The notes below the pieces were generated by a model. It was not told the origin of the DNA. It searched no databases and saw only the letters and a program-made list of their open reading frames with translations. Shown here one piece after another: positions 1 through 64,000 of a stretch of 64,000 nt of DNA; the first letter of the stretch is position 1; the number at the start of each line of letters is the position of its first letter. Source of the DNA: Brevibacterium iodinum ATCC 49514 (GTDB taxonomy: Bacteria > Actinomycetota > Actinomycetes > Actinomycetales > Brevibacteriaceae); assembly GCF_900169265.1 (NCBI RefSeq), contig NZ_FXYX01000018.1, forward strand, positions 1-64,000, given 5' to 3'. A program made the position numbers and the translations under genes.

Positions 1-42
1 CATATCACCGACGTCGCCGACAAGCCCGGTTGGGTCGATTGA
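1..42 (+). CDS. C-terminal end of an unknown plus-strand gene (partial)
   Basis: Frame 1 is open from the first base and ends with a TGA at 40-42, giving a tail of HITDVADKPGWVD. The third codon positions are G/C-rich, unlike the neighbouring element gene, and the end is convergent with the minus-strand block. It could be the last codons of a chromosomal gene beyond the element or of an element gene such as an integrase. Thirteen codons are too few to identify it. Confidence 0.3.
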   Translation, partial: HITDVADKPGWVD

Positions 43-95
43 CACCAGTAGAGTACGAAGCAATCATAGAGCCAGCTGCTCTCGCAGCTTGACAC

Positions 96-383
96 TCAAA
101 CTGTCACCTTTCTTTGCATCAGTCCCCTGCGCTGAATCGTCTCCAGCTGCACTTGCAATGCCCCGTCGACAACCGCATATTGCGTTTCATACTCTGCTGG
201 CCATCTCGTAGCCTCATCTTTTTTCTCAATGCACAGTCCCGCAAACTGATGCCGTTCTCCACTCTTCAGCTCGACATTCGCCCCCGCCGCATTATTCCAA
301 ACCACGGTGCCGAAACGCTCTTCGATGGCGGTCTTTTCCTCGGCAACAGGGCCAAGTGCGAAGAACTTTTCCGTTGTAGTCAT
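96..383 (-). CDS. Small hypothetical protein, last gene of block 3
   Basis: This 95-residue protein begins MTTTEKFFALGPVAEE. The start was chosen because a GAGAGGAAG ribosome-binding site lies just upstream of two tandem ATGs (386 and 383), and because the longer frame above it only shadows the end of the methylase-helicase gene. It begins about 12 bases after that gene's stop codon, so it is almost certainly co-transcribed. The sequence is acidic to neutral with no membrane segment, Cys cluster or recognisable motif. Its position directly behind a DarB-like gene suggests a link with that protein, but the function is unknown. Confidence 0.65.
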   Translation of the reverse strand: MTTTEKFFALGPVAEEKTAIEERFGTVVWNNAAGANVELKSGERHQFAGLCIEKKDEATRWPAEYETQYAVVDGALQVQLETIQRRGLMQRKVTV

Positions 384-397
384 CATCTTCCTCTCAT

Positions 398-3300
398 TCA
401 CTCCAGCCCAGGGGTTCCCGGTCCAGGTGCATCCGGTGCCGTCATCGTGCCTTGCCCGACTATGTCTGTTCTCAGTGTTGCAGATTTCCGGTCGTTCCTC
501 TGTGCGTTCACCATCATTTCCGTGGTTACGCCCTTCTCGTGTGGATTCAACCCATGTGGTGGCATAGACGGAATTCCCTGCCTCAACCCCTCCACGTCGG
601 CCAGGCCGAACGCTGCTCGCGGACTTTCGGTCCTCCATTTCTCAACGATCTCGTTCGTTTCACCTCCACGCAGACACGCTTCGACTTTCATTGCCGACTC
701 CTGTGGCAGTTCGCTTAACGCTTCTCGCATCGACTTCCAACGCGCTGTGATCAACTTCTTCTCAGTCGCATCGAGACGGCTGTAAATTTCCTCTCCCAAT
801 GCGGCCCCCCTCATATTCTTTCCAAGCCGTTCATTCGCTTCGGCGTTGCCTGCCGTGAAACGCTCCACCGCTCCCTGATAGTCCTCTACCGCGTTTTGTA
901 ACCGTTTCGTGGATTCTGTGTCGACCGCGGGGAGGTATCGCACCGCCTGCACCATGCGCTCGATACTCGCCTGATCTGCCCGACGAAACGCATCGCTTCC
1001 GACAATGGCCTGTCCATGCCCCGGCAACCGTTCGTCCACGTACCGTTGCAACACGTTGAACGAAGCGACACGTGCTTCCCGAGCCTCACGGATCATCTCC
1101 ACGGCACTCTCTCGCGCTCTCGCCGCTTCAACTGCTCGACGGGCCTGATCACTGTTGTCCTGCAACTGGCTCGCGACCACGAACCGTTGGCGTGCTTCGT
1201 CCAGCAGCTCCTCTACTTTTCGCGTGCCGTTCCAAAATCCGTCAGTGGCGCTGGCTCTCTCCATCGGGTCTTTCACCCTCTCATTCAGAGTTCCCAACTC
1301 CGACACTAACTGTGTCAATGCCTGCTCTGACTTCGCCTGTGCTTCTGCTTCTACCCCCGCGTGCTCGTTCGGATAATTTGTAGCAGCATATTCGGAGTCC
1401 CGTTCCGCATTCTTGCCACCAACTTCTAATGATTCGCGTGCTGGCCGGTCTGACGTCTCGCGCTGCTTCTTCCGGTCTTCTTCCGCCTGCATCTGTTTGA
1501 TCTTCCGATCAATTTCTGCCAATCGTGACTGTGCATCTTCGAGTTCCTCCGCGTGTTTGAACGGTTTTCCGAGCTGTCCGTCGACACTTTCCAGAATGGA
1601 TTCGGCTTCCTCACGATTCTTCAGGAGCCGTTCCTTCACGCGGTCGAGACCGCTGATCTTGTTCTCAATCAACTGCGCAACGTTCCCACCGACTTCGCTT
1701 CTCTCGTCGAGAACGGCTTCGTAATCGAGTTCGACCTGAACCGAGTCGGGGTGAGCTCCGGTGTCGGCTGGTGTCAGCAGAACCTTTCGCTCCATCTTTT
1801 CGTTGAAGTCGAAGCTCATGTCGACAATGAATCCGCCCATCTCAATACGGTTTCCTTCACCATTGATCATTCCTCCCCCTGGCCGGGAGGTCGAGCGAAT
1901 CAATCCCAGGATCGCTTCCGAGGTGTCTTTTCTGTCTTCATACCTCGTGCCGGCGACCGTTGCTTGGAAAGAATCGCCCCGAGTGTCGATACGTCGAGCG
2001 ATCGCGGCTTCCACATCGGGTAGACGCTTTGCCACCTGTTCGAGCCGTTGTTCTGCTGAGCTACGGCGGTACTTCAATGCGGCTTGTGCCTTGTCGTGGC
2101 CTCGTGCACGCCGTGACAGTTTCTGAACGGTCACGTCCAACTCGGTGCGCTCCACGAGCAGAGGGTTGCCCGATGACCCGGCCATCATCTGTTGTGCATC
2201 CAATGCCAGATCGCCGGGGTCATCGAGTTCGCGCACGTCCAATCGTCCTCGCATCACCTGCGAAATCGCGGTCGCTTTTCGTCCGATGATGTCCCATGAG
2301 GTCGAGTCGAACGTGTTCTCCGTTGCGTACCGGTAGATCTGGACCTCGTCATTCTGGTTGCCTTGACGCAGAATTCGACCTTCACGCTGTTCCAGTTGGT
2401 CCGGTCGCCAGGGGCAATCAACGTGGTGCATAGCAATCGCTCGGGCCTGAATGTTTGCGCCAGTTCCCATTTTCTGGCTCGACCCGATCAGCACGTCGAC
2501 CCGACCCTCTCGCGCGGCTTTAAACAGCTCGGCTCGCTGCTCATCGTCTTTCGCGTCGTGGATGAACCGAATTCGGTCTCGCTCCATACCGTGTCGTGTC
2601 ACCAAGTCCGACTTCATCTGGTCGTAGGCGTTCCACTCGTCATCGTTCGGGGTCGACAAGTCACAGAACACGATCTGGAATGCACCCCTGTTCTCCGAAA
2701 CTTCCGCGGTTCCTGGAACCAGGTATTCGTTGTCCCGGTTCTCCCGCCAGATCGAGGCCACGCGGCGAGTGACATAATTGATCTTTACGTCCCCGCTGAA
2801 TTCCTCGCCAACCATCCTCGGGTCGAGGGCGACTTTCCGCCCGTCGTTATACACCGTCAGATGATTGTCTGCTCCTTTCTCGGGCCGACCGCTCAGTCGG
2901 TCCAACCGTTCTTCGAGGTATTCCATGTACTTAGCGTGAGTCTCCGTTCGCGGGATGATCACCATTTCCGGACGACGCTCCCCGTCACTGTTGACCGCCT
3001 GGTCCGGCACCGGCAGATTCAGATCTTCACTCCGTCGAACGTCTGCGAACTGCTGCCAGGAGGACAACATCTCCGGCACATTCTTGAACTTCGCGAAACG
3101 TGTCCGCTGCTTCAGTCGGCCCGCAGCATCTCGCTCGATACGGGTCACTGTCTCCCCGAACGTCGAACCCCACTGATCGAACGATTTCACTCCCGCGTCC
3201 TCCAACAGATCCGGTCGCAACAATTTCGACATCACGTGAGCTTCGCTGATCGAGTTCGCAATCGGTGTTCCTGTGGCCAGTGTCACGACACGCTCACCAT

Positions 3301-6300
3301 ATGTGTCCCGCAGGTAGCCAATCTTCATCTCCAGATCAGTAGCCTTCTGCGACCCCTCGATGAACGCTCCTGCAATTGATGTTGGTGTGTGCAGGTTCTT
3401 GTACTCGTGTGCTTCGTCCACCGTCAAGTAGTCGATGCCGGTGTCTTCGAACGACAGATTCGTCTCATCGGCCTTCGCAAGTATCTTTTCCAGACGCGCT
3501 TCTTGCGTCTTCTTCGCCTTTTCGATGTTCTTCACTGTTCGGTTGTTGTCCCGGCCAGTCGCTTCTTCCATAGCAACTCGGGCCTCGTCCAATTCGGCCG
3601 TGATATCTCGGAAGTAGTTTTTCGCGGTGTCGGGTTTCACACCCAGCAGCCGGAAAGCTGAGTGAGTCATGATGATGCCGTCCCACTCTCCAGTTGTGGC
3701 TTTGGCAATGAACGCTCGCCGTGCGTTGAGATTTCCTCCTTTCGCGGCCACATCGTCACTGCCTGCTGACAGCAACTTCGCATTGGGATACATCTCCTGC
3801 CACTCTCGCGTGAACTGCTCCAGCATGTGTCCGGGTACAAGCACCGCCGGTTTCGACACCAGCCCTCGCCGCTTGAGCTCCATCATTCCCATCACCGCAG
3901 CACCGGTTTTACCAGCACCCACGACATGGAACAGTCCCACCGCCGGCTCGGCAATGATTCGCGCCACTGCCGTCTTTTGATGTGGGTGCGGGACATAGTC
4001 ATCAACTAGTCCGGGCAACTTCAGTCGCTCCGCTTCTGGTTCGTAATCGCGGGGCACCAACGAATTGAACCGCCGGTTGTACTCAGCCACCAGACGCTCG
4101 GACCGTTCCGGGTCTTCCCACACCCAGTCCTCGAAACGCTCCACGATTTCGTCGGCCTTCGCTCTCGCCGCTTCTGTCTCCGTAGCGTTCAACACTCGAG
4201 TTTTGTCTTCGAGAGTGTCCATGACTGTGATTTCTGCTCCGGACAGCAACTTCCGGTAAATGTCATAGACCGGCATCCTCTCTGTTCCCCATTGAGATGC
4301 AGCCTCGACCGTGCGCCTGCTACCACCATGCTCGACTTCCCAGAACCCAGCGCCAGCCTTATGCACCTTTGCCAACCTGTCCTGTGCAATATCGCGCAAG
4401 AATCTTTCGTGGTCCTCTGCCGGAATCCATACCGCACCAATCGTTGGGGTAATGTCTTCCAGCCCAATGGGCTCGGGGATGACTTTCTGCAGCTCTTGAA
4501 CGTTAACCTTGTACCGGTCATCGCCTTCAGCCTCTCTTTCAGCAGCCTCCAGCTTGGTCCGAACGTTCCCTGAAAGATACTCCGCGCGCGTAGCCAGGCG
4601 AGCCGTTTCAGGATCGTCGAAGACCAGAGCACCGAGTTCCGCCCGTGCTGTATCTTCGTCGGTGCCCAGCAGATTCGCGATACGGTCGAGTTCCGCCCGT
4701 CCGCGAGCATCCAAGCACAGTCCCAGGGCTTCTTCTGCCGTGTCCGCTCCCAGCAAAGGACGATTCTGCTCCACCGTTCGCTGATGCAGCACATCGGCTG
4801 CCACCGCTTCTTCGGTCTCGTCGTTATAGATCTCAAGGGCCTTAGTGAGTGACCACAATGGGTCATCTCGCATAATCTTCGCGGGGGTCGGGTCGACACG
4901 CACTTGCACTCGGACTCGCTCTTTTTCGCCCGTGTCATCATTCCGCACGATCTTCGTCTGCCAGCGCGTCCGGTGCCGGTTGATCGGGCCGAATCTCTCT
5001 ACGTGTTTCGCCCACACCTCTCTCGTTTCTTCTCGCAGAGCCACGAGTTCTTCCGTATCGACAGGTGTTGCGACTTGGCCCTCGATCAAGGCCGATGCCC
5101 GGTCGCGTAGATCCATCAATGATCGGACTTCGTCCATTGCGTTTTTCGGAACCTTGACCTCGACGGTTTCTCCGTCGATCACGCGCACGAAACTCTCGGG
5201 TTCGCGCTCCAACAGCGTTCCTGGCCACTGTCCTGGATTCAGATCCACGGCGACTGACTGTTCACGTGCTGCCAGGACCTCGGGGCTTGGGGCCACATAC
5301 GTCCGTCCCCGTTCCTCGGCGGCATCGACTATCGCCGCCAGTCTGTCCCTCAGCTGCTCCGGCACAGCGGCGAGGTTGTCGGTCTTCACATCGATCTGTG
5401 TGTCACGGAAGGTGGATATCTCGAGTTCGCCCAGCACGTTCTCGGGGTGATCTTGGAAATACCGGTTCAGCAGTAGCCGGCCACCTGCATTCCCGATCTG
5501 TGTCGGGGTCGACTTCACCCACCGAAGTGTCTCCGGGGTTGGTTCTTCGCCCTCCATTCGTTTCCGGAACACGAGCACGTCCGTGACCACTTCTGTCCCG
5601 GCAGTACGTCGATGTGTCCCGTTCGGTAGTCGCACCGCGCCAAGCAGGTCTGCCTCGCGGCTGATTTCGGCCCGGAACGCCGGGTTCTGTGAGTCCATCG
5701 TGAACGCTGACGTCATCATCACGCCGATGCCGCCTTCGTGGAGCCCTCCGACTGCTTTTCGGATGAAGTAGTTGTGGATTGAGAATCGTTCGCCGGGGTT
5801 CCACGATGGGTCGAAGACAGGGAAGTTGCCGAACGGCACGTTCGCTATTGTCGCATCGAACTGGTCGGGGCGGACCAGAGTTTTTCCGAACGACTCATTG
5901 CGTACCTCGGCGTTTGGGTACAGGTATCCGGCGACCTGAGCTGAAATCGGGTCGAGTTCGATTCCCACCATGTCCATCGAGTCCGGAGCGGTGCCGATGA
6001 AGTTGCCCGAGCCACATCCTGGTTCGAGAACCTTGCCCTCGTTGAGACCGAGCTTCTGAAGTGCTGACCACATCTCCCCCACGATGGCCGGTGCCGTGTA
6101 GTGGGCATTAATGGTGGTTGCTCGGGCCGCTTCCCACTCGTCTTCTGTCAGAAGTTCCCGTAGCTGTTCACGCTCGGCAGCCCAGTTGCTCTTAGTCTCA
6201 TCGAACACATCAGCAACAGCGCCCCAGGATGACCACCCGGCCAACACTTCCTGATCTTGTCCGGTCGCGGTCCGCCCGGTCTCGGTCAGTGACCGGACGC

Positions 6301-6964
6301 GCTCAATTGCGGCCACGTTCGCTTGGAAGCGAGCTTTCGGGCCGGACGGAACATACTCCTCGCCCATGTCCATGCGGAACACCGGCCCGGTCACTTCCTG
6401 TCCGTCCCCGCCGTCCGCTTCTTCCTGGACATGCGAAGTGTCCGTGACCGGTCCCTCCTTTTGTCCGGTCACGGACACTTCTACGGTGGGTGATGCATCG
6501 ACTCCGTTTGCCGGGGTCAATCCTCCAACGGAGTCCCCGTCTCGTCGACCTCCGGTGGATACCGATCCAGAACGACCTCTTGCCAGGCCACTTCCTCGGC
6601 CTGCTTCCGGTTCGCCCGGCTCTTGCCCATCAGCAGCAACGGATTCGCTCGTTCCTCGTCCGTCGCCTGCTTCCCCTCCGGCTCCAGCTCTGCGATCACC
6701 TCCGACCTCCTCGTCACGTATTCCTCGAACATCGCCGCGTAGTGCTCGTCCGGGTTCTGGATAGTCTGTGCTTTCGTCGGGGCGAACGTCTCCACGTACT
6801 CCCGAATCCTCCGGCCCTCGGCCATTGCCCTCACCTGCTCCTGCATTCTCTCCTGGCTGCGCTACCAAATTCTCTTTGACGCTCAATACTGGCTGTACAT
6901 CACTCTCTTCCGAGAAGATGAGGTCGAACAACCCCTCAGAATCATCGAATCCTTTTTCTGCCAT
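398..6964 (-). CDS. DarB-like giant N6-adenine methylase / SF2 helicase (putative antirestriction)
   Basis: This 2,188-residue protein joins a DNA methyltransferase and a helicase. The methylase has the SAM motif LEPGCGSGNF near residue 313 and the catalytic-type motif NVPF near 375. The helicase has Walker A VGAGKTG near 1014, a DEAH box (TVDEAHEYKN) near 1180 and motif VI QREGRILRQG near 1528, followed by a long helical tail. The size and order match the DarB family (phage P1 DarB protects incoming DNA from type I restriction) and related proteins of conjugative elements; that role here is inference. A good ribosome-binding site (AAGGAAG) supports the start at 6964. Residues 40-149 are Gly/Arg-rich and overprinted by another coding-like frame (6517-6846), so the true start could be internal, for example at 6373. 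Confidence 0.85.
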   Translation of the reverse strand: MAEKGFDDSEGLFDLIFSEESDVQPVLSVKENLVAQPGENAGAGEGNGRGPEDSGVRGDVRPDESTDYPEPGRALRGDVRGIRDEEVGGDRRAGAGGEAGDGRGTSESVAADGQEPGEPEAGRGSGLARGRSGSVSTGGRRDGDSVGGLTPANGVDASPTVEVSVTGQKEGPVTDTSHVQEEADGGDGQEVTGPVFRMDMGEEYVPSGPKARFQANVAAIERVRSLTETGRTATGQDQEVLAGWSSWGAVADVFDETKSNWAAEREQLRELLTEDEWEAARATTINAHYTAPAIVGEMWSALQKLGLNEGKVLEPGCGSGNFIGTAPDSMDMVGIELDPISAQVAGYLYPNAEVRNESFGKTLVRPDQFDATIANVPFGNFPVFDPSWNPGERFSIHNYFIRKAVGGLHEGGIGVMMTSAFTMDSQNPAFRAEISREADLLGAVRLPNGTHRRTAGTEVVTDVLVFRKRMEGEEPTPETLRWVKSTPTQIGNAGGRLLLNRYFQDHPENVLGELEISTFRDTQIDVKTDNLAAVPEQLRDRLAAIVDAAEERGRTYVAPSPEVLAAREQSVAVDLNPGQWPGTLLEREPESFVRVIDGETVEVKVPKNAMDEVRSLMDLRDRASALIEGQVATPVDTEELVALREETREVWAKHVERFGPINRHRTRWQTKIVRNDDTGEKERVRVQVRVDPTPAKIMRDDPLWSLTKALEIYNDETEEAVAADVLHQRTVEQNRPLLGADTAEEALGLCLDARGRAELDRIANLLGTDEDTARAELGALVFDDPETARLATRAEYLSGNVRTKLEAAEREAEGDDRYKVNVQELQKVIPEPIGLEDITPTIGAVWIPAEDHERFLRDIAQDRLAKVHKAGAGFWEVEHGGSRRTVEAASQWGTERMPVYDIYRKLLSGAEITVMDTLEDKTRVLNATETEAARAKADEIVERFEDWVWEDPERSERLVAEYNRRFNSLVPRDYEPEAERLKLPGLVDDYVPHPHQKTAVARIIAEPAVGLFHVVGAGKTGAAVMGMMELKRRGLVSKPAVLVPGHMLEQFTREWQEMYPNAKLLSAGSDDVAAKGGNLNARRAFIAKATTGEWDGIIMTHSAFRLLGVKPDTAKNYFRDITAELDEARVAMEEATGRDNNRTVKNIEKAKKTQEARLEKILAKADETNLSFEDTGIDYLTVDEAHEYKNLHTPTSIAGAFIEGSQKATDLEMKIGYLRDTYGERVVTLATGTPIANSISEAHVMSKLLRPDLLEDAGVKSFDQWGSTFGETVTRIERDAAGRLKQRTRFAKFKNVPEMLSSWQQFADVRRSEDLNLPVPDQAVNSDGERRPEMVIIPRTETHAKYMEYLEERLDRLSGRPEKGADNHLTVYNDGRKVALDPRMVGEEFSGDVKINYVTRRVASIWRENRDNEYLVPGTAEVSENRGAFQIVFCDLSTPNDDEWNAYDQMKSDLVTRHGMERDRIRFIHDAKDDEQRAELFKAAREGRVDVLIGSSQKMGTGANIQARAIAMHHVDCPWRPDQLEQREGRILRQGNQNDEVQIYRYATENTFDSTSWDIIGRKATAISQVMRGRLDVRELDDPGDLALDAQQMMAGSSGNPLLVERTELDVTVQKLSRRARGHDKAQAALKYRRSSAEQRLEQVAKRLPDVEAAIARRIDTRGDSFQATVAGTRYEDRKDTSEAILGLIRSTSRPGGGMINGEGNRIEMGGFIVDMSFDFNEKMERKVLLTPADTGAHPDSVQVELDYEAVLDERSEVGGNVAQLIENKISGLDRVKERLLKNREEAESILESVDGQLGKPFKHAEELEDAQSRLAEIDRKIKQMQAEEDRKKQRETSDRPARESLEVGGKNAERDSEYAATNYPNEHAGVEAEAQAKSEQALTQLVSELGTLNERVKDPMERASATDGFWNGTRKVEELLDEARQRFVVASQLQDNSDQARRAVEAARARESAVEMIREAREARVASFNVLQRYVDERLPGHGQAIVGSDAFRRADQASIERMVQAVRYLPAVDTESTKRLQNAVEDYQGAVERFTAGNAEANERLGKNMRGAALGEEIYSRLDATEKKLITARWKSMREALSELPQESAMKVEACLRGGETNEIVEKWRTESPRAAFGLADVEGLRQGIPSMPPHGLNPHEKGVTTEMMVNAQRNDRKSATLRTDIVGQGTMTAPDAPGPGTPGLE
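6435..6481. repeat. Perfect 17-bp inverted repeat with a 13-base loop
   Basis: The arms at 6435-6451 and 6465-6481 are exact reverse complements. In the minus-strand transcript the loop carries an AAAGGAGG sequence. It lies inside the methylase-helicase coding region, between the end of the overprinted frame and possible internal starts. There is no U-run after it, so it is not a standard terminator. Confidence 0.85.
6517..6846 (-). CDS. Overprinted 109-codon frame inside the methylase-helicase gene
   Basis: This frame is shifted by one base relative to the giant gene and begins MQEQVRAMAEGRRIREYVE. Its codons are strongly G/C-rich in the third position and give a normal charged helical protein. 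The giant frame over the same bases reads as Gly/Arg-rich low complexity, which is what an out-of-frame reading usually looks like. A GGAGAG motif precedes the ATG and an in-frame TAG lies just upstream, so the frame has a defined beginning. It may be a nested gene, or the real product of this stretch if the helicase starts downstream. I recognise no family. Confidence 0.55.
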   Translation of the reverse strand: MQEQVRAMAEGRRIREYVETFAPTKAQTIQNPDEHYAAMFEEYVTRRSEVIAELEPEGKQATDEERANPLLLMGKSRANRKQAEEVAWQEVVLDRYPPEVDETGTPLED

Positions 6965-6977
6965 TCTTCCTTACTCC

Positions 6978-7007
6978 ATATAATAGAACATTCGTTCTAT
7001 TTGTCAA
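6978..7007 (-). promoter_or_regulatory. Promoter of the methylase-helicase gene with a LexA-type (SOS) box
   Basis: On the minus strand a TTGACA -35 box (7002-7007) is followed after 16-18 bases by an AT-rich -10 (TATTAT or TTATAT around 6978-6985). Between them is a perfect 8-bp inverted repeat (6982-7001) whose core GAACGAATGTTC (6986-6997) fits the Gram-positive LexA/Cheo box core GAAC-RNRY-GTTC. A repressor bound here would cover the spacer between -35 and -10. Outer positions differ from the full CGAAC...GTTCG consensus. Confidence 0.65.
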
Positions 7008-7042
7008 TATCTAATTGCTTGTTGCACTTGCCGTTCTGTTGG

Positions 7043-7855
7043 TCACCGGTCAATACCGGTGCTGTCCGTGGCCGGTCCGGTCACCGCCTGACCGGGCATC
7101 ATGCTCATGTCCGGGCTGGTCTTCGTATCCAGTCGCGTCCGTTCGCGGCCCATGCATTGATCCCACGCTCGTTCCTGGTGCACTCCGGTCGACCGGGAGA
7201 TGGCCATGATCTGACCGGCCAGCTGACCGCGTGGGGAATCTCGGTCATCCATGATTGCCGAGGTCCGCTCGGTCTCTGCTTTCAGATGCGCTGATAGGTC
7301 GGCCCCTGACATCGCTTTCGTCCACGCTCGGGAAACGACGCTGGCGCGGTCGTAGCGTTTCCCCTCGCTACCAAGGTCATACGTACACGCTTCGTCCTGC
7401 TTCTCGTATGCGTCCCAATACCGGTCCAGCGCGACCTCCACCTGTTCTGCTCCTGCGGTGGGTGTCCACGACATCAACGCCGCTTCTCTGCTCGCGGCCT
7501 TGGTCACATAAATATCCTCGTCGTTCTCGAACTTATTCAACGCTTCGGCAGACATTTCGTCTCGCGCCGCGCGTTGGATGATCGCCCACTCCTGTCCACC
7601 GGTTCTCGAATCGTTCGCCGCGACGAGCGCGTCGGCGTACCGCTCCATCACTCCCGCTTCGGCAGGAGCTTCATCGACCATCAGTTCCGCAGCTCTCTGC
7701 GCATCTTGCGCCTGACCGCTCAGCAGAGTGCGCAGGTCTTCCTTATATTCGAGCTGGGTCTGCGGTGACTGCGTGACCCGCTCGCCCAGCTGTCTTACCA
7801 GCCGCAGTCTCAGACTCAACCGGTCCCGGACTTCTGCCTCGGAGCTTTCAACCAT
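7043..7855 (-). CDS. Hypothetical helical protein, paralogue set member C
   Basis: This 270-residue soluble protein is rich in Ala, Glu and Arg and predicted by eye to be mostly helical, with no signal peptide or membrane segment. It ends 35 bases before the methylase-helicase promoter. A segment WAIIQRAARDEM...ASREAAL has the same spacing (38 residues) as FMAGVRRSL...SSVESAL in the upstream gene at 7862-9268, suggesting the two are diverged copies. The start at 7855 lies six bases after the upstream stop. No known domain is recognised; an accessory role beside the DarB-like protein is a guess from position. Confidence 0.75.
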   Translation of the reverse strand: MVESSEAEVRDRLSLRLRLVRQLGERVTQSPQTQLEYKEDLRTLLSGQAQDAQRAAELMVDEAPAEAGVMERYADALVAANDSRTGGQEWAIIQRAARDEMSAEALNKFENDEDIYVTKAASREAALMSWTPTAGAEQVEVALDRYWDAYEKQDEACTYDLGSEGKRYDRASVVSRAWTKAMSGADLSAHLKAETERTSAIMDDRDSPRGQLAGQIMAISRSTGVHQERAWDQCMGRERTRLDTKTSPDMSMMPGQAVTGPATDSTGIDR

Positions 7856-7861
7856 GTGTCT

Positions 7862-9268
7862 TCACCCTTCTCTTTCGACAGTGGTTTCTGTCACCGTCGT
7901 CACCGTGGGCGGTTCGACTGAGTACACGCTCTCGGGGGTATGGGTGCGCTCGATCATCGACTTCTGAACGCGCAGACTCTCGGAGGGAATCTTGGACCGG
8001 TCTTCCAACCCCAGCGCAGGCATCTCCGGAATTCCGATCATGCGTGAGTACTCGTGTGCAATGCGGCTGTTGACCCCACCATCGTCCAGACTCTCTCGCT
8101 CTACATTCGACAAGCGCCGCCAGCGATCGCTCACCTCTTTCTGTTCTGAGCTCATCACGTCATAGCACGCCATGCCGAGTCCTTGGCCGCGCAGAGTCGC
8201 AGTCCGCGGGACATGTCGCCGCGCCGTCATCTCGTCCCAATCCAGCTGGTCTCGCTCGAACGACGCTTCCACATATTCGCGCACTTGGTCGCCTGTCTTG
8301 TCCACGTCGGGATACCACGTGGCCGGGTTCTTCGGGGTCAGCCGCAGCGCGCTCTCGACACTGGATTTCTCAGCTAATCGACCCGCTTTGCTGGCCATGA
8401 TGTCGTTGACCTGGTGAGGAAAGCGCTCTGACAGACTGCGCCGGACTCCAGCCATAAACGGTGCTGTCCGTTGCGCCCCTTGGTGCAGAGCCGCTGAGTA
8501 CGCGATCATCGCCGCGCCCCGGCTTGCCGCTACGCGTTCGTTGACTTCGAACACCTCGTGCACAGATTCCGGGACGTGCTCATCCCGAAGCGTCTCTCGA
8601 AACCCTCGTGCGGCTGACAAGTACTTTCGTGCTGCCACTTCCACGTGCTCGTTTGCCGCCGTCATCTCCTGTTTCACATAACGTTCGGCCTCGGCTCTTT
8701 GCTGTGGCTGGCGCGCCATCTCCTGTGCATGAACCAGGGCATCGATGATCCGACGCCGAAGTAGCATTACCGTTTCATCAGCTTCGAGCAGGTCCATCGG
8801 ACTGCCGTTGCTCTCGCCCGAACCGACATAGGTGTCGTGTTCGTCTTCCCACCACCGTGAAGCATCGCCGCGTGCTGGGACTCTCTCAGTGCGGTTCGGA
8901 TTGCGAGCGTCGGCTATCGCATCTTCGACTACGCGTTCCAGAACTCCGTCATCGACTTCGTTACGTCCCTGACCGATGTGGTTTTCCATCTGCCAGACAA
9001 GCGTTGGCGATGACTTGAGCCGGTCGAGGTCTCCGTAGGCATCTCCAACGTCTGCTAGGCCATAGATTCTGTCCCCGCGATCACTTCCGGCTTCTTCTTC
9101 CTGCTTTTGCAATTGCCGTTCGTAGTCCGCCAACTCGTTCCATCGTTCCCATCGCAGGGACACGTCCTCGGGGCTATTTCCGACAATTCCCAGCCGCATG
9201 GCCTCTCCCGGAGGAGAGGCCGCAAGGTCCTGGTGGAGCAGTTTCAGTCCGTCGTTGTTCATCCTCAT
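7862..9268 (-). CDS. Hypothetical helical protein, paralogue set member D
   Basis: This 468-residue protein has no signal peptide or membrane segment. I chose the ATG at 9268 because GGGAAGG lies just upstream and because an earlier ATG at 9310 would overlap the previous gene by 32 bases. The middle contains PFMAGV...SSVESAL followed by a P-x-NPATW motif, which lines up with PWLAGL...ASLEAGV and PPDPAKW in the upstream gene (9279-10526). The two are therefore probably paralogues. The function is unknown; it is co-transcribed with ssb and the DarB-like gene. Confidence 0.75.
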   Translation of the reverse strand: MRMNNDGLKLLHQDLAASPPGEAMRLGIVGNSPEDVSLRWERWNELADYERQLQKQEEEAGSDRGDRIYGLADVGDAYGDLDRLKSSPTLVWQMENHIGQGRNEVDDGVLERVVEDAIADARNPNRTERVPARGDASRWWEDEHDTYVGSGESNGSPMDLLEADETVMLLRRRIIDALVHAQEMARQPQQRAEAERYVKQEMTAANEHVEVAARKYLSAARGFRETLRDEHVPESVHEVFEVNERVAASRGAAMIAYSAALHQGAQRTAPFMAGVRRSLSERFPHQVNDIMASKAGRLAEKSSVESALRLTPKNPATWYPDVDKTGDQVREYVEASFERDQLDWDEMTARRHVPRTATLRGQGLGMACYDVMSSEQKEVSDRWRRLSNVERESLDDGGVNSRIAHEYSRMIGIPEMPALGLEDRSKIPSESLRVQKSMIERTHTPESVYSVEPPTVTTVTETTVEREG

Positions 9269-9278
9269 ACCTTCCCGT

Positions 9279-10526
9279 TCATCGACCCATATCGACGGTG
9301 GCAGAGGCATCCGCCGTCCTCGGACCGGCTGTCATGTAAACCTGTTCACGTTTCACACCCAGCACTGTTTGACCTGCGCTGTGCACTGGCACTGCTCGAG
9401 CGTTATTCAAAGCTTCTGTCAACGCATCACATTTGCTGACTACTTGTTTGGCCTCAGCATCGATATCAGCAACTTCGCGTCGATCCTCCGCCGCCGGTTC
9501 GTCAGCTTCCATCCTCACCAGGAATCGATCATGGATTTTCTGTGCATACGAAACAGCTGACCATTTGGTTATTTCCGTACGGTCTTTCAATTCTTCGAGC
9601 TGCTGGGCGCCCATCACGATCTGCACTGAATGATCGTCCACAGACGTCAACGCCTCATGCTCTTTGCCCATATATGTCCGAGCTCTTTCCCATTCCGGAC
9701 GTGTCATCGTCACTGTGACATCCGGTTCCTGTTGGAGAGATTTGTTCGGAGCTGGGAATGAGTCCACATCGGTAGGAATCCCTTGATTCAGTGCCCACCA
9801 ATTGCTCGTTGCGCCAGTCCCCTCCATGAGCACAAGCTCGGCACGAGCACGCGCGTCCGAAACAGCGAGACTGTTCCCGTCGGTACGCAAGCAACTCTGT
9901 TTAAGTCGTTTCCCCACCTCGTCTCGTAGAACGCCGCCAGCCGGTAACTCTTCCGTTTCGTTCGTTTCCCACGGGCCATAGTCCTGCCGTCTCCACACGT
10001 CTGCGTCTCGCTTATAGGCCTCGATTCGTTGGAAACCCCCTCGATCTGCAGCTGTCCACTTTGCGGGGTCCGGTGGCATACACGACACCCCGGCTTCCAG
10101 ACTTGCCTGCTGAGTCAGTCGCCAACTCGGAGTGCTCCGTAATTCCTCAAGCAGTTCGGGCCGGACCACTTCTGCCGTTGTGGTTGATAGTCCGGCCAGC
10201 CACGGCCGCTCATAACTACTCGCGCCCTCAAACGCCTCGGAGAATCCCCGGAGTTCCTCTGCCCGTGCGCTCATCTCTTCCTGCACATCCGGATCCACGG
10301 AAAGTTCGCTGACTGTCTGATAGTTTTCGACCGCAGATGCAACGCTTTCATCCGTGGCTGCAGTCTCCAGCTTCTGAAGGAGGTCCCATGCGATGGAACC
10401 TCGTTCGTCTGCTGGACTGATCATCAGCCGTTCATGCGCGTCCGCCAAGGCGTGCACCATGCGACTGCGCATCGAACGGACTTGAGCATCTGCATGCTTG
10501 ATCATCTGCTCCTGAAGATCCGCCAT
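9279..10526 (-). CDS. Hypothetical helical protein, paralogue set member E
   Basis: This 415-residue acidic helical protein begins MADLQEQMIKHADAQVRSM. It starts seven bases after the ssb stop codon and ends 10 bases before member D, so the order ssb-E-D-C-methylase/helicase looks like a single transcription unit apart from the extra promoter at about 6980. The shared motif P-(F/W)-(M/L)-A-G-(V/L) ... S-(V/L)-E-(S/A) ... P-x-(N/D)-P-A-x-W links it to member D. No catalytic motif is visible and I do not recognise the family. Confidence 0.75.
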   Translation of the reverse strand: MADLQEQMIKHADAQVRSMRSRMVHALADAHERLMISPADERGSIAWDLLQKLETAATDESVASAVENYQTVSELSVDPDVQEEMSARAEELRGFSEAFEGASSYERPWLAGLSTTTAEVVRPELLEELRSTPSWRLTQQASLEAGVSCMPPDPAKWTAADRGGFQRIEAYKRDADVWRRQDYGPWETNETEELPAGGVLRDEVGKRLKQSCLRTDGNSLAVSDARARAELVLMEGTGATSNWWALNQGIPTDVDSFPAPNKSLQQEPDVTVTMTRPEWERARTYMGKEHEALTSVDDHSVQIVMGAQQLEELKDRTEITKWSAVSYAQKIHDRFLVRMEADEPAAEDRREVADIDAEAKQVVSKCDALTEALNNARAVPVHSAGQTVLGVKREQVYMTAGPRTADASATVDMGR

Positions 10527-10532
10527 GCCTGA

Positions 10533-11105
10533 TCACCGATCCATTCCCACATCCGGAGTCTGGTCCGGACTAGGTGGAGCGTACGACTGCTGCTGTTGGT
10601 GAACGGGCTGGCCTCGATCAGCGAACCGTTGCGAATGCTGTGGGTATGGGTCCGGGGCTGTGCCCCAAGCCGGCGCACCGCCTTGTTCCACCCCCGGACC
10701 GGACACGTTCTGATTCACTTCCGGCTGCACATCCCTACCAGGCGCAATTCTGCCCCGACCTTGGGGCTCATGCATATAGCTCGCCGCTACGTCGTGTGCA
10801 TACAGTTTGTGTCCGACTCGCTGTTCCCCGGTCTTCTTATCCACGAATGGTTTCGGTACATAGTTGCCGTTCACTGCTACCCGCTGGCCCTTTTCCAGAG
10901 AGGCCATGATGTTGTCACGGAGCTTCGCGTTGTCGACCGTAACTTCGTATCGAGTTGCTTTGGCGTCTTTCCATTCGTTTGTTTCTGGGTCTCTGTAGCG
11001 TTTGTTCTCCATCACCGGGAACGCGGCGAACTGCGTTCCGTCCGGCGCGGACCTCAGTTCGGGATCGGCTGCGACGTTTCCGCTGATGGTGCGTTTCTCG
11101 GCCAT
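10533..11105 (-). CDS. ssb: Single-stranded DNA-binding protein
   Basis: The 190-residue product begins MAEKRTISGNVAADPELR, the usual first strand of an SSB OB fold, and continues with the typical RYEVTVDN and ALRDNI-like strands up to about residue 110. A disordered Gly/Pro/Gln-rich tail follows, ending GMDR instead of the usual acidic DDDIPF-type tip, so partner binding may differ from chromosomal SSB. It binds single-stranded DNA during replication or conjugative transfer. The ATG at 11105 has AAGGGAG upstream; a GTG at 11114 is possible. It heads block 3. Confidence 0.9.
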   Translation of the reverse strand: MAEKRTISGNVAADPELRSAPDGTQFAAFPVMENKRYRDPETNEWKDAKATRYEVTVDNAKLRDNIMASLEKGQRVAVNGNYVPKPFVDKKTGEQRVGHKLYAHDVAASYMHEPQGRGRIAPGRDVQPEVNQNVSGPGVEQGGAPAWGTAPDPYPQHSQRFADRGQPVHQQQQSYAPPSPDQTPDVGMDR

Positions 11106-11221
11106 TGTGGTCACTCTCCCTTGTTCGGTAGCCGCCTTATTGCGACTCACCCGGAGTACGTGACCACCGCACACCCCCGTAGAGTGACAAACATTTTCCG
11201 AAGACCAAGGCGAATACAGAT

Positions 11222-11254
11222 GAAAGCGGCAACCATTACTTGGTCGCCGCTTTC
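11222..11254 (-). terminator. Hairpin terminator of the transfer operon
   Basis: A perfect 9-bp stem (GAAAGCGGC / GCCGCTTTC) with a 15-base loop lies just after the stop codon of the last gene of block 2. On the minus strand it is followed by a T-rich stretch. It separates the transfer operon from ssb, whose promoter must lie in 11106-11221. Confidence 0.65.
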
Positions 11255-11278
11255 TGCCGTTCGAGATGGATCTCTCAC

Positions 11279-11719
11279 TCAATGCCCCAGACTGGCTGGC
11301 ACTCTGATTCCGGTGACGGGGGCTTCGGAGACCGCCACCGTCAGCGATTCCAACGAATCAACCTTCGGGAATTCTCCACCGTGCCAAGAAACGATTTCAT
11401 CAAACGTCAGCCCGTCGATCACTTGTGACCTTGGTGCACCCCACCTCGTCACAGCGAATACACCGGTAAGTGACCAATCGTCGCGCCACTCGCGGCCCTC
11501 CCTGCGAGACCTCAAATGGAATCCCTCCCCGGGGTCATAACTGATTCTCAGCCACTCACTCGCCACTTCTGGGACATCGACGGGGCGCTGGCATTGAAGA
11601 ACCAGTCCCAATCCAAACACCTTATTCTCGAATCCCCCATGTTCTACCGGCCAGAACGACATACACCATTCACGAGACACGTATCCTCCTTGGCTCTCCT
11701 GATGCCATGTATCCGTCAT
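11279..11719 (-). CDS. Hypothetical protein, last gene of the transfer operon
   Basis: This 146-residue protein is rich in aromatic residues and begins MTDTWHQESQGGYVSREW. It has no membrane segment. Its ATG overlaps the TGA of the upstream gene by four bases (ATGA), which indicates translational coupling. A hairpin terminator follows directly. I recognise no family; position in the operon is the only clue. Confidence 0.75.
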   Translation of the reverse strand: MTDTWHQESQGGYVSREWCMSFWPVEHGGFENKVFGLGLVLQCQRPVDVPEVASEWLRISYDPGEGFHLRSRREGREWRDDWSLTGVFAVTRWGAPRSQVIDGLTFDEIVSWHGGEFPKVDSLESLTVAVSEAPVTGIRVPASLGH

Positions 11720-12624
11720 CGTTCTTCGTCTCCCGGTCCCATCGTTTCCTCATCTTCTGGTGGCTGGTTCTCCCCGCTGTTCTCGTCCTCTTTCTCTTCC
11801 AATCCTGACCACGTTGCCATTTCGTCATCCGACCGTTCCCAAATCAGGTCGGCCGCTTCTGGGAACTGCTCGGTCTTCAACGTCAGGATCGCGTCAGTCC
11901 CACCGGGCACTCCGTCGCCGGTCAGCACTGATGTCCGTTCGCCTCGGGCTTTTCTCACTGGACCCGCTCCACCGACGTTCGACTCGCTGACGATCTCTCC
12001 GTTGTCATCGACAACTCTGACCCGGACGTATTCTGCTTCGGCATCGGCACCGGGTCGTTCAACCGTCTTCGTCTCGACTCGTGTGAACACCGTCCGTTCC
12101 CAAAGGTCTTCGTCATAGTCTCGCTGCACAGGGTCCGGCTCTTTATGCTGCCCGTCAGCGCAGCTGCCGAGTTCCTTGACCTGCTCACGTAGGCGCATCA
12201 TCATCTGTTGGAGCTGGGGTAGCCACATCCACATTGCGTTGACCGTTGGTGCGCCTTCTTCCCATGTTTTGTACTCAAGGTTCATCGCCGCATGGAGTTC
12301 GGCCACGATTTCGGAATGGCGGAACCAGCATCCCGGTATTACTGCCTTGTTGATCTTGAACTCCGCAATCAACCAGTCCACCCATCGTCGGAGGCCGACC
12401 CATGCTTCTTGCTGTAGCTCGACTGGGATTTCCCGCCACCGAAGACCCAACCATGCCGGATATTCTGGCTCCTCAGCCAATCCCATCAGACCTGGGTCTA
12501 AGTACGATTCCGTCGTGTTTTCGTATACCTGGTCCGGTCGTGTGACCCTTTCGAGCAGCGCGTCCAGATCACTGGGGTCAACTTCTTCTTCGGATTCAGG
12601 TTGCACCTCGTTGTCATCGACCAT
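11716..12624 (-). CDS. Hypothetical acidic protein of the transfer operon
   Basis: This 302-residue protein has an acidic N-terminus (MVDDNEVQPESEEEVDPSD), a Trp-rich middle (around residues 60-140) and a very acidic C-terminal tail. There are no membrane segments. I chose the ATG at 12624 because GAGGGGCGG lies upstream; an ATG at 12663 is also in frame but falls deep inside the previous gene. It overlaps the previous gene by 11 bases and the next by four. The function is unknown. Confidence 0.75.
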   Translation of the reverse strand: MVDDNEVQPESEEEVDPSDLDALLERVTRPDQVYENTTESYLDPGLMGLAEEPEYPAWLGLRWREIPVELQQEAWVGLRRWVDWLIAEFKINKAVIPGCWFRHSEIVAELHAAMNLEYKTWEEGAPTVNAMWMWLPQLQQMMMRLREQVKELGSCADGQHKEPDPVQRDYDEDLWERTVFTRVETKTVERPGADAEAEYVRVRVVDDNGEIVSESNVGGAGPVRKARGERTSVLTGDGVPGGTDAILTLKTEQFPEAADLIWERSDDEMATWSGLEEKEDENSGENQPPEDEETMGPGDEER

Positions 12625-12952
12625 CGTTACCGCCCCTCTTCTGATATTTTCGTGCATTCGCACACACAGCTTCCGCGAGTCTCCGTATCATCGACCCGAT
12701 CACTTTCGCGGCTTTTCCATCCCCGCATTCTTCTTTCATCAGCTCATGGGCCGTGGTGTGGCAAAGTTCCGAACACAGCCAGTACCCAGCTCCACCACTG
12801 TTAACGGATGCAGCACACTCTTCGACGCTTTCGTGGTCCGTCGTGATCGAGTGCCAATCGAGCTCCGCAAATCTGCCGCAAACCTCACACAACATGGGTC
12901 GACTGCCGTTCGTTCCCATCGTTGTTCCTCCGTTTGCAATGTTCGTTGTCAT
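12614..12952 (-). CDS. Small Cys/His-rich, probably zinc-binding protein
   Basis: The 112-residue product contains LCEVCGRF near residue 22 and YWLCSELCHTTAH about 45 residues later, a pattern expected for a zinc-binding fold such as a degenerate HNH or zinc ribbon. The start at 12952 was chosen because ATGA overlaps the stop of the HNH gene and GGGAAG lies upstream; the longer frame would run through that gene. The partner relation with the adjacent HNH nuclease is inferred from coupling only. Confidence 0.7.
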   Translation of the reverse strand: MTTNIANGGTTMGTNGSRPMLCEVCGRFAELDWHSITTDHESVEECAASVNSGGAGYWLCSELCHTTAHELMKEECGDGKAAKVIGSMIRRLAEAVCANARKYQKRGGNDGR

Positions 12953-13335
12953 TGTTCTTCCCATCGTGTTCGAAGGAATGTGACGATCACGAGCGTTGCT
13001 CTCCGTCGATTCCATCCGTGAAACTCGCGTTTCCTGTCCATCAGCCGGTGCACCGCTTGATGATGTTCCCGGCACAACGGCATCAGATCCTCATCTGCTT
13101 CTTTCGCCGCCCACGTTCCGTCTCCCTTATCCACCACTCCGTCGTACGAGACGTGGTGCAGATCAAGACTTTTTGTGTCTTCCAATCGCAATCCGCATAC
13201 CTGGCAGGCTGGTTCGAATCCGGCTGACCGGCGGTCACGGAACCACCGTCGCCGTCTCCAGTGCCATTGTTGAGACTGCAGATACCCCTTTTGGTAGCTG
13301 CTCGATCCAGTCCTGGTGAGACTCAGCCGACTCAT
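12949..13335 (-). CDS. HNH endonuclease-like protein
   Basis: This 128-residue basic protein has the elements of an HNH nuclease: CQVCGL near residue 45, LDLHHVSYDG near 58 carrying the paired histidines, and LMPLCREHHQAVH near 85. These residues bind zinc and the catalytic metal in the family. It lies between the coupling-protein gene and the zinc-binding gene and is coupled to the latter by an ATGA overlap. A nuclease within a transfer operon could nick or process DNA, but the substrate is unknown. The start at 13335 has only a weak ribosome-binding site. Confidence 0.75.
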   Translation of the reverse strand: MSRLSLTRTGSSSYQKGYLQSQQWHWRRRRWFRDRRSAGFEPACQVCGLRLEDTKSLDLHHVSYDGVVDKGDGTWAAKEADEDLMPLCREHHQAVHRLMDRKREFHGWNRRRATLVIVTFLRTRWEEQ

Positions 13336-13350
13336 CTTGCATCACCCGAT

Positions 13351-15333
13351 TCAGAACATCGTGATCGACGGTTTGTCCGCCGAGTCCTCATTGCTCGGCT
13401 GTTCGTCGTCGGTCTTCGCCTCCGGCTCCTGCCGGACCTCGCCTGTGGCTTCGTCAGTGTCGACGACTTCGCTCGCGACAATTTCTCCGTCTTCCATCGA
13501 GCCGAGGTGCTTCTCCCAGGAGTCTTCCTCTCCCTCGTCGAGGAGTGACTGTGCGTACAGCTTCTTCGTCATGTTGATTTCTTCTGCGTACTTCGACTTC
13601 CAGTACGGGGTCAGCTTCATCAGCATGGGACGGTTGTTCCGGAAAAACACGACAGCCCAACCGAAAGGCAGGCGGTGCAGCTCCGACACCTCAAAGACCT
13701 TCTTTTCATGAAGCTGGTCTGAAACGCTCGACCCATCTTTCTGCCGTGTCTTTGACGAGCGCACCACTTCACGCTGGCCTGCCAGTGTCGACAGCACTTC
13801 GAGGTCTTGGGTGTTTGACGCGCCTCCGAGCTGAATTTTCACAGTCGCTGCGTCGAAGATGGCTGACGCCGCTTGCTCACCCCACGAGTTCCGTACCTGC
13901 GCCATGGACTGGAACACCGCCATCACGCAGATACCGACACCACCTCCATCAGCCATGAGAGGTACAAGGCCTTCCCACGCCTTGGTGATGTTCGCGATCT
14001 CATCGAGGACCAACATCATCGGCGGGTCGAGACGGTTGCCCTCGCTCTTGGCTGCGATTTCACGTGCCCGTTCTGTGATGGCGTCCATCATCGCCACGAG
14101 GAATGGTCCGGCCGAGGATCCGCCCGTCTTGGTTCCCACGATGTACAGGGTGCCCGATTTCTGGATGAATTCATCGATGTTGAATTCTTCGTCCTTGGTC
14201 TTCGGATTCATCACGTCGCGCACGTTATCGACGCTCAGTCCTCCGACTGCGTTCGCGACTCCGAACCACTTGTTTGTTCGCATTTTCGGGTCCGACTCGA
14301 TTTCGGATTCTAAACTGGTTGCCCAACCACGGGCAGCACGACCTGCTTCTTCGTGCTCTCGCAAAATTTTCACTGCGTCTTTAGCTTCGGCGGGAGAAGT
14401 GCCCCATTTCATGAGCGTGTCGACGCCTTCCCCGGCCAGGGCACACGCGTGAAGTAGTGCCTGCATGATGCCGATTGCTGGTGGTCGCCACTCCGAATTC
14501 GACGAATCTTCGCTCAGACCGGCAGCCGACACCAACGACGTTGCACGCTGGTTCGCCACTCGTGCCGTCTCGCACCCTGTGATAGGTGACCATTTAAGTG
14601 TTGTCGGCTTCCCCGTCAGTCCCTGCGGGTCGAACAGTGTCACCGGCCCCCGCTTTGCGCGGATCGCCGCTGTCATTGCGTAGTTGTCAGCCCGTGAGGA
14701 CGTCGTGATCACTGGCCCTGGGGCGTCGATGATCGCCTTGACGAGAATGTTCACGCCTTTACCGGACCGTGGTGGCCCGATGAACACGATTGATTCCTCG
14801 AGAGCGATCCACGACTGAATACCCTCGGAGTATCCGAATTCAATGTTCGCTTTCTCCGGTAGCGGCTTCTCTTTCAGAGTTGGTCGCACCTTCCCGACCA
14901 CCTTGACCGCAGCCTTGTGCCCCATCGCCTTATTCACTTCACGACGCTTCGCTACACCGCGCCGTTCCCGAAGCCTCTTGACGAAGTACCCATCTGATTC
15001 CAAATACTCCCGGTACTTGATCACGCCCACAATGGCCCCGGAGACGACCAGGATAAGTGTAATGACCCACACGGTCACAATTGCGCCGCCGGGTGCGGCG
15101 CAACCCTCTGTTGTCTGTCCGAACACCGATGCATCCCCGGTGCCGAAGAAACTGAACACGTCGAACACACCAGAAGGTGCTGCCCAAGCCCCGCACGCAA
15201 TCCTGTTCACGAGCATCGCCGCACCCGTCAACAAACCCAGGACTCCGATCAAGCCGCCCACGATATAGAGGATGATGTCTTCTCGGGACGTCGCCGTCAT
15301 CTGGTTCTCCCGCTCTTGGAAAAGTCCCATCAC
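13351..15333 (-). CDS. VirD4/TraG-type conjugative coupling protein
   Basis: This 660-residue protein has two N-terminal membrane segments (about residues 22-45 and 83-105), a Walker A motif IGPPRSGKG near 185 and a Walker B motif MMLVLDEIAN near 430, followed by a TraM-recognition-like region and an acidic tail. Type IV coupling proteins pump the relaxase-DNA complex into the secretion channel at the inner membrane. It overlaps the VirB4-like gene upstream. The start is either the GTG at 15333 (GGAAAGG at good distance) or the ATG at 15330. Confidence 0.9.
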   Translation of the reverse strand: MMGLFQERENQMTATSREDIILYIVGGLIGVLGLLTGAAMLVNRIACGAWAAPSGVFDVFSFFGTGDASVFGQTTEGCAAPGGAIVTVWVITLILVVSGAIVGVIKYREYLESDGYFVKRLRERRGVAKRREVNKAMGHKAAVKVVGKVRPTLKEKPLPEKANIEFGYSEGIQSWIALEESIVFIGPPRSGKGVNILVKAIIDAPGPVITTSSRADNYAMTAAIRAKRGPVTLFDPQGLTGKPTTLKWSPITGCETARVANQRATSLVSAAGLSEDSSNSEWRPPAIGIMQALLHACALAGEGVDTLMKWGTSPAEAKDAVKILREHEEAGRAARGWATSLESEIESDPKMRTNKWFGVANAVGGLSVDNVRDVMNPKTKDEEFNIDEFIQKSGTLYIVGTKTGGSSAGPFLVAMMDAITERAREIAAKSEGNRLDPPMMLVLDEIANITKAWEGLVPLMADGGGVGICVMAVFQSMAQVRNSWGEQAASAIFDAATVKIQLGGASNTQDLEVLSTLAGQREVVRSSKTRQKDGSSVSDQLHEKKVFEVSELHRLPFGWAVVFFRNNRPMLMKLTPYWKSKYAEEINMTKKLYAQSLLDEGEEDSWEKHLGSMEDGEIVASEVVDTDEATGEVRQEPEAKTDDEQPSNEDSADKPSITMF

Positions 15334-16907
15334 GCAACATCCTTTCCCGCGTCTGGTGCCGCCCAGTCAGTGAAACTCTGTCCGCCTGCCGTGATCAATG
15401 GTTGTCCGTCCTTGTCTTCTCCGGAAGCGCGAAGACGCTGGTCAGTGTCGAACAGTGGAACTTCTTCTTCGGTGAGATCGTTTCGCACGTGGAACGTCTT
15501 CTGTCCCAGCCGCCATAGACCAGTTCCCTTTTCCAATGACTTCAACATTGAACGTTCCTTGTCGTTGAGCTCCAGTTCTTCTGTTGTGGAACGCAACGCG
15601 GCCGCGTCCTGTCGGTAGATCACTTTGATATCAGCGTCCGCGAGCAGTGATTTCGCCATTGCAGCCATCTGGGATCCTTGGTCGCCAGCCATGTTCAGGT
15701 CCGAGACTTTGTGCAAGATCAGGATGTTGAAGATGCCGTAGTCACGCGCCAACTTCCAGTTCTCGACCATCCGCTGAAGATCAGCCCGTGAAGTTACCGC
15801 GTCCCAGCCCTCCTCATAAACGACAAGTCTCTGGCCTCCATCAGGATTCGTGACCATTGCCTCGATCCACGTACCGCAGCACGCCGAGGCCACCCTGCGT
15901 CCGGTCTGAGTCGCACCGCGAAGTGCCGCTGTGTCGATGGAAACAGCAGGGAGGTCACCGTCGAACGTCACCGTTGACAGACCATCGAACATTCCCGCCA
16001 CGTCACCCGTGGACAACCGGCGCAGAGACAACCCCAACACTTCACAGGCATCGGCAATCAACGGCGGTGCAGTTTCCTGGGCTTTCTTGAGCGCGGCCTC
16101 CACGTCCGGAACGATCATCATCCGGCCGGCCTCTTTAGCAATATCGGCAGCGCCCTCAACTCCGTCCTCCAACGCCGCGTGCTCGGCAGGAGTCAGTTCC
16201 GCTTGTCCCGTCAGAATCTTCACGATTGTTTCGAGAATCGACAGACGACGAGTCCGAACCATCATGTCCCAGCCCTCGTCGGTCATCGGGTTACCCATTC
16301 GGTCAATGGAGGGACGGACTCCTTCTTCCAATGGGTTCAGCCGTGTCGGCAGACCTGGCCCGATCTGAATAACGCGTCCATTGAGACGCTGGATGACAGG
16401 AGTCCACTCCCCTTTCAGATCACTCGCTACCGCGAGTTTCTTACCGAACTGGACGAGTCGCGATGACCACGATTTCGCACAAGATGATTTTCCAGTGCCC
16501 ACAGTTCCGAACAAGAGCATGGCCATACCCGAGATGATTCCTCGCCGGTATAGATCCCAGGGGTCGATGCAGAACATTCCCCCACCGAACAAGTCCACGC
16601 CAATCGGAGGCCCGAACGTGCCGAGGTTTGGCCCCGCACAGAAAGGATAAGCCGTGGCCGCTGTATGCCCGGCGACCTTGACGCCTCCGTCGCGCACAGT
16701 CCTCGCTCCTCGTCCTGACTGCTTGCGTGGCTGGCCACCCGATCCCCACTTGCGCTTCGGGAATCCGGCTTTAAGGTCCCGCGTCGGATTCTCTTCTGCA
16801 AGGCGGCGTTCGGCTTCCATCCCTACCATTCGGATGATCCGGGACTGCCGTTTACGCGCCTTCTTATCTCCATCAACGAATGCAAATACGTTCTGTTTCT
16901 TCGCCAT
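15330..16907 (-). CDS. VirB4-like type IV secretion ATPase
   Basis: The 525-residue product has a Walker A motif FGTVGTGKSS near residue 135 and a Walker B-like segment RLVVYEEGWD near 367, with the C-terminal ATPase lobe but a short, basic N-terminus. This resembles VirB4/TrbE/TraE motor proteins of actinobacterial elements, whose N-terminal half is carried by a separate upstream gene (here probably 16907-18541). It energises assembly of the transfer channel at the inner membrane. The start codon overlaps the upstream stop as ATGA. Assignment to VirB4 rather than another HerA-type ATPase rests on context. Confidence 0.85.
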   Translation of the reverse strand: MAKKQNVFAFVDGDKKARKRQSRIIRMVGMEAERRLAEENPTRDLKAGFPKRKWGSGGQPRKQSGRGARTVRDGGVKVAGHTAATAYPFCAGPNLGTFGPPIGVDLFGGGMFCIDPWDLYRRGIISGMAMLLFGTVGTGKSSCAKSWSSRLVQFGKKLAVASDLKGEWTPVIQRLNGRVIQIGPGLPTRLNPLEEGVRPSIDRMGNPMTDEGWDMMVRTRRLSILETIVKILTGQAELTPAEHAALEDGVEGAADIAKEAGRMMIVPDVEAALKKAQETAPPLIADACEVLGLSLRRLSTGDVAGMFDGLSTVTFDGDLPAVSIDTAALRGATQTGRRVASACCGTWIEAMVTNPDGGQRLVVYEEGWDAVTSRADLQRMVENWKLARDYGIFNILILHKVSDLNMAGDQGSQMAAMAKSLLADADIKVIYRQDAAALRSTTEELELNDKERSMLKSLEKGTGLWRLGQKTFHVRNDLTEEEVPLFDTDQRLRASGEDKDGQPLITAGGQSFTDWAAPDAGKDVA

Positions 16908-18541
16908 CAGATATTCAGCCTCCCCAGCGGGGTCGCCGCTGCCATGAATGCGCTGTCCTGCTGTCCGTACATCACTCGAAGTTCACAGTTCGCGCGTGCC
17001 GCCGCAGTCTTCAACTGCGACACGCTTGCGTCCATCTCTTCTTCGCTGAATGCCGACACGGTCACCATCACCGTCATTTTCAGAGCCGCATGGCCCCGCT
17101 CCAGTTCGCTTTCCTCTTGGCTCAAGTCTTCGAGCTGTCGGTCGTGCCGGAGAGTCGTCTGCTTGCCCAGCTTGTCTCGCAACGTCGCGTTTGATGTCCA
17201 CGTCGCTTTCGACCGCTCATTCGTCTTCAACGCTTTACCGATATCTCGCGGTTTCATGTACACACTCACTGTGTGCCGGAAATCTCCCGAGAAGATGAAG
17301 TTTTGCAAGAACCCGAGCTGTGCCTGTGACCGAGGGAATTCAGAGACCTTAAAGGTTCGGTGAATAGCTCCCTCGGATGCGAACGTCGCCAACGAATCGC
17401 GTGCCCACATTGGACCCGCAGCACCCACATCGACTCCATCTTCACGCTCGGAGATTTCTACTGAGGCGGCAGGGTCAAAGGCGGTCCGAACAAGTGCAGC
17501 CAACGACCGCGGGGAGTGCCACCGAACGACCTCTGTGCCTGATTCCGGAAGTGCCGACTCAACGGCACCCATGGCCACCAATGCTGTTTCCATGAATCCG
17601 CGGATGCCGCGTCCAGCTGAATGGATGCGCTTGGCCAGCTTCGTTTGGCTCAGAACCACGGCCATCCACATTCCATGCACTGGCCGTCCTTCTGCTGCAA
17701 CCAGCATGTCTACGAGCGACTGATGAAGGAAAGGGTCAATTGCCTCCCCGGCCTGCTCCACTGTCTCTCCGGTATCCGGGTCGACCACAGTCTGTGCGTT
17801 GCTTATTTCCTGCTCGTAGTGGTCGAGCACGGCTGAACCTGATGCGATTGTCGTCTGGTCTGCCATCTGTACTCGGAGCACGCCGTCGATTCCCGCAATC
17901 GTCGCCTCTGCTTCTGCCCACGCTCGAAGCCTGGTCTCCTGGTCTTCGAACGATTCGAGGCCGAACGCTTTGTGGGTCGATATTTGGGCGACCACAATTC
18001 CCTCTTTGGCAACCGGATCGTAGGCGAATGCTGCTCCGCCTGGCATCTGATAAACCAACAGCTCGCTGAACTCGCCCGGAAGCAGCAGCCGACCCGGTTT
18101 CAGCGGTTTGATCCGGCCTTTCTTGTCTCTTCCGGTGTCTTCACTGCGACGCGGCGGATCGATGACTTCCAATTCTGGACTGAGCTCAATCCCTTCGTCA
18201 CCGACAACCACATCGACACCGGATTCCTCGGGCAGGTATTCGTTCTGACCGGTGCGCTTTCGTGATTGGGAACTCAAGATAACCCGGACCCAGGTGAGCA
18301 GTGATTTTCCGAAGATTCGAGGAATACCGATTGCCCCGAACACTCCCGCTGTCAGTGCCGCTGCGATCAGTCCACCGGGGAAACCACCGGCGACTACGCA
18401 TACCACGATGATGACCATGCCCACGCCCAGGAACACGATCTGCAGCATGTCCATCCCGAACGCAACGCCGGTGGATTCCTCTCGCCCGAACCGGGCTCCG
18501 TCCCATTCGCTGGATTCATCATTGACAATCTGAGCGGTCAT
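16907..18541 (-). CDS. SCO6880/PrgI-like type IV secretion membrane protein
   Basis: This 544-residue protein has two closely spaced hydrophobic segments at residues 32-75, then a basic loop and a large cytoplasmic domain with LLVYQMPGGAAFAYDP. The layout, a PrgI-like membrane hairpin followed by a VirB4 N-terminal-like domain, matches SCO6880-type proteins of actinobacterial transfer loci. The ATG at 18541 was chosen because GGAAGGTG lies six bases upstream; the GTG at 18550 would overlap the preceding gene. It probably works with the VirB4-like ATPase encoded next. Confidence 0.75.
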   Translation of the reverse strand: MTAQIVNDESSEWDGARFGREESTGVAFGMDMLQIVFLGVGMVIIVVCVVAGGFPGGLIAAALTAGVFGAIGIPRIFGKSLLTWVRVILSSQSRKRTGQNEYLPEESGVDVVVGDEGIELSPELEVIDPPRRSEDTGRDKKGRIKPLKPGRLLLPGEFSELLVYQMPGGAAFAYDPVAKEGIVVAQISTHKAFGLESFEDQETRLRAWAEAEATIAGIDGVLRVQMADQTTIASGSAVLDHYEQEISNAQTVVDPDTGETVEQAGEAIDPFLHQSLVDMLVAAEGRPVHGMWMAVVLSQTKLAKRIHSAGRGIRGFMETALVAMGAVESALPESGTEVVRWHSPRSLAALVRTAFDPAASVEISEREDGVDVGAAGPMWARDSLATFASEGAIHRTFKVSEFPRSQAQLGFLQNFIFSGDFRHTVSVYMKPRDIGKALKTNERSKATWTSNATLRDKLGKQTTLRHDRQLEDLSQEESELERGHAALKMTVMVTVSAFSEEEMDASVSQLKTAAARANCELRVMYGQQDSAFMAAATPLGRLNI

Positions 18542-18546
18542 TGTTT

Positions 18547-19704
18547 TCACCTTCCACCTGTCACGAGTCGGCGCCCGGCTCGGGCTGTTCCACCGACTGA
18601 CTTCTTCACCACGCTGGTGCTTCCTCGGACCACTCGCTGTCCGGCCTGGTTGATGCCTCCATAGACGCGGCGCTGTCCTGCCATTGCGTAGTTACCTGCT
18701 GTCTGTTCAAGCATTCGTGCCGAGTCTGGGGTCATGAACGAAATGATGCTGATCATCACGATGGGCATCGCGGCCGAGATGATCACCAGGACCACTCCAG
18801 CTGCCATCTGAACCCAGTCAGAGCCGATGGATGCCATCGTGATGCCGAATTTGGTGACTGCTGCGGCAATTGGCTTCGCCATGAGCAGCGCCACCACCAA
18901 GCTCGCCCACTTCGAGGCGATGCCTTTAGCTGCATCCCACGACATCGCGAACACTCCCACCGGAGTGAACATCGCCAGCACGAGAACGATCACGGTGCGG
19001 AACAGCATCATCAGCATCAGTGCCAGGCATGACAGTAGAATTACGCCCGATACGAGCCATGGCAGGATGGACTGGCCTACCTGATCGGTCCCGGTTGCCA
19101 TGGCCCAGATTTCGTAGCCTGCGTCGACCTGGACTCCCCCGTCACCGTTATTCGCTGACGGGTCCCACCACAGTCCGAATAGCCGCAGAATGCCGCCGAC
19201 ACCAACATCATCACCACTGGTGTCGCCCTTGCCCACTTCCAGAATCCATTGCGCTAACTCGTCAGTTCCGACCAGTCCCAGGTACACAAGGCCGGCGCAG
19301 ATGTAGGTTGACGGGACGGCCAGCACTGCGGAGGCAAATGCGCGGAGCATTCCTGCTGTTGAAGACCGGTAGATCGACATGAAGATCTGGATTGCGAGGA
19401 AGATGATGAGGAGCGGCATCATGGCGATCACCATGACGTTGAGCATTCCTGGGTATTCCACGGTGTGCTGGTAGGCACCGCCCTGGTACACCTCAACTTC
19501 TCCACCGATGACCGCGATCCACCAGTCGGATCCCCCGCCTTCTGGAGTGAACGATCCCACTCCAAACGCACCTTTGAGGAACTCCCAAGATGCGATTGCG
19601 AATCCGTCGATTGATTGCTGGATCAGGGCCTGGATCGACTTTCCCCAGTCTTTCCAGGGACCGTCGAGAAGCCCTCCCCAATCATCTTTCTTCGCTAGAT
19701 ACAT
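18547..19704 (-). CDS. VirB6/TrbL-like polytopic membrane protein
   Basis: The 385-residue product has about seven hydrophobic segments between residues 88 and 325, including a run around VMVIAMMPLLIIFLAI and another near LPWLVSGVILLSCLAL, and ends in a basic Gly-rich tail. This topology fits the VirB6/TrbL channel component of type IV secretion. The gene lies between the small membrane proteins and the SCO6880-like gene, as in other actinobacterial loci. AAAGG upstream supports the ATG at 19704. Confidence 0.75.
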   Translation of the reverse strand: MYLAKKDDWGGLLDGPWKDWGKSIQALIQQSIDGFAIASWEFLKGAFGVGSFTPEGGGSDWWIAVIGGEVEVYQGGAYQHTVEYPGMLNVMVIAMMPLLIIFLAIQIFMSIYRSSTAGMLRAFASAVLAVPSTYICAGLVYLGLVGTDELAQWILEVGKGDTSGDDVGVGGILRLFGLWWDPSANNGDGGVQVDAGYEIWAMATGTDQVGQSILPWLVSGVILLSCLALMLMMLFRTVIVLVLAMFTPVGVFAMSWDAAKGIASKWASLVVALLMAKPIAAAVTKFGITMASIGSDWVQMAAGVVLVIISAAMPIVMISIISFMTPDSARMLEQTAGNYAMAGQRRVYGGINQAGQRVVRGSTSVVKKSVGGTARAGRRLVTGGR

Positions 19705-19739
19705 CGTTGCCTTTCATCGGTTCTCGCGCTTGGGAATCC

Positions 19740-20063
19740 TCAGAACAGTGACAGTCCCGAGAAGTACATGGCCGCACCACCGAGCGAACCCATGATCACG
19801 CAGGCTGCGAGCCCGATCAGCAGGGCCTTAGCTCCCATCGACTGCCCGGCACCGGATCCGCCGATCTTGGATGCCACCCAGAACGCCAAAGCGATACCCA
19901 TGAAGATGACGATGCACGCCATGATCGTGCCGAGAATCTGACCGCCGAGGGTGCGGAAGAAGCCCATCCACGGTGCGTCGAATCGGGGTTCCACACCTGG
20001 GTCATACCCCTGAGCAAGAACTGCTGTGCTGTGGTTGATGAATTCGGCTTTCATCATGTTCAT
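19740..20063 (-). CDS. Small two-helix membrane protein, possible pilin/VirB2-like subunit
   Basis: This 107-residue protein has two membrane segments (about residues 43-65 and 78-103) linked by a Gly/Ser-rich loop (KIGGSGAGQSMGAKAL). Size and topology resemble VirB2/TrbC-type subunits. There is no clear signal peptide cleavage site. It is placed directly before the VirB6-like gene. Family assignment is by topology and context only. Confidence 0.65.
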   Translation of the reverse strand: MNMMKAEFINHSTAVLAQGYDPGVEPRFDAPWMGFFRTLGGQILGTIMACIVIFMGIALAFWVASKIGGSGAGQSMGAKALLIGLAACVIMGSLGGAAMYFSGLSLF

Positions 20064-20120
20064 TTCTGCGGTTTCCTTTCAGAGACTCCCCGACCCTGTG
20101 CCGGAGAAATTCGAGGGGAA

Positions 20121-20879
20121 TTACTTCACCGGGATAGTGAACTTGCGGTACCCGTACACGGCGGGGTCGTTGTCCATGAACTTTTCGAAGAAGATCACTT
20201 CGACCGGCGCACCTTTTGCAGCATTGAAATTGGTGTTGTCGCAGTTGCCCTTTTTGCCGTCTGGTTGCCACTGGATGCGCGAATACATGGGTTCGTGTTT
20301 CTTCTCGTATTCGCTGCGGTTCTTCTTCCAGTCATCTTTGGAAGGCAGATCGCCGTGGTTGCCTTTCCACGTCAGGCTCTTCGTCCATGCCTTATCGGCA
20401 TTCCATTTGTGCGCTCCGATTTCCCGAATCGCCTTGCCCATCTTCGACGCTTCTGCTTCGGAGGGCTGATACTTCAGACCGTTCTTCCCTTCACCGTTGT
20501 CCGCCCCGTCCTTCTTGGCTTTCATGTGTTTCTTCGATGAAATCGAGACGGTTGCCGTGCACTTTGAATGCGGCGGTTTACGGTCGACCCGGATCGTTTT
20601 CTGTTTCGCCGCTTCCGGCAACAGTCCTTCTGTCTTCGAATCGCTCGAAGACCACTGGATTCCACCGCCGATGGAACCGAGCAGAATCACTCCGACGAAG
20701 AACAGACCTACGCCGACCTGTCCCTTCTTTGACCATTCTTGAATGGAGAACGACTTGCCTGCGAGCCACATCGTCAGCATCACACCGCAACCGACAACCG
20801 CCAGCGCGAGTGCTGAACCCAGGAACCAGGCCGCAACTGTATTCAGCTGCGTTACTGGTGCGGTGATGTCTTCGAGCAT
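20121..20879 (-). CDS. Membrane-anchored protein heading the transfer operon
   Basis: The 252-residue product has two N-terminal membrane helices (about residues 17-40 and 55-74) and a Lys-rich, presumably extracytoplasmic domain containing two cysteines (SKCTATV and KKGNCDN) that could form a disulphide. The ATG at 20879 follows TTGGAGG at ideal distance; the longer TTG start is less likely. It is the first gene after the hairpin at 20957-20985, so the block 2 promoter should lie in 20880-20956. The function is unknown; a cell-envelope role in mating is plausible. Confidence 0.65.
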   Translation of the reverse strand: MLEDITAPVTQLNTVAAWFLGSALALAVVGCGVMLTMWLAGKSFSIQEWSKKGQVGVGLFFVGVILLGSIGGGIQWSSSDSKTEGLLPEAAKQKTIRVDRKPPHSKCTATVSISSKKHMKAKKDGADNGEGKNGLKYQPSEAEASKMGKAIREIGAHKWNADKAWTKSLTWKGNHGDLPSKDDWKKNRSEYEKKHEPMYSRIQWQPDGKKGNCDNTNFNAAKGAPVEVIFFEKFMDNDPAVYGYRKFTIPVK

Positions 20880-20956
20880 TCGAGCCTCCAAGGAGAAAAC
20901 GTCGTGTCGTAGTCGTTTCTCTCTCGAAGCCGGATATGTCTGTCAGGGCATAGAAA

Positions 20957-20985
20957 GCGGGTGACCTCTCAATGAGATCACCCGC
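20957..20985 (-). terminator. Hairpin terminator of the regulatory/replication block
   Basis: A perfect 8-bp stem (GCGGGTGA / TCACCCGC) encloses a second TCTC/GAGA stem, and the minus strand continues with CTTTCTAT. It lies 58 bases after the stop codon of the last gene of block 1. Confidence 0.7.
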
Positions 20986-21042
20986 CCACAACCCAACGGT
21001 TCCATCGTCCGTCACTCAAATAGCCGCATCACTGCCATTTCT

Positions 21043-21948
21043 TCATCCCTCCCGTGTTCGGCGCTGAGCATTCCTGCCAGCTGCTTCGAGAAGTGCTTTA
21101 GCTCGTCGCGCTTCTTGACTGAGTCCTCTCACGTGACCGATCAGTTCTCTCTGTGTGGACTGCCAGTCCGCCCATGTCGCTTCAAATTCGATTTCCGTTC
21201 TCTCGTTGTCAGCCCAGATCTGCCACAGATCATCATCCGCCTGTATCTCGGCGTCCGTCAGACCCGTCAAAATTCGTTCGTCGACAGTTCTGATGAAAAT
21301 GATCTGTTCCAGGCTCGACGCCAGCATCATGGACAGTTCAACGAGGCGCACCAACTTGGTCTCGGCATCAGTGGTCGACAATCCTGCGGACTGAATCTCT
21401 CTCATGCTGGTTTCGGCTTCGCTGATGAGTTCAGCTGCCCACAGAATTTCGGAGTGGCCGACCAACGTCGATGCGGCTCCCGCTTCCAGCATTTCGCAAT
21501 AATTTGCCAAGCTGTCTTTCTCGGCTCTCGCTAGCTGAAACTCCAAGAGGTACAGGACGCCAGTCACTGCCGCCCCTGCCATGCCGTTCAGTACCCCGCC
21601 GAGGAAGCCGTATCCAAATCCCGATCCACTAAACACCGACCATGGGCCACCCAACATCAGTAGGACCGTGAAAACGCAACCCATTGCCCAGAACATCGGA
21701 ATCCCGTGAAACCCCGCAATGAGGCCGTCACCGAGCCGCATCCGCTTTACGGCAGCCAACTCGTTCCGCATAGGGCGTTCGCTCAACGCATCGAGCTCTT
21801 CACGATCTACAGGACCAAGACCGACCTGTTCTTCCTCTCTCCGTTTCACCGCGCGTGCTCCGACCACATCTAACGGGTAGTAACGGACTTCTTTGACCAC
21901 GCGGGATGCGTATTTGAGAACCTTGCTCCTTGCTTCGGAAGCGGACAT
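21043..21948 (-). CDS. Hypothetical membrane protein with coiled-coil tail
   Basis: The 301-residue product has two to three hydrophobic stretches between about residues 80 and 140, including FWAMGCVFTVLLMLGG, and a charged helical C-terminal half. The start at 21948 lies two bases after the stop of the upstream gene; the longer frame would overlap that gene. It is the last gene of block 1. No family recognised. Confidence 0.7.
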   Translation of the reverse strand: MSASEARSKVLKYASRVVKEVRYYPLDVVGARAVKRREEEQVGLGPVDREELDALSERPMRNELAAVKRMRLGDGLIAGFHGIPMFWAMGCVFTVLLMLGGPWSVFSGSGFGYGFLGGVLNGMAGAAVTGVLYLLEFQLARAEKDSLANYCEMLEAGAASTLVGHSEILWAAELISEAETSMREIQSAGLSTTDAETKLVRLVELSMMLASSLEQIIFIRTVDERILTGLTDAEIQADDDLWQIWADNERTEIEFEATWADWQSTQRELIGHVRGLSQEARRAKALLEAAGRNAQRRTREG

Positions 21949-21950
21949 CT

Positions 21951-22298
21951 TCACAGCGACCACACCAACCACAGTACGAACACCCAAGCAGCCATAGCGA
22001 TCACTGCGACCGCACCCAACAGCAGCCTGCCGGCCTGGCCGTGGAAGATTTTCGGCAGATTCTCTGGAGCGTCATCGTCTTCTTTGGGAACGATGTTTTC
22101 AAGGTAGTACGTCCACCAGCGACGGAAACGCGCTCGGTTCTTATCCCGCATGAGTCGCCAGCGACCGAACAGTCCTCGATACCTGTCGTACTCGAACAGA
22201 TCTTCCGACGCAGTCTCCTGCTTCCCCTGGTTTGGTGCTTCCTCATTAGTTTCGATGTTCAGACTTTCGTCCTGGTCTTGATAGTTCTTCTCAGCCAT
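21951..22298 (-). CDS. Small membrane-anchored hypothetical protein
   Basis: This 115-residue protein has an acidic N-terminus, an Arg-rich stretch (FGRWRLMRDKNRARFRRWW) near residue 45 and a single C-terminal membrane helix ending VFVLWLVWSL. It is therefore likely tail-anchored in the cytoplasmic membrane. The ATG overlaps the sigma factor stop codon (ATGA), so its translation is coupled to that gene. A membrane-bound regulator of the sigma factor is an attractive but untested idea. Confidence 0.7.
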   Translation of the reverse strand: MAEKNYQDQDESLNIETNEEAPNQGKQETASEDLFEYDRYRGLFGRWRLMRDKNRARFRRWWTYYLENIVPKEDDDAPENLPKIFHGQAGRLLLGAVAVIAMAAWVFVLWLVWSL

Positions 22299-23185
22299 CA
22301 CTCTCGTCCTTTCGCATCCTCAGCACTGAGTACTCCCAATGCCACCTGGAGAAGTGTTCTTGTCGTTGCCACATACTGCCTGACGGTGTTCCGTTCCCAT
22401 CCGGTCACCGTGACCACGTGTTCAACCGGGACTTTGCTAATGGGTCCTTTCCACGAACTCATTGCCATTGCGGTTTCGCGAGTCCAGGCCCCTGACTCAT
22501 CTGCACCGGGCAGACACTGAATCAGATCTGTGACTCTGATTCCCCGCGGCGACACTTGCTCTTTGTGATCGATGGCCCGGCGAATCACCTGGCAGTGCAA
22601 CTCGAACAGCCGTTTGCAGTCACGTACTCGCTGTTCGCTGAGTCCGAATGCTTTCGATGCGGTTCTCACATCTGATTCGAATTTCAGGTGGGTTAGGAAT
22701 CCGACCATGAATGCTTGTGTCTCCATCACTGATGCGGCTGCAGAGATCACTGGGCGAAGCCACGTCATCGTCGCAAGATGTTCTGCAACAACCACGGCGA
22801 TGTCTGTCCCCCAGGAGCGAGGATCACCAGCCGCAATCCGATCAAGAGCTTCTTCTACTGGAGCGGAGGAATCTTTTCCACCTGCCACCAAGTCTCCCGG
22901 ATTGCGTCGAGTCTCCATGTCGATGAGGTCGGCCATCCGGTTCCGAGCGATTCCCGTCAGCCACGCTTCCAGCCTGCCCAGTTCTGGGTCGAACCCGGCA
23001 CGTGCTTTCCACGCCGACACGATCACTTCACCGGCCACGTCATCTGCCCAGCGGGAGAGTCCGATCGACGCCATACGTGGTCGGATCGTTCGCTTTGAGA
23101 CAGTCTCAACGGCTGCAAGCAATTCATCTTCTGAAAATGGTTTTTTGTGCTCTTGCATGGTTCGCTGTCCTTTCTTCCCCGTCAT
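22298..23185 (-). CDS. ECF-like sigma factor with an internal insertion
   Basis: The 295-residue protein has a sigma region 2 signature near residues 45-92 (DDVAGEVIVSAWKARAGFDP, then LEAWLTGIARNRMADLI). A region 4-like helix-turn-helix lies at the C-terminus (VPVEHVVTVTGWERNTVRQY near 250-270). About 150 residues separate them, far more than the short linker of classical ECF factors. It probably directs RNA polymerase to element promoters. It overlaps the upstream gene by ATGA and is coupled to the downstream tail-anchored protein. The divergent spacing makes the sigma role likely but not certain. Confidence 0.75.
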   Translation of the reverse strand: MTGKKGQRTMQEHKKPFSEDELLAAVETVSKRTIRPRMASIGLSRWADDVAGEVIVSAWKARAGFDPELGRLEAWLTGIARNRMADLIDMETRRNPGDLVAGGKDSSAPVEEALDRIAAGDPRSWGTDIAVVVAEHLATMTWLRPVISAAASVMETQAFMVGFLTHLKFESDVRTASKAFGLSEQRVRDCKRLFELHCQVIRRAIDHKEQVSPRGIRVTDLIQCLPGADESGAWTRETAMAMSSWKGPISKVPVEHVVTVTGWERNTVRQYVATTRTLLQVALGVLSAEDAKGRE

Positions 23186-24360
23186 CCTGTAGCCCGGTCA
23201 CTCGCCTGAGTTGTTCGGTCGTTGACCGAGGTGGTTTCCATGACAGTGACCGTTTGGTCCCGGTCAACTAGCTCGCGGACATCCGCATCGAGTGCTTCGT
23301 ACACTGACCGGTCGAGCAGCTTGGGGAAGTCGAATTGTTTTCTGCATCCAGGGCAGGTCCGAGCGTTCCACCCGGACTCGGCGTGATGCCGAATCGGACA
23401 TTTAGGTTCCTGACCGACTGACCGTCCCTGTGTCCGGACTGTCCCGCTGTGGTCACCGAAACGGCCACTGACGGCTTCCCACCAATCGTGACCGTCGTTG
23501 AGCAGGCTACGGCGAATGAAAGCGTCCGGTGCTCCGACCGTCCGTGCGGACCGTCCGATGATCTGTTCGGCCAGCCAGACCGCCCGGTCACGGTCAAGGG
23601 CGACCGGCCACTGTCCGTCCACGACAGCGACGAGCTTGTCCAGATCGACCGAGCCACGAGCATTCGACACCCGGATGCAGCCAAGCTGTCCGCTCTGTTC
23701 GCCCCTCTGAATTTCTTCATTCTCGATCTTCGTCGTCTTCTCTGCCTCGGCTCCCGCCGAGCGCTTCTGCGGCCCGACACGTTCGCTGGTAGTCACAGAA
23801 GACGATGACGGTTCAATGACGGTTAGAGACGCACCCGCGTCAGTCTCCGCGCGCGGGACCCGACTCTCAGTCCGGTACCCCCCGACTGACAGTCGGTTAG
23901 GTGAACCTTGCTTCATGGACCCGACTGTCTGTCGGCTCTTGATTTCTCGGCCCGGAGAGCGGCCATCAGACTCCCTGCCGGGTACTGAATTCTCAACACC
24001 CGACTCTCTGTCGGCTGTTGCGCTCTCGGGGATTGCTTCAGTCCGCGCAATCGGCTCATTCACTGCTTCTGGATGCAGCCGATACATGTTGCCTGACTTC
24101 GCTCCCGCTGCCGTGTATCGGACTTCAACACTCACCAGACCGAGGTCACGGAACCGTTTCAGTGCACGCTGCACTGTGCGTTCGTTGAACCCGGATTCCC
24201 GCGCCAATAGACTCTGCGAAGGAAAGGCCGACCATAGTCCTGACTCTTCATCAAATGACGCGTTATCGGCCACCAGCATCAGGATGAACCGTTCTGGTCC
24301 CGAGAGCTCGAATAGATCGAATACTTGCCGTCTGGCCCACGTGATCATTTCTACCGCCAT
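23182..24360 (-). CDS. Winged-helix replication-initiator-like protein
   Basis: The 392-residue product starts with a winged helix (SQSLLARESGFNERTVQRAL near residue 55), a type common in replication initiators and regulators of actinobacterial plasmids and ICEs. A Ser/Arg-rich linker follows, then a C-terminal zinc-ribbon-like cluster CPIRHH...CPGCRKQF near 335-355. The DNA encoding the linker contains four imperfect palindromes of the form CCGAC-N5-GTCGG. GAAGGGGGTG upstream supports the ATG at 24360. A role in element replication is inference; a plain transcription factor is the alternative. Confidence 0.65.
   Translation of the reverse strand: MAVEMITWARRQVFDLFELSGPERFILMLVADNASFDEESGLWSAFPSQSLLARESGFNERTVQRALKRFRDLGLVSVEVRYTAAGAKSGNMYRLHPEAVNEPIARTEAIPESATADRESGVENSVPGRESDGRSPGREIKSRQTVGSMKQGSPNRLSVGGYRTESRVPRAETDAGASLTVIEPSSSSVTTSERVGPQKRSAGAEAEKTTKIENEEIQRGEQSGQLGCIRVSNARGSVDLDKLVAVVDGQWPVALDRDRAVWLAEQIIGRSARTVGAPDAFIRRSLLNDGHDWWEAVSGRFGDHSGTVRTQGRSVGQEPKCPIRHHAESGWNARTCPGCRKQFDFPKLLDRSVYEALDADVRELVDRDQTVTVMETTSVNDRTTQASDRATG
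23859..24014. repeat. Four iteron-like imperfect palindromes within the initiator-like gene
   Basis: Copies lie at 23859-23875 (CCCGACTCTCAGTCCGG), 23881-23896 (CCCGACTGACAGTCGG), 23920-23935 (CCCGACTGTCTGTCGG) and 23999-24014 (CCCGACTCTCTGTCGG). Each is a CCGAC half site, five spacer bases and a GTCGG half site; the first is degenerate. The spacing is not regular. They fall in the Ser/Arg linker of a DNA-binding protein gene, a common place for an origin recognised by its own initiator. Confidence 0.6.
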
Positions 24361-24372
24361 GCTTCACCCCCT

Positions 24373-24495
24373 TCAGTTCTCGTGTTGATTTTGTTGTTCC
24401 GTTTTCTCTGTCCCACGTGTTTCGCCGGGGATTTCATCGAGTAAGTCCAGTTGCCCCGGAACCTCGATTGGAGGCTTTTCCTCATCGACAGGCAT
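24373..24495 (-). CDS. Forty-residue acidic peptide with a possible clamp-binding motif
   Basis: The short frame begins MPVDEEKPPIEVPG and continues QLDLLDEIPGET. It starts just after the stop of the small membrane protein gene (a GTG at 24504 overlaps that stop as GTGA) and ends 12 bases before the initiator-like gene, filling an otherwise empty gap. QLDLL fits the QL(S/D)L(F/L) motif that binds the beta sliding clamp. The peptide is too short for family recognition, so reality rests on fit and codon pattern. Confidence 0.45.
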   Translation of the reverse strand: MPVDEEKPPIEVPGQLDLLDEIPGETRGTEKTEQQNQHEN

Positions 24496-24500
24496 CGTGT

Positions 24501-24707
24501 TCACCACTCGTCAGGCTGTGGCTCTTTGAAGCTGATCCTCAGATCGATCACTGAGTCCAGCCATACCCAGCCGTTTGCGATCCATCCCCACCACCACCGC
24601 AGGTCCAGCCAATGCAGGAACCACGGACCCTGATAGGTCAGCTCGGCCAGCGTTCCCAAAGTGAGCACAAACCCAAGGACGGCTAAGAAGAAAAAGCTTC
24701 TATTCAC
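24501..24707 (-). CDS. Small membrane protein
   Basis: The 68-residue product has an N-terminal hydrophobic helix (FFFLAVLGFVLTLGTLAEL) and a Trp-rich second hydrophobic stretch (WWWGWIANGWVWL). The GTG start at 24707 overlaps the upstream gene by eight bases and has AGG upstream. No cleavage site is visible, so it probably stays in the membrane. No family recognised. Confidence 0.6.
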   Translation of the reverse strand: MNRSFFFLAVLGFVLTLGTLAELTYQGPWFLHWLDLRWWWGWIANGWVWLDSVIDLRISFKEPQPDEW

Positions 24708-25137
24708 GACCTGTCACCCGCCCCGGCTTGTCAGCCGTCACTCCGGGCGCAGCCTCACGGACATAGCCTCGCGCCCGTCCTCCCGACTCTCCGGTATTGA
24801 TGGACACGAGGGACTCGTTCCGCCTAAACACCGCCAAAACCTTCACCAGCAGCATCAACACCACAATCAGATTCGCGACAGCAAGAAGTCCGGTACTGAC
24901 CTCTTCTGCGGGCGCTTCGCGCACCCATTTGATGGCTCTCGTCAAATAGGACGTGTGTTCCAGGACGCCCAGGACCAATACACACCACAGCCACCACACG
25001 GCGGTCATAAACACTCGCCGAATCTTCGGTTCTGAACGCCGGTACATGGCAACCGGTTGATAGGTGCCTACAACATCGTCACCAATCGCTCGGCCGAGCT
25101 TCGCCCAGTTCTTTCCCATACGGATCGAAACCTTCAT
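24700..25137 (-). CDS. Hypothetical two-helix membrane protein
   Basis: This 145-residue protein has membrane helices near residues 43-62 and 84-103 and basic cytoplasmic ends. Its ATG overlaps the stop of the upstream gene (ATGA). It belongs to a run of small membrane proteins typical of the spread or mating-aggregation regions of actinobacterial elements, but no known family is recognised. Confidence 0.7.
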   Translation of the reverse strand: MKVSIRMGKNWAKLGRAIGDDVVGTYQPVAMYRRSEPKIRRVFMTAVWWLWCVLVLGVLEHTSYLTRAIKWVREAPAEEVSTGLLAVANLIVVLMLLVKVLAVFRRNESLVSINTGESGGRARGYVREAAPGVTADKPGRVTGRE

Positions 25138-25517
25138 GATCGTTCCTCCGCTCGTTCGATTGCTTCCATCAGCGCTCTTCTCGCCGCCAGATAGCCTTGC
25201 CGCATGTCTTGCGAGAATCGGTCCCCCACCCGCGCGTGGAACGTGATCGCTCGGTCGTTCGCCAGTTCCTCCAGCACGTCGACGAGTTCGCGCATCTTCT
25301 CTACGCGTTCTGCTTTCGCGGTGGGACCTCGCCAGAAGTCAGCGACCGCCCTCATTGCCGCGAAATGACCGACTCTCGGCTCCCAGGTAGCCACGCCATG
25401 GTCTCTGGACGCATCAGCCAGGTCCTTCGCGTCAACGACCCGTCGGGCAGCCGGTGCCGAGTCTTCGCTGCGAAATTGCGTTCCGATTCTCGGTCCTCGT
25501 CCGTTCGGCGCGATCAT
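25134..25517 (-). CDS. Hypothetical soluble protein
   Basis: The 127-residue product begins MIAPNGRGPRIGTQFR and is helical in its C-terminal half. No membrane segment, Cys cluster or known motif is visible. Start and stop codons overlap both neighbours by one to four bases, so it is translated as part of the block. Function unknown. Confidence 0.7.
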   Translation of the reverse strand: MIAPNGRGPRIGTQFRSEDSAPAARRVVDAKDLADASRDHGVATWEPRVGHFAAMRAVADFWRGPTAKAERVEKMRELVDVLEELANDRAITFHARVGDRFSQDMRQGYLAARRALMEAIERAEERS

Positions 25518-25993
25518 TACTGCCCCTTCTCCCCGTCACCGGCAACGTTTCCTTCGGGGATATCTCGCGCGTCGATCACAACCGGTCCCGGCAAACCTGC
25601 TTCGAGCAGTGCTGAGATTCCCCGACCTTCCGGCACTTCGTCGACGTAGCAGCGGTACTCATCCCATAACGGGTCGCACAATGGGCAATCGCTGTCGCTG
25701 GCGCACACCATTCGGTCGTAGGCGACGAACAGCACTCTCGAATCTTCTTCCAGCACAACCTGCATCAGCGGCTTGCCAGTGAATGGGTGCTTCGTCTCCG
25801 TCCCGATATAGGCAAGGCTGGCCACGACTGGAGTTGCTTGGTAGTCATCTTCAGCGAAGTGCCCTAAGTACAGGAAGGGTACGATCACGTCACTGGCCAG
25901 CAAGTGAGCCACATGCAGCCCGACCTCGTCCATCGGAATGCGCTGATCGTGGGGATTCATATTCGCTTCGGTCATCAGCATCGATTCAGACAT
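25517..25993 (-). CDS. Hypothetical protein with a Cys cluster
   Basis: The 158-residue acidic protein contains CASDSDCPLCD near residue 97 and a further Cys at YRCYVDE, which could bind zinc. It has no membrane segment. It overlaps the upstream gene by eight bases. No family recognised. Confidence 0.65.
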   Translation of the reverse strand: MSESMLMTEANMNPHDQRIPMDEVGLHVAHLLASDVIVPFLYLGHFAEDDYQATPVVASLAYIGTETKHPFTGKPLMQVVLEEDSRVLFVAYDRMVCASDSDCPLCDPLWDEYRCYVDEVPEGRGISALLEAGLPGPVVIDARDIPEGNVAGDGEKGQ

Positions 25994-26498
25994 AATCAGC
26001 CTCCGGTTCTTTCAGATCGGGAACGCGTGCGAACAATTCCGGGTCGCCTGCAAGCGCGGCGAGCTTCTTCGTCACCATGTCAACGCCGACGGCGATTCCG
26101 TGGTGGACGGGGCACAAGTCCTCCTCCACGCCGCACGCTTCGCAGTCCTCAGCGTTGTTGACGTTCGCGTTCTTAATCCACCAGTCGCGGTCGCGCTCGT
26201 CTGAGTTGGTCTCGAACGTCGCGATTGCCTCCGCCTCGGCCAGTGCGTCATGCACGTCGATCACTGCGACGGGGAACTTCAGGTTGCCTATGCTCGACGG
26301 ACCTACCGGCCGAGAATGGTCCTCATCCGGGCCTGCCGGGTCATCCTCATTGCGCGCACGAATTGCCCACCAGTCTCCGTCGAATCCCCCGAACACGAGC
26401 CAAACGTCTCCTGCCCCGTCGCGCAACGTGTGCACGTCGCTCAGTTCGGCGGCGATGAATGCGTCTTCGGTCTCGAAAGTTGCGATGACGTTACCCAT
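25986..26498 (-). CDS. Hypothetical acidic protein with Cys-His motif
   Basis: The 170-residue product begins MGNVIATFETEDAFIAAEL. The start was set at 26498 because of the very good AAGGAGG site upstream; a longer frame would run back into the DUF2637 gene. The C-terminal part has CEACGVEEDLCPVHHG, a C-x2-C-x6-C-x2-HH motif typical of small zinc-binding modules in actinophage and plasmid proteins. Its strong ribosome-binding site suggests high translation. Function unknown. Confidence 0.7.
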   Translation of the reverse strand: MGNVIATFETEDAFIAAELSDVHTLRDGAGDVWLVFGGFDGDWWAIRARNEDDPAGPDEDHSRPVGPSSIGNLKFPVAVIDVHDALAEAEAIATFETNSDERDRDWWIKNANVNNAEDCEACGVEEDLCPVHHGIAVGVDMVTKKLAALAGDPELFARVPDLKEPEADYV

Positions 26499-26562
26499 GG
26501 TTTCCTCCTTGGAGTGTGTTTCAATTTCAATTCCGGTCACGAGGGAGCGGCTTTCACTTCGG

Positions 26563-27687
26563 TCAAGAGATTGGAGACTCATCGTCTTCTCCGTTCTCTC
26601 TCGCACCCGCAGTCGCTCGTCGTCCTTCGGCGTTGAAAATGTGGGGATGCGATTCCCTCAGTGCGGCCAGTCGCCGGCGCCCGGTCTTATCGCTGAATCC
26701 GAACTCACCGGCCAGGTCTGCGCCCGAGGTGTCTGTCCCTTTTTCGGTTCGTTTGGTGATGAACTCGATGACGGCATCCATGTCAGTATTCGACGTAGTC
26801 TTGGGCTTTGACGTAGCAGTGGTGCTGTCGTCTTTCGCCTTCGGCTCGGTGGGAACGCTTGCCAGTTTTGAAGCATCGGGCAGTGCGATCTGTTCTCCTT
26901 GTTCGGCGCGTGAGGTCAGGACCTTCCGCTGAGCTCTCACCAATTCGAGATTCGTCACATGCTGCTCTCGTGCCAGCTCGGCTTCTTGGCGTGCGTTCTC
27001 CCGCTCGGCTTCCACCTCGAGCTGCTTCCGCTCCCGTTCGGCCTGCTCTGCCAACCACTCGGCTTCGGCCTGCTTCTCTCGCCGACGTGAAATCGGATCT
27101 TCCACCGCAACTCGTGACAGCTGCTCGGTAGCCGCGAACACCGCGAACGGAACCATCCCCGCGATCACCGCTCCGACGAGGCCTTGCCACGATCCTGTCC
27201 GAGCACTCCCATAGCTCAATGCGTGCGCCACGTTTGCCACCACCGACAGTCCAGTGAACGCTGCGAGTAGAACCCACGATGGCCAAGTCTTCTCTCCCCG
27301 TGTCTTGTGAATCAGGATTGACCCGGCATACACGAGAATCGCAGTGTCGATGAATGCTGGCACAGCCCAGTGCATCCATCCGGGCAGACCCAACCAGGAC
27401 GCCACCTCCATGAGAGCGACGAAACTGATACCGAATGCCACAAGACCTGCAAACGCAACACCGACAGTGATCAGGCGGACGAAGCGGTGATCGTCCGGGT
27501 TGATCCGTGACTTCTGTGCGAGGGTGACAGTCGTAGTCAGGCCGGACGGTGTACCCTGGTCGTGCCTTTGAATTTTGCTTAATGCTCTTGCATGGTTCTC
27601 TGGCTGGACGGCCTCATCCCCTGTGGGTGGGGCCGTTTCCATGTCTCCCCGCGTTTGGGGAGCCAGTGTTGAGTTCTCGGAAGTCAT
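26563..27687 (-). CDS. DUF2637 membrane protein (plasmid spread/transfer type)
   Basis: The 374-residue protein has four hydrophobic helices (about residues 75-100, 106-130, 135-160 and 170-190), a long charged coiled coil (about 200-270) and a C-terminal helix-turn-helix (LAGEFGFSDKTGRRRLAALR). This arrangement is characteristic of DUF2637 proteins common in actinobacterial plasmids and ICEs. GAGAGGAA upstream supports the ATG at 27687; the ATG at 27705 overlaps the previous stop. A role in intramycelial or cell-to-cell spread is known only for loosely related Spd proteins. Confidence 0.8.
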   Translation of the reverse strand: MTSENSTLAPQTRGDMETAPPTGDEAVQPENHARALSKIQRHDQGTPSGLTTTVTLAQKSRINPDDHRFVRLITVGVAFAGLVAFGISFVALMEVASWLGLPGWMHWAVPAFIDTAILVYAGSILIHKTRGEKTWPSWVLLAAFTGLSVVANVAHALSYGSARTGSWQGLVGAVIAGMVPFAVFAATEQLSRVAVEDPISRRREKQAEAEWLAEQAERERKQLEVEAERENARQEAELAREQHVTNLELVRAQRKVLTSRAEQGEQIALPDASKLASVPTEPKAKDDSTTATSKPKTTSNTDMDAVIEFITKRTEKGTDTSGADLAGEFGFSDKTGRRRLAALRESHPHIFNAEGRRATAGARENGEDDESPIS

Positions 27688-27701
27688 GTTGATTTCCTCT
27701 C

Positions 27702-27986
27702 TCATCGGTCAACGTCTCCAATCCAGTCGCACGAGACTCCTCCATTACCGTTGTCGCCGTCATAGACAACGCAGGTAATGGTGCGACCGTCTTCGAGCAC
27801 GATGGGCTCTTCATGAAGGCCCTGTCCGTCGCCGCGTTCTTCAACCACCGATGGATCATTCGTCTCGTTCGATCCTTCTTCGGGGGTGTCCTCGACTCGC
27901 TTCGATTCACACCCGGACAGAGACGCGGCCAGAATCCCAGCAGTCAGTAGCAGCAATGGTTTGGTCAGCTTCGAGGTATTCATCAT
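27702..27986 (-). CDS. Small secreted lipoprotein
   Basis: The 94-residue product has a signal peptide with hydrophobic core LLLLTAGILAASLSGC, whose LSGC lipobox should be cleaved before Cys and lipidated. The mature part is acidic, then has DGRTITCVVYDG and GVSCDW, a pair of cysteines likely to form a disulphide. ATGs at 27986 and 27983 are both possible. In an element such surface lipoproteins sometimes act in surface exclusion, which is speculation here. Confidence 0.8.
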   Translation of the reverse strand: MMNTSKLTKPLLLLTAGILAASLSGCESKRVEDTPEEGSNETNDPSVVEERGDGQGLHEEPIVLEDGRTITCVVYDGDNGNGGVSCDWIGDVDR

Positions 27987-27994
27987 TCGTCCAA

Positions 27995-28756
27995 TCAATC
28001 CGATTCGAGAGTGGTCAATCGACCCATCGTCACCAGCTGCAGTTCGGGAATCTGCGCCGTTTCCTCACCGATGATGGGCTTGAGGGTCTTGTACAGAGCA
28101 CGCATCAGGCGGAAGCGGTCATCATTGGGGGTATCAATCCGCCGCATCACTTCCACCAGATGTGCTGCGTCGTCCATCACCCGCTTAAACACAGGATCCA
28201 GGGATGGGCCGCGGCCGAGTAGTCGAGCTTGTTTCTCGCCGGTCCGCAGGGCTTCGTCGAATTCATCGACCGCCAGTTCATACGCAGTGATGACCGATTC
28301 GGACGAGTCCGCTTCCCACTTTTCTCGCGCCTGTTCAGCGGCTTCCGCTGCGTCGATGATTCGCACCGCGAATTCTTCATTCGTCACGTCATGAATCGCC
28401 GGGAACTCGATCAATAGGTCAAGGTCGGTATGCCACTGGCTCCACCGTTTCCGTGCTGCATCATGTCGCGCCACGATTATGTCCATAGGCGACCACTTTT
28501 GCCCTGACTCCATATGTCCCAATGGAGCACTAGCACGACCCACCGTTCTGCCCTCCGTTCCACGTCCAAAGGAGGTAATCACTCGCAACATCCAAATCAG
28601 GACTGCCCAGGCCAAGCAGATTGGCAAGATGACTTTCACGAACAGCAGTCCAAACATGCTCAGTGACGTAAGGAGCCAGTCGACCACCGCGTCCTGAAAG
28701 ATTTCTTCCAACGACTCATTTCCACTCAATCGTTCAGAGCCAGCCACCAGCTTCAT
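27995..28756 (-). CDS. Hypothetical membrane-anchored protein
   Basis: The 253-residue product has one strong membrane region at residues 28-60 (GLLFVKVILPICLAWAVLIW) and a helical cytoplasmic domain rich in Glu, Ala and Arg. Its ATG overlaps the stop of the ParB-like gene (ATGA). No family recognised; the position suggests an envelope-associated partner of the neighbouring lipoprotein and DUF2637 proteins. Confidence 0.7.
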   Translation of the reverse strand: MKLVAGSERLSGNESLEEIFQDAVVDWLLTSLSMFGLLFVKVILPICLAWAVLIWMLRVITSFGRGTEGRTVGRASAPLGHMESGQKWSPMDIIVARHDAARKRWSQWHTDLDLLIEFPAIHDVTNEEFAVRIIDAAEAAEQAREKWEADSSESVITAYELAVDEFDEALRTGEKQARLLGRGPSLDPVFKRVMDDAAHLVEVMRRIDTPNDDRFRLMRALYKTLKPIIGEETAQIPELQLVTMGRLTTLESD

Positions 28757-29610
28757 GACGCTCTCCCACTGATCGTTTGGAGGTTGGTGACGGTTTTCTT
28801 GATTGATCCCACGGTGTCTGTGTCAGAGAGGGCTGACTGAAACGACGGGATGGACTGTCTGTCCATTGCCGACAGCAAATCGGACAACACTCCTAGGGCG
28901 TCCGCTACGTCTCGTCCGAGGTCTTCCACCTTGCCTCCGTCGAGGGAGGCAAGGTCTGATACCCCACCGCTAAATGCCACTTCGAGGAGCTTGGACTGTT
29001 TCTTCACCATCGGCAGTGGTGATCCGGCACCGTAATGCAGTTCACGAATTGCCCGAACTACATGCTCATGTCCTGGAGTGTTGTTCGACTCACGCAAGCT
29101 CACCGATGCCGGTTCGAGACCCGACCCTGCGACGAGGTCGTAATCTTCTTCGTCATCATCGACCACTTCCGCGTCGATGATGTTGTCATCTAAGGACGGG
29201 GCAGGTGGTGATGCCGTCTTCGGCTGCTCGCGGTCATATTGCTTGCCGTCCAGTCCGACGATGGGGTCACTGGATTCAGGTGATTCATTTGAATCACCTG
29301 CCCCGCTCAGTCGTCGGACGATGGTCGGTTGACTCAGGTCAGTTGCAGAAGCAATTCCGCGAGTACTCATTCCAGCAGCGCGGAGCTCCGAAATCACTTG
29401 CTCTTGAAGTTCTTTTGGCGGGCGCAGACTGACGTCTCGAAATTCTTCGTCCAGGTAGTCCTGCCAAGAGTCATAGCCGAGGGCGAGCCAGATGCGGCCT
29501 TTCCATGCAGCAGAAATCTTGACCTGGAGTGATCCGTAATCTTCTTTGAGTTCGTCGGTCAATTCACGTGCTTCTGCGGATGAAAATTGACTTACGAGTT
29601 CGGTACTCAT
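28753..29610 (-). CDS. ParB/KorB-like helix-turn-helix regulator
   Basis: The 285-residue protein has an N-terminal region (AAWKGRIWLALGYDSWQDYL near residue 32) and a helix-turn-helix (ELRAAGMSTRGIASATDLSQ near 75-94, followed by TIVRRL) like ParB-related proteins of actinobacterial phages and elements. The rest is acidic and low in structure. The ATG at 29610 overlaps the repressor stop codon; the longer frame lies inside the repressor gene. It may regulate the block or help element maintenance; no ParA partner is visible in the window. Confidence 0.7.
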   Translation of the reverse strand: MSTELVSQFSSAEARELTDELKEDYGSLQVKISAAWKGRIWLALGYDSWQDYLDEEFRDVSLRPPKELQEQVISELRAAGMSTRGIASATDLSQPTIVRRLSGAGDSNESPESSDPIVGLDGKQYDREQPKTASPPAPSLDDNIIDAEVVDDDEEDYDLVAGSGLEPASVSLRESNNTPGHEHVVRAIRELHYGAGSPLPMVKKQSKLLEVAFSGGVSDLASLDGGKVEDLGRDVADALGVLSDLLSAMDRQSIPSFQSALSDTDTVGSIKKTVTNLQTISGRAS

Positions 29611-29852
29611 GCCGACATCACCGCCTCTGAGTCGATTCCTTCGACAAGCAGGGAAAAGGGGACTTCCAACGCATTCGCAAGCGAAACGAGTTCGTTGATT
29701 CGCCATTCCGTGCGACCGTGTAGCCGCGACGAGAACTGTGCTGGTGTCAGCCCAATTGCTTCGGCTGCTTGAAGTCCAAGCCAATCGCGACGCGCCATGG
29801 CAGCTTTGATATTGCCTCTCAGGGCTAGTTGATAGCTCATAGAGAAAACCAT
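29607..29852 (-). CDS. XRE-family repressor heading block 1
   Basis: The 81-residue product is one XRE-type helix-turn-helix (AAEAIGLTPAQFSSRLHGRT, then NELVSLANALEVPFSLLV). A perfect palindrome at 29851-29869 overlaps its start, so autoregulation is likely. ATGs at 29852 and 29840 are both possible. It resembles the divergent XRE protein at 29952 position by position, so the two are diverged copies facing each other. It is the first gene of the long block 1. Confidence 0.8.
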   Translation of the reverse strand: MVFSMSYQLALRGNIKAAMARRDWLGLQAAEAIGLTPAQFSSRLHGRTEWRINELVSLANALEVPFSLLVEGIDSEAVMSA

Positions 29853-29869
29853 AGTCCTCTGAGGACTAT
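29851..29869. promoter_or_regulatory. Palindromic operator of the XRE switch
   Basis: ATAGTCCTC-T-GAGGACTAT is a perfect 9-bp inverted repeat around one central base. It lies at the start codon of the minus-strand XRE gene and 82 bases from the divergent one. A dimeric XRE repressor bound here would block the block 1 transcript. Confidence 0.7.
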
Positions 29870-29939
29870 TCTGCAAGCAACAAATGTCTCTGAGCGAATA
29901 TTTTTACCGCTCTGGCTATGCCTGAGTCCCTAGACGGGA

Positions 29940-29945
29940 TACAAT
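29940..29945 (+). promoter_or_regulatory. -10 box of a leaderless promoter (XRE gene)
   Basis: TACAAT ends six bases before the ATG at 29952, and no ribosome-binding site is present, so the transcript should begin at the start codon. No good -35 box is seen. Confidence 0.55.
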
Positions 29946-29951
29946 TCTTAT

Positions 29952-30296
29952 ATGACTACAGCACCCGAAGCACCCGTTGACCTGGAACGTGAAGCCAACC
30001 TCAAAGTGAGCAATGAAGTTCGCGCCTGGCTCGCCCGCAGAGGTGTCAAACAGTTCACCGTTGCAGAACTACTCGGCATTGGGCAGTCTGCGATTTCGAA
30101 GCGCCTCCGGGGCGTCCTTCCCTTTTCAGCAGCCGAACTGATGCTGATTGCGAATGCACTCGATATTTCACTCGCTGAGCTGCTTGGTGACCTTGTGAAT
30201 GAGAAGAACCCCCACCCGGTGGATGGAGGTTCTTCGAACGGTAGCGGGAGGGGGACTCGATCCCCCGACCTCACGATTATGAGTCGTGCGCTCTAA
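29952..30296 (+). CDS. Divergent XRE-family regulator running antisense into tRNA-Met
   Basis: The 114-residue protein has an XRE helix-turn-helix (AELLGIGQSAISKRLRGV, then LIANALDISLAELLGDL) ending near residue 80. The remaining tail is encoded by the hairpin and the antisense strand of the tRNA-Met gene, so it is probably created or changed by integration. Its transcript looks leaderless. With the minus-strand XRE gene it forms a divergent pair like a lysogeny-type switch. It is the only plus-strand gene of the element apart from the fragment at base 1. Confidence 0.7.
   Translation: MTTAPEAPVDLEREANLKVSNEVRAWLARRGVKQFTVAELLGIGQSAISKRLRGVLPFSAAELMLIANALDISLAELLGDLVNEKNPHPVDGGSSNGSGRGTRSPDLTIMSRAL
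30203..30235 (-). terminator. Hairpin beyond the 3' end of the tRNA-Met gene
   Basis: GAAGAACC and GGTTCTTC form a perfect 8-bp stem with a G/C-rich inner stem. It lies seven bases beyond the tRNA 3' end and is the likely terminator of the tRNA transcript, although no long U-run follows. It also codes for the tail of the XRE protein on the other strand. Confidence 0.5.
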
Positions 30297-30315
30297 CCAG
30301 CTGAGCTACCCCGCC
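30242..30315 (-). tRNA. tRNA-Met (CAT anticodon)
   Basis: The minus strand folds as a full cloverleaf: acceptor GGCGGGG with two G-U pairs, D arm GCTCAGCTGGTTAGAGC, anticodon loop CTCATAA with anticodon CAT, and T arm GGGGG-ATCGAGT-CCCCC. CCA is not encoded. An elongator Met tRNA is most likely; a CAT anticodon modified for Ile cannot be excluded. Its 3' end faces the mobile element and is the probable attachment site. Confidence 0.93.
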
Positions 30316-30342
30316 CCAGCGCCGCATTCTAGGCGGCACGAG

Positions 30343-30415
30343 AGCCCCGAAAGGGAATCGAACCCTTGACCTTCTCCTTACCATGGAGATGCTCTGCCGA
30401 CTGAGCTATCGGGGC
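30343..30415 (-). tRNA. tRNA-Thr (GGT anticodon)
   Basis: The minus strand gives acceptor GCCCCGA/TCGGGGC, D arm GCTCAGTCGGCAGAGC, anticodon stem TCTCC/GGAGA with loop ATGGTAA, and T arm AAGGG/CCCTT around TTCGATT. It lies 27 bases upstream of tRNA-Met and is probably co-transcribed with it. Confidence 0.95.
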
Positions 30416-30425
30416 AACAGGTAAG

Positions 30426-30455
30426 AATTTACACGGGTTCGCTCGCTCTGGGCAA
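30426..30455 (-). promoter_or_regulatory. Likely promoter of the tRNA-Thr/tRNA-Met unit
   Basis: On the minus strand TTGCCC (30450-30455) and TAAATT (30426-30431) are separated by 18 bases, ending about 10 bases before the tRNA-Thr 5' end. Confidence 0.5.
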
Positions 30456-30549
30456 ATCGGGTGTCAGTGACGTCACTCACACGTCCCGCGATCTCCAGCC
30501 AAACCTCACACAGAGCTCCAGCCTGAACCGCCTTCACCAGGAAAAACAC

Positions 30550-31350
30550 TCATTCCACGGGGTCGAATCGCCCCGCAAGGTATCCCTGCAGACGACCGGG
30601 ATGGTTCGTGATGATCCCGTCGACCTCGGCCCCGAGGAGCTCCCTCCATTCGTTCATCTCGTCGGCAGTCCAGACGAAGACACCGAGGTCGTTGTCCATT
30701 ATCTCGGTGACGACGGATTTGCGCATGGAGAACCCTTTGTACGAGGGGTTGATCGCCACCGCCCCGAGATCGCGAGCGATCTCGATGTCCTCGGGTTTCG
30801 GTACCATGCGCAGGAGGAAGCGAGCCACCATCGGCAGCATGTCTCGACAGGTCTCAAGTGTTTCGAGATTGAACGACTGGACGACCATCCGGTCGGCAAT
30901 GCCGGTCTCCACCACCAGCTCCGAGATCCTCGCCACCGCACCCGATGACCACTCTCCTTTGAGCTCGAGCAGCAACTCACCGCCTTGGTGCTGGATATCT
31001 CGCATCACGGCCGACAAGGTCGGGATGCGGACTCCATGGAAGCCCGGCCCCATCCACGAGCCGGCGTCGACGAACGACAGCTCTTCGGCGGTGAGATTGA
31101 CCACGGGGCCCTTTCGGTTCGTGGTTCGGTCCAGGTCCGGGTCGTGGAGGATGACGGGGACGCCGTCGGCGCTGGTCGAGGTGTCGACCTCGATGAGATC
31201 GACACCGAGGGCGCGTGCGGCATCGACCGCGGCCAGGCTGTTCTCGGGAACCACGGCGGAATAGCCGCGGTGGGCGATCACCAGTGGGCGGCTGCCGGAT
31301 CCCGGGCGTTCGACGATGCCCCGCTCGTGGAGGAACTGCTGAAAACTCAT
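30550..31350 (-). CDS. Glycerophosphodiester phosphodiesterase
   Basis: This 266-residue cytoplasmic GDPD hydrolyses glycerophosphodiesters to glycerol-3-phosphate and an alcohol. The family hallmarks are all present: HRG at 27-29 with PENS at 35-38, the metal-binding E-x-D (EVDTS) at 54-58, HD at 69-70 and a later catalytic-type ELKG. There is no signal peptide, so it probably works on internal phospholipid turnover. It is a single gene ending 134 bases from tRNA-Thr; no partner transporter is adjacent. Confidence 0.93.
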   Translation of the reverse strand: MSFQQFLHERGIVERPGSGSRPLVIAHRGYSAVVPENSLAAVDAARALGVDLIEVDTSTSADGVPVILHDPDLDRTTNRKGPVVNLTAEELSFVDAGSWMGPGFHGVRIPTLSAVMRDIQHQGGELLLELKGEWSSGAVARISELVVETGIADRMVVQSFNLETLETCRDMLPMVARFLLRMVPKPEDIEIARDLGAVAINPSYKGFSMRKSVVTEIMDNDLGVFVWTADEMNEWRELLGAEVDGIITNHPGRLQGYLAGRFDPVE

Positions 31351-31465
31351 GGCTTCAGCCTATGCCCTGAGAGCACAAAGTCGCATGACAGGCGGTCGCA
31401 CTTCCATGGGTCAGCCGCGGAGGCGATGCCGCCGTCGAGCGGAACGCACCGCGGACGCGTCGCGG

Positions 31466-32172
31466 ATGATGGGAACTCACCTCACTTTCGACACAGGCAC
31501 GACTGCAGCGGATATCTTGTGCGGTACCTCAGTTCCTAAATGCGAAGGTTCACCATGGAAGCTAAAGATCGGCGTAGTCCCAGAAACGGTGATCGACGAT
31601 TCACTGCTGCTTCAGGCATACACCTTCCTCGTTGCACCTCTGCTCTTCCACATGGGCTCGCTGATCCCACTGCGAGTGATGCTCAAGCCCACGCCATCGT
31701 GTTCTTCCTCAGCAGCCGGCTCGTGTCCGCCTACCTATGGCAAGTGCCGGCCATCGTCCTGCTCACCGGAATCCAGCTGCTGTGGCAGCCGATGCCCGAT
31801 CCCGGCACCGGAGCCTGGTGGCTGACCTGTCCGGTCTTCGTCATCGCCGTCCTGCTCATCGTGTGGGCGATCTCGACGATCACTAAACGTTGGGAGAGCC
31901 CGCGCCCGGTCCTCTCCCCGAGGTGGCCCACCGATGCCGTCACCGTCACCGCCGTCGCCCTCTTCGTCGTCCAGTCCCTGGCGATCTCGAGCTACGGACT
32001 CCACCTGCCAATGGCCATCCTCGGCCTGGTGTGCACCACGATCGCCGTCAACCTCGCCGAAGACAGCGCCACCGCTCGTTCCCGCATCAGCGCCGGAAAC
32101 GATGCCACCATCGCCGAGGGGAACCCGCCGACGCCTGATCGGCGGGCTGATCCCCGGGTTCCGCCTCGGTGA
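31466..32172 (+). pseudogene. Frameshifted gene for an unknown membrane protein
   Basis: Two frames must be joined to make one protein. From about 31556 to 31690 the coding-like frame (G/C-rich third positions, LKIGVVPETVIDDSLLLQAY and hydrophobic FLVAPLLFHMG) is the one open from before 31466. From about 31690 the coding-like frame is the -1 frame (AIVFFLSSRLVSAYLW and three further hydrophobic helices), ending at 32172. The other-frame reading of the first part has A/T-rich third positions and no sense. A one-base indel near 31680-31692, real or a sequencing error, explains this. The family is not recognised and the start codon is uncertain. Confidence 0.6.
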
Positions 32173-32614
32173 CGGCGTCGTACTTCTTCACGTTCCTACG
32201 CCGCCATGCAGCGATCTCCTTCTCCACGTTGCGGGGCGGAGTGAAAACGGGCGGGCCGTCGCGCAGATCCATCACGGCCTCCCGCACCCGGGCATTGAAG
32301 CCGGCAAGGTAGTCGCGGACCTCGGACTCGGTGGAGAAAGCGTCGACAGTCTCTTCGAGGACGGCGTTCTCCTTGCGCAGCTGGAAAGCGGCCGGAGCGA
32401 CACCGTTGATGCCCTCGGAATCCATCTTCTGCTTGATCCACCAGTCGGGATCGGATGAGCCGTGCAGACCGGTCAGCGGTTTGCCGCGGCCCGACAGATC
32501 GTCGAAGTCCCCGCGCTTGATGGCTCGGTCGAGAGCGGATTCGACGACAGCGTTGCGGTCCTCGAGCGAATTCAAACGCCGAGGCGGCTGCGCATCGTCC
32601 GTGTCATCGCTCAT
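32087..32614 (-). CDS. DUF1992 (DnaJ homologue subfamily C-like) protein
   Basis: The 175-residue product has the DUF1992 core from about residue 15: LEDRNAVVESALDRAIKRGD, then FDDLSGRGKPL and WWIKQKM, followed by a helical segment and a basic Pro/Arg tail. The domain is shared with DNAJC28-type proteins but there is no J domain, and its role is unknown. The end overlaps the convergent frameshifted gene by 86 bases. Confidence 0.85.
   Translation of the reverse strand: MSDDTDDAQPPRRLNSLEDRNAVVESALDRAIKRGDFDDLSGRGKPLTGLHGSSDPDWWIKQKMDSEGINGVAPAAFQLRKENAVLEETVDAFSTESEVRDYLAGFNARVREAVMDLRDGPPVFTPPRNVEKEIAAWRRRNVKKYDAVTEAEPGDQPADQASAGSPRRWWHRFRR
32124..32146. terminator. Bidirectional hairpin between convergent genes
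   Basis: CCCGCCGA and TCGGCGGG form a perfect 8-bp stem with a seven-base loop. It lies inside the overlapping 3' ends of the convergent genes at 31466 and 32087; there is no clear U-run. Confidence 0.45.
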
Positions 32615-32707
32615 CGGTTCGGCCCTCCTCGGCGGAGCATTTCCGCTTTGTCCTCACACGGTAGGCGTCGGTCGGGCGACTGGGCAAGGGAACGGGTGGA
32701 AAATGAG

Positions 32708-32741
32708 AGAAGCTCCGTGACCTCTCGGTCACGGAGCTTCT
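32708..32741 (-). terminator. Terminator of tRNA-Tyr
   Basis: A perfect 15-bp stem (AGAAGCTCCGTGACC and its complement) closes a four-base loop. On the minus strand it begins 11 bases after the tRNA 3' end and is followed by a TTTT-containing tract. Confidence 0.85.
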
Positions 32742-32751
32742 CCGTTCTGCG

Positions 32752-32833
32752 TGGCAGATATAGGATTCGAACCTATGAAGGCAATGCCGGCTGATTTACA
32801 GTCAGCTCCCTTTGGCCGCTCGGGCAATCTGCC
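32752..32833 (-). tRNA. tRNA-Tyr (GTA anticodon)
   Basis: The minus strand folds with acceptor GGCAGAT/ATCTGCC, anticodon GTA within CTGTAAA, a long variable arm as in bacterial tRNA-Tyr and T arm ATAGG/CCTAT around TTCGAAT. The length of 82 bases fits a class II tRNA. Confidence 0.95.
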
Positions 32834-32993
32834 GCAGTCAGCGCTCGATGAGCACCTGAAAAGAATACAAGGCCCGGACCCGAATCACCAACTCGTTAGA
32901 CGCAGATCACAATTCGGGACCTCGACTAGACTCGGACCCAACAGCCACGCCCGTTTCAGGCGGGCATCACCGATTGCAGACAAAGGAGCATTC

Positions 32994-33485
32994 ATGGCCA
33001 GCGAATCCTCATTCGACATCGTCAGCAAGGTCGACCGTCAGGAAGCCGACAACGCGCTCAATCAGGCGGCGAAGGAGATCAACTCCCGCTACGACTTCCG
33101 CGGCACCGATGCATCGATCGCCTGGAGCGGGGAAGCCGTGCAGATGAAGGCCAACAGCGAGGACCGGGTCAAGGCCATCCTCGACGTCTTCCAGTCGAAG
33201 CTGGTCAAGCGCGGAATCTCGCTGAAGTCCCTGGAGGACGGTGAGCCGTACCCCTCCGGCAAGGAGCACCGAATCGACGCGTCCCTCAAAGAGGGCATCG
33301 ACAAGGACAATGCGAAGAAGATCTCGAAGATCATCCGCGACGAGGGCCCCAAGGGCGTCAAAGCGCAGATCCAGGGCGATGAGCTGCGCGTGAGCTCGAA
33401 GAAGCGCGACGACCTGCAGGAAGTCATCGCCCTGCTCAAGGGACAGAACCTAGACGTCGACCTGCAGTTCACAAACTACCGCTGA
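32994..33485 (+). CDS. YajQ-family nucleotide-binding protein
   Basis: The 163-residue product begins [20 protein letters not shown] and matches YajQ along its length (INSRYDFRG near residue 32, [15 protein letters not shown] near 80). Some family members bind cyclic di-GMP or act in phage DNA packaging and ribosome contact; which applies here is unknown. The start at 32994 has AAAGGAG upstream; a longer frame reaches into the tRNA and is spurious. A strong hairpin follows the stop codon. Confidence 0.93.
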
Positions 33486-33497
33486 TTGCCGCGCACC

Positions 33498-33541
33498 ACA
33501 CCGGCCCGATCCGCACTGCTGAGTGCGGACCGGGCCGGTGT
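33498..33541 (+). terminator. Terminator hairpin after the yajQ-family gene
   Basis: CACCGGCCCGaTCCGCACT pairs with AGTGCGGAcCGGGCCGGTG around a GCTG loop, with one mismatch. It begins about 13 bases after the stop and lies before the convergent alarmone synthetase gene. Confidence 0.75.
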
Positions 33542-33579
33542 CGTATTCGCCCGTAACGCTGTGACTCGCAAGAGGCCGG

Positions 33580-34506
33580 TCAGTGTTCGGGGAGTTCGAG
33601 CGGGATGTAGTACAGACCCTTCGAGTCCTCTTCGACGCTGGCCCGGAGACGATCGTCGAGGTGGATGAAATCATTGACCTTGATGGTGCCCTTCTGGCCG
33701 CTGAGTTCGCGGATGGCGAAGGCGGGGATGAGGCCCTGGCGTCCCGAGCCGTCGACGGCGAGCGCGTATTTCGGGCCGGTCGCGCGGACCCGAACGTCGA
33801 TGCCCGTGTCCTGTTCCCGCAGTTCGTCGAGTTCGACGACGGGTTCCGGGTTCGTCAGCGCGGTGAGCTCGACGGCGAGGGTATCGGCCATGTCATCGAC
33901 GGTCGCGAGCATGTTCGCCATGGCACGGGCGAATTCGCCGTGCAGCTTGCTCGGCTTCATCGCAGCGCCGGGTTTGTACATGTCCTCATGGGTCAGTTCG
34001 CTCCAGGCGTCCTGGAGCCGGGTCTTGACCTGGATCTCGGCGAAGACGGGCGGCCCTTGGTCAGACGGGATGCGCAGGATGACGTGGCAGGCACGGTAGC
34101 CGCTGGCCTTCGGCGGGTCCGTGTAGTCTTTCCACTCGATGAGTTCGAACGCGCCAAGCTGATCGGGATCGCGCAGCGCGGCGAACATCATCGACTGATC
34201 ACGCGGTGATTTGCACAGCACCTTGACGCCGACGATGTCGCGGATCTGGTCTTCGACATCCTCGGCGGAGGTGATCGTCAGATCTGGATCGTCGTCGGTC
34301 TTCTCCGTCAGCTTCGCCAGGGTCCGTGCCGCGTCCTTGATCCGATGACCGTCGACGTCGAGGCGGGAGATGTCCTTGTCCTTGAGCAGGCCCTTCTGCT
34401 GTTCGGTCAGCCAGTGTTTGATCCGCACCGCCGCCGTCTGCCAGGCGTTGAGCCGTTCGACATAGGCACGTTCGACGATCGTTTTGAGCTGCGATTCGTT
34501 TCTCAC
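33580..34506 (-). CDS. RelA/SpoT-domain alarmone synthetase
   Basis: The 308-residue protein has the RelA/SpoT nucleotidyltransferase core: DQIRDIVGVKVLC near 87, SGYRACHVIL near 135 and FAEIQVKTRLQDAWSELTHE near 154-173. It lacks the HD hydrolase and the TGS/ACT domains, so it is a small alarmone synthetase making (p)ppGpp-type nucleotides. The last 80 residues (YALAVDGSGRQGLIPAFA) look like a small beta-barrel such as S1. The GTG at 34506 follows GGGGAG at good distance. It is a single gene. Confidence 0.88.
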   Translation of the reverse strand: MRNESQLKTIVERAYVERLNAWQTAAVRIKHWLTEQQKGLLKDKDISRLDVDGHRIKDAARTLAKLTEKTDDDPDLTITSAEDVEDQIRDIVGVKVLCKSPRDQSMMFAALRDPDQLGAFELIEWKDYTDPPKASGYRACHVILRIPSDQGPPVFAEIQVKTRLQDAWSELTHEDMYKPGAAMKPSKLHGEFARAMANMLATVDDMADTLAVELTALTNPEPVVELDELREQDTGIDVRVRATGPKYALAVDGSGRQGLIPAFAIRELSGQKGTIKVNDFIHLDDRLRASVEEDSKGLYYIPLELPEH

Positions 34507-34861
34507 GCGGTCTCCCCTGCCGGCCTTCAGCGCAATGGTCCACGCTCGCTGGTGCGATCTGCTGCACGCTGGTGCGACTTGGTGTGCGCTGGCGTGGTCT
34601 GGACGTCTCCGACTCTACGCGGTGGAAGCATCAGGCGCCGGCAGCGACTCGTCTCCCCGTTGCAACGGGAAGAGAAGGCACTGCCGGTGCCAGATGGCCC
34701 CAGGAGTGGAGGAAGTAAGGCTAAGCGGAGGGTAAGGCACGAACGGTGCAGGATGCCTAAGCCCTGGGAGGTGCCACGGTCGTGCGTGGTGCTCGAACGG
34801 CGCGGGAGGCCTCAGCTATGTGTGACACTCCGACGGCGCGAAGAGCGCCCGGTGGCATACC
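34507..34861. other. Intergenic region of 355 bases with short degenerate repeats
   Basis: No reading frame here looks coding. Near the alarmone synthetase start there are three imperfect tandem copies of a CGCTGGTGCGA-like unit between about 34543 and 34599. The rest carries no hairpin or RNA signature I can recognise. It should contain the alarmone synthetase promoter. Confidence 0.6.
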
Positions 34862-36280
34862 TCAGCTGCCTGCAGACGGCTGGCCGACGGATTCGGCGGT
34901 GACGTGTCCGCGCGCCTCGGCGAGCATGGCTTCACGGGTGGCGAGCTTGATCCGCTCACGTCCCTCGACCTCGCCGGCAGCCTTCTCAGCGGCCTCGACG
35001 CGGTGGTAGCCCTCCCAATCGGCGTAGTCGACGCCCTTGGATTCGAGGAGTTCGATGATGGCCGATTCGTCCGGGTACACCGGATCGGTGAGCGCACCGG
35101 CGGCACGGTCGTCGAGGATGTGGCCGATGGTCTCGAGCGCATCGCCCTTCGTGTGGCCGATGAGCCCGACGGGTCCGCGCTTGATCCACCCAGTGGTGTA
35201 CACGCCCTGAACGACATCGGCCTCGGCGGCCGCGGTCTGGTCATCGGAGTCGACGACGCGACCCTCGTGGTTCGGGATCACACGCTTGCGATCGTCGAAA
35301 GGCAGCTGCGGCAGCTGAGTGCCCGCATAGCCGACGGCACGGTAGACAGCGTCGAGCTCCCAGTCGTGGAAGCTGCCGGTGCCGTTGACACCGCCGGAGC
35401 CGTCGAGTTCCATCCGTTCGGTGCGCAGCCCCGTCACCTTGTCCTCGCCGAGGATGGCGGCCGGTGAGTGCAGGAAGTGCAGGTGGAGACGCCGCTTCGC
35501 TCCGGTGGGTTCGCGCATGGTGAAGTCCGTAAGCGTCTTCGCGACCTGCTTGGTCTGGTTGCTCGACTCGATCGCCTGCATCGACCCTTCGTCGAACTCG
35601 AAGTCCTCCGGATAGACGATGAGGTCGACGTCCTTGACGGCGCCGAGTTCGCGCAGCTCGAGCGGGGTGAACTTCGCCTGAGCAGGTCCGCGACGGCCGA
35701 AGATGTGGACATCGGTGACCTTCGAGGACTTCAGTCCTTCGTACACGTGATCGGGGATCTCCGTGGTGTGCATATCGTCGGCCTGCTTCGCCAACACGCG
35801 GGCGACGTCAAGGGCGACGTTGCCGTTGCCGATGACGGCGACGCGCTCGGCATCCAGCGGCCAGGACTGCGGGACGTCGGGGTGCGAGTCGTACCAGTTG
35901 ACGAAGTCCGCGGCGCCGTAGGATCCGGGCAGATCGATGCCGGGCAGGTCAAGGGCGGCGTCGACGAAGCAGCCGGTGGAGAAGATCACCGCATCATAGC
36001 GGTCGGTGAGCTCTTCGAGGTGGAGGTCGACTCCGTACTCGACATTGGAGAACAGGCGGATGTCGCCTCGGTCGAGGACCTTGATCAGGGCGTTGATGAT
36101 GCCCTTGATCCGCGGGTGGTCGGGAGCGACTCCGTAGCGGACGAGCCCGAAGGGAGTCGGCAGACGATCGAAGAGATCGATGCTCAGATCGAAGTCACGC
36201 TCCGCCTTTGTCATGAGATCGGCCGCGTAGATCCCAGCAGGACCGGCGCCGACGATGGCCACCCGGAAGGGACGAGTCAT
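34862..36280 (-). CDS. fprA: FprA-type ferredoxin/adrenodoxin-NADP+ reductase
   Basis: The 472-residue flavoprotein has the FAD-binding motif VAIVGAGPAGIYAAD at residue 7, FGLVRYGVAPDHP near 44 and the NADP motif VIGNGNVALDVARV near 150, followed by FGRRGPAQAKFT. This is the actinobacterial FprA/adrenodoxin reductase family, moving electrons from NADPH to ferredoxin. The start at 36280 follows AGAGGTG; the longer frame lacks support. It is divergent from rarD. Confidence 0.93.
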   Translation of the reverse strand: MTRPFRVAIVGAGPAGIYAADLMTKAERDFDLSIDLFDRLPTPFGLVRYGVAPDHPRIKGIINALIKVLDRGDIRLFSNVEYGVDLHLEELTDRYDAVIFSTGCFVDAALDLPGIDLPGSYGAADFVNWYDSHPDVPQSWPLDAERVAVIGNGNVALDVARVLAKQADDMHTTEIPDHVYEGLKSSKVTDVHIFGRRGPAQAKFTPLELRELGAVKDVDLIVYPEDFEFDEGSMQAIESSNQTKQVAKTLTDFTMREPTGAKRRLHLHFLHSPAAILGEDKVTGLRTERMELDGSGGVNGTGSFHDWELDAVYRAVGYAGTQLPQLPFDDRKRVIPNHEGRVVDSDDQTAAAEADVVQGVYTTGWIKRGPVGLIGHTKGDALETIGHILDDRAAGALTDPVYPDESAIIELLESKGVDYADWEGYHRVEAAEKAAGEVEGRERIKLATREAMLAEARGHVTAESVGQPSAGS

Positions 36281-36446
36281 TCTCACACCTCTCTGTTCAG
36301 TCCCACCGAGTCTATCGTCAATGTAGGTCATCCTTACAATGACGTGACCAAACTCGCATCACCGCCGCCTGGTCAGCAGACTGCATCCCTCGCCGCCCTG
36401 CCATCTCACGGGCGGTCCCGCCGGCTCCCCCGAGCCCAGCCCTCAC

Positions 36447-36452
36447 TAGACT
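36447..36452 (+). promoter_or_regulatory. -10 box of a leaderless promoter (rarD)
   Basis: TAGACT ends seven bases before the GTG at 36460, and there is no ribosome-binding site between them. Confidence 0.5.
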
Positions 36453-36459
36453 GAAGCAT

Positions 36460-37371
36460 GTGAGCCAGAACCCTGCCCCCGATGAGAGCGCAATCCGCCG
36501 TGCCGGCCTGATCAACGGATTCTCCGCCTACCTGCTGTGGGGCATGATGCCGCTGCTCTTCGCCGCCGCAGCCCCCACCGGCGCCCTCGAACTCGTCTCC
36601 CATCGAGTCATCTGGTCGCTGGTCTTCTGCGCCATCCTCCTCGTCTTCACCGGCGGGTTCCTGCGCACGTGGCAGATTCTGCGCTCACCGCGCCTCTTCG
36701 GCCTGCTGCTTCTGGCCTCGGTGCTCATCGCCATCAACTGGACGACGTTCATCTACGGGGTCGAAACCAACCAACTCCTCGAGATCTCACTCGGCTACTA
36801 CCTCAACCCGCTCATCTCCATCGGTCTGGGCGTGGTCTTCCTGGGTGAGAAGCTGCGTCCACTGCAGTGGACGGCCGTGGGCTTCGGTCTGCTCGCGGTC
36901 ATCATCGTCGGCATCGGCCTCGGCCGAGTCCCCTACCTCGCCTTCACCGTCGCCCTGTCCTTCGGCCTCTACGGGCTGGTGAAGAACAAGGTCGGCAGCC
37001 GAGTCGGCGCCCTCGAAGGCATGACTGTCGAAAGCCTCGTCCTCGCCGTACCCTCGGCGATCTACCTCATCGTCCTCGGATCACTGGGGCTGCAGACGTT
37101 CACCGGCTTCGGCGGCTGGCACGTCTTCGTCATCATTATCACCGGGCCCGCCACCGCGATCCCGCTCATCCTCTTCAGCGCCGCCGCCCGCCGCATCCCG
37201 CTGTCCTGGGTGGGCATGCTCCAGTACCTCACTCCGACCATCCAATTCACCCTCGGCGTCACGGTGCTCGGCGAGATGATGTCGATGACCCGCTGGATCG
37301 GGTTCTTCGTCATCTGGATCGCCGTGATCCTGTTGTGCACGGACATGATCCGCCACAGCCGGCGCCGCTGA
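36460..37371 (+). CDS. rarD: RarD-type EamA family transporter
   Basis: The 303-residue product has ten hydrophobic helices in two EamA repeats and the RarD-specific N-terminal LINGFSAYLLWGMMPL, the FIYGVETNQLLEISLGYYL segment and PLSWVGMLQYLTPT. The family exports metabolites; chloramphenicol sensitivity is affected in Escherichia coli, but the substrate here is unknown. The start is a GTG and the transcript is probably leaderless. A long palindrome follows the stop. Confidence 0.9.
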   Translation: MSQNPAPDESAIRRAGLINGFSAYLLWGMMPLLFAAAAPTGALELVSHRVIWSLVFCAILLVFTGGFLRTWQILRSPRLFGLLLLASVLIAINWTTFIYGVETNQLLEISLGYYLNPLISIGLGVVFLGEKLRPLQWTAVGFGLLAVIIVGIGLGRVPYLAFTVALSFGLYGLVKNKVGSRVGALEGMTVESLVLAVPSAIYLIVLGSLGLQTFTGFGGWHVFVIIITGPATAIPLILFSAAARRIPLSWVGMLQYLTPTIQFTLGVTVLGEMMSMTRWIGFFVIWIAVILLCTDMIRHSRRR

Positions 37372-37387
37372 CCCCCGACACCTCCCT

Positions 37388-37448
37388 ATTGCTACCTGAC
37401 GGCGGCCCAGTCCAGCGCGAGGTTGCTGAGCCGCCGTCAGGTAGCAAT
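37388..37448. repeat. Long palindrome after rarD
   Basis: Two exact 19-base arms (37388-37406 and 37430-37448) enclose a 23-base loop. It could terminate rarD but has no U-run. Its left arm and loop contain TGACGGCGGCCCAGTCC, similar to TGACGGCCCAGTCT in the 31-bp palindrome at 55824-55895, which suggests a dispersed element. Confidence 0.8.
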
Positions 37449-37519
37449 TGGGGTAAGGGCCGGGATTATCCGCTCGGATCGTCTCCGGCTCTTGACACCA
37501 ACGCCGGCACCATGGTTCA

Positions 37520-37535
37520 TTAGTTAAGCAACTAA
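37520..37535 (+). promoter_or_regulatory. Putative GntR operator
   Basis: TTAGTT-AAGC-AACTAA is a perfect 6-bp inverted repeat 21 bases upstream of the GTG start of the gntR gene. A TTGACA box lies at about 37493, so the palindrome sits just downstream of where the -10 would fall, a normal repressor position. Confidence 0.6.
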
Positions 37536-37556
37536 CCAACTCACATGGAGCCGAAT

Positions 37557-37958
37557 GTGATCGACGACGCCAAACCCCTGTTCACTCAGATCGCCGAGAA
37601 GGTCGAGGACTCGATCCTCAACGGAACCCTGCCCGAGCTCTCGCGGGCACCGTCGACGAACGAACTCGCCGGTTTCTACTCCATCAACCCGGCCACAGCG
37701 GCCAAGGGCATCAACCGGCTCGTCGACAAGGGCGTGCTGGAAAAGCGACGCGGGATCGGCATGTTCGTCACCGAAGGTGCCCGTGCACTGCTCATCAACG
37801 AACACCGCACCACCTTCTCCGACAACTTCATCACTCCCCTGCTGAACGAGGCCAACCGGCTCGGCCTGGGCTCGAGGGACGTGATCGCGCTAATCGAAGA
37901 GCGCTCCCAAAAACTCCACCTGACCACAGCACTCGATCCGACCGCAGCGAAGGGATGA
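37557..37958 (+). CDS. GntR-family regulator, YtrA type
   Basis: The 133-residue protein has the GntR winged helix (LFTQIAEKVEDSILNGTLPE, then STNELAGFYSINPATAAKGI) with only a short C-terminal tail, as in the YtrA subfamily that controls ABC transporter operons. The GTG at 37557 is preferred because GGAG lies six bases upstream; an ATG at 37545 is in frame. It is followed within three bases by the ABC ATPase gene and probably represses this operon through the palindrome at 37520. Confidence 0.88.
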   Translation: MIDDAKPLFTQIAEKVEDSILNGTLPELSRAPSTNELAGFYSINPATAAKGINRLVDKGVLEKRRGIGMFVTEGARALLINEHRTTFSDNFITPLLNEANRLGLGSRDVIALIEERSQKLHLTTALDPTAAKG

Positions 37959-37961
37959 CCC

Positions 37962-38873
37962 ATGAACTCCGTCGTCGAGGTCCGCCACCTCACCAAGACG
38001 TACAAGAACACCACCGCACTCAATGACGTCAGTCTGACCATCGACGAGGATTCGATCTACGGCCTGCTCGGTCGCAACGGCGCCGGCAAGACGACGCTCA
38101 TGTCGATCCTCACAGCCCAGAACTTCGCCACCAGCGGCGACGTCGAAGTCTTCGGAGAAGACCCGTATGAGAACGCCCGCGTGCTCAACCGCATGTGCTT
38201 CGTCCGCGAGAGCCAGAAGTACCCAGACGATTCCAACGCCGGACATGCCCTGGCAAACGCCCGCTTGTTCTTCCCCCACTGGGACCAGGATCTCGCCGAA
38301 CAGCTCGTCGACGACTTCCGCCTGCCGCTGAAGACGATGGTCAGGAAGCTCTCACGTGGTCAGCAGTCAGCCATCGGCGTCATCATCGGCTTGGCCTCAC
38401 ACGCCGAAATCACATTCTTCGATGAGCCCTACCTCGGATTCGACGCCGTGGCCCGCCAGACCTTCTACGACCGACTCATCTCCGACTACGCCGAACACCC
38501 GCGCACCGTCGTGCTCTCGAGCCACCTCATCGACGAGGTCGCCGATCTTATCGAGAAGGTCATCGTCATCGACCGCGGCCGCATCATCATGGATGAGACC
38601 ACCGAGGAGGTCCGCAGCCGTGCCGTCAACGTCGTCGGCGACGCAGATGCGATCAACCGTCTCGCCGTGGGCCGCGAAGTCATCCACCGCGAATCACTCG
38701 GCCGGGTCGCCTCGGTGACGATGCTCGGTCACCTCAGCCGCACCGACCGCGAGTTCATCGCCGACGCTAACCTCGACCTCACTCCCGTCTCCCTGCAGCA
38801 GCTCATCGTTCGCAGCACACAGACGGACTCCCAACCCGCATCCGACACCGACGTCAGGAGCATGCAGCCATGA
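37962..38873 (+). CDS. ABC transporter ATP-binding protein
   Basis: The 303-residue ATPase has Walker A GRNGAGKTTL near residue 37, a signature variant LSRGQQSAIG near 130 and Walker B ITFFDEP near 150, with an H-loop at SSHLIDE. The usual LSGGQ serine-glycine pair is changed to LSRGQ, seen in exporters of this type. It energises the permease encoded next, whose start overlaps its stop codon. The YtrA-type regulator upstream suggests control by an envelope or drug signal; the substrate is unknown. Confidence 0.9.
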   Translation: MNSVVEVRHLTKTYKNTTALNDVSLTIDEDSIYGLLGRNGAGKTTLMSILTAQNFATSGDVEVFGEDPYENARVLNRMCFVRESQKYPDDSNAGHALANARLFFPHWDQDLAEQLVDDFRLPLKTMVRKLSRGQQSAIGVIIGLASHAEITFFDEPYLGFDAVARQTFYDRLISDYAEHPRTVVLSSHLIDEVADLIEKVIVIDRGRIIMDETTEEVRSRAVNVVGDADAINRLAVGREVIHRESLGRVASVTMLGHLSRTDREFIADANLDLTPVSLQQLIVRSTQTDSQPASDTDVRSMQP

Positions 38874-39613
38874 CCGCCATCGCCGAACACACCGAATCAG
38901 CACCGGTTACCCGCCCTAAGAACCGCACCTTCGGCGTCGTCCGTCTCCAGTTCACGAATACGCAGACCTTCGTCTGGGTGCCGCTCCTCGTCCTCGTCGG
39001 GATGTGGCTGATCACTCTCATCGTCTACTGGATCATCGCCTCCTCCGGCGTGGACTCGCCGATGTACAGCGGAGGATCGCAGGGACCGCTGTGGTACTTC
39101 GCCGTCGTCGGAGCCCAGGCGATGAACCTGACATTCTATTTCTCCCAGGCCATGAGTCTCACCCGCAGGGAGTTCTACCTCGGCTCGCTGCTGGCCGCCG
39201 CGATCAGCGCCGTCGGAATCTCCACCGCCTTCGTCCTGCTCGGACTCATCGAACAGTCCACCGAAGGCTACGGCATCAACGGGTACTTCGCCTACCTGCC
39301 GTGGGTGTGGGAACACGGACCGTTCGCCGCCGGATTCATCTACTTCGTGCTCACGATGCTGTGGTTCGTGCTCGGTTTCTGGTTCGCGATCGTCAACAAG
39401 CGGTTCGGGGCACTCATCCTCACGGCCTCCATCATCGCCATCGTCCTGATCCTGCTGGCCGGTGCTGCTTGGGTAAGCTTCAACCGGGCCTGGCCCGAGG
39501 TGTGGATGTGGTTCGCAGATGCGCAAGCGATCGGACTTGCGCTCTGGGCGTTCGGCCTCTCCGTGGTCTTCGCGCTCGGCTCGTACCTCACCCTGCGTCG
39601 CCTGACGACGTGA
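38870..39613 (+). CDS. ABC transporter permease
   Basis: The 247-residue product has about six hydrophobic helices (first near residues 36-60, last near 220-240) and no ATPase motif. Its ATG overlaps the stop codon of the ATPase gene (ATGA). It should form the membrane part of the exporter. No specific family name is recognised. Confidence 0.82.
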   Translation: MTAIAEHTESAPVTRPKNRTFGVVRLQFTNTQTFVWVPLLVLVGMWLITLIVYWIIASSGVDSPMYSGGSQGPLWYFAVVGAQAMNLTFYFSQAMSLTRREFYLGSLLAAAISAVGISTAFVLLGLIEQSTEGYGINGYFAYLPWVWEHGPFAAGFIYFVLTMLWFVLGFWFAIVNKRFGALILTASIIAIVLILLAGAAWVSFNRAWPEVWMWFADAQAIGLALWAFGLSVVFALGSYLTLRRLTT

Positions 39614-39655
39614 TCTGCTGACACCCTCGCCGAGGCGGCCGAACCGTGCCGATGT

Positions 39656-40723
39656 TCAGCTCAGGACCGCAAGCGCTCCCCCGGCCAGCACCGCTGAGGC
39701 GGCGACGGCCGCACCCATCGCTGCCGTCGTCCTCCATCCCATCGCTTTGCCGACCATCACCATCGACGGGATGCTCAGCGCCGGCAGTGCGATGAGCATC
39801 GCACCGGTGATGCCGGCGCCGACGCCGAGGGGCAGCAGCGTGAGGATGATCGGGATCTCTCCGCCGGTGGGGATGACCAATAGGGTCGCCACAACCGCCA
39901 CGATGAGGACGGCACCGGCACCCAATTGGGCTTCGAGCCCGAAGACACCGGTCAGCCACGGTGCGATGAGTCCGATGACGAAGACGAGCGCGAGGTGTTC
40001 GGGCACGAGGATGAGGGTGAACCTGGCCAAGGACCGCAGATAGCGCACGGGCAGAGACAGCAGATTCGCCGAGGCGGGTGCGGGCTCCGGTGCCACCTCG
40101 GCGGGGCCGTTCACCCACCGTCCGATGAGCGCGGCGGCACCGACCGCGACGAGGAGCGCGAAGACGATGCGTACCGCCATGTACTGCCACGGCAGGACGA
40201 GGGCCAAGAAGATGATGACAGCGGGGTTGAGCAGCGGATTGCCCACCCAATAGGCAAGAGCGGCCGAACGGCGCACACCCGAGTCCCGCAGGCCTGCGGC
40301 CACCGGTGCCGCACAGCAGGTGCACATCATCGACGGCATCGACAAGGCGGCACCCACGAGGGATTGACCGGTGTGGCTGCGGCGGTTGAGCAGCTTCAGC
40401 AGCCAGTCACGCGGCACCAGTGCGTCGATGGCCGCCGCGACGAGCAGTGCCACCAGCAGCGCTTTCCACACGGCGGTGAAGTACACGAGCGTGAAGTCCC
40501 ACGCCCCCGACAGCGACACCGTGTCCCCCGCGGCGTCGAAGAGAGGAGCACCATCCCACAGCGAGGTCTTGCTCAGCGTCCATGCCTTGTCCCAGTACGG
40601 CAGCCATTTCGACCAGCTCAGGCCCACCACGAGCAGCAGTGCGAGCACACCCAGCCCGATCCAATCGGCGGCGCCGAGCCTCTGTGGAGTCCTCACCGGT
40701 GCCGAAGGCTGGGTGTGCGTCAT
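39656..40723 (-). CDS. YraQ/ArsP-type permease (DUF318)
   Basis: The 355-residue membrane protein has eight or more helices and the motif PSMMCTCCAAPVAAGLR near residue 130, with a second permease half near LVIPTGGEIPIILTLLPLG. Paired cysteines in the first half occur in ArsP-type organoarsenical exporters and other YraQ/UPF0718 permeases. The substrate here is unknown. It is convergent with the ABC permease gene and stands alone. Confidence 0.82.
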   Translation of the reverse strand: MTHTQPSAPVRTPQRLGAADWIGLGVLALLLVVGLSWSKWLPYWDKAWTLSKTSLWDGAPLFDAAGDTVSLSGAWDFTLVYFTAVWKALLVALLVAAAIDALVPRDWLLKLLNRRSHTGQSLVGAALSMPSMMCTCCAAPVAAGLRDSGVRRSAALAYWVGNPLLNPAVIIFLALVLPWQYMAVRIVFALLVAVGAAALIGRWVNGPAEVAPEPAPASANLLSLPVRYLRSLARFTLILVPEHLALVFVIGLIAPWLTGVFGLEAQLGAGAVLIVAVVATLLVIPTGGEIPIILTLLPLGVGAGITGAMLIALPALSIPSMVMVGKAMGWRTTAAMGAAVAASAVLAGGALAVLS

Positions 40724-40792
40724 CGCGGTAGGTCCTTTGCGCTCATGCCGAAACGGCGGTGAAGCAGGAGAGAGATGGCAGAGGGAACGAGA

Positions 40793-41836
40793 TCAGGAGC
40801 TGCGGGAGACGACGGAATCGGCGAAGGCGAACAGCGCCTCCTTCACCCGGCCGTCGGGCAGCGGTGCCAACGCGGCCTTGGACTCCTCGGCCCAGCGGGC
40901 CGCCTCGGTGCGGGCCCGCTCGGTCACGGGATGGGCGGCCAGTGCTGCACGCGCAGCTTCCAGGGCCTCATCGGAATCGAGGTCGGCGTCGAGCAGTCGG
41001 ACCACCTCGGCGGCGGACTCATCACCCTCAGCCGCGGCGGCACGCACATAGAGCACGGGCAGGGTGGGAACGCGTTCGCGCAGATCCGTGCCCGGAGTCT
41101 TCCCTGACTCCGATGATGTCGTGGTCAGATCGATGATGTCGTCGGCGAGCTGGAAGGCCACACCGACGCGTTCGCCGAAGACCCGCACGGGTTCGGCCAG
41201 GTTCGCATCGGCGCCGGAGAACATGATCCCGAACCGCGCCGAGGTGGCGATGAGCGAACCCGTCTTGTCGGCGAGCACCTGAATGTAGTGTTCGATCTCG
41301 TCGGCGCCCTCGGGAGGACCGGCGAATTCGTTGAGCTGACCGAGGACGAGTCGTTCAAAGGTCTCGGCCTGGATGCGCACGGCCTCGGGTCCGAGCTTCG
41401 CGGTCACCCCGGAAGCCTTGGAGAAGAGCAGGTCTCCGGTGAGGATCGCCACCGAATTGCCCCACACCTCGTGGGCGGCCTTCGCACCGCGCCGCACGGG
41501 AGCATCATCCATGACATCGTCGTGGTACAGCGATGCGAGGTGGATGAGTTCGACGGCGACGGCAGCATCGACGATGTCCTCGTTCTGCGCATCTCCGAGG
41601 CGGGCGGTCAGCAGCACGAGGTTCGGGCGGGCGCGTTTTCCGCCGGCGGCCAGCAGATGCTTCGATGTCTCGTCCGGCAGTCTCCGCGTCTGTTCGGTGA
41701 CCTCGTAGAGACGGGCCTCCACGGTTTCCAACTGAATCGAGATCTCCGCCGCGAGCTGGGCGTCGTCACCGGTGAAGGTGGCCGGAGAGGCTAGGTGGCT
41801 CATGTCCTCGTCATTCGTCGTAGTCGTTCTCGGCAT
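40793..41836 (-). CDS. Long-chain polyprenyl diphosphate synthase (menaquinone side chain)
   Basis: The 347-residue enzyme has the first Asp-rich motif LYHDDVMDDA near residue 103 and the second FQLADDIIDL near 230, with KRARPNLVLL in between the usual helices. These bind magnesium and diphosphate during chain elongation of isopentenyl units. Its place next to menJ and menG indicates it makes the menaquinone tail. The start is uncertain: ATGs at 41908, 41836 and 41803 are in frame; 41836 has the best-spaced GAGGAC site. The 5' end contains a duplicated 21-base unit. Confidence 0.88.
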   Translation of the reverse strand: MPRTTTTNDEDMSHLASPATFTGDDAQLAAEISIQLETVEARLYEVTEQTRRLPDETSKHLLAAGGKRARPNLVLLTARLGDAQNEDIVDAAVAVELIHLASLYHDDVMDDAPVRRGAKAAHEVWGNSVAILTGDLLFSKASGVTAKLGPEAVRIQAETFERLVLGQLNEFAGPPEGADEIEHYIQVLADKTGSLIATSARFGIMFSGADANLAEPVRVFGERVGVAFQLADDIIDLTTTSSESGKTPGTDLRERVPTLPVLYVRAAAAEGDESAAEVVRLLDADLDSDEALEAARAALAAHPVTERARTEAARWAEESKAALAPLPDGRVKEALFAFADSVVSRSS

Positions 41837-41900
41837 GCCGTTGTCCTCGCCCTTGCGCTCAGAGTTCTTCACTGTGGTCTCAGCGTCCTCGTCCCTGCGC

Positions 41901-43202
41901 TCAGACATTGCTGGTGGCCGGGACGATTCGGGTCAGGGCGGAGATCACCCTGTCGATGAGATCGGCCTCGGAGACCTTCGGGTCGCGGTAGAGGTTCGCC
42001 AACAATTTGACGACGAACTCCATCACAACGTCAACACCCATACCGTACTTGATTCCGAACTGCATGAGCGCAGGATGGCCGATGATCGAGGCGAAAACGC
42101 GTCCCAATGTGAAGTACCCGCCCAGGGAGTCTCCGAGCAGAGCAGGGTACTCCTCCAACCGGCGACGCATCACGGACTGCGGGTAGCGCGAATATGTGGA
42201 GATCACCTCGGCGGCGATGCGCGCGGATTCCAGCGCGTAGTCGATGCCTTCGCCGTTGAACGGGTTGACCATTCCGCCGGAGTCGCCGACGAGCAGCAGA
42301 CCACGGTGGAAGTGCGGTGTGCGGTTGAAGGCCATCGGCAGGGCCGCGGATTTGATCGGACCCAGCGAGGTGGTTTCGTCAATGCCCCACTCGTGGCCCA
42401 TGTCCGCGATCCACTGGTTCATCATTCCGCGCAGATCCACGGATTTGAACTGGGGCGAGGAGTCGAGCAGTCCGGCACCGATGTTCACCGTGCCGTCGCC
42501 GAGGGGGAAGATCCACCCGTATCCGGGCAGGGTCTCGGATTCCCCGGCCGCATTCGTCGACCGCATCTCCACCCAGGATTCGATGTAGTCATCGGCATGC
42601 CGTGGCGTCGTGTGATAGGCGCGGGCGGCGATTCCCATCGGACGGTCGTCGCGCTTCTCCAGCCCCATCGACACGGCCAGGCGGGAGGAGACTCCGTCGG
42701 CGGCAATGACGATCGGTGCCCGGAAGTGGGCCTCGGGCCCCACTCGGCGACCGCGGTGATCTGTTCCGGAGGCGTGGACGCCGCGGATCCACCCGTCGTC
42801 GCCCACGTCCGGGGACATGGCGCGAACCTGTTCGAAGAGCCGGGCGCCGCTGCGCTGGGCATGACGAGCGAAGGCCTCGTCCATGCTCATCCGTGGGCGG
42901 GTCACCCCATAGTTCGGGGTGCCGTCGATCTCGGGCCAGTCGAGTTCGAGCCGGTGGCCACCGCCGATGAGCCGCAGCCCCTTGTTCCTGTGCCAGCCGT
43001 CGGATTCCGGCAGGTCCATTCCGAGGTAGCCGGCTTCTTTCACCGCACGCGGGGTCAGGGCGTCGCCGCAGATCTTGTCGCGCGGGAATCCGGACTTCTC
43101 CAGGATGATGACCTCGTGCCCGGCTTGGGCGAGGTAGGCGCCGATCGCCGAGCCGGCCGGGCCGGCACCGACGACGACGACTTCGGCATCGAACTCATTC
43201 AT
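41901..43202 (-). CDS. menJ: Menaquinone reductase, geranylgeranyl reductase family
   Basis: The 433-residue flavoprotein has the FAD motif VVVGAGPAGSAIGAYLAQAG at residue 8, PRDKICGDALTPRAV near 40 and GLLLVGDSGGMVNPFNGEGI near 300. MenJ saturates one isoprene unit of the menaquinone tail in mycobacteria and relatives; the adjacent menG and prenyl synthase support that role over archaeal-type lipid reduction. The ATG at 43202 follows the menG stop by two bases. Confidence 0.88.
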   Translation of the reverse strand: MNEFDAEVVVVGAGPAGSAIGAYLAQAGHEVIILEKSGFPRDKICGDALTPRAVKEAGYLGMDLPESDGWHRNKGLRLIGGGHRLELDWPEIDGTPNYGVTRPRMSMDEAFARHAQRSGARLFEQVRAMSPDVGDDGWIRGVHASGTDHRGRRVGPEAHFRAPIVIAADGVSSRLAVSMGLEKRDDRPMGIAARAYHTTPRHADDYIESWVEMRSTNAAGESETLPGYGWIFPLGDGTVNIGAGLLDSSPQFKSVDLRGMMNQWIADMGHEWGIDETTSLGPIKSAALPMAFNRTPHFHRGLLLVGDSGGMVNPFNGEGIDYALESARIAAEVISTYSRYPQSVMRRRLEEYPALLGDSLGGYFTLGRVFASIIGHPALMQFGIKYGMGVDVVMEFVVKLLANLYRDPKVSEADLIDRVISALTRIVPATSNV

Positions 43203-43204
43203 CG

Positions 43205-43939
43205 TCAAGGCTGGGTCGGCTCCGTGGCGCCTGCCGCCTCGGTGGGTTTGAGGGCATGGTGGACTGCGACGATTCCGCCGGTGAGGTTGCGGTACTTCAC
43301 CTGGTCGAAGCCGGCGTCGAGGATCTGGTGGGCGAAGGCGTCCTGGTTCGGCCAGGCACGGATCGACTCGGCCAGGTAGACATAGGCCTCGGGGTTCGAC
43401 GACACGGCACGGGCCAGCGGCGGCAGGGCTCTCATCAGGTACTCCTTGTACACGAGGCTGAAGGCATCGAGCGTCGGAGTGGAGAATTCGCAGATCACGA
43501 GACGTCCGCCGGGCTTGAGCACGCGCAGCATCTCGCTCAGCGCCAGGTCGACATCGTGGACGTTGCGGATGCCGAAGGAGATCGTGACGACGTCGAAGCT
43601 CGTATCGGCGAAAGGCAGGTCCATCGCATCGGCGTAGATGAAGTCGATCTGCGGGTGCCGACGGCGTCCCTCGGCGAGCATCCCCGTGGAGATGTCCCCG
43701 GCCACCACCTCGGCGCCGTGGTGGGTGAACGTCATCGAGGAGGTGCCGGTGCCGGCAGCCAGGTCGAGCACGCGCTCACCGGGCCCGGCGGCCACGGAAT
43801 GGGCCACGGTGCGCCTCCAGGCACGGGCGAAGCCCAAGGAGAGGACGTCGTTCGTGAGGTCGTAGCGGGAGGCGACATCGTCGAACATCGACGCGACGTC
43901 TGCGGGCTGTTTGTCCAGCTTGGCACGGTTCATGACCAT
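43205..43939 (-). CDS. menG: Demethylmenaquinone methyltransferase
   Basis: The 244-residue UbiE/MenG enzyme has the SAM motif [13 protein letters not shown] near residue 57, [14 protein letters not shown] near 103 and [12 protein letters not shown] near 118. It methylates demethylmenaquinone in the last pathway step at the membrane. Upstream is a divergent promoter region shared with menF. It leads the operon menG-menJ-prenyl synthase. Confidence 0.93.
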
Positions 43940-44000
43940 ATTCTCTCAACACCTGAACCGGGAGGGCGAATCCAGATCCCTGCTACTCGCGATCCTCAAC

Positions 44001-44006
44001 TAGAAT
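44001..44006 (+). promoter_or_regulatory. -10 box upstream of menF
   Basis: TAGAAT ends nine bases before the ATG at 44016, and no ribosome-binding site is visible, so the transcript is leaderless or nearly so. Confidence 0.5.
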
Positions 44007-44015
44007 CGTGGCGAC

Positions 44016-45386
44016 ATGACTACGACTTTCGGCACTTCCGACATCCTCTCCGCCCCTCCGCGCCTGCATGTGCGGTCCCGTTTCGTCGACGACGTCGATC
44101 CCGGGCCCGGCTTCCCCTTCGAATCGGGTCTGCCCACGACCGTGGAGCAGACGCTCGAGTTGCTGCCCACCGACGGCTTCTCCTGCTGGGTCCGTGACAC
44201 CTCCGGCCTCATCGGCTTCGGCCGCACTCTGCGCATCCGGGCCCGCGGCCCCGAAAGGTTCACCGAACTCTCGGATGCGTGGAAGGCCATCACCGAGGCG
44301 GCTGCGGTCGAGGATGAGGTCGATCTGCTCGGTTCCGGACTCATGTGCTTTGCCACGGTCGCCTATTCGGGGGAATCAGCGGTCGATTCGATCATCCATG
44401 TCCCCGAATTCGTTCTCGGCCGCCGCGGCGGCCGCGTGTGGCTGACCTCGATCTCGGCGGCCGAGGAGCCTCCTCTGCCGCCGATCCTCCATGCCGAGCC
44501 GCTGCAGCGCGTGCACTCGGCCCGGGCCGAGACCGGGGAGCTCGATCCCGACAAGTGGTCCCGGCTCGTCGAACAGGTCGCTGCCATGCTCACTCCGATC
44601 GACAACTCGGCGGAGGTGGACGCGTTCTCGGATGATCCGACTCTGCGCAAGATCGTCCTCGCCCGCGACGAAGTCGTCACCACCGAAGAGGACATCGACG
44701 TGCGTGCGGTGCTCGGGGCACTCAACCGCAGCTACCCGAGCTGCTGGACCTTCGACATCGCCGGCCTCATCGGGTCGACCCCGGAGCTGCTCATCGGGGT
44801 CGAGAACAACAGAGTGACCTCACGAGTGCTGGCCGGAACCTACCGGGTGGAGAACAACCCGATGGAGGAAATGCCGGCGGCTCGGAAGCTGCTGAGCGCG
44901 CACAAGGACAGCACCGAACATGCGTTCGCCATCGCCTCCCTGCAGCGCAGTCTGGGTTCGGTCGCCGAGGATGTCACCGTCGATGAGCGCCCTCACCTGC
45001 TGCCTTTGGCCAATGTCATCCATTCGGCGTCCGATGCGCAGGCGAACCTCTCCCCCGATTCCGGGCTCACCGCCCTCGACGTCGCCGCATCGGTCCACCC
45101 CACTGCCGCCGTCGGCGGCTACCCGCAGGCGAGCGCCGTGGCACACGTCGATGAGCTCGAACCCCTCGACCGCGGCCGCTACTCCGGCCCCGTCGGATGG
45201 ATGGACGGGCGCGGCAACGGCCAGTTCGGCATCGCCCTGCGCTGCGGCCAGCTCGAGGACCGCAACCGCATCCGACTGTATGCCGGTGCCGGGATCATGC
45301 CGGATTCGGATCCCGTCACGGAGGTGGCCGAGACGAACGCGAAGCTGGCTCCGATGCGTCGGGCGCTCGGTCTCGACCGAGACTGA
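44016..45386 (+). CDS. menF: Isochorismate synthase
   Basis: The 456-residue enzyme converts chorismate to isochorismate, the first menaquinone step. Chorismate-binding family motifs are present: GSTPELLIGV near 248, HPTAAVGGYP near 358, and GPVGWMDGRGNGQFGIALRC near 391-410 followed by YAGAGI. MenF rather than a siderophore-type EntC is inferred from the men neighbours. Divergent from menG. Confidence 0.92.
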   Translation: MTTTFGTSDILSAPPRLHVRSRFVDDVDPGPGFPFESGLPTTVEQTLELLPTDGFSCWVRDTSGLIGFGRTLRIRARGPERFTELSDAWKAITEAAAVEDEVDLLGSGLMCFATVAYSGESAVDSIIHVPEFVLGRRGGRVWLTSISAAEEPPLPPILHAEPLQRVHSARAETGELDPDKWSRLVEQVAAMLTPIDNSAEVDAFSDDPTLRKIVLARDEVVTTEEDIDVRAVLGALNRSYPSCWTFDIAGLIGSTPELLIGVENNRVTSRVLAGTYRVENNPMEEMPAARKLLSAHKDSTEHAFAIASLQRSLGSVAEDVTVDERPHLLPLANVIHSASDAQANLSPDSGLTALDVAASVHPTAAVGGYPQASAVAHVDELEPLDRGRYSGPVGWMDGRGNGQFGIALRCGQLEDRNRIRLYAGAGIMPDSDPVTEVAETNAKLAPMRRALGLDRD

Positions 45387-45489
45387 CCGTTCACCGGAAC
45401 TCTCCGGCATTGTCGCGGGCCCGGTCGGCGAAGATGAGAAGAGGTCGACCGGTGAGGCGCTCCGTGTGCCCACGCGGAGCGCAGTTGAT

Positions 45490-45744
45490 TCAGTAGTGAT
45501 AACGGGCCTGAAGAATCACCAGGTCCTGGTCGTCTGCGAGATAGACCAGTCGGTGCTCTGCGGTGATGCGCCGCGACCACGCGCCCGGCGCTCCGTACTT
45601 CAGCTGTTCGGGCTTGCCTATCCCGGAGAACGGTTCACGCAGGCAGGCGTCGATGAGCGTATTGATGCGCTTCAGAGTCTTCCGGTCGGCAGTCTGCCAG
45701 TGCTTGTAGTCCTCCCAGGCCGACTCGTCCCAGTCCAGACGCAC
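45490..45744 (-). CDS. yoeB: YoeB/Txe-family mRNA interferase toxin
   Basis: The 84-residue toxin begins MRLDWDESAWEDYKHWQ and ends with RITAEHRLVYL and LVILQARYHY. The conserved Glu, the EHRLVY segment and the C-terminal Arg-Tyr-His-Tyr are the catalytic signature of YoeB, which cuts mRNA at the ribosome. It lies downstream of its antitoxin, whose stop codon abuts its ATG. Confidence 0.93.
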   Translation of the reverse strand: MRLDWDESAWEDYKHWQTADRKTLKRINTLIDACLREPFSGIGKPEQLKYGAPGAWSRRITAEHRLVYLADDQDLVILQARYHY

Positions 45745-46005
45745 TCAAGCTTCCTCGTCCGAGCGATCAAGGTCGTGAACCTCAACCTTTCCACCTCGGG
45801 CACGGTCGTAGGCATCGAGCAGGCGGCGGGCATTGGCCGGCGAGCGGAAAAGGTAAGCGGTCTCCTGCCAAGCGGCGTACTCGTCGGCCGGCATCAGGAC
45901 GGCATTGCCCTTGCGAGAGACTATCTCGACTGCATCACGGTCCTCATTCACTCGCTCGATGAGGGGGAACAGGGTCTTGCGCGCCTCGCTTGCGCTGATG
46001 GACAT
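45745..46005 (-). CDS. yefM: YefM/Phd-family antitoxin
   Basis: The 86-residue antitoxin begins MSISASEARKTLFPLIERVN, the typical Phd/YefM DNA-binding N-terminus; RKGNAVLMPADEYAAWQET follows. The C-terminal part should wrap and block YoeB. GTGGAGG upstream supports the ATG at 46005; an ATG at 46041 is in frame. It and the toxin normally repress their own promoter; a small repeat GAGT-ACA-ACTC lies just upstream of the start at about 46030-46040. Confidence 0.92.
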   Translation of the reverse strand: MSISASEARKTLFPLIERVNEDRDAVEIVSRKGNAVLMPADEYAAWQETAYLFRSPANARRLLDAYDRARGGKVEVHDLDRSDEEA

Positions 46006-46151
46006 GATGACGACCTCCACCTTCGCACGAGTTGTACTCATTTATGGTACCACTATCAGCGTCGAACAGTCACTCAAGCTCCTGAGTGGTCGTGAGTCCC
46101 GTCGGCGAAGGCAAGCGCCGGCCGACCCGGGGCTCCGAACCGCGGACGATC

Positions 46152-47948
46152 CTACTGCTGCTGCGGTACGGTCACCTCGATGATCCGGCGAGCCTGTACG
46201 TTTCGCCGTCCGTCGATCTGGCTCAGGGTCGTTTCGAATTCCTCTGCGCTGGTCACCCGTTCGTGGTCCCATCCGTATCCTGCAGCGAAGTCGGCGAAAC
46301 CGCGACCGTGGGGCACGGTGAAATATCGTTCCAGGAAACCTCCGAGATGGGGCTGGGAATGTTCGAGTCCGGAGAAGATCGCTCCCCCGTCGTCGTTGAG
46401 CACGACGATCGTCACCTCCCCGGCATCCTCGGCGCTCGGGGTGAGCAGTCCGCCGATGTCGTGGAGCATGGCGATATCACCGATGAGCAGGACGACCGGC
46501 TCCCCCAGACCCAGCGACAGTCCTGTCGCCGTCGAGATCAGTCCGTCGATTCCGGCGAGTCCGCGTGAGGCGTGGATGCGGGCGCGGATGTCGGTGGCGT
46601 CGCTGAGATAGCGCACGGAGTTCGAGCTGGCAACGAAGAGAGTGATGTCCTGGGCGGCCAAATGCTCAGTGACCGTCCGTGCGGTCGCCTGGAAATCCCT
46701 CGCCGAGGCGGCCTCCGGGTTCTCTCCACTGCCCGGTTCCGGGGACCGTACCGCAGACCTCTCTGTTCGTGCAGCAGCAACCAGGGGCGTCCCGGCGTCG
46801 ATCCAGGCGCGCACCCAGGTCAGCCCCGAGGCGGCGGCGCCCTGCGTCTCGCCCGCAGCCCTCCCGTCGTCCGCGACGGTCCTCTCGTCGCGGACGGGCA
46901 GGTCGAATGCATCGACGGCATCGGGAATGCACTGCACGGTCACGGTTTCGTCGGCGAGCAGCGCGGCGACTGGCCTGGTCAGCGTCGGTTTTCCGTGGAC
47001 GATGACGGTGCGGATCGCCTCGCGCAGCTCGGGGTGTTCGCTGAGCACACGGGCATGAGCCGGCACGACCGTCGAGGGTTCGGATGATCCGGAAGTCGAG
47101 GATTCCTTCGAATCAACAGCGGTGCGGGCCAGAGGACTCGAGGGTTCGGCAAGCACCGGAAGACGGTGAACTTCAGCGAGCGCACGCAACGATTCGGCCG
47201 AATGCCCTCCGGCGTCTCCGGCGACGATGACCGTCCCCTCGGTGATCGTGACTTCGACAGACGTCTGCGAATCGTTCCCTGCGCCGATGTCTTCCGTTTC
47301 CTTGATGCGGGGCTCGGCATTCGCGACTCGGGTCTCGGCAAGCCCCTTGATCTCGCTGTTCCACGTGTCCAACTCCTCCGGGGTGGGAACCAAGGGGGTG
47401 TCGAACTGCACATTGAATTGGACGGGGCCGGCTGCCTCGGTAACGGTGTCCCTGCGTGATCCCAATGCTGCGGCCACGGCGTCTGACATCGCTCGGTGGA
47501 CCGCCTCCGCAGTGTCGCCGGCGGGGATGTCAAAGCGGGCACGCACATCGCTGAGCACCTGCGACTGGTCGTCGATGGTCTGGTTGGCTCCGGTGCCACG
47601 CAGCCGAGCGGGACGATCCGCGGTGAGTGCCAGCAGCGGCAGGTGCCCGTACGAGGCCTCGAGGACGGCGGGATGGAGATTGGCGACGGCCGAGCCGGAC
47701 GTCGTCACGACCGCCACGGCGGACTCACTGCCGCGCGCACGCAGACCTCGGGACAGGCCGAGGGCGAGGAAGGCGGCATCACGCTCATCGACGCGCACAT
47801 GAGCGCGGATGAGCCCCGCCTCGGCGAGCGGAGCCAGAGCATAGACCAAGGGGGCGGACCGCGAACCGGGGGCGAAGACGACATCACTGGCCCCGGCATG
47901 GACCAGGCTTCGGGCAATCTGCTGCGCCACCGCGCTCGAATTCGACAT
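46152..47948 (-). CDS. menD: SEPHCHC synthase
   Basis: The 598-residue thiamine diphosphate enzyme joins isochorismate and 2-oxoglutarate. The N-terminus SNSSAVAQQIARSLVHAGAS with DVVFAPGSRSAPL is diagnostic, as are ALTADRPARLRGTGANQTID near 113 and the cofactor motif LIGDIAMLHDIGGL near 492. A Ser/Pro-rich stretch in the middle (about 270-300) lengthens the linker. The ATG at 47948 is preferred; a GTG at 47966 is possible. Confidence 0.93.
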   Translation of the reverse strand: MSNSSAVAQQIARSLVHAGASDVVFAPGSRSAPLVYALAPLAEAGLIRAHVRVDERDAAFLALGLSRGLRARGSESAVAVVTTSGSAVANLHPAVLEASYGHLPLLALTADRPARLRGTGANQTIDDQSQVLSDVRARFDIPAGDTAEAVHRAMSDAVAAALGSRRDTVTEAAGPVQFNVQFDTPLVPTPEELDTWNSEIKGLAETRVANAEPRIKETEDIGAGNDSQTSVEVTITEGTVIVAGDAGGHSAESLRALAEVHRLPVLAEPSSPLARTAVDSKESSTSGSSEPSTVVPAHARVLSEHPELREAIRTVIVHGKPTLTRPVAALLADETVTVQCIPDAVDAFDLPVRDERTVADDGRAAGETQGAAASGLTWVRAWIDAGTPLVAAARTERSAVRSPEPGSGENPEAASARDFQATARTVTEHLAAQDITLFVASSNSVRYLSDATDIRARIHASRGLAGIDGLISTATGLSLGLGEPVVLLIGDIAMLHDIGGLLTPSAEDAGEVTIVVLNDDGGAIFSGLEHSQPHLGGFLERYFTVPHGRGFADFAAGYGWDHERVTSAEEFETTLSQIDGRRNVQARRIIEVTVPQQQ

Positions 47949-47995
47949 CACCTGATATTCAACCACCTGACCACCTGTGGTTCACCTCCGCCCTC

Positions 47996-48001
47996 TAACC
48001 T
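47996..48001 (+). promoter_or_regulatory. -10 box of a leaderless promoter (esterase gene)
   Basis: TAACCT ends six bases before the ATG at 48008 with no ribosome-binding site. Confidence 0.5.
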
Positions 48002-48007
48002 CGAGAA

Positions 48008-49519
48008 ATGCGCCGCTCGTTGATCATTGCGATGGGAGCACGAGCCATCCGCACTCTGACCGCGGCCCGCTCCCATCGCGGACGCTATCCCGCTCGCGAC
48101 CAGACCACCTCCTTCCTCGGCCCCGAACCCCGTGGCAAGGATGCCCGGACCTGGCATATCAGGGACAAACGGAAACTCTCGCCGAGGCTGCGCGAATTCT
48201 TCCTCTACTCCCCCGCGCTCGGGCGCACCGTCGGCGTGCGTGTGCTGCTGCCGGGGATTCCGGCCGAGGTCAGCCCCGTCATCCACCTCTTCCACGGAGG
48301 CGGCGATGATTTCCGCTCATGGACGGATTTCGGTTCCGCCGAGGAGCTCACCCTCGACTCCCCGTACCTCGTCGTCATGCCCGACGGCGGGGCAGGAACC
48401 TATTCGCGTCTGGCTGTTGGCAGCGAGGTCCACGATTGGCCGCGATTTCATACCGAGGAGATCCCAGCGTTCCTCAAGGCGAACTTCTCCGTCGACTGGG
48501 CGCCTGCCGGCCAGCTGGTGGCGGGGCTGTCGATGGGCGGGTACGGGGCGATGAAGTACTCGGCCTGGCATCCCGACAGGTACGGATCGTCCGCCGCGTT
48601 CTCCTCTCCTCTGGATCCTCTGTCGACCGTGCCCGCCTTCGACATCATCGCGATGCGCGAAGGCGCGCGATCACTGAGCCTGTTCGGCGATCCCGCTCTC
48701 GACCGCAGCGAATGGCTGGCGAATTCCCCATACGCTCTGGCCGAGAACCTCCGCGGCGTCGACCTGTGGTTCAGCGCCGGTTCCGGCAGCCTCGAAGGGG
48801 CGAAGGATCGCGACCTGTTGGAGTCGATGATCAGCTCGCAGGGCGAGCGCTTCTCCGCCCGTCTCAACTCCCTCGGCATCCGCCATTCCTGGTTTCCGCG
48901 CACCAGCGGCCTGCACAACTGGACCAGCTGGGAACGGGAACTCGGGGCGTGGCTGAAGACCCTCGCCAAGCGGCGCAACTATGCGAGTTCGGATCGCCGT
49001 CGGACAGATCGCGTGGCCGATGGCGGACAGTTCACCTTCCTCACCGGCCATGCCCTCTTCGACATCCACGGGTGGCGGGTGGAGATCTCTCGTCGTCGCG
49101 CGCAGGTGGTGCGCTTCGATGCCGTCAGCGCCGCCGGCTTCTCTCTGACCGGGACCGGCAGCTTCCGTGTGCGCACTCCCGGTCTCTTCGATCCCGGCCG
49201 CCGCTACGACATCAGCGTGTCCGGTCCCAGCGGGGACAATGCCTATCAGCAGAAGGCCGACAAGAAAGGGCGGCTGACATTCACCGGTCGCCTGGCCGCG
49301 GCCATGCACGATCCGATCATCCCCGGAAAGCGCACCGCTCACTTCGCCACGCTGGGACAGGACGAGGTGACCACGGTCAGGATCGCCTCGGCGCCGGTCG
49401 ACGAAGGGCGGTCCACAGTCGATGATCCAGATCAATTGCCCGGAGAAACGACGCATGAGCACGCTGGCGTTTATATTGAGAGCGGTCGCGAATCGGCCGC
49501 TGATTCCTCGGAACGCTGA
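48008..49519 (+). CDS. Alpha/beta hydrolase of the esterase/antigen 85-like family
   Basis: The 503-residue protein has HLFHGGGDDFRSW (oxyanion region) near residue 92, the nucleophile elbow GLSMGGYGAM near 173 and a catalytic-type His in LHNWTSWERE near 305. This is the S-formylglutathione hydrolase/esterase D/antigen 85 fold. About 180 extra C-terminal residues form an unrecognised beta-rich domain. No convincing signal peptide is seen, although the basic N-terminus with a weak hydrophobic stretch could act as one. Substrate unknown. Confidence 0.8.
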   Translation: MRRSLIIAMGARAIRTLTAARSHRGRYPARDQTTSFLGPEPRGKDARTWHIRDKRKLSPRLREFFLYSPALGRTVGVRVLLPGIPAEVSPVIHLFHGGGDDFRSWTDFGSAEELTLDSPYLVVMPDGGAGTYSRLAVGSEVHDWPRFHTEEIPAFLKANFSVDWAPAGQLVAGLSMGGYGAMKYSAWHPDRYGSSAAFSSPLDPLSTVPAFDIIAMREGARSLSLFGDPALDRSEWLANSPYALAENLRGVDLWFSAGSGSLEGAKDRDLLESMISSQGERFSARLNSLGIRHSWFPRTSGLHNWTSWERELGAWLKTLAKRRNYASSDRRRTDRVADGGQFTFLTGHALFDIHGWRVEISRRRAQVVRFDAVSAAGFSLTGTGSFRVRTPGLFDPGRRYDISVSGPSGDNAYQQKADKKGRLTFTGRLAAAMHDPIIPGKRTAHFATLGQDEVTTVRIASAPVDEGRSTVDDPDQLPGETTHEHAGVYIESGRESAADSSER

Positions 49520-49534
49520 CCAGAGAGGCACGCA

Positions 49535-50227
49535 ATGAACCGCATTCTCCTAGCCATCGCTCTCGTCGCCGGACTCTCCCTCGCCGGCTGCACTGGCGGA
49601 GGAGGCGAGCCGGACCAAACTGCCGACGGCGGATCCTCGTCGGCCGCCGAGGCTCAGCCGGAAGCCGAGAAGCTCGACGAAGCCCAGCTCAAGGAGATCT
49701 TCGAATCGACTCAGGCTGAGGGTCAGTCATTCAAAGAGGGCGGCGCCACCGGCGAAATGGCCAAAGCCCTGGAAAGTTCGAAGTTCGAGCCTGCCAAGTG
49801 CAAGGACATCACTCTCAACCTGATCAATTCGAAGCTCGTCCAGGGCGGCACAAGTGTGGCAGGGGCCTCAAACGACAATGTTCTGTCCGCGGGCCTCTCC
49901 AGCTTCGACAGCGTCGACGATGCGCAGACGCAGCTCGACGGAACCGAGAAGGTCGCCGAAGAGTGCAGCGATGTGAAGTTGACGACCGCTGGCCTCGAAA
50001 TGCAGGTGAAGATGAAAGCTTCTGACCCCGATGTGGCCGGAGCCGATGAGACCGCCGGAATCGTCGCCTCAGTCGAAACCGGAGGTCAGACCGCCACCGA
50101 GATTCAGTACGTCGCCGCACGTGTCGACAACAGCCTTGTCGCTGTGACAAACGTCGCTGATGTCGAAGAAGCGACAGTGACGAATGCCGCTGACGCTTTC
50201 GTCGAGTCTGTGAAGAAAGCCGGCTGA
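49535..50227 (+). CDS. Secreted lipoprotein of unknown function
   Basis: The 230-residue product has a signal peptide with lipobox LAGC near residue 19 (LLAIALVAGLSLAGC), followed by a Gly/Ser-rich acidic linker and a globular domain with two cysteines (PAKCKD and AEECSD) that may pair. The domain resembles actinobacterial lipoproteins of the sensor-like PknH/LpqH style only in general form. It begins 15 bases after the esterase gene and has AGAGAGG upstream, so the two form an operon. Confidence 0.85.
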   Translation: MNRILLAIALVAGLSLAGCTGGGGEPDQTADGGSSSAAEAQPEAEKLDEAQLKEIFESTQAEGQSFKEGGATGEMAKALESSKFEPAKCKDITLNLINSKLVQGGTSVAGASNDNVLSAGLSSFDSVDDAQTQLDGTEKVAEECSDVKLTTAGLEMQVKMKASDPDVAGADETAGIVASVETGGQTATEIQYVAARVDNSLVAVTNVADVEEATVTNAADAFVESVKKAG

Positions 50228-50264
50228 CTCAGTTCAGCCCCGGTCCGGTTCAGGCAGAATCGAC

Positions 50265-51425
50265 TCAACCGCGCAGAGCGCTCCAGCAGCTCTGGAGCCG
50301 GTCGGCCCACCATGCGAATCGTCCCGGATCCACCGCCAGCTGCTGCAGGCGGTCAGGGTCCGGGACGATTCGCGTGACCGGGATGGCGCCGTCGACCGGA
50401 GTCAGGGCCTCGTCCTCGGCGACGACATCGGCGGTGAAGAGGCGCCCGGTGCCCAGACCGCAGGCCACCCGATCACCGAGGATGTCCAGGCTGCGGTCGG
50501 TGCGAGGCAGTCTGGCGGCGAGTTCGGCTCCGGCGGCCAGGCCGACGGATGACTCGAGAGCCGAGGACACGACGGCGGGCAGGCCCGAAGCGCCAATGAC
50601 GTCGAGGGCGGCGCCGATCCCGCCCAGCGGTTGGACCTTGACGATGATGACTTCGGCGGCTCCGAGTTCGGCCACGCGCAGCGGGTCCTCGGCTTTGCGG
50701 ATGGATTCGTCGGCGGCGATGACGATCGGCAGTCCTCTTCGGGCGAGCTCATCGCGCAGTTCGGCCAGCTGCTCGACCTCGGGCACCGGCTGTTCGAAGT
50801 ATTGGAGGTCGAACTCGGCAAATGCCTCACAAGCTTGAAGGGCCTCGCTGAGCGTGTATCCGGCATTCGCGTCCAGGCGCAGCGTCGTCTCGGGGCAGAG
50901 CCTGCGGAATTCCCGCAGGCGTGTCAGATCCTCGTCGAGGGAGGCGAATCCGTGCTCGGCGACCTTCGCCTTGACGGTGCCGACCCGGTCATAGCGCGAC
51001 AGGATCGGTGCGACCTGATCGGGTGGACAGGCGGGCAGGGTGCCGTTGACGTCGACGGTCTCACCGCTCGTCCCCGCCTCCGCCACGGCCGGACTGGAAC
51101 CGCGCACGGGAACGGTGGAGGGGGCCGCCTCGGCGAGGGCGGTTGTCTGCGGGATCAGCCCGGAGAATTCGAGGGAGGCGCGCAGCCACCGGCTGGCCTC
51201 CTCGGTGCCGTATTCGACGAAAGGGGAGAACTCCGCCCACCCGGAAGGGCCGGTGAACAGCGCCACTTCCCGCTCCGTGATCCCCCGGAACCGGGTGACC
51301 ATCGGCAGCCGCACCACATGCAGGTCCTCGATGACCTCATCGAAGCGTTGCGGCAGATCAAGAGGTGCGGCAGCCGGAGCCTCTGAGTCCAATGCGCCAG
51401 TGTGCGAACGTGCGAAATCGGCCAT
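50265..51425 (-). CDS. menC: o-Succinylbenzoate synthase
   Basis: The 386-residue enolase-superfamily enzyme dehydrates SHCHC to o-succinylbenzoate. The catalytic Lys lies in VKAKVAEHGF near residue 152, metal ligands in LRLDANAGYT, YFEQPVP and IAADESI, and the second catalytic Lys in IIVKVQPLGG near 262. The transcript looks leaderless: TAGTCT on the minus strand (51432-51437) ends six bases before the ATG. It is divergent from menB. Confidence 0.92.
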   Translation of the reverse strand: MADFARSHTGALDSEAPAAAPLDLPQRFDEVIEDLHVVRLPMVTRFRGITEREVALFTGPSGWAEFSPFVEYGTEEASRWLRASLEFSGLIPQTTALAEAAPSTVPVRGSSPAVAEAGTSGETVDVNGTLPACPPDQVAPILSRYDRVGTVKAKVAEHGFASLDEDLTRLREFRRLCPETTLRLDANAGYTLSEALQACEAFAEFDLQYFEQPVPEVEQLAELRDELARRGLPIVIAADESIRKAEDPLRVAELGAAEVIIVKVQPLGGIGAALDVIGASGLPAVVSSALESSVGLAAGAELAARLPRTDRSLDILGDRVACGLGTGRLFTADVVAEDEALTPVDGAIPVTRIVPDPDRLQQLAVDPGRFAWWADRLQSCWSALRG

Positions 51426-51431
51426 GAGCCC

Positions 51432-51437
51432 AGACTA
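51432..51437 (-). promoter_or_regulatory. -10 box of a leaderless promoter (menC)
   Basis: TAGTCT on the minus strand ends six bases before the menC ATG, with no ribosome-binding site. Confidence 0.5.
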
Positions 51438-51524
51438 ACCCCGCCGCCCCGGCCAACGCTGCCTGCCGTTCGGAACCTCACCGTCCGCCGCCCGGCCCCG
51501 GACCGCACCACAACGACCAAGCGC

Positions 51525-51530
51525 TAGGCT
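51525..51530 (+). promoter_or_regulatory. -10 box of a leaderless promoter (menB)
   Basis: TAGGCT ends six bases before the menB ATG at 51537. GGGG lies between but is too close to serve as a ribosome-binding site. Confidence 0.5.
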
Positions 51531-51536
51531 GGGGCC

Positions 51537-52457
51537 ATGACGGTTTCTGAAATCTTCGACCCTTCTGCCTGGCGCGAAGTCTCCGGGTTCGACTTCACCG
51601 ATATCACCTACCACCGGGCCATCGACCCTGCCACCGGCAACGACATCGGCTGCGTGCGCATCGCCTTCGACCGTCCAGAGGTCCGCAATGCCTTCCGCCC
51701 GCACACCGTCGACGAGCTCTACCGCGCTCTCGACCATGCTCGCCAGACCTCCGACGTCGGCGCCGTGCTGCTCACCGGCAACGGCCCGAGCGAGAAGGAC
51801 GGCGGTTGGGCCTTCTGCTCCGGCGGCGATCAGCGCATCCGCGGCCGCTCCGGCTACCAGTACGCCTCCGGTGAGACCCGTGAGAGCGTCGATCCGGCTC
51901 GTGCCGGCCGCCTCCACATCCTCGAGGTCCAGCGCCTCATCCGCACCATGCCGAAGGTCGTCATCGCCGTCGTCCCCGGCTGGGCAGCCGGCGGAGGCCA
52001 CAGCCTCCACGTCGTCTGCGATATGACGATCGCCTCACGCGAACACGCGAAGTTCAAGCAGACCGATGCCGATGTCGGCTCCTACGACGCCGGCTACGGT
52101 TCCGCCTACCTGGCGAAGATGGTCGGGCAGAAGAAGGCCCGTGAGATCTTCTTCCTGGGCCGCACCTACTCCGCGCAGGAGATGGCCGACATGGGAGCCG
52201 TCAATGAAGTCGTCGACCACGCCGATCTCGAGACCGCGGCCCTCCAGATGGCGCGGGAGATCCTGGGCAAGTCACCGAACGCGCAGCGCATGCTCAAGTT
52301 CGCCTTCAACCTCGTCGACGACGGGCTGGTCGGCCAGCAGGTCTTCGCCGGAGAAGCCACCCGACTTGGCTATATGACCGACGAGGCGGTCGAGGGTCGC
52401 GACGCCTTCCTCGAAAAGCGCGATCCCGACTGGTCGCCGTTCCCCTGGTACTACTGA
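51537..52457 (+). CDS. menB: 1,4-Dihydroxy-2-naphthoyl-CoA synthase
   Basis: The 306-residue crotonase-fold enzyme closes the second ring of the naphthoquinone. It has FDRPEVRNAFRPHTVDELY near 43, FCSGGDQRIRG near 93, the oxyanion segment PGWAAGGGHSLHVVCD near 147 and TDADVGSYDAGYGSAY near 176, all typical of MenB. The C-terminus KRDPDWSPFPWYY is diagnostic. It begins the plus-strand run menB-menE-menA. Confidence 0.95.
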   Translation: MTVSEIFDPSAWREVSGFDFTDITYHRAIDPATGNDIGCVRIAFDRPEVRNAFRPHTVDELYRALDHARQTSDVGAVLLTGNGPSEKDGGWAFCSGGDQRIRGRSGYQYASGETRESVDPARAGRLHILEVQRLIRTMPKVVIAVVPGWAAGGGHSLHVVCDMTIASREHAKFKQTDADVGSYDAGYGSAYLAKMVGQKKAREIFFLGRTYSAQEMADMGAVNEVVDHADLETAALQMAREILGKSPNAQRMLKFAFNLVDDGLVGQQVFAGEATRLGYMTDEAVEGRDAFLEKRDPDWSPFPWYY

Positions 52458-52482
52458 GCGGCCGGTTCCCACAACTGTGTAC

Positions 52483-53715
52483 ATGCGCGAACTCAGCCCT
52501 CACGAGCTGCCCGAGGCGATTGATCGGGCACTGACCAGGACCTCGATCCTCATCCTCCCCTCGGATCGGGACGGTGCCGTCACCGAGGTGTCCCCCGGCA
52601 AGTGGGCAGGACCTGTTCCCGCTCCGGCTCTCATCCTCTTCACCTCAGGGTCGACAGGAAAGGCGAAAGCGGTGGCGTTGTCAGCTGACGCGCTGACAAC
52701 CTCGGCCCGGGCGACCGAACGGTTCCTCTCCGGGCCGGGTGACTGGCATCTGTGCCTGCCGGTCAACCACATCGCCGGGTTCCAAGTCGAGCTGCGCGCC
52801 CGCCTGGCGGGCCGCGCCCCGGTCAGGGCCGCCGCGGCGAGGTTCACCGCCCAGTCCTTCGCCGCCGAGGCCACGACTCTGCTGGAACGGGCGGGCGACC
52901 GACCGACGTACACCTCGCTCGTGCCCACCCAGCTCCACCGCATCCTCGAGGACGACGCGGCGACAGCTGCAGCCGCACGGATCACGCACATCCTCCTCGG
53001 CGGGGCGGCGATCTCACCGTCCCTGCTCGAGCGCGCCGAGGCCGCGGGCCTGGCGATCGTGCGGACCTACGGGATGAGCGAGACGGCGGGCGGCTGCGTC
53101 TATGACGGGGCTCCGTTCGACGGGGTCGACGTCACCATCACCGAGGCGGGGACGATCGATCTGAGCGGCCCGGTCATCGCCGACGGCTACGTCGAGATCG
53201 GCGCCGACGGAGCGATCACACCGGTCGAGTCCCCCGCCCTCACCGTCGACGAGGCGGGACGGCGGATCATGCACACCAGCGATCTGGGTCGGATCGATTC
53301 CGGTGTGCTCAGCGTGCTCGGTCGAGCCGACGACATCATCGTCTCCGGCGGCACGAACGTCTCCCCGCATGCCCTGGAGTCCGGCCTGCTGCCGAGCTGG
53401 CAGAAGGCGGGAATAGAGGAGATGCTTGTGACCTGGGTGCCCGACGAGGAATGGGGCAGACGGATCGTCGCGCTCGTCCGCCTCGCCGACGGCGGAGGTG
53501 GTGTCGGAGCCGAGGATCCACAAGAATCGGCACAGAAGCTCAACGCCCTCGATCACGGGATGACCGGGCAGCTGCTGCCGCAGCTCGTCTTCCCAGTCGC
53601 TGAGATTCCGAACCGGTCGATCGGCAAACCCGATCGCCAGGCGGCGGCCCGCATCGCCGCCGATCTCATCGCGCGTGATGCGAATACCCATACCGGTGAA
53701 CTACCGGTAACATGA
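52483..53715 (+). CDS. menE: o-Succinylbenzoate-CoA ligase
   Basis: The 410-residue AMP-forming ligase activates o-succinylbenzoate. ALILFTSGSTGKAKAV near residue 49 is the AMP-binding P-loop; IVRTYGMSETAGG near 192 and GRADDIIVSGGTNVSP near 275 are later core motifs, with the catalytic Lys in SIGKPDRQAA. It is shorter than average, lacking part of the N-terminal domain, as is usual for actinobacterial MenE. The ATG at 52483 is preferred to the GTG at 52477. Confidence 0.9.
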   Translation: MRELSPHELPEAIDRALTRTSILILPSDRDGAVTEVSPGKWAGPVPAPALILFTSGSTGKAKAVALSADALTTSARATERFLSGPGDWHLCLPVNHIAGFQVELRARLAGRAPVRAAAARFTAQSFAAEATTLLERAGDRPTYTSLVPTQLHRILEDDAATAAAARITHILLGGAAISPSLLERAEAAGLAIVRTYGMSETAGGCVYDGAPFDGVDVTITEAGTIDLSGPVIADGYVEIGADGAITPVESPALTVDEAGRRIMHTSDLGRIDSGVLSVLGRADDIIVSGGTNVSPHALESGLLPSWQKAGIEEMLVTWVPDEEWGRRIVALVRLADGGGGVGAEDPQESAQKLNALDHGMTGQLLPQLVFPVAEIPNRSIGKPDRQAAARIAADLIARDANTHTGELPVT

Positions 53716-53753
53716 GACGGCTCCACAATTCGACAGGAAGGTGAGCGAGGACT

Positions 53754-54686
53754 ATGGCTGATGCCGCCCAGTGGATTTCTGGAGCTCGACTGCGAACTCT
53801 GCCCCTGGCTCTCGCACCCGTCCTCATCGGAACCGGCGCCGCGATCGGATCGCTCGGCGGATTCACCGCCTTCATCCTCGACGACATCTCGGGCAAGGAC
53901 GACCACGTCAGCTTCGGACAGATCCTGCTGCGCGGATTCCTCGCTCTCCTCGTCTCCCTGTGCCTGCAGATCGGCTCGAACTACGCCAACGACTATTCCG
54001 ATGGCATCCGCGGCACCGATGACGAACGCGTCGGACCGGTCCGGCTGACCGCAACCGGGCTGGCCGAACCTCACGAGGTCAAACGGGCCGCCTTCATCTT
54101 CTTCGGCCTGGCCGGAGTCGCGGGCATCGTGCTCATCCTCATCTCACAGGCCTGGTGGTTCCTCATCGTCGGGGCCGCCGCCGTCGCCGCCGCCTGGTTC
54201 TACACCGGGGGCAAACGACCGTACGGCTATATGGGCCTCGGCGAGGTCTTCGTGTTCGTGTTCTTCGGACTCGTGGCGACCTTGGGCACGATGTGGATGC
54301 AGGTCGGCCACCTCACCTTGAGCGGCTGGGCCGGTGCCGTGGCAATCGGATCACTGGCCTCGGCTGTGCTCATGGTCAACAACCTCCGCGATATCCCGAC
54401 AGACATCGAGGCAGGCAAGATCACTCTGGCCGTGAGGATGGGCGACAATGCCGCACGCATCGCCTATGCGGTGCTCGTGCTGCTGCCGTTCGCGCTGCTG
54501 GCGCTGGCGATCCTCGACGGACATCCGGCCGTGGCCTTGGCGATCCTCGCCCTCGTCCCAGCACTCAACCCACTCAAGACGGTGCTCAGCGGCACAACGG
54601 GCCCTGGCCTGATTCCGCCGATCAAATCCACCGGATTGACCGGTTTGGCCTTCTCCGCACTGATGGGTCTCGGTCTGGCGCTCTGA
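53754..54686 (+). CDS. menA: 1,4-Dihydroxy-2-naphthoate polyprenyltransferase
   Basis: The 310-residue UbiA-family membrane enzyme attaches the prenyl tail to dihydroxynaphthoate. It has the first Asp motif NDYSDGIRGTDDERVGP near residue 81, the second region DIPTDIEAGKITLAVRMG near 215 and eight or nine membrane helices. GAAGGTGAG upstream supports the ATG. It closes the men run. Confidence 0.93.
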   Translation: MADAAQWISGARLRTLPLALAPVLIGTGAAIGSLGGFTAFILDDISGKDDHVSFGQILLRGFLALLVSLCLQIGSNYANDYSDGIRGTDDERVGPVRLTATGLAEPHEVKRAAFIFFGLAGVAGIVLILISQAWWFLIVGAAAVAAAWFYTGGKRPYGYMGLGEVFVFVFFGLVATLGTMWMQVGHLTLSGWAGAVAIGSLASAVLMVNNLRDIPTDIEAGKITLAVRMGDNAARIAYAVLVLLPFALLALAILDGHPAVALAILALVPALNPLKTVLSGTTGPGLIPPIKSTGLTGLAFSALMGLGLAL

Positions 54687-54702
54687 GGCATTTCAGTGCT
54701 GA

Positions 54703-54747
54703 CGCCTGGTGTTCCAAGGCTCAGTCGCCTGGCGTTCCAAGGCTCAG
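54703..54747 (+). repeat. Tandem 22-base repeat after menA
   Basis: Two copies (54703-54724 and 54726-54747) differ at a single base and are one base apart. They read CGCCTGGYGTTCCAAGGCTC followed by AG. They lie in the 137-base gap between menA and the convergent DUF4229 gene, which has no other feature. Confidence 0.8.
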
Positions 54748-54823
54748 CGCGCTGAAAGGCCCCGGCTCATTCGGATCTGAGCCGCCTCAGCCGAGCCGCA
54801 GCTCATTAGGCTGAGCCACAAGT

Positions 54824-55123
54824 TCATTTGGACTGGTCGCCGTCTTCTCCGAGGCGCTCCTCGACGATCTCATCTTCTGCAGCTTCATCGGCGCCGACGC
54901 GCTTGGGCTTGGAGGCTCGCTTGGCGACCTTTGCTTCGATCTCGGTCGCTGCTTGGGCGCGCATCTTACCGAGCAAGAGGTAGCTCAGCAGCGCGCCGAT
55001 GATGATGGCGGCGATCGCCATGACGAGATTGAAGCCGAGGAACGGGAACAGAACGAGGCCAGCGGCGATGATGAGGCCGAAGCGAGCGAGTGTGTAGAGC
55101 CAGAAGGTGCGCATTGAACTCAT
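54824..55123 (-). CDS. DUF4229 small membrane protein
   Basis: The 99-residue product has two membrane helices (about residues 10-28 and 31-50: LVMAIAAIIIGALLSYLLLG) followed by a charged cytoplasmic tail, the usual layout of DUF4229 proteins found beside menA and ccs genes in actinobacteria. CGGAGG upstream supports the ATG at 55123. Function unknown. Confidence 0.8.
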   Translation of the reverse strand: MSSMRTFWLYTLARFGLIIAAGLVLFPFLGFNLVMAIAAIIIGALLSYLLLGKMRAQAATEIEAKVAKRASKPKRVGADEAAEDEIVEERLGEDGDQSK

Positions 55124-55186
55124 TTTAGCCTCCGATCGTGACAGTCTTGTCACCGCTCGCTGGAGGCCGCGCTCAGGTTGGTGGAC

Positions 55187-55192
55187 TATCCT
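55187..55192 (+). promoter_or_regulatory. -10 box of a leaderless promoter
   Basis: TATCCT ends six bases before the ATG at 55199, with no ribosome-binding site. Confidence 0.5.
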
Positions 55193-55198
55193 TGTTGC

Positions 55199-55642
55199 AT
55201 GGCTCGACTACTCATTGCCGCGATCGTCCTGGCGGCAGCGGTGACACTGTACGGACTCTTCGATTGCCTGTTGCGCGATCGGGGTCTGATTCGGGTCCTG
55301 CCCAAACCTGTATGGGCACTCGTCATCCTCTTCATTCCCGTCCTCGGGTTCATCCTCTGGTATCTGTTCGGACGCGGTTCGGAAGACAAGCCCACCCGCG
55401 GCACCCGCCCTCGCGGTCAGGTCGCCCCGGATGATGATCCAGACTATCTGCGACAGGTCGATCGCGAACTCAAGCTCGGCAAGCATGCGCCTCCGGCTCA
55501 GGACAACGACGAGAAGAAGCCTCCGCGCGATGATTCTGCCAAGCCGGATGATGACAGCGATCCCGCGGATTCCTCCGCTGATACGTCAGCCGACTCCGAC
55601 GACCGGGGCACCAAGGGCGACGGCCACGGCCGTCCGAACTGA
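55199..55642 (+). CDS. PLDc_N-type membrane protein
   Basis: The 147-residue product has two membrane helices (MARLLIAAIVLAAAVTLYG and WALVILFIPVLGFILWYLFG) separated by a short loop with the family-type DRGLIRVLPKPVWA, then a long acidic disordered tail. This is the N-terminal membrane module of cardiolipin synthases, here without the phospholipase D domain. The stand-alone module is common in actinobacteria; its role is unknown. Promoter leaderless. Confidence 0.82.
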   Translation: MARLLIAAIVLAAAVTLYGLFDCLLRDRGLIRVLPKPVWALVILFIPVLGFILWYLFGRGSEDKPTRGTRPRGQVAPDDDPDYLRQVDRELKLGKHAPPAQDNDEKKPPRDDSAKPDDDSDPADSSADTSADSDDRGTKGDGHGRPN

Positions 55643-55967
55643 TTTCCCCTTTCGCACCGCCGCTGTTCGACGACGGCATCGACACCGCAGGTGCGTTGCC
55701 ACTCTGCGATCCAGCGAGAAGGCACACTTTTCTCTGAACGGCTCACCGAGGAACGTGGTGATTTCAGAGCAGCCCGAGCCGAAACTGTCGTCCGCCGCCT
55801 GATCACGGCATCGAACCAGCACGCTGACGGCCCAGTCTGAGGCGGAGAGCCCAGTTTCAAACATGGGCTCTCCGCCTCAGACTGGGCCGTCAGCAGTTAT
55901 CGCGCCCGGTGCAGGCGGTGGCTCCCGGTGCTGGACGTCAGAGCGGCCTTGAGAGCGGCCCAGCGCT
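55643..55967. other. Intergenic region of 325 bases with a large palindrome
   Basis: No coding frame is convincing here. The first 180 bases hold nothing I recognise. The main feature is the 31-bp perfect inverted repeat at 55824-55895, followed by about 70 bases up to the ccsB stop codon. Confidence 0.7.
55824..55895. repeat. Perfect 31-bp inverted repeat with a 10-base loop
   Basis: The arms at 55824-55854 and 55865-55895 are exact reverse complements over 31 bases. The sequence lies between convergent genes, so it may terminate both, but the length and the shared TGACGG-CCCAGTC core with the palindrome at 37388 suggest a dispersed palindromic element. Confidence 0.9.
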
Positions 55968-56972
55968 TCAGTCGAGCCCGGAGTACGAGTGCAGGCCGTT
56001 GAAGTACATGTTCACGACGGTGAAGTTGAAGATCACCGAGGCGATGCCGATGAGGTTGAGCACGGCCACCTTCGTCGGGCCCCAACCGCGAGTCGCACGT
56101 GCGTGCAGGTACGCGGCGTAGATGACCCAGACGACGAACGTCCAGATCTCCTTCGAATCCCAGCCCCAGTAACGGCTCCAGGCCACTTCGGCCCAGATGG
56201 CCCCGGCGATGAGCGTGAACGTCCAGGTGATGAAGCCGACTGCCGCGATCCGGTAGGAGATCCGCTCGAGGTCGGTGCTCGAGGGCAGACGATGCAGGAA
56301 CCGCAGCCACTTCGGATCCTTGGTCTCGTGCACGCTCTTCAGGATCTGGAATACCGCCAGGATCGCAGAGATGTAGAGGAGTGAGGTCGAGAGGATCGCG
56401 ATCGGCACGTGGATGGCGATCCAGTACGAATCCAGCGCCGGGATGAGCTTCGCGGCAGGCGTGTAGAAGACGGTGATCGCCAGTCCCAGGCACAGCAGCA
56501 CTCCCCCGGAGACGAACGTCCCCAGATAGCGCACGTCCTTCTTCGTCAGCACGACGAGGAAGACGATTACGGTGATCGCGGTGGCGGTGAGGACATACTC
56601 CATCATGTTGCCCCACGGCACACGGGAGACAGACAGGGCACGGGTGAGAACCCCGCCGACGTGCAGCAACATGGCGAGCACGAGCAGCGAAGTGCCGATG
56701 CGGGCACCGCGGTGCATGTTCTTCCGGGACGACTTCACCGTCGCGGAGTCGTCGTCGCCGGGCCGGTCGAGGACGGCAGTCGTCGCCGTCTTCCGGTTCG
56801 TCCGCCGCACCGTGGTGGCCTTGGCCGAGGTGGCGACCTCGGCTTCGGAGGTCTTGAGCTCACGCGCACCGAAAAGGTCGAAGGCGTAGAAGATCATGGC
56901 GACGGCGTAGACGATCATCGCCGAGATGATCAGCTGGTTCGACCACATTGCGAGGTCAGTGTTGACGTCCAT
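55968..56972 (-). CDS. ccsB: CcsA/ResC-type cytochrome c haem-export protein
   Basis: The 334-residue membrane protein has eight helices and the haem-binding WWD-type motif YWGWDSKEIWTFVVW near residue 268, with conserved histidines near 104 and 190 (LHVGG, IAIHVPIA). It moves haem across the membrane and with ResB attaches it to apocytochrome c. A charged loop of about 60 residues after the first helix is longer than usual. It follows the resB gene. Confidence 0.92.
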   Translation of the reverse strand: MDVNTDLAMWSNQLIISAMIVYAVAMIFYAFDLFGARELKTSEAEVATSAKATTVRRTNRKTATTAVLDRPGDDDSATVKSSRKNMHRGARIGTSLLVLAMLLHVGGVLTRALSVSRVPWGNMMEYVLTATAITVIVFLVVLTKKDVRYLGTFVSGGVLLCLGLAITVFYTPAAKLIPALDSYWIAIHVPIAILSTSLLYISAILAVFQILKSVHETKDPKWLRFLHRLPSSTDLERISYRIAAVGFITWTFTLIAGAIWAEVAWSRYWGWDSKEIWTFVVWVIYAAYLHARATRGWGPTKVAVLNLIGIASVIFNFTVVNMYFNGLHSYSGLD

Positions 56973-57127
56973 TCATCCTCCGCACCGCTGAAGTGCTCTT
57001 CTGTCGCAGGTTGCTGCTGCCAGACTCTCTGTCTGACCATATGTCGGTGCGCGCCCTGCCGACTCCGCGACGAAGCCACCGGCGACGCGCACTCCGCGGC
57101 TATTCTACTCCGCGTAGTACTTCGGGT

Positions 57128-58795
57128 TCATCTTTCGTCATCGTCACCGTGCTGACCCTCATCGGGTTCCGGATCACGCAGGTCCTTGACCAGGCCGTCG
57201 ACGGCGCGTTCGACCATCGGATCCTCACCGCGGGCCAGAGCGGCCACCTCGGCGTCGCCGTTCTTGATCCGCACCCATACGCGTCGGCGGGGAATGAACA
57301 GGGACAGGCCGAGCCCAGCCAAGACGAGGATCGCGCTGATGAGCATGAGGGCCTGTGTCGGGTCCTGGGAGATGTCGACGGCGATGTACTTCTTGACTCC
57401 GTCGAAGGTCACCGAACCGCCGTTGGGCAGCTTCTGCGTGTCCCCCTCGGCGAGCTGGATGACGAGCGGATTGCCCGACTCGTCGGTCATCTCCGTCATG
57501 TTCTCCGCGTCGAGGGAGTACACGGACTGCGGGACTCCGGAATCGAGGCCGAGGTCGCCGGTGTACCCGCTCATCACGAGGTACGGGTTGCGCAGCTCGG
57601 CGAAGCTCGAGATCAGCTCCCCGTCCTCATTCTGCGCGGCCGTCGGCAGGAACACGCCGACGAACCCCATCTGCGTGCCGGCCGAGTCCGGGACCTTGAT
57701 GACGCCCTCGGAGGTGTATCCGGGGTCCCCGCCGTCCGGGATGAACACCTGCGGACCGGACTGGACGATATCGCCCTTCGCATCACGCACGGTCACCTCG
57801 GGGGCGTAGCCGTTTCCGGTCAGGTAGACGCCGACGCCGCCCACGCGCACCGGCTCGTTGACCTTGAGCAGGTGCGATTCGGTCGTCCCGTCCGCCGTCG
57901 TCGTCACCTGCGCATCGAAGGTGCGCGGCTGACCGAACTGGTTGCCCGCCGCCTGATCGTCGAAGGTGGAGGTGAAGGAATCGAGCTTGAGCCGGAAATC
58001 AGGCAGATTGTCGGCATCGTAGTAGGAGCCGGGTTCGAAGGAATCGTAGGAGACCAGCGAATTCGAGAACGTCTCCCCCTCGACGAGGATGCGCTGACCT
58101 TCATAGCCGAACAGCGATCCGATCGCCATCGTCAGGGTTGCCATGAGCAGCGCGATGTGGAAGACGAGGTTGCCAGTCTCGCGGAGATAGCCGCGTTCGG
58201 CGGCGATGTGATCGGACTGCCGGTTGATGCGGTACCCCGACTTCTTCAGCCGAGCCTCCGCCGCGTCGAGGAACGCCTCATCCGCATCCTCACGGGTCTC
58301 TGCGTCTGCCTGCGCCGAGGTGAAGGCGGCGTATCCGGGCATCCGGGACAGCCGCCTCGGTGCTTTGGGCGGGGACGAGCGCATCGCCTTCCAGTGCTGC
58401 TTCGTCCGCGGGATGATGCAGCCGACGAGGGAGATCATCAGCAGGAGGTAGATCGCGGAGAACCAGACCGAGGAGTAGACGTCGAACATCTGGATCGTGT
58501 CGAGGAACTGCCCCCAGGCACCATTGTTCTCCAGGAAGGTGTTCACCCGGCCCGGGTCCTGGATCCGCTGCGGCAGCAGAGATCCGGGGATCGCGGCGAG
58601 CGCGAGGATGAGCAGGAGGATCAGTGCCACACGCATCGTCGTCAGCTGGGTCCAGGCCCACCGGCACATACCGATGAACCCGAGCTGCGGCTGGTTCACG
58701 GTCGACTTCGCGGCAGGCTTGTCTCCCTGCTTCGCCGTCGTCTTCGCACCCGATTTCGACTGCGTCTTCTCCGAGCCTTCGGTTGAGCCCGCCAC
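57128..58795 (-). CDS. resB: ResB-family cytochrome c biogenesis protein
   Basis: The 555-residue product has membrane helices near residues 55-75, 110-130 and 215-235 (VFHIALLMATLTMAIGSLFG) and a last one near 510, with a large extracytoplasmic domain between. This is the ResB/Ccs1 partner of CcsA. The GTG at 58795 shares a base with the stop of ccdA (TAGTG) and is preferred over the upstream ATG that would lie inside ccdA. A gap of 155 bases to ccsB holds nothing clear. Confidence 0.9.
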   Translation of the reverse strand: MAGSTEGSEKTQSKSGAKTTAKQGDKPAAKSTVNQPQLGFIGMCRWAWTQLTTMRVALILLLILALAAIPGSLLPQRIQDPGRVNTFLENNGAWGQFLDTIQMFDVYSSVWFSAIYLLLMISLVGCIIPRTKQHWKAMRSSPPKAPRRLSRMPGYAAFTSAQADAETREDADEAFLDAAEARLKKSGYRINRQSDHIAAERGYLRETGNLVFHIALLMATLTMAIGSLFGYEGQRILVEGETFSNSLVSYDSFEPGSYYDADNLPDFRLKLDSFTSTFDDQAAGNQFGQPRTFDAQVTTTADGTTESHLLKVNEPVRVGGVGVYLTGNGYAPEVTVRDAKGDIVQSGPQVFIPDGGDPGYTSEGVIKVPDSAGTQMGFVGVFLPTAAQNEDGELISSFAELRNPYLVMSGYTGDLGLDSGVPQSVYSLDAENMTEMTDESGNPLVIQLAEGDTQKLPNGGSVTFDGVKKYIAVDISQDPTQALMLISAILVLAGLGLSLFIPRRRVWVRIKNGDAEVAALARGEDPMVERAVDGLVKDLRDPEPDEGQHGDDDER

Positions 58796-59559
58796 TAGAT
58801 CACCACTTCGAATCCATTGATGAGACCTTGCAGAGAGGTCATCCACATGTTCCATACGCCGCTGGCCATGAGTACACCGAGGATGATGAGCATGATGCCC
58901 CCGGCCCGCACGATCCCGGTCTGATGCTTCCGCACCCAGACGAGTCGTCCCGCGCCCTTGTGGATCGCCAGCGCCAGGAGGATGAACGGGATGCCCAGGC
59001 CCAGACAGTAGACGAAGGCCAGCAGCGCTCCGCGCCAGATCATCCCGTCACCGCCGAAGCTCACCGACATGCTCAGCACAGCCGACAGGGTCGGGCCGAC
59101 ACAGGGTGCCCACCCGAGGGCGAAGGTCGCCCCGAGCACCGGTGCGCCCCAGAGTCCGGCCTTCGGTCTGGCACGGATGCGACGTTCGTTCTGCAGCAGA
59201 CCGAATCCGCCCATGAACACGAAACCGGCGAGGATGACGATGACGCCGAGGACGCGGAGGATGACCGACTGCCATTGGGAGAACAGCGCTCCCAGCGCGG
59301 AGAAGCTGGTTCCCAGCAGCACGAAGACGACGGTGAAGCCGAGGACGAACAGGCTGATGCCCACGACCACTCGCCACGTCTGCTTGTCCCTCAGCGAAGA
59401 ACCGGACAGCCCGGTGACGTACCCGACATAGCCGGGAACCAGGGGCAGCACACATGGTGAGGCGAACGAGATGAGTCCGGCCAGCGCCGCTGCGCCGGCA
59501 GCCAGCAGCAGCGGTCCGGAGAGGACGGTCTGGGCGAAGTCCGCCCCGAGGCCACTCAC
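58795..59559 (-). CDS. ccdA: CcdA-type thiol-reducing transmembrane protein
   Basis: The 254-residue protein has six helices and the paired Pro-Cys sites FASPCVLPLVPGYVG near residue 28 and LGWAPCVGPTL near 147, which carry the cysteines that pass reducing power across the membrane. It keeps apocytochrome c thiols reduced, via the TlpA-type protein encoded upstream. The GTG start overlaps the tlpA stop (GTGA). Confidence 0.93.
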   Translation of the reverse strand: MSGLGADFAQTVLSGPLLLAAGAAALAGLISFASPCVLPLVPGYVGYVTGLSGSSLRDKQTWRVVVGISLFVLGFTVVFVLLGTSFSALGALFSQWQSVILRVLGVIVILAGFVFMGGFGLLQNERRIRARPKAGLWGAPVLGATFALGWAPCVGPTLSAVLSMSVSFGGDGMIWRGALLAFVYCLGLGIPFILLALAIHKGAGRLVWVRKHQTGIVRAGGIMLIILGVLMASGVWNMWMTSLQGLINGFEVVI

Positions 59560-60155
59560 TCGGCCAGCACGTCCTCGATGAGTCCCTTGAGAGTCGAGGC
59601 ATCGATCTCACCGACGACCCTGGCCGCGGCCCGGCCCTTCGCGTCGAGGACCACCGTCGACGGGGTGGCCTGCGGGGGCAGGACTCCGGAGAGCAGAGAC
59701 ACCATCTCACCGTTCGAATCGAGCATGTTCGGGTACGGCACCTGGTAGTTCTGGATGAACGCGTTGGCCGCAGCCTCTTGGTCGCGGACGTTGACGCCGA
59801 TGAACTGGGCCTTGTCCCCGAATTCCTCGGACACGGACTTCAGGTCCGGGGCTTCTTTCCGGCACGGCGGGCATGCCGCGTACCAGAGGTTGACGACCAC
59901 CGGGGTGGGACGCAGATCGGCCAGAGACATGGACTTCTCGTCGAGGGTCTCGAAGCTCAGATCGAGGGGTTCGCCGCGGTCCTCGGCCGCCACCTGCGAG
60001 ACGACTCCCGAGCCGGAGACGTACCCCTGGTCGGATCCGGCCTGATCGGCCAGCTCATCGTTCTCGCTGCAGGCGCTGAGCGCCAGGGCCGTTCCGGCGG
60101 CGACCGCCGAGGTGAAGAGGGCCCGACGGTTGAGGGAATGGCGTCCGAAACTCAT
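59556..60155 (-). CDS. TlpA/ResA-type thioredoxin lipoprotein
   Basis: The 199-residue product has a signal sequence with lipobox LSAC near residue 28, then a thioredoxin fold with active site WYAACPPCRKEAP near 92 and GVLPPQATPSTVVLD near 157 (cis-Pro). It reduces apocytochrome c cysteines outside the membrane, fed by CcdA. The N-terminal RRALFTSA is Tat-like, but the lipobox suggests lipoprotein processing. Overlaps the phosphatase gene by ATGA. Confidence 0.92.
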   Translation of the reverse strand: MSFGRHSLNRRALFTSAVAAGTALALSACSENDELADQAGSDQGYVSGSGVVSQVAAEDRGEPLDLSFETLDEKSMSLADLRPTPVVVNLWYAACPPCRKEAPDLKSVSEEFGDKAQFIGVNVRDQEAAANAFIQNYQVPYPNMLDSNGEMVSLLSGVLPPQATPSTVVLDAKGRAAARVVGEIDASTLKGLIEDVLAE

Positions 60156-60793
60156 GCTCCCGCCACCGCGGTGCCCGGCTGCAGATCGGCACAGATGCTC
60201 TCATAACTCACGGACACCAGTGTGGAGGAATCGAATGTGAAACTGGTGATAGAAGCCAGGTCACATTCGCGTCTGCGCGGGTCGTGGACGAGTGAGCGTC
60301 CCTCCCCCGACAGGCGGCTCATCCAGATCGGCAGCTGGTGGGAGACGATGACTCCTTCGGCGTCCGGACCGTGGCGGTCGAGCTTGGCTCTCAGACTGGC
60401 CATCGCGGCCCGCATGCGCAGCACGATCTGTTTGTACGGCTCTCCCCAGGACGGGGTGAGCGGGTTGTAGAGGCGCACCAGGTTCTTCGGCTCCGCCAAC
60501 CGACGCACGCCCAGCTTCTGTCCCTCGAAGGAATTCGCCGCCTCGATGACCCGATCGTCGTCGAACACCGGCAGGTCGAGGGACTTCGACAGCGGACGAA
60601 TCGTCTGCTGTGCCCGCAGCAGCGGGGAGGCGACGAGTTCGACGGGGCGAGTGGGCGCGGCATGGAAGTGCTCGGCCACGCGCAAAGCCATCTCGTGTCC
60701 GCGCTCGGTGAGACCGAAATGGGGCAGACGTCCGTAGAGGATGCCGTCGGGGTTGTCGACTTCGCCGTGGCGGACGAGGTGGATGGTGGTCAT
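60152..60793 (-). CDS. Histidine phosphatase family protein
   Basis: The 213-residue cytoplasmic protein begins [20 protein letters not shown] with the RHG motif carrying the phosphorylated His at 9, a second catalytic region [11 protein letters not shown] near 56 and a C-terminal [10 protein letters not shown] near 148. Members act on phosphoglycerate, small phosphate esters or proteins; the substrate here is unknown. It is translationally coupled on both sides with hemL and tlpA, a common arrangement in actinobacteria. Confidence 0.9.
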
Positions 60794-62151
60794 GACTGCG
60801 CCTTCCCGGCCTCCGGAACCTCGGCCGCAGCCTTGGCCGCCGCCGGCAGGGCGCTGATGATCCGGTCGAGGATCTCATCGGTGTGGGCGTAGGACAGGAA
60901 CCAGGCTTCGAACGCGCTCGGGGGCATATGGATGCCCTGATCGAGCATGGCGTTGAAGAAGGCGGTGTAGCGGCCGACGTTCTGAGCCCGTGCCTGCTCG
61001 TAGTTCGTCACGTCGGTATCGGTGAAGAACACGGAGAACATCGAGTTCGCCGACTGGATGACGTGGGCAACGCCCTCGGCTTCCAGGCTGGCAGCGACGG
61101 CCGGGCGCAGAATATCCGCGGCACGACCGATGTGCGAGTACACGTCGAGTTCGGTCGTCAGCTTGAGCGTGGCCAGTCCGGCAGCGGTGGCCACCGGATT
61201 GCCCGAGAGCGTCCCAGCCTGGTAGACGGGGCCGGATGGGGCGAGGTGGGCCATGATCTCGGCGCGACCGCCGAAGGCCGCCGCCGGGAAGCCGCCGCCC
61301 ATGACCTTGCCGAAGGTGAACAGGTCGGCCGGTCCCTCTGGGTAGCCGAGAGTCTCGGACTCATAGCCGTACCAACCGGCGGCGGAGACGCGGAAACCGG
61401 TCATCACTTCGTCGCTGATCATCAGCGCACCGTGTTCCTTGGTCAGCCGGCGGATGGTGTTCGTGAAACCGTCGCGGGGAGGCACGACGCCCATATTGCC
61501 GGGGCTGGCCTCGGTGATGACGCAGGCGATGTCCTCCCCGTGTTCGGCGAAGACGGCTTCGAGACCGGCGGCGTCGTTGTAGTCGACGACGATCGTGTCC
61601 TGTGCCTGGGCGCCGGTGACTCCGGGGGTGTCGGGCAGAGAGAACGTGGCCAGTCCGGAGCCGGCCTGGGCCAGCAGCGAGTCGACGTGACCGTGGTAGC
61701 AGCCGGCGAACTTCACGACCTTGGACCGTCCCGTGTAACCGCGGGCCAGACGGATCGCCGACATGGTGGCCTCGGTGCCCGAGGACACGAGGCGCACCTG
61801 GTCGACCGGATCGACGCGACGCACGATCTCCTCGGCGAGTTCGACCTCACCGGTCGACGGGGTGCCGAAGGAGAATCCCTTGACGGCGGCTTCTTGGACG
61901 GCGGCGACGACCTCGGGGCGAGAGTGGCCCATGATCATCGGGCCCCAGGACCCGATGAGGTCGATGTAGTCGTTGCCGTCGGCGTCGCGCAGCCACGCAC
62001 CGGTCGCCTCGGTGATGAAACGGGGGGTGCCGCCGACGGCCTTGAACGCGCGGACCGGGGAGTTCACTCCGCCGGGGATGACCGCCTCGGCGCGGGTGAA
62101 GAGGGCGGCGGACCGATCGGTGGTGTGACCGTTCGTCTCTGCTGTCGTCAT
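60790..62151 (-). CDS. hemL: Glutamate-1-semialdehyde 2,1-aminomutase
   Basis: The 453-residue pyridoxal phosphate enzyme makes 5-aminolevulinate for haem. It has [15 protein letters not shown] near 27, the serine-rich [16 protein letters not shown] near 124, [12 protein letters not shown] near 240 and the cofactor Lys in [16 protein letters not shown] near 273. It lies within the hemD-hemB-MarR-hemL run. The C-terminus overlaps the phosphatase start. Confidence 0.95.
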
Positions 62152-62220
62152 GGTTCTCCTCTGATTCTTGGCGGTTGGGGTTTCGTCCCGGGATCGTTCT
62201 CAGTTATGCGTGGGGACGGT

Positions 62221-62688
62221 TCAGGAGCCGTCGATGTCTGTCATATGGTCGAAGACTTTGGTGAAGATCCGCCCCAGGGTCTCCATCTCCTCGGGGTCGA
62301 GAAGATCGACGAGGTGTCTGCGGACTCCGGCGACGTGATCGGGTGCCGCGGCCCGCAGCAGCTGCCATCCGGCCTCGGTCATCACGCAGTTGACCCCACG
62401 GCCGTCCTCGGGGATGGCGGAACGCTCGAGCAGTCCGCGCTTCTCCATTCGGGCGACGCAGTGGGTCAGCCGGGATCGGGACATGGTCGTGTCGGTGGCG
62501 AGCAGCGCCATTCGCATCGTCCTGTCGTCGTGTTCGGACAGACGTACGAGGATTTCGTATTCGGGCAGGCCGATGCCGTGCTTCTCACGCAGCTCCTTGT
62601 CCAGCTGTGTGCTGAGCAGCTGAGAGCCGTTGAGGTAGCTGCGCCAGGCTCTCTGGTCGACCGCCGAGAGCCAGCGAGGCTCGGTCAT
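62221..62688 (-). CDS. MarR-family transcriptional regulator
   Basis: The 155-residue winged-helix protein has MALLATDTTMSRSRLTHCVA near residue 60 as the recognition region and RMEKRGLLERSAIPEDGRGV as the wing. The ATG overlaps the hemB stop (TGATG), with GGAGG upstream, so it is co-transcribed and coupled. It may sense a signal tied to haem supply; no palindromic operator is obvious in the 69-base gap to hemL. Confidence 0.88.
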   Translation of the reverse strand: MTEPRWLSAVDQRAWRSYLNGSQLLSTQLDKELREKHGIGLPEYEILVRLSEHDDRTMRMALLATDTTMSRSRLTHCVARMEKRGLLERSAIPEDGRGVNCVMTEAGWQLLRAAAPDHVAGVRRHLVDLLDPEEMETLGRIFTKVFDHMTDIDGS

Positions 62689-63716
62689 CACCGGCCTCCG
62701 CGGGCGTCGCGGTCGGACATGTGGCCGGCGGCCTCCACCTGGAGGCGCTGGGCGACCTCGGTGGCCCAGTAGGTGAGGATCGCATCGGATCCGGCACGTT
62801 TGAAGGCGATGAGAGATTCCTCGATCGCCTTCTCCCGGTCGATGGCTCCGGCGGCGGCCGCGAATTCGATCATCGCGTACTCTCCGGACACCTGGTAGGT
62901 CCACACTGGCACTATGGACTCCTGAGCCACCTCGGCGAGTACGTCGAGATACGGCAGCCCCGGCTTGACCATGACGATGTCGGCGCCTTCGGCGAGGTCG
63001 AGGCCGAGTTCGCGCAGCGCTTCGCGACCGTTCGCGGGATCCTGCTGGTAGGTCTTGCGGTCGCCCTTGAGCTCGGAATCGACGGCTTCGCGGAAGGGAC
63101 CGTAGAAGGCGGAGGCGTACTTCGCGGTGTAGCCCATGACGACGACGTCGGTGAATCCGGCGGCGTCGAGAGCTTCGCGGCAGTAGGCGACCTGACCGTC
63201 CATCATGCCGGACAGGCCGAGCACGTGAGCTCCCGCGCGGGCCTGAGCCAGCGCCATCGAGGCGTAGCGGTCGAGGGTGGCGTCGTTATCGACCGCACCG
63301 TCCTCGTCGAGGACTCCGCAGTGGCCGTGGGAGGTGAATTCGTCGAGGCACAGGTCCGCCATGATCACGGTGTCATCGCCGAATTCGTCGGCCAGCAGCG
63401 ACAGCGCCCGGTTGAGGATGCCGTCGGGGTCATCGGCCTGTGAGCCGATCTCATCCTTGTATTCGGGGATGCCGAAGAGCATGAGTCCGCCGACTCCGGC
63501 CGCCACCGCTTCCCGGGCGGCCTCGAGCAGGGAGCCCATCGTGTGCTGGACGACTCCGGGCATTCCGCCCAGCGGCAGTGGTTCGCTCAGGCCCTCCTTG
63601 ACGAACATCGGCAGGATGAGCTCGGTTGGGTGGAGTCGCACCTCGGAGACGAGGCGGCGCAGGGCCGGGGTCGACCGCAGCCGACGGGGACGGACGGTTC
63701 CGGGAACCAATGACAT
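62688..63716 (-). CDS. hemB: 5-Aminolevulinate dehydratase (porphobilinogen synthase)
   Basis: The 342-residue enzyme condenses two aminolevulinates. It has the metal-site region [16 protein letters not shown] near residue 122 with two of the three zinc cysteines (the middle one is Asp, as in other actinobacterial forms), the Schiff-base Lys regions [14 protein letters not shown] near 196 and [11 protein letters not shown] near 252. The start at 63716 lies two bases before the stop of hemD. Confidence 0.95.
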
Positions 63717-63717
63717 G

Positions 63718-64000
63718 TCAGGCCTTCCTTCTGCGGCGCTTCTGACTCGGACGCTGCGGGGAGATCCCGGCTTCCACGTCTTCGGCGCGCTGGGTGAGTG
63801 CGAATTCGACGAGACCGTCGATAAGCGAGGTGAGGTTGGCTTCCTCGGCGAGAACGTCGACGCGCAGTCCGTGTTCGGCTGCGGTGTTCGCCGTTGCCGG
63901 GCCGATGCAACAGATCACGGAGGTGGGGGCGGGTTTGCCGGCGATGCCGACGAGGTTGCGCACCGTCGATGAGGAGGTGAAGAGGAAGGCGTCGAAGTCG
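63718..64000 (-). CDS. hemD: Uroporphyrinogen-III synthase, C-terminal part (cut by window edge)
   Basis: The frame runs from the right edge through [36 protein letters not shown] and [12 protein letters not shown] to a stop at 63718. The TSSSTVRN and IGPATA segments are typical of HemD, which closes hydroxymethylbilane to uroporphyrinogen III. The tail is very basic (SQKRRRRKA). The N-terminal part lies outside the window, so a fusion with a methyltransferase domain cannot be excluded. Confidence 0.85.

Follow-up and report, generated by a model that had tools for sequence, protein, structure and literature searches.

Evidence for a TnpV-like gene nested within giant DarB-like methylase-helicase genes of actinobacterial mobile elements

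Two open frames on one strand in Brevibacterium iodinum

The DNA analyzed here, referred to as the window, is a stretch of 64,000 nucleotides from Brevibacterium iodinum ATCC 49514 (contig NZ_FXYX01000018.1). It contains a giant methylase-helicase gene, within which a much shorter frame is open on the same strand (Table 1). The nested frame is the +1 frame of the giant gene and is located entirely inside giant codons 40-149, and both frames have the coordinates given in the first-pass annotation, which had also remarked on the G/C-rich third positions and a plausible ribosome-binding site of the nested frame. The GC content at nested codon positions 1, 2 and 3 is 0.67, 0.39 and 0.83, respectively, and the third frame across the overlap contains 4 stops. 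The AGGAG ahead of the nested gene is separated from the ATG at 6846 by 3 nt, which is a short spacing. A second in-frame ATG is found seven codons later, at 6825, with an AGGAG 12 nt upstream. This codon is ATG also in three related copies (L002, L003 and L004), two of which (L002 and L004) have GTG as the first nested codon. The true nested start may thus be either 6846 (109 aa) or the good alternative at 6825 (102 aa).

Table 1. Features of the nested frame, its host gene and nearby genes in the window.
Feature	Position	Strand	Remarks
Nested gene, TnpV-like small helical protein	6517..6846	-	109 aa; homologues, selection, AlphaFold2 model
AGGAG, ribosome-binding-like site ahead of the nested ATG	6850..6854	-	Sequence
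Giant methylase-helicase gene, DarB-like polyvalent protein	398..6964	-	2188 aa; phrog_10089, Helicase_C
Giant-only N-terminal peptide, 39 codons, MAEKGFDDSEGLFDLIF...	6847..6964	-	5' of nested gene; giant-frame conservation
Overprinted Gly/Arg-rich linker, giant residues 40-149	6517..6846	-	Giant frame open in 33/33 places with both genes
Remaining giant linker, nested stop to conserved core	6380..6516	-	Core alignments begin near giant residue 196
TraG/VirD4-type coupling protein gene	13351-15333	-	Near giant gene
TrbL-like protein gene	18547-19704	-	Near giant gene; barely above its cut-off

The giant protein is matched by the family phrog_10089, "DarB-like antirestriction", over residues 73-2107 (1287 bits). 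Among Pfam domains, Helicase_C was found above its cut-off, and Methyltransf_25 and SNF2 below theirs, so that the profiles place a methylase and an SNF2-type helicase in one protein, which defines the DarB-like group. The neighborhood, with predicted TraG/VirD4-like and TrbL-like genes, is as in a conjugative element.

The probability that either frame is open by chance was estimated by permuting synonymous codons, holding one protein fixed and scoring the other frame for stops. In the window, the nested frame was open in 9.1% of the shuffles that preserved the giant protein (permutation p=0.09), and the giant frame in 1.1% of those that preserved the nested protein. Long open frames are frequent in GC-rich DNA, and the window contains 116 of at least 150 aa on both strands. 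From the window alone, the length of the nested frame is unremarkable and the single-sequence case is weak. Because the window by itself barely exceeds chance expectation, the decision must come from relatives.

Relatives of the nested gene in genomes and plasmids

Of 99 near genomes, eight contain a match to the nested protein; one of them is its own genome, and identity in the other seven is 42-78%. The first-pass annotation had stated that frequent nested-frame stops among close homologues would speak against a nested gene; no internal stop was found in these matches. A profile built from these matches identified 13 of 396 genomes of the order, and a broader profile 17 of 396 genomes of the order and 14 of 394 genomes of the class. 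Ten weak order-wide profile matches, some of them within long open frames, raised a suspicion of false positives, which was rejected, since all ten are located at a giant gene.

The searched genomes contain homologues of the nested protein in 35 places, counting the window and also L039, in which the nested start could not be placed. In 33 of these, the nested frame is intact within the 5' end of a giant gene and in a constant relative frame (+1). The giant frame is open from 5' of the matched stretch past the nested stop in all 33 places that have both genes. The two homologues outside the overlap are L040 in genome G516, an extra TnpV-like copy directly 5' of the giant gene and in tandem with the nested copy L036, and L054 in genome G201, a classical standalone TnpV with no giant gene seen within 3 kb. 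The overlap occurs under at least 11 different family labels, all of one class, and the identity of the window copy with the more distant nested members is 19-27%. The third frame carries stops in all of the 32 loci tested (L045, identical to L044, was left out of this set and of the 45-locus set described below, and L066 and L008 are one locus). Under GC-rich codon usage, the relation between the nested and giant frames is therefore the feasible one. One locus, L030, was considered as an exception to this frame relation and rejected, as a reading of all three frames revealed the usual overlap. Its giant gene is frameshifted in the core, 3' of the intact overlap, either by a sequencing error or by decay.

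Searching with the giant core instead, we recovered 22 loci in 21 of the 396 genomes of the order, of which 17 have a nested gene that is detectable by profile. The five others comprise L059, which has a TnpV-like nested gene, L056 and L060, in which a different long +1 frame is open at the same position, and L057 and L058, where the giants have no N-terminal linker and no long +1 open frame was seen. Just 5' of the linker-less giant gene at L058, a repeated translated motif (PAHAGVN, PRMRG) is suggestive of a CRISPR-like repeat array. The nested protein of the window gave no match in viral contigs together with two relatives, and none in phage records together with one relative. Nor was the nested protein of L059 matched in plasmids.

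Another nested protein (L049) matched 60 plasmid records by tblastn, from Arthrobacter, Streptomyces, Nocardia, Kocuria, Micromonospora, Rhodococcus and other hosts, and several of the plasmid copies are already annotated as "TnpV protein". We compared 17 plasmid records, picked for variety among the matches. A full overlap is present in 13 of them. In three Streptomyces megaplasmids, the TnpV-like gene and the giant gene adjoin with their ends touching; here, the giant frame closes inside the TnpV-like gene, and the giants are homologous. In the remaining record, from Thermobifida, the TnpV-like gene is followed by just a 48-residue stretch resembling the start of the giant core. Annotations of the 13 overlapping records differ. 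Nine retain the small gene and a shortened giant that starts 3' of the nested gene (by RefSeq or the depositors), two annotate both genes as overlapping in part, and the last two (B. spongiae and P. aurescens pTC2) give the giant its full length and lack the nested gene. The overlapping records thus expose a fault of annotation.

Other states of the locus were also observed. At L062 and L063, the giant open frame ends early and the nested TnpV is intact, and at L071 just a short stretch resembling the start of the giant core follows the TnpV-like gene. In Streptomyces and Actinacidiphila megaplasmids (L064, L070, L072, L075 and L076), the giant gene beside the TnpV-like one carries a UvrD-helicase annotation and spans about 26-30 kb (e.g., NZ_CP108308.1 204804-234710), which corresponds to about 9,000-10,000 residues.

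The nested protein of the window has no match in Pfam (PF14198, TnpV, included) or NCBIfam and a weak one in PHROG (E 0.2). An AlphaFold2 model based on five sequences predicts an all-helical protein (mean pLDDT 87.8, pTM 0.77); sequence and fold searches against the PDB with the nested protein gave nothing usable, with no fold match at E < 1.8. Among 18 TnpV-like members, two passed the PF14198 cut-off of 27 bits (L059 with 36.9 and L017 with 27.2), 10 matched below it and six, including the window, had no match. One member, L021, scored higher to PilO, with 21.6 bits, slightly under the PilO cut-off. In the reciprocal direction, the profile of the nested family identified the standalone frame in G201 (E 3.1e-4), which is itself a TnpV with 159.8 bits. 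A search with the PF14198 profile gave no match in 59 relatives and none in its 14 control genomes either, and is thus uninformative. On these profile matches, that is, through L059, L017 and the classical TnpV, the nested family is assigned as divergent TnpV-like. The first-pass annotation had suggested a new small gene nested in the methylase-helicase gene: the nested gene is borne out by homologues, selection and ribosome-binding sites, and the novelty is not, since it belongs to no new family.

Constraint on the two frames and their likely starts

In 14 of the 16 pairs compared, differences within the overlap were most common at nested codon position 3, which is position 1 of the giant codons (the exceptions are L001/L005 and L032/L035). 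We also classified changes by their effect in both frames, using nine close pairs that share no locus (1099 codons; rates uncorrected for multiple hits). In the overlap, dNN/dSN was 0.315 (bootstrap 0.258-0.380) for the nested frame and dNN/dNS was 1.17 (0.93-1.47) for the giant frame. In the control, for which a fictitious +1 frame was scored in DNA that encodes the giant alone (8 pairs, 3156 codons; L063 was excluded because its giant frame ends early), the corresponding values were 0.95 (0.82-1.12) and 0.21 (0.18-0.23). The constraint therefore shifts from the giant to the nested frame over the overlap. The nested frame is under purifying selection beyond that imposed by the outer frame, while purifying selection on the outer frame inside the overlap is absent and openness alone is kept. 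This is the opposite of selection on the giant frame only, the pattern that the first-pass annotation had set against a nested gene when it proposed such a dual-frame comparison.

Openness was assessed by permutation across 32 loci. With nested proteins and codon usage held fixed, 48.5 giant-frame stops were expected and none was seen. In the nested frame, 51.5 stops were expected and none was internal, an outcome to which the use of the nested protein for finding the loci contributes.

Signals for translation initiation were scored in 45 loci, all picked for having the overlap (the 32 genome loci, 12 plasmid loci and L059). Of the 45 nested starts, 41 have a match of at least 4 nt to AAGGAGG ahead of them, as compared to 11.6% of 692 control codons (ATG or GTG in the nested frame further down the giant gene), and 20 have a match of at least 5 nt, as compared to 1.4% of the controls. 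Two of the nested starts (L026 and L039) were scored at a non-start codon, and without them the count for at least 4 nt is 39 of 43. Matches of at least 4 nt were fewer at the N-terminal starts of the giant gene (26 of 43).

The giant-only N-terminal peptide has 46, 27 and 103 differences at giant codon positions 1, 2 and 3, respectively (305 codons, pooled from 12 pairs of which some are interdependent). Between the nested stop and the core, the giant frame lacks any ATG, GTG or TTG in 20 of the 31 loci with a core located by motif; eight of these have no start codon in the overlap either, and 12 have one inside the overlap. The window has six possible giant starts 3' of the nested stop, the best of which has a Shine-Dalgarno match of 3 nt. 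At L038, the giant frame has no ATG, GTG or TTG 5' of the nested gene, and at L036 it has only a TTG. The giant frame is most simply taken as read through the overlap, because stops are lacking against an expectation of 48.5, the N-terminal peptide is conserved and downstream starts are scarce. The upstream start of the giant gene is thus probably real. Taken together, these comparisons demonstrate purifying selection on the inner gene and on the N-terminus and core of the outer gene, with the outer frame kept open through the inner gene, and we infer that both proteins are translated.

Against this stands the explanation that only the nested gene is real, with the giant gene starting downstream and the upstream open frame being a by-product of high-GC codon usage. 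The giant frame is indeed the stop-poor one when the nested third positions are G/C, as the stops of the third frame in every locus tested illustrate. It also has no residue-level constraint in the overlap, it has no upstream start codon at L038, and it was annotated with a start 3' of the nested gene in 9 of the 13 overlapping plasmid records. Fixed codon usage nevertheless leaves the dozens of expected stops unaccounted for, the peptide upstream is conserved with the codon periodicity of the giant frame, and two thirds or so of the loci (20 of 31) offer no start before the core. We regard a downstream start as unlikely for the family, and this judgement is less firm for the window taken alone. 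The suggestion in the first-pass annotation that the first 150-200 giant residues are a spurious extension accordingly lacks support in the family, in which the peptide is conserved, the frame is open in 33 of 33 places and downstream starts are scarce.

A programmed +1 frameshift, by which ribosomes would pass from the giant N-terminal peptide into the nested frame and produce a peptide-TnpV fusion and no separate protein, would need exactly the frame relation that is observed and a conserved N-terminal peptide. It is very improbable, since ribosome-binding-like sites precede 41 of the 45 nested starts, and since the window and L006 have a nested-frame stop at most six codons before the nested start. 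That only the giant gene is real and the nested frame is open by chance in GC-rich DNA can be practically dismissed. The permutation value for the window alone and its 116 long open frames would allow it, but the nested protein is conserved at 42-78% identity without internal stops, its dNN/dSN is 0.32 as compared to 0.95 in the control, and TnpV homologues occur outside the overlap and in side-by-side copies. Conservation and selection thus led us to reject a chance frame; with the comparative evidence added, the nested frame is, as judged from the alignments, far more than chance. That both frames are real genes is, in our assessment, highly probable.

Origin of the overlap and relation to known systems

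The outer gene would encode a DarB-like polyvalent methylase-helicase consisting of a short conserved N-terminal peptide, a disordered-looking linker and the enzyme core. A small helical TnpV-like protein would be encoded in the +1 frame by the inner gene, with translation beginning at a separate start codon that is served by an internal ribosome-binding site. This small protein would dictate the sequence of the shared stretch, in which the outer protein would need just stop-free DNA. Because TnpV exists without the giant gene and the giant linker is without residue constraint, the simplest reading is that the giant start moved upstream through an older, neighboring tnpV. The overlap may couple the expression of the two genes, and both proteins may act on the DNA of the element during or after conjugative transfer, the giant protecting it from restriction and TnpV having an accessory role. 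We consider the chances of a functional partnership between the two proteins to be about even.

A tree of giant cores, rooted at its midpoint and with several long branches, places the three Streptomyces megaplasmids with adjoining genes within the nested group (82/91); L063, in which the giant frame ends early, and L030, the core of which had no blastp match, were left out. This tentatively suggests that the overlap is older and was then lost in the trio.

The linker may also host other genes. At L060 (genome G411), the nested frame at 2189-2725 has no match to TnpV, and it has a homologue in another genus (L081, 32% identity over 170 residues) that is standalone, contains stops in the frame that a giant gene would need, and has no giant gene within 3.5 kb as far as seen. 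At least one unrelated gene thus appears to sit in the same slot. The frame at L056 (1118-1801, 228 codons) has G/C-rich third positions and is nested in a related giant gene (G190); it has no relative in 98 other genomes and is unproven as a gene. By permutation, the openness of the frames is significant for L056 and L060 (p values of 0.009-0.047) and is not for L059 (about 0.5 in both directions). Tentatively, and with a probability that we would set a little under even, the linker is a general overprinting slot: the giant start would have wrapped around whatever small gene lay 5' of it, adding a selected N-terminal peptide, perhaps a clamp tether, on a long flexible arm. Unrelated genes would then have been enclosed independently, TnpV-like ones in most of the lineages seen, another at L060 and possibly one at L056.

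The consensus of the sliding-clamp-binding motif is QL[SD]LF, which we take the giant N-terminal peptide often to resemble. The pattern Q[LM][SDE][LFI] is present in the first 40 giant residues of 21 of the 45 loci, whereas shuffling gave 0.4 on average and never more than 3. In the group of the window, the peptide reads EGLFDLIF and the Q is missing. A role as a sliding-clamp tether is a guess from this resemblance, and a literature query for the clamp motif gave no match in the one open-access library searched.

Both families are known, and the nested arrangement is undescribed in the literature searched. None of the matches listed for open-access literature on TnpV, DarB, bacterial overprinting and nested actinobacterial genes describes the overlap in its title or the beginning of its abstract. 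To our knowledge, long same-strand nested genes that are kept across a bacterial class are rarely documented. The same dual coding is found in mobile elements of many actinobacterial families, and this speaks for both frames being real. Since diverged copies number in the dozens and are accompanied by side-by-side counterparts and standalone homologues, the system allows a direct study of how an overlap is born, what it costs and how it is lost.

As in the methylase-helicase dyad of phage P1, DarB, a single giant protein encoded on a mobile element combines an adenine methylase with an SNF2-type helicase, and P1 DarB is described as protecting transferred DNA from restriction (PMC5512222). The N-terminal peptide and the overprinted linker are features of the actinobacterial copies compared here, P1 DarB being considered by its description only; the term "overlap" does not occur in the main text of that paper. 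In a paper on Arthrobacter plasmids (PMC6305408), overlapping genes are mentioned elsewhere and the word "helicase" does not occur. The inner gene resembles TnpV (PF14198) of Tn4451-type mobilisable transposons, to which the nested proteins of L059 and L017 match above the cut-off. For TnpV of Tn4451, a role in excision has been postulated from its homology with lambda Xis (PMC3158075). In the C. difficile elements described in the same source, TnpV is encoded by separate genes in elements with large serine recombinases, whereas here it is located fully inside another gene. Two reading frames on one stretch of bacterial DNA have likewise been reported in E. coli (PMC4683798, PMC5810103, PMC9927249). 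Those cases are, by their titles, mostly antisense and in one instance of recent origin, whereas the frames compared here are on the same strand, fully nested and spread over at least 11 family labels.
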